Source of the DNA: Planctomycetota bacterium
GTDB lineage: Bacteria; Planctomycetota; Phycisphaerae; WQYP01
Length of the DNA stretch: 32,285 bases
Assembly (NCBI GenBank): GCA_021852275.1
Contig: JAJZNX010000172.1
Coordinates: forward strand, 1-32,285
Direction: 5' to 3'
The notes under the pieces: model-generated
The model's input: only the letters and a program-made list of their open reading frames with translations
Told to the model about the DNA's origin: nothing
Databases searched by the model: none
Made by a program: the position numbers and the translations under genes
Shown here: piece by piece, positions 1 through 32,285 of the stretch
Layout of the letters: each line of letters starts with the position of its first letter
Numbering within the stretch: position 1 is the first letter of the stretch

Positions 1-337
1 GAAATCAGGCTTTTCGGCTTCATCAAAAATGGCAAAAGTCGAGCTAAGGGGCCGCGCACAAATAACTTCACACTTTCCGACTGGTTCTTTTGGCCGCGGG
101 CGTCGTTGTTCGCTCCTTACAGACCCATTGGTAGGGTATGCGCGTCGCTTGAGCCTTGCCGGCGGCCAAAACTCCTGCGCCGTAAAATATGAATTTATTT
201 TTGTGCGGCCCCAAATGGGCGAGTTCAAGGGTTGGCCATGGGGGTTCTTTCGCTAACGGCCAGCGCAGTGTAGAATGGCTACAGGTATTGGTTTCTCCCG
301 AAATGGGAATAGAGGTTACCACAAGGAAATGAGTTTG
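1..337. other. Leader/intergenic region before the S1 gene
   Basis: No convincing gene is seen. All listed ORFs here are short and lack family resemblance; frame 3 has a stop at 45-47 that could be the tail of an upstream gene, but too little is present to say. The region holds the nested inverted repeat at 48-212 and a possible -10 box, TAGAAT at 271-276, with no good -35. If that box is used, translation of the S1 protein cannot begin at the ATG at 275. Confidence 0.4.
48..212. repeat. Nested inverted repeat, candidate structured RNA
   Basis: Two helices nest inside each other. The outer arms are GGGGCCGC-GC-ACAAATAA (48-65) and TTATTTTTGTGCGGCCCC (195-212), which pair apart from a small bulge. 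The inner arms are TTTTGGCCGCGGGC (88-101) and GCCGGCGGCCAAAA (158-171), 14 pairs with one G/G mismatch. Between them lie near-symmetric internal loops of about 22 and 23 bases, and ACCC/GGGT (123-126/134-137) could form an apical hairpin. The rod with a central bubble resembles 6S RNA in outline and length, but no 6S sequence motif was recognised. It could equally be a small non-autonomous mobile element, although no target-site duplication is visible. Strand is not determined, and no T-tract follows either arm directly. Confidence 0.5.
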
Positions 338-1726
338 ATGGCGTTTAGCTCACAATTCAATGAAAATCGTAATCCTCCACCGGAAGTAAAGCCGGCCTTG
401 GAAGAGTTAGACCAAGCCGTGATTGAAGCGATGCAGGGCTTGACAATTGAAGATCTTATGGCCGAGGCGCTGTCGCGTCCGGAGGGTGTCAGCGCAACGG
501 GTTTGGATACCAGCCGACCGCTGCGTGGGGGCCGTCCGACCACGGTACAAGCGATAGAGGCGGCACCAACCGGTACGGCCCGGAGTCGCAAAGGACGTGT
601 GGTGAGCATTCGCGATCGGAGTGTGTTTGTGGACCTGGGGGGCAAGTCGCAGGGTATTGCGGGGCTGGATCAATTTGAATCTCAGCCTGGTGAGCCGGCG
701 GTGGAACCGGTGGAAGTGGGGCGGGAGTATGAATTTATTTATACCGGCTATGATGCCCGCGAAGGGCTGATTCTTCTGGCCCGCAAGGGGGCGATCAACC
801 ATGGAGGGTTGGAGCAACTGCGCGCAGGCGACACGGTAGAAGCGATGGTGGAGGCCGCCAACAAAGGCGGCCTGGAAATGCGTCTGAAAAATTCGCGGGC
901 TTTTATGCCCGCAGGCCAGGTTGACATCCGGTTCTGCCCGGACCTGTCGGTTTTTGTCGGTGAGAAAATGCGTTGCCGGGTCATCGAAATTGATCTAAGC
1001 TCCAACAAGCTGGTGGTGAGCCGCCGGGAATTGCTGGAAGAAGAGCAGGCCAAGCTGCGGGAAAAAACCTGGGGCGAACTGGCTACGGGGCAAATTCGGG
1101 AAGGGCGGGTACTAAGCGTGCAGCCATACGGGGCGTTTGTGGATTTGGGCGGAGTGGACGGGTTATTACACGTATCGGCGATGAGCCATAGTCGCGTTTC
1201 GGATCCCAACAAGGTGGTGAAGGTGGGCGATGTGGTACAAGTGATGGTGTTGGGAATTGATACAGAAAAGCAGCGAGTGTCGCTGGGACTTAAGCAGTTG
1301 ATGAAGGATCCCTGGTCAACTGTGGCCGCAGATTTTCCCGTAGGAACAAAGGTATCGGGTGTGGTCAACCGGATTTTGGATTTTGGCGCGTTTGTGGAAT
1401 TGGCCACGGGTGTAGATGGGCTGGTACATATTTCAGAAATTTCCCAGCGGCACATTACACGAGTGAGTGAAGAAATCCAGGTGGGGCAGAAGATCGAGGC
1501 CAAGGTACTCGCGATCGACCTGGAAAAAAAGCGGATCAGTTTATCCATAGCCCAGGTGCAGCGCGACAAGAGTTCGGCAGAATCGGTGGCAGAGGGAGAC
1601 CGGCAAGCTGCAACAACACCATCAGGATCACCGGATACGCCGGCGGCGGAGGGTGCTAAGACTGGAGCGGCGGGCAAAATGCCCGCCAAGATGGTACGGA
1701 AAGCACCGTTGAAAGGCGGCCTGTAG
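338..1726 (+). CDS. S1 RNA-binding domain protein (30S ribosomal protein S1-like)
   Basis: The protein has an acidic, low-complexity N-terminus of about 80 residues followed by four S1 (OB-fold) repeats. Repeats 3 and 4 are canonical: each has a GAFVDLGG or GAFVELATG strand followed by DGLLHVS or DGLVHIS, and ends in the typical KRISLS strand. Repeat 1 (GRVVSIRDRSVFVDLGG) and repeat 2 are more diverged. The C-terminal tail is Ala/Pro/Lys-rich. Four-repeat S1 proteins bind mRNA on the 30S subunit in many bacteria; this may be the bS1 protein itself or a paralogue, since the six-repeat proteobacterial layout is absent. The ORF track starts at 275, but AAGGA at 323-327 fits the ATG at 338 (spacing 10) better than those at 275 or 329. 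It precedes the atp operon, which has its own promoter. Confidence 0.85.
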   Translation: MAFSSQFNENRNPPPEVKPALEELDQAVIEAMQGLTIEDLMAEALSRPEGVSATGLDTSRPLRGGRPTTVQAIEAAPTGTARSRKGRVVSIRDRSVFVDLGGKSQGIAGLDQFESQPGEPAVEPVEVGREYEFIYTGYDAREGLILLARKGAINHGGLEQLRAGDTVEAMVEAANKGGLEMRLKNSRAFMPAGQVDIRFCPDLSVFVGEKMRCRVIEIDLSSNKLVVSRRELLEEEQAKLREKTWGELATGQIREGRVLSVQPYGAFVDLGGVDGLLHVSAMSHSRVSDPNKVVKVGDVVQVMVLGIDTEKQRVSLGLKQLMKDPWSTVAADFPVGTKVSGVVNRILDFGAFVELATGVDGLVHISEISQRHITRVSEEIQVGQKIEAKVLAIDLEKKRISLSIAQVQRDKSSAESVAEGDRQAATTPSGSPDTPAAEGAKTGAAGKMPAKMVRKAPLKGGL

Positions 1727-1789
1727 AACGTTGGGTTGCGGACTTGGAATGCCGCGGCGCAGGAATCAAGTAATTTAGTAAGAAATCTG

Positions 1790-1818
1790 TTGACAAACAT
1801 TGTGAAAAATATTACAAT
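1790..1818 (+). promoter_or_regulatory. Sigma70-type promoter of the atp operon
   Basis: TTGACA (1790-1795), a 17-base spacer and TACAAT (1813-1818) form an almost perfect housekeeping promoter. Transcription should start near 1825, giving a leader of about 20 bases with GAAGG at 1833-1837 ahead of the first ATG. It is the clearest promoter in the window and the obvious driver of the whole atp operon. Confidence 0.85.
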
Positions 1819-1821
1819 GTT
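1796..1821. promoter_or_regulatory. Palindromic operator in the atp promoter, Rex-box-like
   Basis: AACATTGT (1796-1803) and ACAATGTT (1814-1821) are perfect 8-base inverted arms around a 10-base centre. The inner 18 bases, TTGTGAAAAATATTACAA (1800-1817), match the published Rex consensus TTGTGAAnnnnTTCACAA at 12 of 14 defined positions. The site covers most of the promoter spacer and the -10 box, so a bound protein would block RNA polymerase. Assignment to Rex is inferred from the motif only; no rex gene lies in this window. Confidence 0.5.
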
Positions 1822-1845
1822 AGTCCGCGGTCGAAGGTGACGGCC

Positions 1846-2202
1846 ATGGAAGAAGATGGGCCTAAGAAGGAAATACCCTCCGGCGGCGCGCAATCCGCGA
1901 TGAATCGGCTGGAAAAACATGCCGAAGATCGCATGCATTCAGGCTCATCTAACCGCAGTGGAGCCGGCAGAGGCGGTTTGCAGCGTTTTGCGGGGATGGG
2001 GTTTGAGTTTCTCGCCGTTATTTTAGTATTCGGATTGATTGGCCAGTGGCTGGATAAAAAATTTCAATGGCACGGAGTGGCCACCGTAATAGCCGTAAGT
2101 GTCGCGGCGATTGGTGACCTGTACTTGCAGATAAAAATACTCTTGAAGACGGATCACAAGGAAACAAAAATTTCAAGACCCGATCAGGATGGTGATGAAT
2201 AA
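1846..2202 (+). CDS. atpZ: AtpZ/AtpI family ATP synthase accessory protein
   Basis: This is a small membrane protein. A charged, soluble N-terminal stretch of about 45 residues is followed by two predicted membrane helices, the first beginning near GFEFLAVILVFGLIGQWLD and the second near VATVIAVSVAAIGDLYLQI. The G-QWLDKKF pattern between them is typical of the family once called 'ATPase gene 1' (AtpZ), which accompanies F-type synthases and is proposed to help c-ring assembly or Mg2+ supply. The ATG at 1846 is chosen over the GTG at 1837 because GAAGG (1833-1837) is spaced correctly. Its stop overlaps the start of the next gene, which suggests translational coupling. Confidence 0.75.
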   Translation: MEEDGPKKEIPSGGAQSAMNRLEKHAEDRMHSGSSNRSGAGRGGLQRFAGMGFEFLAVILVFGLIGQWLDKKFQWHGVATVIAVSVAAIGDLYLQIKILLKTDHKETKISRPDQDGDE

Positions 2203-2623
2203 TCCACAAAAAGCAGAGGCGATCAGTTCAATGTGGCTGCGGCTTGGTTTGGCGGCTACGCCGGTGGCGGCCGTTGGAACTGTGATGCTGTTGGCGTCAT
2301 GTGCATTATTGCTGTTGCATCGGCCGCTGCATCTACAAGAGATGCTGGATGCCGCGGTGGTGAGCGTGGTGGTGGGTTTGCTGGCCGTTGCACCGATGGT
2401 GATATTGATCGGGCGCAGCGCCATATTACTGTTGCGTTGTGCGGTGCTGGCGAACATGACGCGGTTGGTGGGTGTAGCCGTTGGGGCGGTGGTGATCATT
2501 GCTTTTTCGCCGGTGCATTTGCAGAAAACAGTGGTGTTGCTGTGGCTTGTGGCTTTTTATTTTGTGTTGCTCATTGCCGAATCGGTGGTGTCCTCGTGGG
2601 TCATCAAACATTCCAAGGTGTAG
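2195..2623 (+). CDS. atpI: AtpI-like membrane protein of the ATP synthase operon
   Basis: A protein of about 142 residues, almost entirely hydrophobic, with four predicted membrane helices (roughly residues 15-40, 50-75, 80-103 and 110-135). Position in the operon between atpZ and atpB, size and topology fit the ATP synthase I (AtpI/UncI) family, whose members aid c-ring assembly. Sequence similarity alone is weak, so the assignment leans on context. AGGA at 2186-2189 suits the ATG at 2195; the ATG at 2189 would also read in frame. The start overlaps the end of atpZ. The 150-base gap to atpB holds only a small CGGCC/GGCCG hairpin (2633-2647). Confidence 0.6.
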   Translation: MNNPQKAEAISSMWLRLGLAATPVAAVGTVMLLASCALLLLHRPLHLQEMLDAAVVSVVVGLLAVAPMVILIGRSAILLLRCAVLANMTRLVGVAVGAVVIIAFSPVHLQKTVVLLWLVAFYFVLLIAESVVSSWVIKHSKV

Positions 2624-2773
2624 ATTGTGATGCGGCCGGGAAGGCCGTCGATAACAGGTTCATTTGACGAGCTGCGGCACATCAGGTAAAAGAATCGCCC
2701 CGGCGCTGCTCTGGCGGGTGGCAACGGGATTGATGAATGGGCGGCAGGTTGGAACCGGATTTTAGAAGTGCTT

Positions 2774-3757
2774 ATGAATGTTGTTGTGCCAGTGACTGCC
2801 AGTAGTTTACCGCTGGCCGGCGTGAACGTACTTAGCGGAACTGTTGCGCACCGTTTGTGGTCCCATCCGATGTTTTCCATCCTGGGAAAACCAGTCTATT
2901 TCAGCAGCGATATTTTGATGTTGTTGTTGTCGGCCGGTCTGATGCTGGTCATTTTCCCGACTATGGCGCATCGCCTGAAAAAGCACCCGGTGCCGACCGG
3001 ATTTCGTAACTTTTTTGAGGCCGTTCTGGTATTTCTGCAGCGTGATACTTTTGAGCCGATGCTGGGGAAATGGGCTTCTGTATTTACACCTTACCTATGG
3101 ACGGCTTTTTTCTTTATCTTGTTTGCCGATCTCTTCGGCATGTTGCCGGTGGATGAACTGGTAACCCTGTTCAACGCGGCTTTTGGTACGCACATTCCGG
3201 CATTCTGGGGCGATGCAACGGGCAATTTGACGGTTACGGCTACCTTGGCAGTATGCACGTTTGTAACGGTGCATGTGTCGGGGTTGTCCGCTTTTATCCG
3301 TCACGCCCGCAACCGACATCAACCTCATGCTCAGGAACACAGCCATGGACATCATGTTCATGCTGCAGCCATGGCGGAAGGCCCCCGTCGCATGTGGCCG
3401 GTAGCGGCAGTGGTGGGAGTTAGCAACTACTTTAAACACCTGGTTCCCCCCGGCGTGCCATGGGTGATTTGGCCGCTGATTTTTGTGCTGGAATTATTGG
3501 GTATGTTCGTAAAGCCGCTGGCCTTGTGCATGCGTCTTTTTGCAGTGATGATGTCCGGGCCGCTGGTGGTGGCGGTGCTGGTAAGCATCACATTTGCGCT
3601 GGGCGGCGCTCTGGCCCGGACAACGGCGGCTATTCCGGTGATTTTTTCAGGGACAGCGTTTGAGGCGCTGCATCTGCTGGAAGCCTTTCTACAGGCCTAT
3701 ATCTTTACACTGCTGAGTGCGGCTTACATCGCGGAAGCGGTTTCCCTGGAACATTAA
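2774..3757 (+). CDS. atpB: ATP synthase Fo subunit a
   Basis: The membrane-embedded a subunit forms the proton half-channels facing the c-ring. The 327-residue protein has an N-terminal region ending in SDILMLLLSAGLMLVIF, further helices, and the conserved C-terminal pair: PLALCMRLF carrying the essential Arg (about residue 254) and LLEAFLQAYIFTLLSAAYIAEA with the conserved Gln (about 307) and a His at about 300. Two things are odd. A loop at about residues 177-196 is very rich in histidine (eight or nine His). Also, the usual RLF-G/A-NM-xx-G-E/H signature reads RLFAVMMSGP, so the Asn and the acidic/His position are lost. The ATG at 2774 follows GAAG; the ORF-track GTG at 2768 is an alternative. 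Confidence 0.93.
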   Translation: MNVVVPVTASSLPLAGVNVLSGTVAHRLWSHPMFSILGKPVYFSSDILMLLLSAGLMLVIFPTMAHRLKKHPVPTGFRNFFEAVLVFLQRDTFEPMLGKWASVFTPYLWTAFFFILFADLFGMLPVDELVTLFNAAFGTHIPAFWGDATGNLTVTATLAVCTFVTVHVSGLSAFIRHARNRHQPHAQEHSHGHHVHAAAMAEGPRRMWPVAAVVGVSNYFKHLVPPGVPWVIWPLIFVLELLGMFVKPLALCMRLFAVMMSGPLVVAVLVSITFALGGALARTTAAIPVIFSGTAFEALHLLEAFLQAYIFTLLSAAYIAEAVSLEH

Positions 3758-3835
3758 ACATCCAACTATCGTCGGCCACGGTGTTGTGGCGGCGGGTGAA
3801 TTCAGGAAGGTCTTCAATAATCAGGAGTAAATACG

Positions 3836-4171
3836 ATGGATCCAACAACAACGATGCAGGCAACCCAGGCGGCGGCGGCCACCGGCCACGCGGTGGCTCA
3901 TGGCCTGGCTCAGGGAGCCAATTCCATGCATGAGCTGACCGAAGCCATTCAGGTGGCGGGAGCCTTAATTGGCGGTGGAGCTGGTGTAGGTGGCGCGGGT
4001 GCCGGCGTGGGTGCCATCGGCGGCAGCATGTGCGAAGCGACGGCTCGTCAGCCGGAACTGATTAACGTCATCCGCACCCAATTCTTTCTGGCGGCAGCTA
4101 TTATTGAAGGTTTTACCTTTTTGCTGCTGGTGCTGGTGATGATCGTGCTGATCCGCAATGGCGGGCTGTAA
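3836..4171 (+). CDS. atpE: ATP synthase Fo subunit c
   Basis: This is the c-ring proteolipid, 111 residues against a usual 70-90, because of an extra Ala/Gly/His-rich N-terminal stretch of about 35 residues. Helix 1 is packed with glycines (GGGAGVGGAGAGVGAIGG), the cytoplasmic loop is ARQPEL, and helix 2 carries the ion-binding Glu at about residue 91 (AAAIIEGFTF). The residue after this Glu is Gly rather than the Ser/Thr expected in Na+-binding rings, so proton coupling is inferred. The CAGGAG box sits 8 bases before the ATG. The N-terminal extension might be a cleaved targeting segment, but it is not a clear signal peptide. Confidence 0.93.
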   Translation: MDPTTTMQATQAAAATGHAVAHGLAQGANSMHELTEAIQVAGALIGGGAGVGGAGAGVGAIGGSMCEATARQPELINVIRTQFFLAAAIIEGFTFLLLVLVMIVLIRNGGL

Positions 4172-4261
4172 GCTACCAGGGATCAAGCTCGCGGATCGAG
4201 GCGATTGACACCGATCCCACAGTGAACTGCAGTGTAAAGCCATCAAATAAGGACTTTGGCT

Positions 4262-4912
4262 ATGAATATGATATTCAGGCAGATAATATCCATGCCGCTA
4301 TTAAGCCGATTGCTCACCGGCGCGGGGGCGACGGCTATGTTGGCGCTGGTGGCAATGGTAAACCCGGTGCAGGCAGCCGTGGCTCATTCCGGCGGTGGGG
4401 CGGCCAATGCCGGTGCCAGACTGATGTCGATCAATGCGGGTATGGCATTGATTACCCTGGTTATATTTGTGGTTTTATTGGTGGTGTTGAGCCGATTTGC
4501 CTGGCGGCCCCTCATTGCAGGCCTGAACCGTCGGGAAAATGCCATTCGCGAAAGCGTGCAGGCCGCCGCCGCCGCCCAGGCCCAGGTGGAACAAACGCGC
4601 AAACAACTGGAAGAAAAAATTGCCGAGGTACAGCGGCAAGCGTCCCAGCAGCTTCAACAGGCAAAAGTGGATGCATCCAAGGCGGCGGATGCCATTCACC
4701 AGCGGGCAGAGGCGGACGCTCGGGCCTTGAAGGAGCAAGCCTTACGTGATATTGAATCGGCCAAGCAGCAAGCCTTGGGTGAAATAGCCCGTCAAGCAGC
4801 CGATTTAAGTGTCCAGATCGCGTCACGCATCATAGAGCGGGAAATTAATGCCGCAGATCAGCGGAAGTTTCTGGACGAATCTTTGGCGCAGTTAACGGTC
4901 AGTGTGAATTAA
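4262..4912 (+). CDS. atpF: ATP synthase Fo subunit b
   Basis: Subunit b forms the peripheral stalk that holds F1 against the a subunit. The protein begins with what looks like a cleavable signal peptide (hydrophobic stretch ending in NPVQA), then a short linker, one membrane helix (ALITLVIFVVLLVVLSRF) and a long Gln/Ala/Glu-rich coiled coil to the C-terminus. An N-terminal signal sequence before the membrane anchor is unusual compared with E. coli b, though reported for b subunits of several phyla. AAGGA (4249-4253) fits the ATG at 4262, 8 bases downstream; the ORF-track TTG at 4256 is less likely. Confidence 0.9.
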   Translation: MNMIFRQIISMPLLSRLLTGAGATAMLALVAMVNPVQAAVAHSGGGAANAGARLMSINAGMALITLVIFVVLLVVLSRFAWRPLIAGLNRRENAIRESVQAAAAAQAQVEQTRKQLEEKIAEVQRQASQQLQQAKVDASKAADAIHQRAEADARALKEQALRDIESAKQQALGEIARQAADLSVQIASRIIEREINAADQRKFLDESLAQLTVSVN

Positions 4913-4943
4913 ACGGCGGCCACGCGGCTGTTGGTGGAGTTTT

Positions 4944-5537
4944 ATGGAACCCAGAGAATCCGAACTGTTGATGGTGGGGCGCGTCTATGCCACTGCACTT
5001 TACGATGCGGCACTGGCTGCGGGAAAACTTGCCGACATTGTCGCGGATATGACCGCTCTGGGCCAACTGTTGGCGGCTACGCCACGGTTGAAGGCTTTTC
5101 TCAAGGTGGCAACCATTGGATCCCGGGAAAAGCGCAAGCTCCTCGACGATGCATTAGCCGGCAAGTTGGAGGGGATGACGCTGGCGGTGTTTCACGCCAT
5201 GGCCCGGCGCGACCGGTTGGATCTGCTGCCGGAGTTTATTGCAGCGTTTGCAGCGATTCACGATGAAAGGTCGAATCGCGTCGTACTGGAGGTTGTTTCG
5301 GCTGTTCCGATTGACTCAACCCGACAGGAACAGATTCGAACGGCCGTGGCCAAAGCGGTGGGACGTGAAGTAATACTGAAAGTATCGGTGAATCCGAAAT
5401 TGCTGAGCGGAGCTCAATTTCGTCTGGGGGACTTGTTTGTAGACAATAGTATCAACTACAGACTTGCGGCCATGAAATCATGGCTGCACGCTCAGTTGTT
5501 CTCCCAATTGCGTCCGCAGAAAGCCATTGAAACCTGA
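4944..5537 (+). CDS. atpH: ATP synthase F1 subunit delta
   Basis: Delta caps the alpha3beta3 hexamer and joins it to the b stalk. The 197-residue length is close to the family norm (about 180). The N-terminal helical domain opens with VGRVYATALYDAA, the classic Y-A-AL start of OSCP/delta. The C-terminal part has VVLEVVSAVPID and the family-typical end region with LSGAQFRLGDLFVDNSI, equivalent to GG-xx-i-G-d-xx-D-xS. A GGTGGAG box precedes the ATG by about 5 bases. Confidence 0.92.
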   Translation: MEPRESELLMVGRVYATALYDAALAAGKLADIVADMTALGQLLAATPRLKAFLKVATIGSREKRKLLDDALAGKLEGMTLAVFHAMARRDRLDLLPEFIAAFAAIHDERSNRVVLEVVSAVPIDSTRQEQIRTAVAKAVGREVILKVSVNPKLLSGAQFRLGDLFVDNSINYRLAAMKSWLHAQLFSQLRPQKAIET

Positions 5538-5625
5538 TACCGCCGGATGAAGCAGCAGCGGGATGGTTTGATTGAGTGAAACGATAAAAAAGCCAACATG
5601 AAGGTTACTAAGTTCAAGGTGAAAA

Positions 5626-7233
5626 ATGAAATTCAGAGTTGATGAAATTTCGTCTGTCCTGCAAAAAGAAATCGCCACGTTTGAGGACCGGCTCGATGTC
5701 AGTCAGGTCGGCAAGGTGATTGAAGTTGGCGACGGTATAGCGCGTATTTACGGTCTGTCCAACGTGATGGCCGGTGAGATGTTGCAGTTTCGCAACAACC
5801 TGTATGGCCAGGTATTTAACCTGGAAGAAGAGACCGTGGGAGCGGTTATCTTCGGCGATTCCTCGGATATCAAGGAAGGAGATGTGGTCCGCTCTACCGG
5901 TGAACTGCTGTCCGTTCCCGTAGGCCCTGAATTGCTGGGACGTGTAGTCAATTCCATCGGCCAGCCCATGGACGGGGGCAGCCCCATTGTAACTGCTCAG
6001 CGCCGTAAGGTGGACATCATCGCTCCTGGTATCGCCGATCGGCAGCCGGTGAAAGAACCGCTGCAAACCGGGGTCAAGGCCATAGACTCAATGATTCCGA
6101 TCGGGCGTGGCCAGCGCGAGCTTATCATCGGAGACCGCAAAACCGGAAAGACGGCGGTGGCGATTGACACCATTATCAATCAGAAAAAGTTTTTTGGCAC
6201 CCCGGACGAAGTGATATGCGTTTATGTGGCCATCGGACAGAAAGAATCCACCGTTGCGGGAGTCGTAGACGTATTACGACGGGTCGGTGCGATGGCCTAC
6301 ACGATTGTAGTGATTGCCGGAGCTTCCGATGCGGCTCCGCTGCAATACATCGCTCCGTATGCTGGCTGCGCTATGGCGGAACATTTCATGTGGCAGGGCA
6401 AAGCCACGCTTTGCGTTTACGATGATCTTTCCAAACAGGCCCAGGCATATCGGCAGTTGTCACTGTTGCTGCGCCGGCCGCCGGGTCGCGAGGCTTATCC
6501 TGGTGACGTATTTTATCTCCACAGCCGCCTGTTGGAGCGTGCCTGTAAACTCTCCAAACAGAATGGCGGAGGCTCGCTGACCGCTTTACCGGTGATTGAA
6601 ACGCAGGAAGGCGAAGTATCCGCCTATATTCCAACCAACGTAATCAGTATTACCGACGGACAGATATATCTGGAACCGGATCTTTTCTACGCGGGTGTAC
6701 GGCCGGCCGTCAATGTGGGTATTTCCGTAAGCCGCGTTGGCGGAGCGGCTCAGATCAAGGCGATGAAACATAAGAAGGTGGCGGCTTCGTTGCGGCTGGA
6801 TTTGGCGGCGTACCGGGCACTGGAGGCGTTCACCCAGATCGGCACGGATTTGGATCAGGCCACACAGAAACAGTTGGATCGCGGTATGCGCATGGTGGAA
6901 ATTCTCAAACAACCGCAGTATCAACCGATGGATGTAGTCGATCAAATTGCCGTGATTTACGCTGCGACCCAGGGATATCTGGATGCCGTTGCGGTGCGTG
7001 AGGTAGGCCGCTGGGAACATGATTTTCTTGAGTATTGGACATCTTCGGGGGCGGATGTTCGCAAGGAACTGATGCAGACGCGAGAATTGACGCCGGCCAT
7101 TGAAGGCAAACTCGTGGAACTGATTAAAAGCTTTTCCAATATCACACCGCTGGTCAAAAAGAAGGTCGAAGGCCTGGATACCAAGCCTGTGGACCAGATG
7201 GTAAAAGAGCAGGTACGAGCGGTGCGGGAGTAA
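5626..7233 (+). CDS. atpA: ATP synthase F1 subunit alpha
   Basis: This is the non-catalytic nucleotide-binding subunit of F1. Its 535 residues include the N-terminal beta-barrel, a P-loop GDRKTGKT at about 169-176, the [27 protein letters not shown] block and [11 protein letters not shown], which carries the arginine finger that reaches the catalytic site on beta. The C-terminal helical domain is complete. AAGGTG lies a few bases before the ATG. The region between about residues 305 and 312 (KQNGGGS) is shorter than in E. coli. Nothing suggests loss of function. Confidence 0.98.
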
Positions 7234-7292
7234 GGTGATTTCGTGCTGTGCCTGGATCAATAAGCCGGTAACCGGAATAAAGCAGGTAATTC

Positions 7293-8201
7293 ATGTCCAA
7301 TGCCAGAGAAATTGTTAAACGCCGAAAAGCGGTGCGCAACATCCATAAAATCACCAAGGTGATGCAGATGGTGGCTACCGCCCGGTTTCAACGGGCACTC
7401 AAACGCGCCAAGGGTACCCGCCCGTATCTGGAAAAACTCAACGATCTGGTGCAGAACACATTTTTAGGTGCCCATGGTTCGGTGGAAATTTCCCGCCATC
7501 CATTGCTGGTCAGCCGCATGCCTTGCAGTCGCGTGGGTATATTGGTGGTCACCAGCAATCGGGGACTGGCAGGCGGCTATAACAGCCAAATTTTGCGGTT
7601 GGCGATGCAGACGGTTAGGCAGGTGGAACAGGCTGGCGGAGCCGTGGATATTCATGTGGCAGGGCGTAAGGGTGCGGCTTATTTTCGATTCGCGCGGCGC
7701 GAAGCCCAGGCTGCCTATACCAACATCAGCGATAATGCCCGTTTCGAGGAAATTATTCCAGTTGCCCAGCGACTGATGGACGATTACGCGACTCAAAAAA
7801 TTGACGCGGTCAAAATTATTTATATGCGTTTTTTAAGTCTAGGTCAGCAGCGGCCGGTTTGCGTTGATGTGCTGCCGCTGACTGGCGTGGATAATGTGAC
7901 CAATCCGGATTCGTCGGCTGCGCCTTCAGCTTCCCGGATGCGTGCCTGCAGCGAGTATTTTCCGGAGGCGGGCGAGCTGCTGGTGGAGTTGGTGCCCACC
8001 ATGGTTCGCGCCGCAGTTTTTCAAGCCTTTGTGGACGCCTCCGTTTCGGAGCAGATCTCACGCATGATGGCGATGTCCGCGGCAACCGAAAATGCGGAAT
8101 CCATGAACAGACAGTTGACCAGCGAATATAACCGTGCCCGGCAATCGCAGATTACCAGCGAGCTATCGGAACTTATGGGCGGTGTGGAGGCGCTCAAATA
8201 A
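7293..8201 (+). CDS. atpG: ATP synthase F1 subunit gamma
   Basis: Gamma is the rotary central shaft. The N-terminal helix (REIVKRRKAVRNIHKITKVMQMVATARFQRA) and the C-terminal helix (MMAMSAATENAESMNRQLTSEYNRARQSQITSEL) are the two halves of the coiled-coil axle and are both well conserved. The Rossmann-like middle carries SNRGLAGGYN. Length (302) is normal. In most bacteria epsilon binds the foot of this subunit, yet no epsilon gene is found in this operon. Confidence 0.96.
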   Translation: MSNAREIVKRRKAVRNIHKITKVMQMVATARFQRALKRAKGTRPYLEKLNDLVQNTFLGAHGSVEISRHPLLVSRMPCSRVGILVVTSNRGLAGGYNSQILRLAMQTVRQVEQAGGAVDIHVAGRKGAAYFRFARREAQAAYTNISDNARFEEIIPVAQRLMDDYATQKIDAVKIIYMRFLSLGQQRPVCVDVLPLTGVDNVTNPDSSAAPSASRMRACSEYFPEAGELLVELVPTMVRAAVFQAFVDASVSEQISRMMAMSAATENAESMNRQLTSEYNRARQSQITSELSELMGGVEALK

Positions 8202-8315
8202 ATTCTGCGCTCAATGATGCGGGGCAAAAGCCGGATATGGGCGTCCTGGTAACTGAAAATGCGGTTTCGGAACGAAGGTTTCTCCGGGTATGGCAAAATA
8301 GGAAATTGGATTTAA

Positions 8316-9767
<1,452 letters not shown>

Positions 9768-9772
9768 CAGTC

Positions 9773-10573
9773 CTAAGCCACCCGATCTGCACTTGGTGTA
9801 AATGGAAAATCCAGGCCATGCGGAAACACGTCCGTGCCCCGGTACCCAAGCAGCGCCTGGGCGGGACGTGGGTCATAAAGACATTCGGAATCGCTGGAAA
9901 AAACGTACACAATTGCAAAGGCTTCGGAGATTTGAACCGGCCAAGCCTCTTCCACGACACGGATAAAAAAGTCTCGGCAGTCGTGATGACTCAGGTACAA
10001 GGCCCGGTGAGAGCGTGTCTGGGCTATTTTCTGGGCCTCGCGGGCGGTACGCGGCAGCCAGCCCAGCCGTGCGGCAATCACTTGTAAGCCACGGACTGCC
10101 GCCATCTTGCCCATCTGTTCGACACATACCTTGCTCAAAGCGTAATAATCCCGCGGTGCTGTTGGTGTGGCGGCCGTGGCTACAACACCCTCCTGCATAC
10201 CGCCGGCAACCACCCGGAACGTGCTGGCCAGCAACACCCGCTTCACTCCGGCGGCCAGGCATTGTTCCAGCAGGTAATACGTACCGATGATATTGTTGGG
10301 CACCAGATGTGTTACAAAATCATGCACATCAGGTGTGGCTGCCAGGTGTATGACGGTATCCACATCGGCGACGCACCGGGCTACTGCCGCCACATCCACC
10401 AGATTGCCAATCATGGATTCACTTAAATCGGCACTGTTCTGGAAATCAAAACCACGGACGAAGTGTCCGCGTTTGCGCAGGGTTGCTCCCACTGTTCGTC
10501 CTATGGCACCTGCACTGCCGGTAAGCGCGATGCGATGCGGTTGGCTGGCTGAAGTCAAGGCAGTCTCCATCAT
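9773..10573 (-). CDS. NAD(P)-dependent epimerase/dehydrogenase (extended SDR family)
   Basis: A Rossmann-fold protein of the SDR superfamily. The nucleotide-binding motif TGSAGAIG is near the N-terminus, VIHLAATPDV is the NNAG-like strand, and YYALSK supplies the catalytic Tyr and Lys; a Ser/Thr-rich strand (LLASTFRVVAGG) comes before it. Size and the short C-terminal domain resemble uronate dehydrogenase-type enzymes and small sugar epimerases; the substrate cannot be told. The start at 10573 is chosen because GGAGG lies 10 bases upstream; the ORF track begins 27 bases earlier. It is divergent from thiS and convergent with atpD, with a 5-base gap between stops and no visible terminator. Confidence 0.8.
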   Translation of the reverse strand: MMETALTSASQPHRIALTGSAGAIGRTVGATLRKRGHFVRGFDFQNSADLSESMIGNLVDVAAVARCVADVDTVIHLAATPDVHDFVTHLVPNNIIGTYYLLEQCLAAGVKRVLLASTFRVVAGGMQEGVVATAATPTAPRDYYALSKVCVEQMGKMAAVRGLQVIAARLGWLPRTAREAQKIAQTRSHRALYLSHHDCRDFFIRVVEEAWPVQISEAFAIVYVFSSDSECLYDPRPAQALLGYRGTDVFPHGLDFPFTPSADRVA

Positions 10574-10615
10574 TGTCACTGTGCCTCCATAGCCGTGCAT
10601 GCGTTCAGGTTGGCT

Positions 10616-10632
10616 TGATCATGGAGTGATCA
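10616..10632. promoter_or_regulatory. Paired TGATCA palindromes, possible operator
   Basis: Two identical palindromic hexamers, TGATCA at 10616-10621 and 10627-10632, are spaced 11 bases centre to centre, one helical turn. They lie in the divergent region between the SDR gene and thiS, about 43 bases upstream of the SDR start. This arrangement suits a dimeric regulator but may be chance. Confidence 0.25.
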
Positions 10633-10715
10633 CACCCGCCGTCGAACACAGCGGCGATTATCATAAGAGTGCGATAAGGGCTGTTCAACTGGCGGATGCT
10701 CTCCCCTGTTATTTA

Positions 10716-10724
10716 TGGTAAAAT
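10716..10724 (+). promoter_or_regulatory. Extended -10 promoter of thiS, possibly leaderless
   Basis: TGGTAAAAT is a good extended -10 element (TGnTAnAAT) with no recognisable -35. The ATG of thiS lies 7 bases after it, so transcription would start at or next to the start codon. No Shine-Dalgarno sequence is present in front of that ATG. Together these suggest a leaderless mRNA. Confidence 0.5.
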
Positions 10725-10731
10725 AAATCTC

Positions 10732-10932
10732 ATGGAAGTCGTGGTAAATGGCCAAATCAAACAGGTTGTCGAAGGTATATCGGTGCAGGAGCTATTGGAT
10801 CAATTCCAGATCAAGCCGATACGCGTAGCGGTAGAACGCAACCGTGAAATTGTGACCCGGAAGCAATTTTCCGCCACACGGCTGACTGCCGGCGACCAGA
10901 TTGAAATTGTTACATTTGTGGGTGGTGGATAA
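10732..10932 (+). CDS. thiS: Sulfur carrier protein ThiS
   Basis: A ubiquitin-like protein of 66 residues ending in the diagnostic Gly-Gly tail (VTFVGGG), which is adenylated and then thiocarboxylated to carry sulfur for the thiazole ring of thiamine. The fold is recognisable from MEVVVNGQ, the middle [11 protein letters not shown] and the final strand [12 protein letters not shown]. The ORF track starts 36 bases earlier, but the family start is the ATG at 10732. The gene is followed at once by thiG, its direct partner. No thiF, thiH, thiE or TPP riboswitch is seen nearby. Confidence 0.95.
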
Positions 10933-10980
10933 GAGCTGGTGCCACGCAGGCTAATGACGGCAACTTGGTGGAAGGTAATG

Positions 10981-11796
10981 ATGGATAATAATGGATTAAA
11001 AATTGGATCTTACGCCTTAACCTCCCGGCTTATTGTGGGTACGGGTAAATATTCCTCGCTGGAATTGATGCGCGATTGTCATGCTGCCAGCGGATCCAAC
11101 TGTGTAACGGTGGCGGTGCGACGGGAACGACTGGTGGATAAAACCTCGGGCCGGAATATTCTGGATTTTATTGATCCTGAAAAGTACATCCTGTTGCCCA
11201 ACACGGCAGGCTGCTTTACCGCCGAGGAAGTGGTGCGCGTAGCCCGGCTGGGGCGGGAAATGCTCACTGATTCGGGTTTTCGCGGGGCCGACTGGGTGAA
11301 GCTGGAATGTCTCGGTGATACCACAACCTTGTTGCCTGAACCGGTGGGTACGCTACAAGCACTGAAAACTTTGGTAGCAGATGGGTTTCAGGTGTTGGTT
11401 TATTGTTCCGATGACGTCATGCTCTGTAAGCGCCTGCAAGATGAAGGGGCCGCGGCGATTATGCCTGCCGGTTCGCCCATTGGCTCAGGGCAGGGGGTCC
11501 TGAATCCAAATGCCATTCGCATCATTCTAGAGCAACTCAAGGAGAAAAATCCAGATTATCCGGTGATTGTCGATGCCGGGGTGGGAACCGCCAGTGATGT
11601 GAGTCTGGCCATGGAACTCGGTGTTGATGGCGTGCTGCTCAACACGGCTATTGCTGGGGCTAAAGTCCCGTTGCAGATGGCCAAAGCCATGGGGCTGGCA
11701 ACGCTGTCTGGGCGACTGGCGTTTGAGGCGGGTAGAATTCCCCGCAAACTCTATGCTACCGCGAGTAGTCCATGGGAAGGGCGAATCAATGCGTAA
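10981..11796 (+). CDS. thiG: Thiazole synthase ThiG
   Basis: ThiG condenses deoxyxylulose 5-phosphate, dehydroglycine and the ThiS thiocarboxylate into the thiamine thiazole phosphate. The TIM-barrel protein (271 residues) opens with [21 protein letters not shown], has the CVTVAVRRE strand, the Schiff-base Lys in [21 protein letters not shown] and the phosphate-binding [12 protein letters not shown], all family hallmarks. GAAGG (10971-10975) fits the ATG at 10981; an ATG directly before it (10978) and the upstream GTG (10939) are in frame. It lies 48 bases after thiS, in the same operon. The 57 bases to the convergent secA-like gene contain no clear terminator. Confidence 0.95.
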
Positions 11797-11853
11797 ATCA
11801 GAGGACTGTTTCCATCGAATATGCGGGACCCGCGTTCTGTGGGATCCGGCACA

Positions 11854-13830
11854 TTATCCAGTGTTGCCCGAGAAACTCAACGATTCTTCCAGCCAGTGAT
11901 CTGTAAGGGCTACCGTTTGGCGCTGCCGATGAGAACTTCGGCTGGCCCGGTGCTGCGCAACCGACACCAACCAGGCGGCCAGCCATCGCGGCTGAACGTG
12001 GCCGTTTCGAAAAACTTTTGCCAGCATTTTCGCGATGCGTGGCGTGTGTGTTTGCAGCAGGATGTCATCCAAGGCACAAAAATGAATGGACTCGCCAGGG
12101 TCGCCCTGCCGCCCCGCTCGTCCGGCCAATTGCCGGTCAATCCGTGCAGCATCATTGATATCCGCTGCTATTACGTACAATCCGCCCGCATTGCGTGCAG
12201 CGGCATCAAGGCGGATATCGGTACCGCGTCCGGCCATGTTGGTAGCCACAGTAATTTGACCGCTGCGTCCGGCTGCGGCGACAATATGGGCTTCCCGGGC
12301 ATGTTGAACGGCATTTAACACATGATGTGGCAGCCCCAGCTTGGTCAGTTGGGCTGACAATGTCTCGCTGGCCGCAACACTGCGGGTGCCTACCAGAATG
12401 GGCCGTTTCTGCTGATGCAGTTGTGCAATGATCGCAATCACCGCTTCGTATTTATTCTTCTCCGTGGCAAACACCCGCAGACCCTGGTGGCCGCGAATGC
12501 AGGGGCGGTGCGTAGGCAACACCACCAGCGGCCTTTGGTAAATATGCCACAGTTCGCCCTGTACTTCGGCCAAAGTTCCGGACATGCCGCTTAAATGCAT
12601 ATACAGACGGAAGAATCGCTGGTAGCTGATGCGTGCCAATGTTTCGCGCATAGCCTGAATTTCAACATTTTCCCGGGCCTGAATCACCTGGTGCAGGCCA
12701 TCATGCCACATACGGTCCGGCATAAGCCGCCCGGTAAATTCATCTACAATTACAACCCTGGAATTCTGGATGACATATTGTTTGCCCGGATGGTAAAAAT
12801 GGCGGGCCACCAGTACCTGCGTAAGAAGTTCCTCGCTACGATGTTGTGAATGCCATAAGCCATGAAGCCCTTGACGCTGGTTCGCCAACCGGGTGTGGCC
12901 GCTCCGGGTCAATTCTACTTGCTTGCGAGTGGCATGAGGGGTGTAGTCCAACCCCGGCTGAAAGTCTTCGGCCATGGCAATCGCCTGGCGAAAGCAATCC
13001 ATCTCATCACGATTGACTTGTCCGCCAGAAATGAGCAATGGAGTGATGGCTTCATCAATCAAAATAGAATCGGCCTCATCCACGATGGCAAAATAAAGGC
13101 CGCGCTGAACCAGTCGTCCGGCCAGGGTAAAGTCGATATCATGCAGCATAGCACCGGATCCACGGCCCGCCGGCCCCAACACCAGTTTGTCCCGCAGGAA
13201 ATCGAAGCAAACCTCCTTGTTGGTACAATACGTAACATCGGCGGCATAGGCCTGTCGTCGGCGCGGTCCATCCATGCCTTCGCCGATATAATCCGCGGTC
13301 AGACCGCAAAAGTGATATAGTTTGGCAAACTGCTCTGCATCCCGCTGTGCCAGGTAGTCGTTGACCGTAATGATATGGCAGCCGCGCCGCCGCCAGCCCG
13401 CCATAATCGCCGGTAGTGTGGCGGTGAGTGATTTTCCTTCACCGGTGGCCATTTCCACCAGCGATCCGTCAAAAAGAGCCAGCGCACCGGCCACTTGCAC
13501 CTCGTAGGGTTCTTCACCGGTGAGGCGCAATGCCGCTTCCCGAATCAAGGCTGCCGCATGGATGCGGTCTGCAGGCGTATCCCGATTGCGGCCGAATACT
13601 TCCGCCGTTTCCGTCAAACGTTGTTGCAGTTGTGATTCGGTAAGAACCTGCACAGCGGCTCGTAATTGATGGACCGCTGTAGCTTTCCGCATATAAATAT
13701 GCCGTCGCGGCACCATGCGCCGAACCATGCCGGCACCCTTATGCCAAAAAGCATCTAGGCCACGCGGAATTGGAGGAGGAGCCTCCAACCGCCCGAGCAT
13801 GCGCCAAAGATCACTGGGTATTGTTGTCAT
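11854..13830 (-). CDS. Short SecA-like preprotein translocase ATPase
   Basis: A paralogue of SecA with a complete motor core. In order it has the nucleotide-binding region with Walker A (MATGEGKS, about residues 127-134), TVNDYLAQRDAE, YCTNKEVCFDFLRD, Walker B (VDEADSILIDEA), the preprotein cross-linking domain (VDEFTGRLMPDRMWHDGLHQ), SGMSGTLAE and a second motor domain with ATNMAGRGTDI and GRAGRQGDPGE. After this only about 80 residues remain, so most of the helical scaffold and wing and the zinc-binding tail of standard SecA (about 850-900 aa) are missing. QLAGRAGRQ has Ala where SecA usually has Arg (QLRGR). The ATG at 13830 is preferred (AGGA 8 bases upstream); a GTG at 13869 is possible. 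It follows the M50 gene closely, so the two should act together. Confidence 0.85.
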   Translation of the reverse strand: MTTIPSDLWRMLGRLEAPPPIPRGLDAFWHKGAGMVRRMVPRRHIYMRKATAVHQLRAAVQVLTESQLQQRLTETAEVFGRNRDTPADRIHAAALIREAALRLTGEEPYEVQVAGALALFDGSLVEMATGEGKSLTATLPAIMAGWRRRGCHIITVNDYLAQRDAEQFAKLYHFCGLTADYIGEGMDGPRRRQAYAADVTYCTNKEVCFDFLRDKLVLGPAGRGSGAMLHDIDFTLAGRLVQRGLYFAIVDEADSILIDEAITPLLISGGQVNRDEMDCFRQAIAMAEDFQPGLDYTPHATRKQVELTRSGHTRLANQRQGLHGLWHSQHRSEELLTQVLVARHFYHPGKQYVIQNSRVVIVDEFTGRLMPDRMWHDGLHQVIQARENVEIQAMRETLARISYQRFFRLYMHLSGMSGTLAEVQGELWHIYQRPLVVLPTHRPCIRGHQGLRVFATEKNKYEAVIAIIAQLHQQKRPILVGTRSVAASETLSAQLTKLGLPHHVLNAVQHAREAHIVAAAGRSGQITVATNMAGRGTDIRLDAAARNAGGLYVIAADINDAARIDRQLAGRAGRQGDPGESIHFCALDDILLQTHTPRIAKMLAKVFRNGHVQPRWLAAWLVSVAQHRASRSSHRQRQTVALTDHWLEESLSFSGNTG

Positions 13831-13890
13831 TCTCACCATCCTGGGTGCAAATGTCCGGCTGGGGCACACTTTGGTCGCCCTGACATCATC

Positions 13891-16095
13891 CTATGCTCCG
13901 CCGTGAGATTCCAGGGCTCGCCGCAACATGTCCACTAATTGCATCGCCAGAGATTCATCGGGCAAAGCCAGGCGCATCTGCACACGTTGTCCCGGTAACC
14001 ACGCCACCGGTTCGCGGGGCTGTACTTCCAGCAGAAAAACCGGAGTGCCGGTTGCCAGCGGCTCATTCCGTTGCGGATTGGGAGCGAATGGTCCGCCACC
14101 AAGGTAACTTAAGGCGGCGGAAGGAAGAGTATTGCCACCGGCCGGAAATTCGCGGTGGATGACGGCGGGCACTACCGGACCTGGCCGCCCATAAACCCGT
14201 ATCTCGGTGTTGTGCGATCCGGCGCGAATGATGCGTCCTGCCCTGTTTTGGTCTGCCGCGCCGAAAACCAGCATGGTTTGCCAATTGGCAACGGTGCCCA
14301 CTTGCTGTCCTCTGTGCAAGTATGCTCCAATATGCAGGTGCAGGCTGGGGGCAATCCAAGTGCCGGATACGGGCGCCGAGATCGTCAATTCCGAGACTTT
14401 ATGGCGCAGCCGCACCAGCCTCTCGGCGATAGCTTGAATTTCATGGTGATAAATCTGGGCTTTGGCCGGACTGTGGTCCAGAGCCTTGCGCCAGCGAACT
14501 TTGGCCGCATCCCAGCGGCCGACCAATGCGGCCAGTTTGCTCTGCAGTGAAGGGTTTACCAGCCGGAGTAACACCGTGCCGTTTTTTCCGGCATGTACCA
14601 GCCGACTACTGGGAAGAAAGCTTTCCAGAAATCCGCTGGTCTGTACGTAAATGCGCCGTTGGATTTTGGCTCTGGTCACCCCTTCCACTCGGCAATGATT
14701 CGGCAGTGGAATCAACCCCACCGTTCCCGCCAGCAGCAGCACTGCGGCCAGACTTATCAGCACGGCCCGGGTCCGGTGCTGCAGCAGTTCCGGACTATCC
14801 AGCAGATACCATACCCCGCGCCCCAGCGGCACCAGCAACCACACTGCAATCCCCGCAGCGGCCATTACCGCCAGCAGCAGCATAATTTCCGGATGGTTGT
14901 GCAATTCACGCACCAGAAACAGCACGATCAGGCTGGAAACCAGTACGCGCACAATACCCGCCAGCAGCAGATAAACCACCAACCATACCTTCTGCCCAGG
15001 TGTATCCGCAGGATTCACCATGTGTTCCAGACGAAAAGCATATCGCTTGATCAGATATGTCGCATATTGAATGGACCTGCCGAACAGATTGGGTATTTCC
15101 AGCAGGTCCGACAAAATATAGTATCCATCGTAACGAAGAAACGGATTGGCATTAAAAATCACCGTGGTAACGCTGGCGATGAACATGAGATTGTATGCAA
15201 AATCATGCAGCGTGGATGCCGGGCTGCTTAAAGCCCAGACCATGGCGGCTGAGGCGGCCAGCGCAAATTCCACCCACATGCCGGCCGCACCTACGATGGC
15301 CCGCTGCCAGCGGTTTTTCAGCAACCACGCGCTGGAGGCATCCACGTAAGGAACCGGGGTAAAAACCAGCAGCATCAACCCTATTACATGCACCTCTCCC
15401 GAGGTGCCGTTTTGATGGCCGAATTTTTTACAGGCAATGGCGTGGCCCGATTCATGCACCAGTTTATCCAGCACAAAGGCTCCGTAGAGCAGTAGCCAAT
15501 TGTCCGGCCTTAAAATATGTGATGCGCTGGCCAACGCTGCCCCCAATCCAGGGCCGCGGTTTAAAAGGGTGTAAATCCCCGCAAGTATCACCGCCAGCCA
15601 CACCACCAAGCCGGGCCACGAAAATATCCAGCCGACTAAAAAGATACCTTTTTCTAAAATTGCGTCTGGGTCAAAAATTGGAATCCGCGGAAACAGCACG
15701 TTCATCAGTGCGTTCTGGAGTTCGCGCTTTTTACGCTTCTTGTAGCGTTCAAACATGCCGGCAGCATCCGGCGGCAACTCCGATTCCAGAAGGTTGTTGG
15801 AAGCTAGCTGTCCCAGTAAATCCAAGGCTTCGCCTTGCGTAGGGGCCTCATCTCCCAGCACCTTGCAGCAACTTTCCCATGCTTCCCGCAGCGTGCGCGT
15901 GCCATCCAGCAGACCCAGCAACTGGTAGCCCGGCTGGGGCAGACTAAACGCAGCATTATTGGCTTGATCCAGCACCACATAACGCCTTTGTCCGCGGTAC
16001 CTTTGCCGCACAATATGTACACTGCTGCGGATGCGCAGTTTTAAGTCGGCCACGCGATACCAGGATTCATGGAATGTCGGCAACACAGGTGACAT
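13891..16095 (-). CDS. PqqD-like / M50 zinc metalloprotease / HlyD-like adaptor fusion
   Basis: This is a 734-residue membrane protein with three parts. Residues 25-110 resemble PqqD-type peptide-binding domains (VVLDQANNAAFSL, LLGLLDGTRTLREAW). Residues 150-455 form a polytopic M50/site-2-protease-like core with about eight membrane helices, the zinc motif HESGH (214-218) and NPFLRYDG with the third-ligand Asp (about 323). The C-terminal 280 residues look like an HlyD/biotinyl-lipoyl adaptor, with a short coiled coil and TISAPVSGTWIAPSLHLHIG. The layout resembles the YydH-type peptide zinc metalloproteases and adaptor proteins of peptide exporters. Substrate is unknown. AGGAG lies 12 bases before the ATG, a long spacing. 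The SecA-like gene begins downstream in the same direction. Confidence 0.82.
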   Translation of the reverse strand: MSPVLPTFHESWYRVADLKLRIRSSVHIVRQRYRGQRRYVVLDQANNAAFSLPQPGYQLLGLLDGTRTLREAWESCCKVLGDEAPTQGEALDLLGQLASNNLLESELPPDAAGMFERYKKRKKRELQNALMNVLFPRIPIFDPDAILEKGIFLVGWIFSWPGLVVWLAVILAGIYTLLNRGPGLGAALASASHILRPDNWLLLYGAFVLDKLVHESGHAIACKKFGHQNGTSGEVHVIGLMLLVFTPVPYVDASSAWLLKNRWQRAIVGAAGMWVEFALAASAAMVWALSSPASTLHDFAYNLMFIASVTTVIFNANPFLRYDGYYILSDLLEIPNLFGRSIQYATYLIKRYAFRLEHMVNPADTPGQKVWLVVYLLLAGIVRVLVSSLIVLFLVRELHNHPEIMLLLAVMAAAGIAVWLLVPLGRGVWYLLDSPELLQHRTRAVLISLAAVLLLAGTVGLIPLPNHCRVEGVTRAKIQRRIYVQTSGFLESFLPSSRLVHAGKNGTVLLRLVNPSLQSKLAALVGRWDAAKVRWRKALDHSPAKAQIYHHEIQAIAERLVRLRHKVSELTISAPVSGTWIAPSLHLHIGAYLHRGQQVGTVANWQTMLVFGAADQNRAGRIIRAGSHNTEIRVYGRPGPVVPAVIHREFPAGGNTLPSAALSYLGGGPFAPNPQRNEPLATGTPVFLLEVQPREPVAWLPGQRVQMRLALPDESLAMQLVDMLRRALESHGGA

Positions 16096-16119
16096 TAAAA
16101 GAGTTGACTCCTAAACAGG

Positions 16120-16128
16120 ATATTACCA
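16120..16128 (-). promoter_or_regulatory. Extended -10 promoter of the M50-SecA-like operon
   Basis: Read on the minus strand the bases are TGGTAATAT, an extended -10 element. TTGCCA, further upstream, is too far from it for a standard spacer (though 18 bases from an alternative TACAAG), so the -35 is uncertain. The site is about 25 bases before the M50 start codon and would give a short leader containing the AGGAG box. Confidence 0.4.
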
Positions 16129-16286
16129 GTCTTGTACCAGAAACCAGCGGTTTTTGGCAACTGCCCGCACCGGCAAGCGGATGAACTGGGGTTTGCGACG
16201 AATGGCCTGATCGAGTCTGGTCAGGTACCCTTGCTACATTTTGGGAACACGGCATAATGCCCGCGGAGGGATGAAGGACAGGGTAG

Positions 16287-16325
16287 TGGCGTACTTGGAC
16301 GGCCGGGCAACGGTCCAAGTCGCCA
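16287..16325. repeat. 13-bp inverted repeat (hairpin) with one bulged base
   Basis: TGGCG-t-ACTTGGAC (16287-16300) and GTCCAAGTCGCCA (16313-16325) pair over 13 base pairs with a single bulged T and a 12-base loop. No T-tract follows on either strand, so a simple terminator is unlikely. It may be an operator, an mRNA or small-RNA hairpin, or a dispersed repeat unit. Confidence 0.6.
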
Positions 16326-16373
16326 ACACGATCGCTTGTGCCTCTGCCGCAGATTAACCCCGGTGTTGCGTCG

Positions 16374-16405
16374 TTGACAACCCATGTCTTCCCGCTACGT
16401 ATGAA
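16374..16405 (+). promoter_or_regulatory. Candidate promoter of nfo-aroDE
   Basis: A perfect -35 TTGACA (16374-16379) is followed by TACGTA at a spacing of 16 or TATGAA at 20; neither -10 is strong. A TACTGT preceded by TGg (16429-16437) is a second possible -10 close to the gene. Confidence 0.35.
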
Positions 16406-16449
16406 TAACATCATCGTCCGGGAAGAAATGGTACTGTGGAGTATTTCTG

Positions 16450-17403
16450 GTGTTTGGTTCGCATTTATCAATTGCTGGAGGCCTGTATCGTGCCCTTGAG
16501 GCAGCGCAAAAATTAAATCTGCAAACCGTACAGATATTCACTCGCAATCAGCAGCAATGGAAAAGCCCGGACCTTCTGCCGCAAACCATTGCGGATTTCC
16601 GACACGCGGCAGACGCCGCCGGTTTTTCCCAGATCGTCGCTCACGATTCTTACCTGGTTAATTTAGCTGCCCCTGACCCGCAACTAAGAAAAAAAAGCCT
16701 GGAGGCTTTTACGAATGAAATTCAACGCTGCGACACCCTGGGAATTCGCTATCTGGTAACCCATGGTGGATCGCATGGCGGATCTGGCGAGAATGAGGGT
16801 TTATGGCAATTGACTGAATCGCTCCGGGCGGCTTTTGCCGCCACGCCCGGTTCCACAGTCATCGTATGTCTGGAAACCACTGCGGGCCAGGGCAATGCAC
16901 TATGCTGGCGGTTTGAACATCTCTCACGGATACTTCAGAACCTCGGCAAGCCCGCGCGAATCGGCGTTTGCATGGATACCTGTCATGTTCTTGCCGCCGG
17001 TTATGATATTACCAGTGAGGCGGGCATGGCCAATGTGTGGCAAGAATTTAATCGCGTGGTTGGACTGGAATGGCTGAAAGTCATGCATCTCAACGATAGC
17101 CTCAAACCTTTGGGCAGTCGGGTGGATCGCCATGCGCATATTGGCCGCGGATACGTAGGACTTGGTGCATTTCGATTTATCTGTCGGTATCCGCAATTGC
17201 ACCACATCCCAAAAATTCTGGAAACCGCCAAAGAAGATGCCCCCGATGGACGGCCATGGGATGTGATCAATATAGAGGTACTGCAGGCATTGGCGACGGA
17301 CCAGCCGGTAACACTCCAGAAGTTTTCTCAGCCTGAAAAAAATACCATCCTGATGTCTGCGGCGCAAAAACGTCCCTCGTTCCAGAGGGGAACGCAAAAA
17401 TGA
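16450..17403 (+). CDS. nfo: Endonuclease IV (apurinic/apyrimidinic endonuclease)
   Basis: A zinc-dependent TIM-barrel enzyme of base-excision repair that cuts DNA 5' to abasic sites. The hallmarks run in order: FGSHLSIAGGLYRAL at the start, FTRNQQQW, LETTAGQG (usually LENTAGQG), VCMDTCHVLAAGYD, HLNDSLKPLGSRVDRHAHIGRG and ILET, which together supply the three-zinc site. The GTG start has GGAG 8 bases upstream. At 317 residues it is about 35 longer than E. coli Nfo because of a C-terminal tail of no known role. Its stop overlaps the aroDE start by 4 bases (ATGA), so the two are translationally coupled although their functions are unrelated. Confidence 0.93.
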   Translation: MFGSHLSIAGGLYRALEAAQKLNLQTVQIFTRNQQQWKSPDLLPQTIADFRHAADAAGFSQIVAHDSYLVNLAAPDPQLRKKSLEAFTNEIQRCDTLGIRYLVTHGGSHGGSGENEGLWQLTESLRAAFAATPGSTVIVCLETTAGQGNALCWRFEHLSRILQNLGKPARIGVCMDTCHVLAAGYDITSEAGMANVWQEFNRVVGLEWLKVMHLNDSLKPLGSRVDRHAHIGRGYVGLGAFRFICRYPQLHHIPKILETAKEDAPDGRPWDVINIEVLQALATDQPVTLQKFSQPEKNTILMSAAQKRPSFQRGTQK

Positions 17404-19007
17404 CTAAACTGGTTGTACCAATATTTGTTACCACTGCAGCGCCGGCCATCACAGCGATGTCCTTGGCTGTTGCCGCCGGCGCAGATATGGTGGAACTGCG
17501 CTGCGATCTGGCCGAAGCGTCAGTAATTCGCCAGGTACTGGCCGCTCGACGGAAAATTAAGATCGGTCATGGGCATCTGAGCGTCATTCTGACCATCCGT
17601 TCTGCTATGGAGGGCGGCGGCTTTGTCGGCAGTGATGACATGCTGGCCGGTTTATACCAGCAGGCCATGCTGGGACCGGATGCGCCCGAATTAGTGGATG
17701 TCGAATTGCAGGTCTGGCGGCGATCGCCGGCTATTCGCAACGTTTTGACGAATGCGACCGGCCCGCAAGGCAGTTCGGGTTCACAATTAATTGTTTCCAG
17801 CCATGATTGGACGGAGTGCCCCATGGATCTGGACGCAGTCCTGACGACGATGCATGAAGTGCACGCGGCTGCGATATTCAAGCTGGTGTGGAAGGCTCAC
17901 AGCATCCTCGACGGGGTGCGGGCATTGGCGCTTTATGCGCGCCACGCCGCTGGCGATGCACGACAATTTTTATGCCTGGCCATGGGGGAGCCGGGAGTGA
18001 TATCCCGTTTGCTGGCCGCCAAATTCGCGGCTCCTTTTAACTTTGCCACCGCCGAATTCCAGGGTGGCAGCGCTCCGGGCCAGCCATCACTGGCACAACT
18101 TAAAAACTTGTACCGCTGGACCAGTCAGCGCAAGAGCACCCGGGTGTTTGGTGTTGTCGGCTGGCCGGTAGGGCATTCCATCAGCCCTGCCATTCATAAC
18201 GCCGGCTTTGCGGCCATTGATTATGACGGTGTTTACGTGCCGCTGGCCGTCGAACCTGAGTACGATAAATTCTGTGCCGCTCTCGATGCAATCCGGCAAT
18301 GTCCGGGCCTGAATCCGGGGGGAGTCAGCGTAACTATTCCGCATAAACATCATGCCCAGCGTTATGTATTAGAGCGCGGCGGTACGATGGACGATATGGC
18401 CCGGCATATAGGAGCGATCAATACCATTTTATTCGCCCTGGATGGAACAATGACTGGCCTGAACACTGATTATACTGGTGCTCTCAACGCACTGACCTGC
18501 GCCATGGGAGTGGATCAGTCTGGGTTAAGGGGAAAACGAGTGGCGGTTCTCGGTGCGGGAGGTGCGGCAAGGGCCATAGTGGCAGGGCTGGCAGCATGGG
18601 AGGCGGAGGTAACTATTTTCAACCGCAGAATTGATAAAGCGACCGCACTGGCAGGTGAATTTAACGGCCGCACCGGTATAGTTTGCGCTATGCCGATAGA
18701 ACGGCTTCGCGAGCACGTATATGACATCTATATTAATTGCACGCCAGTGGGAATGAGTCCGAATACGGCTGCATTGCCGGTGCCGGAAGATATTCCCTGG
18801 AACAGGCAAACCGTTGTGTTTGACACAGTTTACAATCCCCATGAAACCCAAATGCTGCAATTAGCCAGATCCAGAGGGTCCGTGGTGGTACATGGCGTCG
18901 AGATGCTGATACAGCAGGCGCTGCTGCAATTTACAGGTTTTACCGGCCAGACCGCCCCGGAGTCGGCGATGAGGCAAGCTGCGATGGCGGCGTTGAAAAT
19001 GGGATAA
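17400..19007 (+). CDS. aroDE: Bifunctional 3-dehydroquinate dehydratase / shikimate dehydrogenase (AroDE)
   Basis: One polypeptide carries out steps three and four of the shikimate pathway. Residues 1-225 are a type I dehydroquinase: VELRCDL for substrate binding, the catalytic His in SSHDW (about 135) and the Schiff-base Lys in AAIFKLV (about 161). Residues 245-535 are shikimate dehydrogenase: GWPVGHSISPAIHN, the catalytic Lys in VTIPHK (about 316) and Asp in NTDYTGA (about 357), GAGGAARA for the dinucleotide and NRR, which favours NADP. All catalytic residues are present. The fusion is familiar from plants, chlamydiae and planctomycetes. The only start is the ATG overlapping the nfo stop. 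Confidence 0.95.
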   Translation: MTKLVVPIFVTTAAPAITAMSLAVAAGADMVELRCDLAEASVIRQVLAARRKIKIGHGHLSVILTIRSAMEGGGFVGSDDMLAGLYQQAMLGPDAPELVDVELQVWRRSPAIRNVLTNATGPQGSSGSQLIVSSHDWTECPMDLDAVLTTMHEVHAAAIFKLVWKAHSILDGVRALALYARHAAGDARQFLCLAMGEPGVISRLLAAKFAAPFNFATAEFQGGSAPGQPSLAQLKNLYRWTSQRKSTRVFGVVGWPVGHSISPAIHNAGFAAIDYDGVYVPLAVEPEYDKFCAALDAIRQCPGLNPGGVSVTIPHKHHAQRYVLERGGTMDDMARHIGAINTILFALDGTMTGLNTDYTGALNALTCAMGVDQSGLRGKRVAVLGAGGAARAIVAGLAAWEAEVTIFNRRIDKATALAGEFNGRTGIVCAMPIERLREHVYDIYINCTPVGMSPNTAALPVPEDIPWNRQTVVFDTVYNPHETQMLQLARSRGSVVVHGVEMLIQQALLQFTGFTGQTAPESAMRQAAMAALKMG

Positions 19008-19108
19008 CGCTATCGCCATAGGCCGGAATGCCAGTCGTACCGTCGAGCGATTTTGCCCCGTAGTTTCAGAAAACGGGTGTGGCAATAACGAAGACAACAG
19101 CATCAACA

Positions 19109-19137
19109 TTGACGAAGATTCTTTTCACCAGTAACGT
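19109..19137 (+). promoter_or_regulatory. Promoter of the carbohydrate cluster
   Basis: TTGACG (19109-19114), 17 bases, TAACGT (19132-19137). Both boxes differ little from consensus and the start would fall near 19144, about 30 bases before the first gene. The remainder of the 167-base gap after aroDE shows no clear terminator. Confidence 0.5.
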
Positions 19138-19174
19138 AGAGTTTGGAAAAACGGTTCATTGATCGGAAACTCCA

Positions 19175-20236
19175 GTGCAAAATTTGTGCGAAGCAATTAT
19201 TTTTCAGGCGAAAGACTCGATAGCCCACGGACAATTTGCCCTTGAAACCTGTGGTGCGGATGAAGTTGTTGTTAAAACTGCATACACCATGGTGTCGCCG
19301 GGAACGGAACTGCGCGTTTTGAATGGTCACTATGGTGCGGAAGGTCATTACCCCCTGATTCCGGGATATTGCGTGGTAGGACAGGTGGTGGAAGTGGGTG
19401 TAGAGGTTAAGGGATGGCGAGTGGGAGATTGGATTACAGGACGCAATCCGAAAGCTATTGCCGGCATTAAATCGCAGTGGGGCGGGCAGGCGTCCATGCA
19501 CCTGTATCGCACGAGCGGAGAAGATCGCCCGGTACTGCTGCCAAAAGGTGCCGAGCCAATGGATTATGCCATCGCAGAAGTTGCGGCGATCAGCCTGCGC
19601 GGCGTCGAGGCGGCGCGCCCGGTAGTGGGTGAAACGGCGGTGGTCATTGGACAGGGGATGATCGGAGCGTTTTCGGCGGCGTGGCTGGTCAGCCGCGGTT
19701 GCCGCGTTTGTGTGGTTGACTTAGAAGAAGCTCGTCTGGAGCGGGCCTTAGGTTTTGGAGTTGCAGCCGCGTTTTCAGCCCGCGACGCGCATGTCGCCGA
19801 ACGTGTGGGCGTATTTTGCAACAATGGTGCGGATATTGTCGTGGAAGCAACCGGAGTTATCTCCGGCGTGGAGCTAGCCTATAAACTTGCACGGCGAAAA
19901 CCTCAAGCGTACGGCACCCAATATGTAAAGGAACCGATCCGCTTCTACCATGGCGACTGGCCACGAATTGTCATGCAGGCCAATTACATTGATAAAATTA
20001 CGATGAATCCGTTTGGTTTCATACCAGGCGAGGCCGCCATTATTATCAGCCCTTTCGACCGTGGTGTGGAAGACAGGCAGGCGACCGTAGAGGCTATTCG
20101 GACGAAGCAGATCAATCCGGAGCACTTCATTGATCTGATTGTGCCCTACACGCAGGCACCCCAGGCGTATGATAGCTTGCGTCAACGAAGGCGGTTTTCA
20201 GCAATTTTCGATTGGAGCGGAGCACCGCATGCTTAA
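19175..20236 (+). CDS. MDR-family (zinc-type) alcohol/polyol dehydrogenase-like protein
   Basis: A medium-chain dehydrogenase/reductase of 353 residues. The GroES-like N-terminal domain has VSPGTELRVLNG and PLIPGYCVVGQVVEVG, and the Rossmann domain has VVIGQGMIGAFSAAW followed by an acidic strand end (VCVVDLE), which suggests NAD(H). The Cys and His-Glu zinc ligands of classical alcohol dehydrogenases are replaced (SPGTE, GY instead of GHE), and the structural-zinc Cys cluster is missing, so a zinc-free enzyme is likely. It resembles BchC/threonine-dehydrogenase-like proteins often found in sugar clusters. Start is GTG with a weak GGA box 7 bases upstream. It leads the cluster with GH172 and GH116, suggesting a sugar substrate. 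Confidence 0.78.
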   Translation: MQNLCEAIIFQAKDSIAHGQFALETCGADEVVVKTAYTMVSPGTELRVLNGHYGAEGHYPLIPGYCVVGQVVEVGVEVKGWRVGDWITGRNPKAIAGIKSQWGGQASMHLYRTSGEDRPVLLPKGAEPMDYAIAEVAAISLRGVEAARPVVGETAVVIGQGMIGAFSAAWLVSRGCRVCVVDLEEARLERALGFGVAAAFSARDAHVAERVGVFCNNGADIVVEATGVISGVELAYKLARRKPQAYGTQYVKEPIRFYHGDWPRIVMQANYIDKITMNPFGFIPGEAAIIISPFDRGVEDRQATVEAIRTKQINPEHFIDLIVPYTQAPQAYDSLRQRRRFSAIFDWSGAPHA

Positions 20237-20335
20237 CAAAAGCCTTCGTGGAGGCGTGCAGGATAAAAAATAGAGATTTGCGAATTGTTTGCATCTTTAT
20301 TAAATGTTGCAGGTTTGTTATTTACAGAGCATAAT

Positions 20336-21421
20336 ATGACACAATCATTCAATGGATTGGGTATGAACTTGGGCAATCTTTCGCGTTTGTCGAGAGCCAA
20401 AACCCGCTCGATTAGTCCGGAAAATTTTACCGGAGAAAAAGGTCAAGCGGGCATGTCCACGGATGGTCCAGCGGCTGGGGCAGCTCGCGACCTTGGCCAA
20501 GGCTGGAAGGTTTCACCGTATATCAAAATTGCCGCCGGTCAGACCTTCACGCTGGCGGAAATAAATGGTTCCGGCGCTATCCAGCAGATATGGATGACGC
20601 CGGGAGGTCACTGGCGATTTGCCATTTTGCGCATTTATTGGGATGACCAGACCGTGCCATCGGTGGAATGCCCGGTGGGCGACTTTTTTGCCTGCGGTTG
20701 GAATCGTTTTGCACCGCTAACTTCGTTGCCTATCTGTGTCAACCCCGGCAGCGCGCTGAATTGTTACTGGGAAATGCCTTTTCGTCGCAAGTGCCGTATG
20801 ACTATGACCAATATCGCTGACACGGAAATGGTCTTGTATTATCAGATCAACTATACGCTTACGGATGTTCCGGAGGACGCGGCCTATTTTCATGCGCAGT
20901 TCCGACGGGTCAATCCGCTTCCTTACAAGCAGGTGTACACCATTTTGGATGGTGTGATGGGGCGAGGGCAATACGTAGGTACCTATATGGCCTGGGGTGT
21001 CAACAACAATGGCTGGTGGGGTGAAGGCGAAATCAAATTTTACATGGATGGCGATAGGGAGTTTCCCACCATTTGTGGCACTGGAACGGAGGATTATTTC
21101 TGCGGCAGTTACAATTTTGAAAATCAGGTGACGCATCAATATCAGGAATTCAGCACGCCTTATGCGGGACTATCGCAAGTGTTAAGGCCCAACGGTCTGT
21201 ATGAATCGCAGCAGCGATTTGGTCTTTATCGGTGGCACATTATGGATCCGGTGCGTTTTGAACAAAATCTGCGCATAACCATTCAGGCTTTGGGGTGGCG
21301 ATCTGGCGGTCGCTATTTACCGTTGAAGGATGATATTGCATCTGTGGCATACTGGTATCAGACTTTGCCGACGGCACCTTTTCCATTGTTGCCGGACCGT
21401 GATGGCCTGGAAATAAATTAA
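20336..21421 (+). CDS. DUF2961 / glycoside hydrolase family 172 protein
   Basis: The protein belongs to the DUF2961 family, the basis of GH172, whose characterised members act on difructose anhydride and D-arabinofuranose-type linkages. Visible hallmarks are SRAKTRSISPENFTGEKGQ near the start, GSGAIQQIWMT, the jelly-roll strands with PVGDFFACGW, and CGTGTEDYFCGSYNF, which holds a Glu believed to be catalytic in the family. No signal peptide is seen, so it is probably cytoplasmic. The ATG at 20336 is chosen; the track TTG at 20285 adds 17 residues the family lacks. Its stop lies 29 bases before the GH116 start, so the pair is one operon. True substrate unknown. Confidence 0.85.
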   Translation: MTQSFNGLGMNLGNLSRLSRAKTRSISPENFTGEKGQAGMSTDGPAAGAARDLGQGWKVSPYIKIAAGQTFTLAEINGSGAIQQIWMTPGGHWRFAILRIYWDDQTVPSVECPVGDFFACGWNRFAPLTSLPICVNPGSALNCYWEMPFRRKCRMTMTNIADTEMVLYYQINYTLTDVPEDAAYFHAQFRRVNPLPYKQVYTILDGVMGRGQYVGTYMAWGVNNNGWWGEGEIKFYMDGDREFPTICGTGTEDYFCGSYNFENQVTHQYQEFSTPYAGLSQVLRPNGLYESQQRFGLYRWHIMDPVRFEQNLRITIQALGWRSGGRYLPLKDDIASVAYWYQTLPTAPFPLLPDRDGLEIN

Positions 21422-21450
21422 TTTTGACAACGCAAAATCTGGAGTTAGAA

Positions 21451-24066
21451 ATGACGGTTAAATCAACCGTGTGGCCCATACTCAAATCGTACCCACAAAG
21501 CCACTTGTCACATGTTGCCATGCCCGTCGGGGGCATTGGAACAGGAACCATTTCCATCGGTGGACGAGGCAACCTGCGCGATTGGGAAATATGCAATCGT
21601 TCGGCCAAAGGTTTTGATCTTGTGCAGGGCAGACAGGCCGGCTGTTTTTTTGCTCTGTGGACAAAGGATTCGTCCGGGAAAACCGTGACGCGTGCGCTGG
21701 AAGGCATCATAGGGTCGGATCAATATGATGGAAAAGGGCACGGAGCCTGGGCGGTCAATGCTTCGCTGCCGCGATTCCGTAAATGTGAGTTTCATGCGGC
21801 GTACCCGCTGGCGCAGGTGGTTATGTCCGATCCGGACGTTCCATTGCATGTGCGGCTGGAAACGTTCAATCCCCTGATTCCGGCAGATGTTGACTCCAGT
21901 GGCATTCCGGTAATGGTGTTGCGTTACGTGCTGACAAATCCATCTTCAAAGCCGGTGGCGGCATCTGTATGCGGTTCGCTGCCTAATTTTATTGGAGCCG
22001 ATGGCCGAGCGACATCGAACAAACAATTCGAAGGTTTTGACAGTTACGATTCTCAAGCCCGCGAAAACCGGAACGTCTTTAGAAAAGACTCGAAGCTGCA
22101 GGGGCTTTACATGTATTCCGACGGCCTGGAAAAAACCGCGTCGCAATGGGGCAGTCTGGCTTTGGCCACAACAGCCAGGGGCCAGGTCACCTGGCGGGAG
22201 GCATGGGGTAAGCTGGATTGGGGTAACAGCCTGCTTGATTTCTGGGATGATTTTTCCAGTGATGGAAAGCTGGATGCCCGGCCAGCCGATGGGCAGCAGG
22301 ATCCGCGAGCGTCGCTGGCGGTGTCGGTGCAGGTTCCTCCGAAAGCAAGTAAAAGTGTAACCTTTATCATCGCCTGGCATTTTCCAAATCGCAACGGCTG
22401 GGCCAAGCTGCCGGATGCCGGGACTGCGGCAACAGATTCTGCTGCTCCACAAAATCCGATAGCGGAAGAAGTTGGTAATTACTATTGCACCCAGTATGCG
22501 GATGCCTGGGATGTGGCTGTACGCACAGCCGGAGATTTGCCGAGATTAGAATCTAAAACAGTTGAGTTTGTGCAGGCTTTTTGTCGCAGCGACCTGCCGG
22601 ATGTGGTGAAGGAAGCGGCTCTATTTAATTTAAGTACGCTGCGCACGGAAACCTGCTTTCGCACCGCGGACGGACGGTTTTTTGGCTGGGAAGGGTGCCA
22701 TGATCTGGGCGGATGTTGTCATGGATCGTGCACGCATGTATGGAATTATGAGCATACCACAGCCTTTGTTTTTGGCCAGTTGGCCAAGTCGATGCGAGAT
22801 ACAGACTTTAATTGTGCCACCAGTGATACAGGAATGATGAGTTTTCGAGTGGGATTGCCCGTACTTAGCCAGGGGCGCGAGTGGAAGGGTGCTGCCGCAG
22901 ACGGCCAAATGGGCACTTTGATGCGGCTGTACCGGGAATGGCAGCTTTCTGGAGATGATGAGTTCCTGAAAAAATGCTGGCCCAGCGCCCGTAAATCGAT
23001 GGAGTTCTGCTGGTTGGAACATGGATGGGATGGTGATTGCGACGGTGTAATGGAGGGATCGCAACACAATACCATGGATGTGGAATATTTTGGTCCGAAT
23101 CCGGAAGTGGGTTTCTGGTATCTGGGCGCATTGCGGGCTGTGGAGGAGATGGCCCGGCATGTTGGCGAAGAGTCCTTTGCGAAAAAATGCCAAGCTCTTA
23201 TTGTTCGCGGATCCCAATGGATGGATTCCAACCTTTTCAATGGGGAATATTATGAACAACGTATTGTGCCGCCGGGAGATGAGTCGGCGATAAATCCAGC
23301 ATTAAGATGGAATTTGGGGCCAAGAGATCTGCGGAATCCTACACTTCAGATTGGTGCGGGTTGTCTGGCGGATCAATTGGTGGGGCAGACAATGGCCCAT
23401 GTTTTGGGGCTGGGCGATCTTGCTGATCGCCAGCATCTTAAAAAGACGCTCCAGTCCCTGATGAAATATAACTTCAGGTCCTCCATGTTTGGTCATTTCA
23501 ATCATATGCGAACCTACACTCTGAATGAAGAAGGGGGAATGCTGGTATGCACGTATCCACGGGGGCAGAGACCTCAATTTCCTTTTCCCTATGCCAATGA
23601 GGTATGGAGCGGCTTTGAATATGCCGTTGCAACGGAACTCATCTATGCCGGTCGCCTCGCCGATGCATTGAAAATTGTGAAAACCGTCCGCGCCCGGCAC
23701 GATGGCCGAAAACGTTCTCCCTTTGACGAACCGGAATGCGGACATCATTACGTGCGGCCGATGGCGGCATGGGGAACGCTGTTGGCCATTACTGGCTTTC
23801 GTTATTCTGCCGTAACCGGGCACATCGTTTTTAATCTGCCGGTGAAAAATTCAACGACCTGGTTCTGGTCCACCGGATATGCCTGGGGTACCGTCGTGAT
23901 CAGGAAAAAGACGGGTGGCTTAGCCGAGGTCACCTTGTCCGTTTTGGGAGGCACGGTGAAGCTAAAAACGGTGGAACTGGCCACCTTTGGGAAAGTCGAC
24001 CTGGGGTCGGAGCGGATCATCGGTTCGCACAACCCGTTGCGGCTGAAGATACTTCGGCAGATTTAA
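21451..24066 (+). CDS. Glycoside hydrolase family 116 (GBA2-like beta-glycosidase)
   Basis: An 871-residue homologue of GBA2-type beta-glucosidases, retaining enzymes active on beta-glucosides or beta-xylosides. The N-terminal beta-sandwich domain starts with AMPVGGIGTGTISIGGRGNLRDW and the C-terminal (alpha/alpha)6 catalytic domain includes CTHVWNYEHTTAFVFG and DGVMEGSQHNTMDVEYFGPN; the Glu and Asp in these motifs are the likely nucleophile and acid/base by comparison with the family. The C-terminal end has YANEVWSGFEYAVATELI, also typical. No signal peptide is apparent. GGAG precedes the ATG at 21451 by about 6-7 bases, better than the TTG at 21424. Its stop is only 5 bases from the convergent fkbM stop. 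Confidence 0.92.
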   Translation: MTVKSTVWPILKSYPQSHLSHVAMPVGGIGTGTISIGGRGNLRDWEICNRSAKGFDLVQGRQAGCFFALWTKDSSGKTVTRALEGIIGSDQYDGKGHGAWAVNASLPRFRKCEFHAAYPLAQVVMSDPDVPLHVRLETFNPLIPADVDSSGIPVMVLRYVLTNPSSKPVAASVCGSLPNFIGADGRATSNKQFEGFDSYDSQARENRNVFRKDSKLQGLYMYSDGLEKTASQWGSLALATTARGQVTWREAWGKLDWGNSLLDFWDDFSSDGKLDARPADGQQDPRASLAVSVQVPPKASKSVTFIIAWHFPNRNGWAKLPDAGTAATDSAAPQNPIAEEVGNYYCTQYADAWDVAVRTAGDLPRLESKTVEFVQAFCRSDLPDVVKEAALFNLSTLRTETCFRTADGRFFGWEGCHDLGGCCHGSCTHVWNYEHTTAFVFGQLAKSMRDTDFNCATSDTGMMSFRVGLPVLSQGREWKGAAADGQMGTLMRLYREWQLSGDDEFLKKCWPSARKSMEFCWLEHGWDGDCDGVMEGSQHNTMDVEYFGPNPEVGFWYLGALRAVEEMARHVGEESFAKKCQALIVRGSQWMDSNLFNGEYYEQRIVPPGDESAINPALRWNLGPRDLRNPTLQIGAGCLADQLVGQTMAHVLGLGDLADRQHLKKTLQSLMKYNFRSSMFGHFNHMRTYTLNEEGGMLVCTYPRGQRPQFPFPYANEVWSGFEYAVATELIYAGRLADALKIVKTVRARHDGRKRSPFDEPECGHHYVRPMAAWGTLLAITGFRYSAVTGHIVFNLPVKNSTTWFWSTGYAWGTVVIRKKTGGLAEVTLSVLGGTVKLKTVELATFGKVDLGSERIIGSHNPLRLKILRQI

Positions 24067-24071
24067 GGTGT

Positions 24072-24797
24072 TCACCGGGGGGGGCGGGTATAAAAGGCGA
24101 GTTCATGGTCAAAATGGGGGAGTGGGCCGATCTGGGCGTGAAAGCCACCGCGGGCTAAACGAGCCTCCAGTTCGGCTTTTCGATGATCAATCGGGCCGTG
24201 AATTTCCAGTACCAAAGCGTTGATGCGTTCAAACAGGCCTTCCAAATCCGCCAACAATTGGAATTCCGCACCCTCAATATCCAACTTGAGCAGATCGGCG
24301 GGGCGAGTGCGGAGTTCCGCGGCAAGATCAAATTGTTGAACTGGAAATGGCCGGGCGTCGCGAAACGGCTCGAGGCTGGCGGTCATGTAAGTGCGGGGGT
24401 GAATCCAAAGTGTCTGCTGGCCTGGTTTAGCACCCACGACCGCCGGAACCACCCGGGCGTTGAGGTGGGCCTGGCGCAGGGTTCGGCGAAGTACGGGTGC
24501 AAGCCGAGGATTGGGTTCAATGAGCAGGAATTCACAGGTGGAATCGGGAAAGCGTCGGCGCAGCGTCTGATCGGCTAGAACGGCAAAGTGACCGCAATTG
24601 GCACCGCAATCCACAATATAGCGCGGAGCAGACTTCAGGGTGCCGAAGACCTGCCAATAGAAGAAATGGCAGAACACATCCTTAAAGCTTTCAACTTCAT
24701 AGCGATTGCGTAAACCGAGCCGGGCGTCGCGGCTGAATTCAAATTCGCAGGTGATCCAGCGGCCCAGACGTCGGTAGAGGCTTTGTCGCAGGTGCAT
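24072..24797 (-). CDS. FkbM family methyltransferase
   Basis: A SAM-dependent methyltransferase of the FkbM type, enzymes that mostly O-methylate sugars or natural products. IVDCGANCGHFAVLAD is the SAM-binding motif I, FLLIEPNP follows, and LLKLDIEGAEFQLL is the FkbM signature. The ATG at 24797 has GGAG 9 bases upstream; ATGs at 24812 and 24863 lack one, and the track start at 25082 lies inside lepA. That gives 241 residues, normal for the family. The final codons run through a C8 tract (G8 at 24077-24084), so the last residues are sensitive to a sequencing slip. It follows lepA in the same direction; substrate unknown. Confidence 0.8.
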   Translation of the reverse strand: MHLRQSLYRRLGRWITCEFEFSRDARLGLRNRYEVESFKDVFCHFFYWQVFGTLKSAPRYIVDCGANCGHFAVLADQTLRRRFPDSTCEFLLIEPNPRLAPVLRRTLRQAHLNARVVPAVVGAKPGQQTLWIHPRTYMTASLEPFRDARPFPVQQFDLAAELRTRPADLLKLDIEGAEFQLLADLEGLFERINALVLEIHGPIDHRKAELEARLARGGFHAQIGPLPHFDHELAFYTRPPR

Positions 24798-24946
24798 GAA
24801 TAATTTCTCCATGAAAGAGTTGGAACTTCGGGCGGTCGAGGCGGTCCTGGTCCGGGAAGACATTATGCTTACCGGCCGGTTTTTTGGACGATGAGCCTTC
24901 CTTATCGCCCGGATGCCCGTGGGGGAACGGGAAGAGACCTCCTGAC

Positions 24947-26736
24947 TTATTCGCCGGGTTCGAGTACGGCCATAAATGCTTCTTGGGGGATCTCTACCCG
25001 GCCAACCTGCTTCATGCGCTTCTTGCCTTCTTTCTGTTTTTCCAGCAACTTGCGTTTTCGGCTCACATCGCCGCCGTAGCATTTAGCCGTAACGTTTTTG
25101 CGCATGGCACTGATAGTTTCACGGGCAATCACCCGCGAGCCGATGGCTGCCTGCAGGGGAACCTCAAACAGGTGCCGGCCGATTTCAGCCTTGAGCTTTC
25201 GGATGATAGCCCGGCCGCGGCTTTCAGCTTTGGATTTGTGAACAATCAAACTCAGCGCTCCGATGGCCTGGCCGTTGACGAGAATATCCATACGTACTAG
25301 ATCATCAGCTTTGAATCCCAGAAAATTGTAATCCAGAGTGCCGTAGCCGCGGGTAGCAGTTTTCAACCGGTCGAAAAAATCAAAAATAACTTCTGCCAGC
25401 GGCAGGTCATATTCGAGAATCACACGTTGCGGTCCAATATATTCCGTCTTGCGGTAAATGCCCCGACGGTCCTGGCAGAGCTTGGAAATATCCCCGATAT
25501 TTTCTCCGGGAATAATGATATTGGCACGAATCATCGGCTCGCGAATTTCCTTGAGATTGCTCGGATCAGGCAGTTCGGAGGCGCTGTCAATGGTTTTAAC
25601 CGTATCGTCGTTGAGCACCACTTCATACGGCACCGTGGGGGCGGTTTGCACCACCTGTACTTTTTGTTCGCGTTCCAGCCGTTCCTGCACAATTTCCATG
25701 TGCAGCAATCCCAGAAAACCACAACGGAAACCAAAGCCCAAAGCATCTGAATTTTCAGGCTCAAATGTGAACGAGGAATCATTTAGCCGCAGTCGTTCCA
25801 GGGCTTCCCGCAGTTGAGTGTATTGTGTATCAGGGCCTGGATAAAAATCACAGTAAACCATTTGTTTTGGGGGGGGCGGTATCCGGCGAGCGGTTCTACC
25901 GCCGGGTTGTTGACATCCGTAACCGTATCGCCAATGGTAACATCGCCGAGCGCTTTGATGTTGGCGACGAAAAAACCGACTTCGCCGGCGGCCAGGGCAG
26001 GCACCGCTGTGGTCTTGGGCGCAAACTTTCCCATGGCGGTTATCTGGTAAACACGTTGCTGACCCATCATGCGAATTTTCTGACCCATGCTGATGCGGCC
26101 ATTCATAACGCGGACGTAAACAATGACTCCACGGTACTCATCATATTTGCTGTCAAAAATCAGGGCTTGCAGCGGCAGGCTGGCATCGCCCTTGGGGCCT
26201 GGCAACTTAAGACAGATGGCTCGAAAAAGATCGTCGATACCCAGGCCGCTTTTGGCGGAAATACGCACGCAGGCAAGAGCATCTATCCCCAGTACCTGCT
26301 CCATTTCTTCCGCTACTTCATCGGGTCGGGCACTGGGCAGATCAATTTTGTTGATCACGGGAATGATTTCCAGGCCAGCTTCAATAGCTGCGTAGGCATT
26401 GGCTACTGTTTGGGCCTGTACGCCCTGCGTGGCATCTACCACCAGCAAAGCCCCTTCGCAAGCCTGCAAGGCTTTGGCCACTTCATAATGGAAATCGACG
26501 TGACCAGGGGTATCAATCAGATTGAGCATGTAATCTTCACCATCAAGTTGATACCGCACTGAGACTGCACTGGCTTTGATGGTGATGCCTCGTTCGCGTT
26601 CCAGGTCCATATCATCAAGGAATTGTGCCTGCATTTCGCGTTCGGTGATGGCTCCGGATCGTTCCAGAATCCGGTCCGCCAAGGTGGATTTACCATGGTC
26701 GATGTGAGCAATGATGCAAAAGTTACGTATTTTCAT
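24947..26736 (-). CDS. lepA: Elongation factor 4 (LepA), reading frame broken by a one-base shift
   Basis: LepA is a ribosome-associated GTPase related to EF-G. The first part (to about 25870) has G1 AHIDHGKS, the switch region [18 protein letters not shown] and NKIDLP. The second part, in another frame, continues with [17 protein letters not shown], domains III-V and the LepA-specific C-terminal domain ending in [16 protein letters not shown]. The two join exactly if one base is added to the C8 run (G8 at 25869-25876 on +), giving a normal-sized protein with a smooth family match. The ORF track lists them as two ORFs (25783-26796, 24947-25861). A homopolymer error or -1 slippage is more likely than two genes. 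The start ATG at 26736 matches the family; no strong ribosome site is seen. Confidence 0.88.
25869..25876 (-). other. C8 homopolymer at the lepA frameshift
   Basis: On the minus strand the sequence reads ACCGCCCCCCCCAAAACAA. With eight C the upstream frame runs into unrelated codons and stops at 25783. With nine C it reads into the downstream frame with no loss of conserved residues. Either a sequencing/assembly miscount, a real mutation or a slippery site. Confidence 0.85.
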
Positions 26737-26775
26737 TGAAGATTCAACAGCCTTGCTTCGGGAATAACCAAAAGA

Positions 26776-26804
26776 ATGATAACCGATTTTACCCAATAGC
26801 GCAA
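26776..26804 (-). promoter_or_regulatory. Candidate lepA promoter
   Basis: On the minus strand TTGCGC (26799-26804), 17 bases, TATCAT (26776-26781). The start would be about 33 bases before the lepA ATG. It sits in the 127-base gap after lptG and suggests lepA is transcribed partly on its own. Confidence 0.4.
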
Positions 26805-26863
26805 GCGAAAGAGCGGCCGGGCTTACAGGCTTACAGGTGGGGCCAAGCCTGCCATCTCGTGGC

Positions 26864-27997
26864 TCATGTTTTGATGCCTTCGAGCATGACCACGGCCAGA
26901 GGAGTAAAAAGCAGCACCGGCAGCCAGGCTCCTACGATTGGCGAAACCGCCGTGCCAGCCAGTTGGAACAGTACAAATGTAGTGATAAAGCATATGCCGG
27001 TAACCATCGTGCATGCCAGCATGTTTTTGATCAGTGCTGTGGGTTCACGGGTCAGCAGAAAAGGTATGCCGATCATCAACATGAGCAAGTTGACAATCAA
27101 CTGCGTGAATCGAGTGTACATGATCTTTTCCAGGGCATCGCGGGTGGAAGGGGGGCTGTCCATCATCAGCCGGTCGATTTGAGCGGTGGAAAGATAATCG
27201 ACAGTTTTCTTGGCGAAAATCAGTTTGAGTTGATGAGGATTCAGAGGGGTATAGTAGATCATCTGGTGTTCTGGTTGGGGGGTTTCATGAGGATCCAGAC
27301 TTTTCAGATCATTGATTTGCGTCACATGCGTCATAAGCCAGCCTCCGGGATGCGGCCCTTCACCAATATTGTTTTTCCATACCGCGCGGCGGGCGATAAT
27401 TCTTGAAATGGGAAGTCCGGCCTTGTTGCGTTGGATAATTCGCACGTGTGTCAAAGTTTTGGTCGCGGGATTGTAACGCGAGGCGAGGACCAGAGAATTG
27501 TCGCTTTCCGGTATGAAGTAAATTGGCTGCGGATGCAGTGTGGCGGCATCCACTTCGCTGTGGGTGCGTAACAGCTTATTTATATTATCCGGCATTAGCA
27601 CTTCCTGGTCCAGAACTACCAGCATATTAAAGCCGATAGCACAGATGATGATGGGCACGGCCACACGATAAAGCGAAATACCGCTGGCGAGCAAGGCGGT
27701 AAGCTCCCGGTTGCGCGTCATGCGGAACATGGTAAAACCCGCTGCCAGCAGGGGAATGATGCCACACACCTGTTGAAAAATCAGCAGCGTGCGATACATG
27801 TAAAAGCTGGATATTGCCCCCACCAAATCCGTAAAAGACGACCAATTACCGGCATGGGTCGCAGCCTGTGCGTGCGTAAACTGATCAAAATTGACGATCA
27901 AATCCAGGAGAATATAAAGTCCCACCACCACCGTAAAAGCCAGCAGGTAGTTAAACAGAAAATTGCGGACAATATAACGATCAATCAAACGCATCAT
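26864..27997 (-). CDS. LptF/LptG-family permease (LptG-like)
   Basis: An inner-membrane permease subunit of the YjgP/YjgQ family, which with LptB moves lipopolysaccharide or related lipids to the periplasmic bridge. It opens with the amphipathic [20 protein letters not shown], has helices 2-3 ([41 protein letters not shown], a typical coupling segment), a periplasmic beta domain at about residues 135-280 and three C-terminal helices starting at [16 protein letters not shown]. Length 377 is normal. It is 33 bases downstream of the longer partner gene, so the two are co-transcribed. LptA, B and C are not in the window. Confidence 0.85.
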
Positions 27998-28030
27998 ACA
28001 TCCAGTAACGGCAACGCAGCGGCACCAAGG

Positions 28031-29701
28031 CTATTTTCGCAGGAGCTTGCTGTAAACGATCAGGTTCAAAAGTAAAATAATGCCATTGCCCATCCAGATC
28101 ACCCATAATCCGGGCATGGCGGATCCCGTGGTTCGCACCACCATGGTGCGACCGGTGGTAATCAGCAGAATAAGAATCATCGCCGGGAAAAAACCGACAA
28201 CAAATACCGCCAGCGGATTATGTCCCTCCAGCAAAATACCCAGCGCCGCTCCGAGCATGACCAACACCAGGCACGAAAATGCAAAGGATCGCCGGCTTTG
28301 CACCTCAGATTCGATAACATGGTCGAGTTTGCTGATGTGTCGGGCGATCTGGGCTTTTAAGTTGGTTACTGCCGGAGACTCGGCCATCCGCACCGGTGCC
28401 AGCCCGATGCGGGGTGTCGCTGAAACGGTGGCAAACTGCCGCGGAATGGCCAGTTCATTGAGTGCAATAGTGGCTGGTCCGGCATGGAACCCTTTGCCAA
28501 TGGATGGGTTATTCATGCGCACGTTTCCCGATAGGGTGAGGGAACCGCTGATGGGATCTGTAGCGTTCCTGCCGCCATGGAGTGTAAGCGCGGCAAAATC
28601 CGCCGTGTAAATCACGGAAACCTGTTGATGCCTGTAGACCCACACACGGATTGCTTTGTTGCCGCTGGCGGCCAGACAAAAAATATCAGATGGGTTCACA
28701 AATGCTCTCGGGGCATAAATCACAATATAATCGGCACGGGAATCTACGCGATTAAAGCGAAGAGCTTTTTCAGGAGAGTATTGCAGCAAATAGTTATTGC
28801 ACACGGCAGCAAATCGCTGCAGCCGGTCGAGATTACTTTTGAGTGCGGCAATGGGCCTGAATTGGTAAGGATCCCTGTGGAGCCGTTCTAACTTGGTGAT
28901 GCTGAAAAACTTGGGGACATTTTGCAGCAACGATCCGATGACATAGGGTTGGCCATCAGCCGGCAGGTAACGCACCGTTCCTCGGAGTTGCCGGACACTA
29001 TTGGGATCAAATGCGGTTCCATCATCTAATTGCACGGCAACATCCACCTGGTTGCTGGCCGGCACTTTATCAATGAGTACATTGGCGGCCTTGGCCAGCA
29101 CTACCGCGGTCGGCTTGCCATTGGTCAATGTGGTGGCGGCCAGGCCGCGCAGTTGCAGAATGGTACGCCGCACACCTTGAGGTGGGCGAAGCGCCTTAGG
29201 GACTGGAATACGATAAGCCTGATTGGCATATACAACCATATCGCCCACCTGAAATGGTTCATGTTTGTCCAGATGATCCAGGAGAACAGAGGCTACATCG
29301 CTTTGAATGGCATGGGACGACTTTTGTAGAAAAATAGGTACCACAAAGTCAACAAAGGCCAGGTCAATCGCCGCTACCACCAGCCCCAGCACCAGCGCCG
29401 GCACCAGTAAAAATTGAAAGCTGATTCCACTGGCTCTAGCCCCGGTGATTTCATTGTCTGTACTTAATCTCCAATAGACCATGACTGCCGCAAAAAGGGC
29501 CGCCAGTGGGATGGAATAGGCCAGCATCGCTGGCATCAGGTCCATGAGTACGCGCATGAGCTGAATCAATGTCAGCCCCTGTTTGGTCAAAGGTTTAAAG
29601 GTGCCGCCAAACGCCAGTATGGTGGTAAGAACGCCAGTGGTCAGCACAAAAATGCGTCCCAGTTCGCGCAGAAAGTACCAATGCAGTGTTTTGATGATCA
29701 T
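28031..29701 (-). CDS. LptF/LptG-family permease (LptF-like, enlarged periplasmic domain)
   Basis: The second permease half. The N-terminal LHWYFLRELGRIFVLTT, the AYSIPLAALFAAVMVYWRLSTDNEITGARASGISF segment and the C-terminal helices (SFAFSCLVLVMLGAALGILLEG, FPAMILILLITTG, WVIWMGNGIILLLNLIVY) match the LptF/G layout with six helices. At 556 residues it is well over the usual 360-400; the extra length lies in the periplasmic beta-rich domain between about residues 130 and 430. It begins 5 bases after the kinase gene, without a clear ribosome site, so translation may be coupled. Partner of the downstream LptG-like protein. Confidence 0.85.
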   Translation of the reverse strand: MIIKTLHWYFLRELGRIFVLTTGVLTTILAFGGTFKPLTKQGLTLIQLMRVLMDLMPAMLAYSIPLAALFAAVMVYWRLSTDNEITGARASGISFQFLLVPALVLGLVVAAIDLAFVDFVVPIFLQKSSHAIQSDVASVLLDHLDKHEPFQVGDMVVYANQAYRIPVPKALRPPQGVRRTILQLRGLAATTLTNGKPTAVVLAKAANVLIDKVPASNQVDVAVQLDDGTAFDPNSVRQLRGTVRYLPADGQPYVIGSLLQNVPKFFSITKLERLHRDPYQFRPIAALKSNLDRLQRFAAVCNNYLLQYSPEKALRFNRVDSRADYIVIYAPRAFVNPSDIFCLAASGNKAIRVWVYRHQQVSVIYTADFAALTLHGGRNATDPISGSLTLSGNVRMNNPSIGKGFHAGPATIALNELAIPRQFATVSATPRIGLAPVRMAESPAVTNLKAQIARHISKLDHVIESEVQSRRSFAFSCLVLVMLGAALGILLEGHNPLAVFVVGFFPAMILILLITTGRTMVVRTTGSAMPGLWVIWMGNGIILLLNLIVYSKLLRK

Positions 29702-29706
29702 GATTA

Positions 29707-31074
29707 TTAACCGAATGCCCTGGTTTCGAGAGACGCAACCATTTTGACCAGACCGCCCAAAGCTTCATGTTTCAGCGGTTGAAACTTCCAGTCCCCGGGC
29801 CAATAACGTTGCATAATTGCCGCCAGTTCCGTCTGGCCGCCCATGGTATAAATTGGATTACAAATAGAATGGATCTTCGCCAGTCGTTCAAAACGATCCT
29901 GGCTGGTTTGCGCCAGCGCTGCGATTGCCGCTTGCAGCATGGCGCAACGATCTGTGGCCAAAGTCAGATTTTCAAATGCTGCTGCGCGGTTCTCCATGCT
30001 TGTGCGATCACCCGCCAGATATGGCTGAAATCTTACCGGAGCCATTGGCGTTGCGTCTGCCATGGGGTGGGAGGCAGGCACTGTCGGCACCAGTTGACGG
30101 CCGATCCGCATGGTGAGTTTGGAAAACGCTTTAGCCGAAAGATCCCGGAACATATTTTCGTGCAGCCATTTCATGGTGGATCCGCCGGCGGCAATGGTGC
30201 TTACCGCCAGCCAGCGCCGCGGCAGGTACTTACCAGGTCCCAGCGGTCTGGTAAGAATGTCGTATGCGGGTTGGGGCGTTTTGAGGCACAGGGCCAACAC
30301 ATCGCTGGAACCGGCGCTGTGCACCAGAGTACCAGGCTGGGCGGATGTGGCCGCCATGGCGGCACTGGTATCCACCAACGAAGCAAAGACCGGCGTATCG
30401 GCAGGAATCCCCAGCCGCTCTGAAATCGGTGCCTGCGTCCGGCCCACAACTTCATCAGAAAACAATATCTCGGGCAGTTGCGCCATTTTAATGCCCACCG
30501 CCTGGCATAACTCAGCGGACCATCCAGCCAGGCTTATGGCGTCGTACAATCCTAAAAAAGCCGCCTGGGAAGGGTCAATCGTCCACTTCCCCGTCAGGTG
30601 ATGCACCAGCAGTGTGGTGGGTTGTCCGATTCTGGCGATCTGTTTAAATAGTCCCGGTTCATGCTGTTTAATCCATAACAGCGATGTGGAGGCCATACCG
30701 CCGGGAAACGGCCGATTCCCCGTAATATTTAAGTGCTTCTCCGCCCCAATTCGTGCTTCCAGCTCGCAGGCTTGTTGCAGGCTGCGCCGATCTTGGTGGG
30801 TAATGCAGCCGACGATCGGTTGACCTTGCTTATCCAGTGCCACCAATCCAGGGGAAAAAGTATCCAATGCAATGGCGTCAATCTTTTTATGGGAGGCCAT
30901 GGCTTTGCAGATGGCTTTTTCAAATGCTTTCAGCAATCCGGTGGCGGGCACTTCCACTTTGCTGGACTGTAAAACACTCATCACCGGAATATGGGCGAAA
31001 TCTTTAAGGTGGCCATTTTTGAAATAGCCCGCCTTGATCGAGGAAGAACCCACATCTATTGCCAGAATTCGCAC
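29707..31074 (-). CDS. FGGY-family carbohydrate kinase
   Basis: A sugar kinase of the actin/hexokinase ATPase fold. ILAIDVGSSSIKAGYF is the phosphate-1 motif, DTFSPGLVALDKQGQPI and the N-terminal FGGY domain follow, FASLVDTSAAMAA holds the likely catalytic Asp, and LVHSAGSSDVLAL and YTMGGQTELAAIMQRYW are the phosphate-2/adenosine regions. The 455 residues are somewhat shorter than xylulokinase or glycerol kinase (about 500). The sugar cannot be named. GTG start with AAGGA 6 bases upstream. It lies between miaA and lptF with only 5 bases to lptF. Confidence 0.82.
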   Translation of the reverse strand: MRILAIDVGSSSIKAGYFKNGHLKDFAHIPVMSVLQSSKVEVPATGLLKAFEKAICKAMASHKKIDAIALDTFSPGLVALDKQGQPIVGCITHQDRRSLQQACELEARIGAEKHLNITGNRPFPGGMASTSLLWIKQHEPGLFKQIARIGQPTTLLVHHLTGKWTIDPSQAAFLGLYDAISLAGWSAELCQAVGIKMAQLPEILFSDEVVGRTQAPISERLGIPADTPVFASLVDTSAAMAATSAQPGTLVHSAGSSDVLALCLKTPQPAYDILTRPLGPGKYLPRRWLAVSTIAAGGSTMKWLHENMFRDLSAKAFSKLTMRIGRQLVPTVPASHPMADATPMAPVRFQPYLAGDRTSMENRAAAFENLTLATDRCAMLQAAIAALAQTSQDRFERLAKIHSICNPIYTMGGQTELAAIMQRYWPGDWKFQPLKHEALGGLVKMVASLETRAFG

Positions 31075-31126
31075 GATAATTCCTTTTTAGCCGATGGTAC
31101 CGTCTTATTTCGCGATACATGGTCGG

Positions 31127-32083
31127 TCAGGACTTCAGCCATTGCAGTACTGCGGGTAGCATATCCGCACCCGATTGATGCGGTCCCGGCTCCAACCAGT
31201 GTATGCTGGAAAAGCGCTTCAGCCAGGTTCGCTGCAGCTTGGCCAAATGCCGCGTCTTTATTTTAATCGCTTCAGTGGCATCTTCCAGCGTACAGTTGCC
31301 CGAGAGATAATCGAGTATCTGCCGGTAGCCCACGGCGCTGGCCGCTTCGACCGAAAGAGTTTTTTCGCTGGCCACCAGGGCCTGTACTTCCGCCACCAGT
31401 CCGGCCGTGATCATAGCCTTGACGCGCCGATTGATCCGGCTATTTAAATCTTCCCGAGAACGCCGAATACCTATCCATAATGTGGAATCATCTCCTGGCC
31501 GGGCGGACCATTGCGTCTGCAATTCACTGATGGGGCGGCCCGTGGCATGAAAAACTTCCAGGGCACGAATGATGCGGCGCAGATCGTTGGGGTGTATTTT
31601 CTCCGCGGCAGCGGCATCTACCTCCTGCAATTCCCTATGTAGACTCACGGTGCCATTCTGCTCGGCCCGCATCTGCAACGCCGTGCGAAAGGCTGCATTC
31701 GACGCCGGTCCGGCAAACAATCCCTCCAACAAAGCTCGCAAATAAAGTATCGTTCCGGTGGACAGAATCAGCGGCTGGCGGCCACGGCGGTGCTCCTCCA
31801 GTATCGGCCCGGCGAGTTGCACAAATCGGGCGGCGGAAAATGTTTCCCAGGGGTCAGCCACATCAATCATCAGGTGCTTGATTCGCTGCCGCACCACCCG
31901 ATCCGGCTTGGCCGTGCCGATATCCATACCCCGGTACACCTGCATGGAATCCACCGCCATAATCGTGGTGGGCTGGCCCCGGTCTAACGGCCAGGATTCC
32001 GCCAGCACTTCGGCCAATTCCGATTTCCCCGAGGCAGTGCAGCCGACGATAACAATGATGGGCATTTTCATAATCGATTGCAT
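31127..32083 (-). CDS. miaA: tRNA dimethylallyltransferase MiaA
   Basis: MiaA adds a dimethylallyl group to A37 of tRNAs that read codons starting with U. VIVGCTASGKSELAE is the P-loop, DSMQVYRGMDIGTAKP is the family signature with the catalytic Asp, and IHPNDLRRIIRALEVF, AVGYRQILDYL and KIKTRHLAKLQRTWLKR are the tRNA-binding regions. The usual GGTGLY strand reads STGTILYLRALL. The start is uncertain: the first ATG (32083) and the one at 32071 both lack a ribosome-binding site, and the track start at 32119 is TTG. A TATCAT box overlapping 32083 would favour the ATG at 32071 and a nearly leaderless message. Confidence 0.93.
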   Translation of the reverse strand: MQSIMKMPIIVIVGCTASGKSELAEVLAESWPLDRGQPTTIMAVDSMQVYRGMDIGTAKPDRVVRQRIKHLMIDVADPWETFSAARFVQLAGPILEEHRRGRQPLILSTGTILYLRALLEGLFAGPASNAAFRTALQMRAEQNGTVSLHRELQEVDAAAAEKIHPNDLRRIIRALEVFHATGRPISELQTQWSARPGDDSTLWIGIRRSREDLNSRINRRVKAMITAGLVAEVQALVASEKTLSVEAASAVGYRQILDYLSGNCTLEDATEAIKIKTRHLAKLQRTWLKRFSSIHWLEPGPHQSGADMLPAVLQWLKS

Positions 32084-32162
32084 GATAACGGCTAGGCGGT
32101 CAATATGCAGCCTGTCCAAGGTTGGTGCCGGCAGTGATCGGCCATCGCTGTATTATTGCTGC

Positions 32163-32168
32163 TATACT
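32163..32168 (+). promoter_or_regulatory. Candidate -10 box for the gene at the right edge
   Basis: TATACT matches the -10 consensus well; no convincing -35 is present. It would start transcription near 32175, about 70 bases before the partial gene, divergent from miaA. Confidence 0.3.
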
Positions 32169-32244
32169 TAACGGAAAATGTTGAGTATGATCCTGAAGCC
32201 CGAATGGTCGGCCCGAACAGGACTAATTTCAGGAGTTGTTTTGC

Positions 32245-32285
32245 ATGCCGGATCCAGTCATTACCTCTTCAAATTGTTGCCTGCG
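32245..32285 (+). CDS. Partial gene at the window edge, unknown product
   Basis: An ATG at 32245 is preceded by AGGAG (32231-32235) at a spacing of 9, the best ribosome-binding site in this area, and the frame stays open to the end (MPDPVITSSNCC...). Only 13 codons are visible, too few to assign a family. Confidence 0.5.
   Translation, partial: MPDPVITSSNCCL

Follow-up and report, generated by a model that had tools for sequence, protein, structure and literature searches.

A predicted Rex operator in the ATP synthase promoter of a planctomycete and matching sites at other respiratory operons

The window, a stretch of 32,285 nucleotides, is contig C18 of a planctomycete genome (G000; 3.58 Mb, 82% complete). 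It contains a promoter followed on its 3' side by genes of an F-type ATP synthase, which were assigned by Pfam to an AtpI-like protein and the subunits a, c, delta, alpha, gamma, and beta. The gene upstream of the promoter encodes an S1-domain protein. The atp genes are presumably transcribed as one operon. The features of the locus are as follows.

1790..1795, plus strand: atp promoter −35 hexamer, TTGACA (TTGAC is unchanged in all 20 distinct homologous promoters compared)
1796..1821, unstranded: perfect 8-base inverted repeat AACATTGT-N10-ACAATGTT (outer bases kept in close relatives only)
1800..1817, unstranded: proposed Rex operator TTGTGAAAAATATTACAA (18-mer, inside the atp promoter)
1813..1818, plus strand: −10 hexamer TACAAT (bases common to the right half of the operator)
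1837..2202, plus strand: first gene of the atp cluster, AtpI-like (ATPase_gene1, PF09527; start GTG 1837 or ATG 1846)
2189..2623, plus strand: small ORF of 144 aa between the AtpI-like gene and atpB (no Pfam match)
2768..3757, plus strand: atpB, F0 subunit a (PF00119)
3836..4171, plus strand: atpE, F0 subunit c (PF00137)
4222..4749, plus strand: probable atpF, judged by position and gene order (no Pfam match)
4944..5537, plus strand: atpH, delta subunit (PF00213)
5626..7233, plus strand: atpA, alpha subunit (PF00006 and others)
7293..8201, plus strand: atpG, gamma subunit (PF00231)
8331..9767, plus strand: atpD, beta subunit (PF00006 and others)

The promoter at 1790-1818, in which TTGACA and TACAAT are separated by 17 bases, matched the sigma-70-like elements at 11 of 12 positions, and no better promoter-like match was seen in the 12 kb scanned from the start of the window. 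The arms AACATTGT and ACAATGTT of the inverted repeat (1796-1821) enclose the spacer gaaaaatatt. The original prediction had described this promoter with its perfect 8-base inverted repeat, as well as an agreement with the Rex consensus at 12 of 14 positions; both were confirmed, the former at 1790-1821 and the latter for TTGTGAAAAATATTACAA at 1800-1817 compared with TTGTGAAnnnnTTCACAA. However, perfect 8-base inverted repeats with a spacer of 2-12 bases number 11 in the window, compared with approximately 7 expected in random sequence. The perfect palindrome alone is therefore ordinary, and it was rejected as evidence by itself. The window contains a single Rex match of at least 12/14, and such a match turned up in 17% of random windows. 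Furthermore, only the inner TTGT/ACAA is kept in relatives, whereas the outer AACA/TGTT, which makes the repeat perfect over 8 bases, drifts. The perfect 8-base palindrome did not stand as a meaningful feature in itself. What exceeds chance is the position of the operator in the promoter and its conservation, not its shape, and the case is carried by comparative evidence.

Close relatives by AtpB were planctomycete metagenome-assembled genomes, several of them Phycisphaerae or Phycisphaerales, and we suspect from the isolate names that many came from acid mine drainage. Of the 23 family genomes in which AtpB was matched, 18, representing six genera, carried the atp site, and each of these 18 genomes also has Rex. 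Conservation of the palindrome in close relatives, on which the original prediction had made itself dependent, was thereby observed, with only the inner part retained. TTGAC and TTGTGAAAAAT were the same in all 20 distinct atp promoters and TAC[AG]A was nearly invariant; the flanks of these promoters were near random, the 40 bases on the upstream side carrying approximately 0.1-0.3 bit each. The 18-mer TTGTGAAAAATANTACAA, which allows one free base, was found in exact form once per genome in 17 genomes, all of the same family; of the 298 genomes sampled from the class, none from another family contained it. Position 13 of the operator was T in 20/20 atp promoters, while nuo sites have C. This T, which departs from the consensus, can be attributed to the −10 hexamer TACAA[AT], which opens with the same base. 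Since the operator half-site and the −10 hexamer share bases, one sequence would serve both.

The five family genomes in which the atp site was missing were G010, G012, G013, G014, and G019. Rex was present in four of them (G010, G012, G014, and G019) though the standard atp site was absent, and G013 showed neither the atp site nor a Rex match. In G014, the nuoD site was degenerate and Rex was retained. The lineage of G014 and G019 (L032, L031, and L085) may have rewired its Rex regulon.

Phylum-wide conservation of the atp site was looked for and not found. At a threshold of at least 11/12, a site was detected in the atp upstream regions of 2 of 26 other-family planctomycetes with rex (G093 and G121) and in 0 of 54 without rex; this trend fits but is not significant (Fisher P = 0.10). 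Loosening of the threshold to 9/12 gave P = 0.02, but the matches resembled background. Rex-like palindromes also lie approximately 550-850 bases 5' of the atpB match at L131, L133, and L137, in more distant planctomycetes including Paludisphaera soli.

A Rex homologue, whose absence from the genome had been named as grounds for dismissing the Rex reading, is present. The single orthologue (238 aa, L001:1420-2136), encoded directly 3' of a gene that looks FtsK-like by eye, exceeded the cut-offs of PF06971 and PF02629 and scored 249 bits against the NCBIfam equivalog NF003993 'Rex' (cut-off, 217). Its best solved homologues were the Rex structures 3ikv/3ikt/2dt5 (E about 1e-43 to 1e-42), and 2vt2 was also homologous. 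A Rex-type winged-helix N-terminus and an NAD(H)-binding Rossmann domain are thus found in one protein. The recognition-helix region QVRKDLAYFGQFG and the NAD motif GAGNLG (GxGxxG-type) were retained with small variations in family orthologues. A search of 25 family genomes detected Rex in 22; the exceptions were G006, G013, and G022 (53-81% complete). No site of at least 11/12 was found in the rex loci of the family that would point to autoregulation of rex.

The rest of the genome was covered by pattern matches and the stretches around them. The exact sequence TTGTGANNNNNNTCACAA (TTGTGA-N6-TCACAA) occurs three times in the 3.58 Mb, compared with approximately 0.15 expected by simple arithmetic, as follows.

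C25: exact site before nuoA, which is followed by nuoB
C161: exact site before nuoD, which is followed by nuoE and nuoF
C207: exact site before a gene for a ResB-like protein (below the Pfam cut-off), which is followed by a Cytochrom_C_asm protein gene (cytochrome c maturation operon)

The occurrence of the same motif upstream of nuo genes, which had been suggested as a check, was therefore borne out before both nuoA and nuoD. In addition, TTGTGCAAAGTTTCACAA, with one mismatch, precedes on C58 a frame with five CxxCH motifs (ActA) and a gene for an ActB-like protein of 1043 aa, which carries TIGR04519 and 4Fe-4S domains and belongs to an alternative complex III. This sequence was found again in three other genomes, and G008 has a variant site before ActA/ActB, there a Cytochrome_C7 protein and a 1046-aa ORF, as well as a further site before a cytochrome c gene. 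The exact nuoD site was kept in 7 genomes, and in G009 nuoA too is preceded by an exact site. Across 8 family genomes, near-consensus sites numbered 72, compared with 28 for a reversed control pattern. Relative to the predicted promoters, the site covers the spacer and the −10 sequence at atp, lies just 3' of the predicted −10 sequence at nuoA and act, and lies over a weak predicted −10 sequence at nuoD. All of these placements are predicted to fall within the expected RNA polymerase footprint, so that binding could block the polymerase.

One-mismatch sites on C1, C159, and C85 were set aside as likely chance matches because they are positioned inside ORFs. A conserved Rex-like site was also seen before a gene for a coiled-coil, signal-peptide-like protein of 545-580 aa in G002, G004, G005, G009, and G015 (L249, L237, L242, L241, and L245); this protein is without a confident family match, and in G002 and G005 its gene is followed by YceI-domain genes. 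Another site, TTGTGAAAAATAGCACAA, is located at 4860 of L232 (G000:C177), 151 bases 5' of a DUF2617 gene, and was kept in three genomes of the genus.

The motif also fits another regulator family, a rival that the original prediction left out. Crp/Fnr-type operators (TGTGA-N6-TCACA) have half-sites and spacing near-identical to those of the atp site, and the consensus sites of Crp and Rex overlap. TGTGAAAAATATTACA matches the Crp/Fnr pattern at 9/10, which is at least as good as the Rex match, and respiratory genes are typical targets of Crp/Fnr proteins; the site might accordingly belong to an FNR-, HcpR-, or cAMP-CRP-like regulator instead of Rex. However, the cNMP-binding domain PF00027 was found neither in G000 nor in 6 of 8 site-bearing relatives (G004, G005, G007, G008, G020, and G024), no Crp-type helix-turn-helix domain (PF13545) exceeded the cut-off in G000, and the first T of TTGTGA, which Crp does not require, was invariant in 20/20 atp promoters. 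The lack of the Crp/Fnr sensor domain weakens this explanation, which we regard as very unlikely overall and as largely refuted for the six relatives named. The other two of the 8, G009 and G015, possess cNMP-binding proteins. Because G000 is 82% complete, the gene for a further regulator of similar specificity may lie outside the assembled part.

The conserved block could also be no more than a core promoter of unusual strength or kind, of which the palindrome is a by-product and on which no regulator acts. Part of the conservation is indeed explained by TTGAC and TACAA being promoter elements. Sigma-70 by itself, however, needs no fixed spacer sequence, and it is in the spacer that the invariant TTGTGAAAAAT sits. 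Moreover, the motif recurs at the nuoA, nuoD, ActAB, and ResB/CcsA promoters at other positions relative to the −10 sequence, and we consider a core promoter without a regulator extremely improbable. A weaker form of the Rex reading, compatible with it, is that Rex binds but that its effect on atp is minor or overridden by another regulator, NADH thus not setting ATP synthase levels. In Streptomyces avermitilis, Rex targets atpI directly, but atpI transcription fell under oxygen limitation in the wild type and the rex mutant alike (PMC5355995). On the other hand, the planctomycete atp site is under strong sequence constraint across six genera, and we view such a minor role as possible but rather doubtful.

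As judged from sequence, 1800-1817 is very probably a Rex operator, through which Rex would block the atp promoter and other respiratory promoters at low NADH. Bound Rex would cover the spacer between the −35 and −10 sequences together with the −10 hexamer. At a low ratio of NADH to NAD+, Rex dimers would bind and RNA polymerase would be excluded; when NADH accumulates, Rex would bind NADH and leave the DNA, and the putative atp operon would be transcribed. Released together with it would be nuoA-nuoB, nuoD-nuoE-nuoF, the ActAB part of alternative complex III, and the ResB/CcsA-type cytochrome c maturation operon. One motif in the promoter of an uncultured planctomycete thus leads to a coherent prediction, which we hold to be fairly likely: in this Phycisphaerae family, a single NADH-sensing repressor, Rex, would jointly repress much of the aerobic energy chain, namely ATP synthase, both complex I operons, cytochrome c maturation, and alternative complex III, and the whole chain would be built in proportion to the NADH supply.

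The control of atp genes by Rex in Streptomyces, cited in the original prediction, is a real precedent. EMSA, ChIP, and footprinting demonstrated that Rex of S. avermitilis binds the promoters of atpIBEFHAGDC and nuoA1-N1, and this binding is weakened by NADH; the Rex operators at atpI and nuoA1 lie between the −35 and −10 sequences (PMC5355995). A Rex switch at atp is therefore already known, and the predicted planctomycete instance would be of the same kind in another phylum. The two cases are alike in repressor family, in the TTGTGAANNNNTTCACAA operator, in the atp and nuo targets, and in operator placement, the planctomycete case being a prediction. They differ in that Rex of Streptomyces also regulates cydABCD and rex-hemACDB (PMC5355995), whereas the predicted planctomycete set comprises atp and nuo together with cytochrome c maturation and alternative complex III, and a site for autoregulation of rex was not seen. 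The consensus TTGTGAANNNNTTCACAA across bacteria is credited to Ravcheev et al. 2012 in the wording quoted in PMC5317091. The predicted planctomycete regulon has this consensus and repression at low NADH/NAD+ in common with Rex regulons across bacteria. To our knowledge, the lineages in the survey of Ravcheev et al. do not include Planctomycetota.

A literature search for Rex regulation in planctomycetes yielded no report of it, its one match being concerned with short linear motifs. If the prediction is true, no Rex regulon in Planctomycetota, and none elsewhere that takes in alternative complex III, has been described before, as far as the literature searched shows. The target and the operator placement common to two phyla suggest that the coupling of ATP synthase supply to NADH is ancient or evolved repeatedly.
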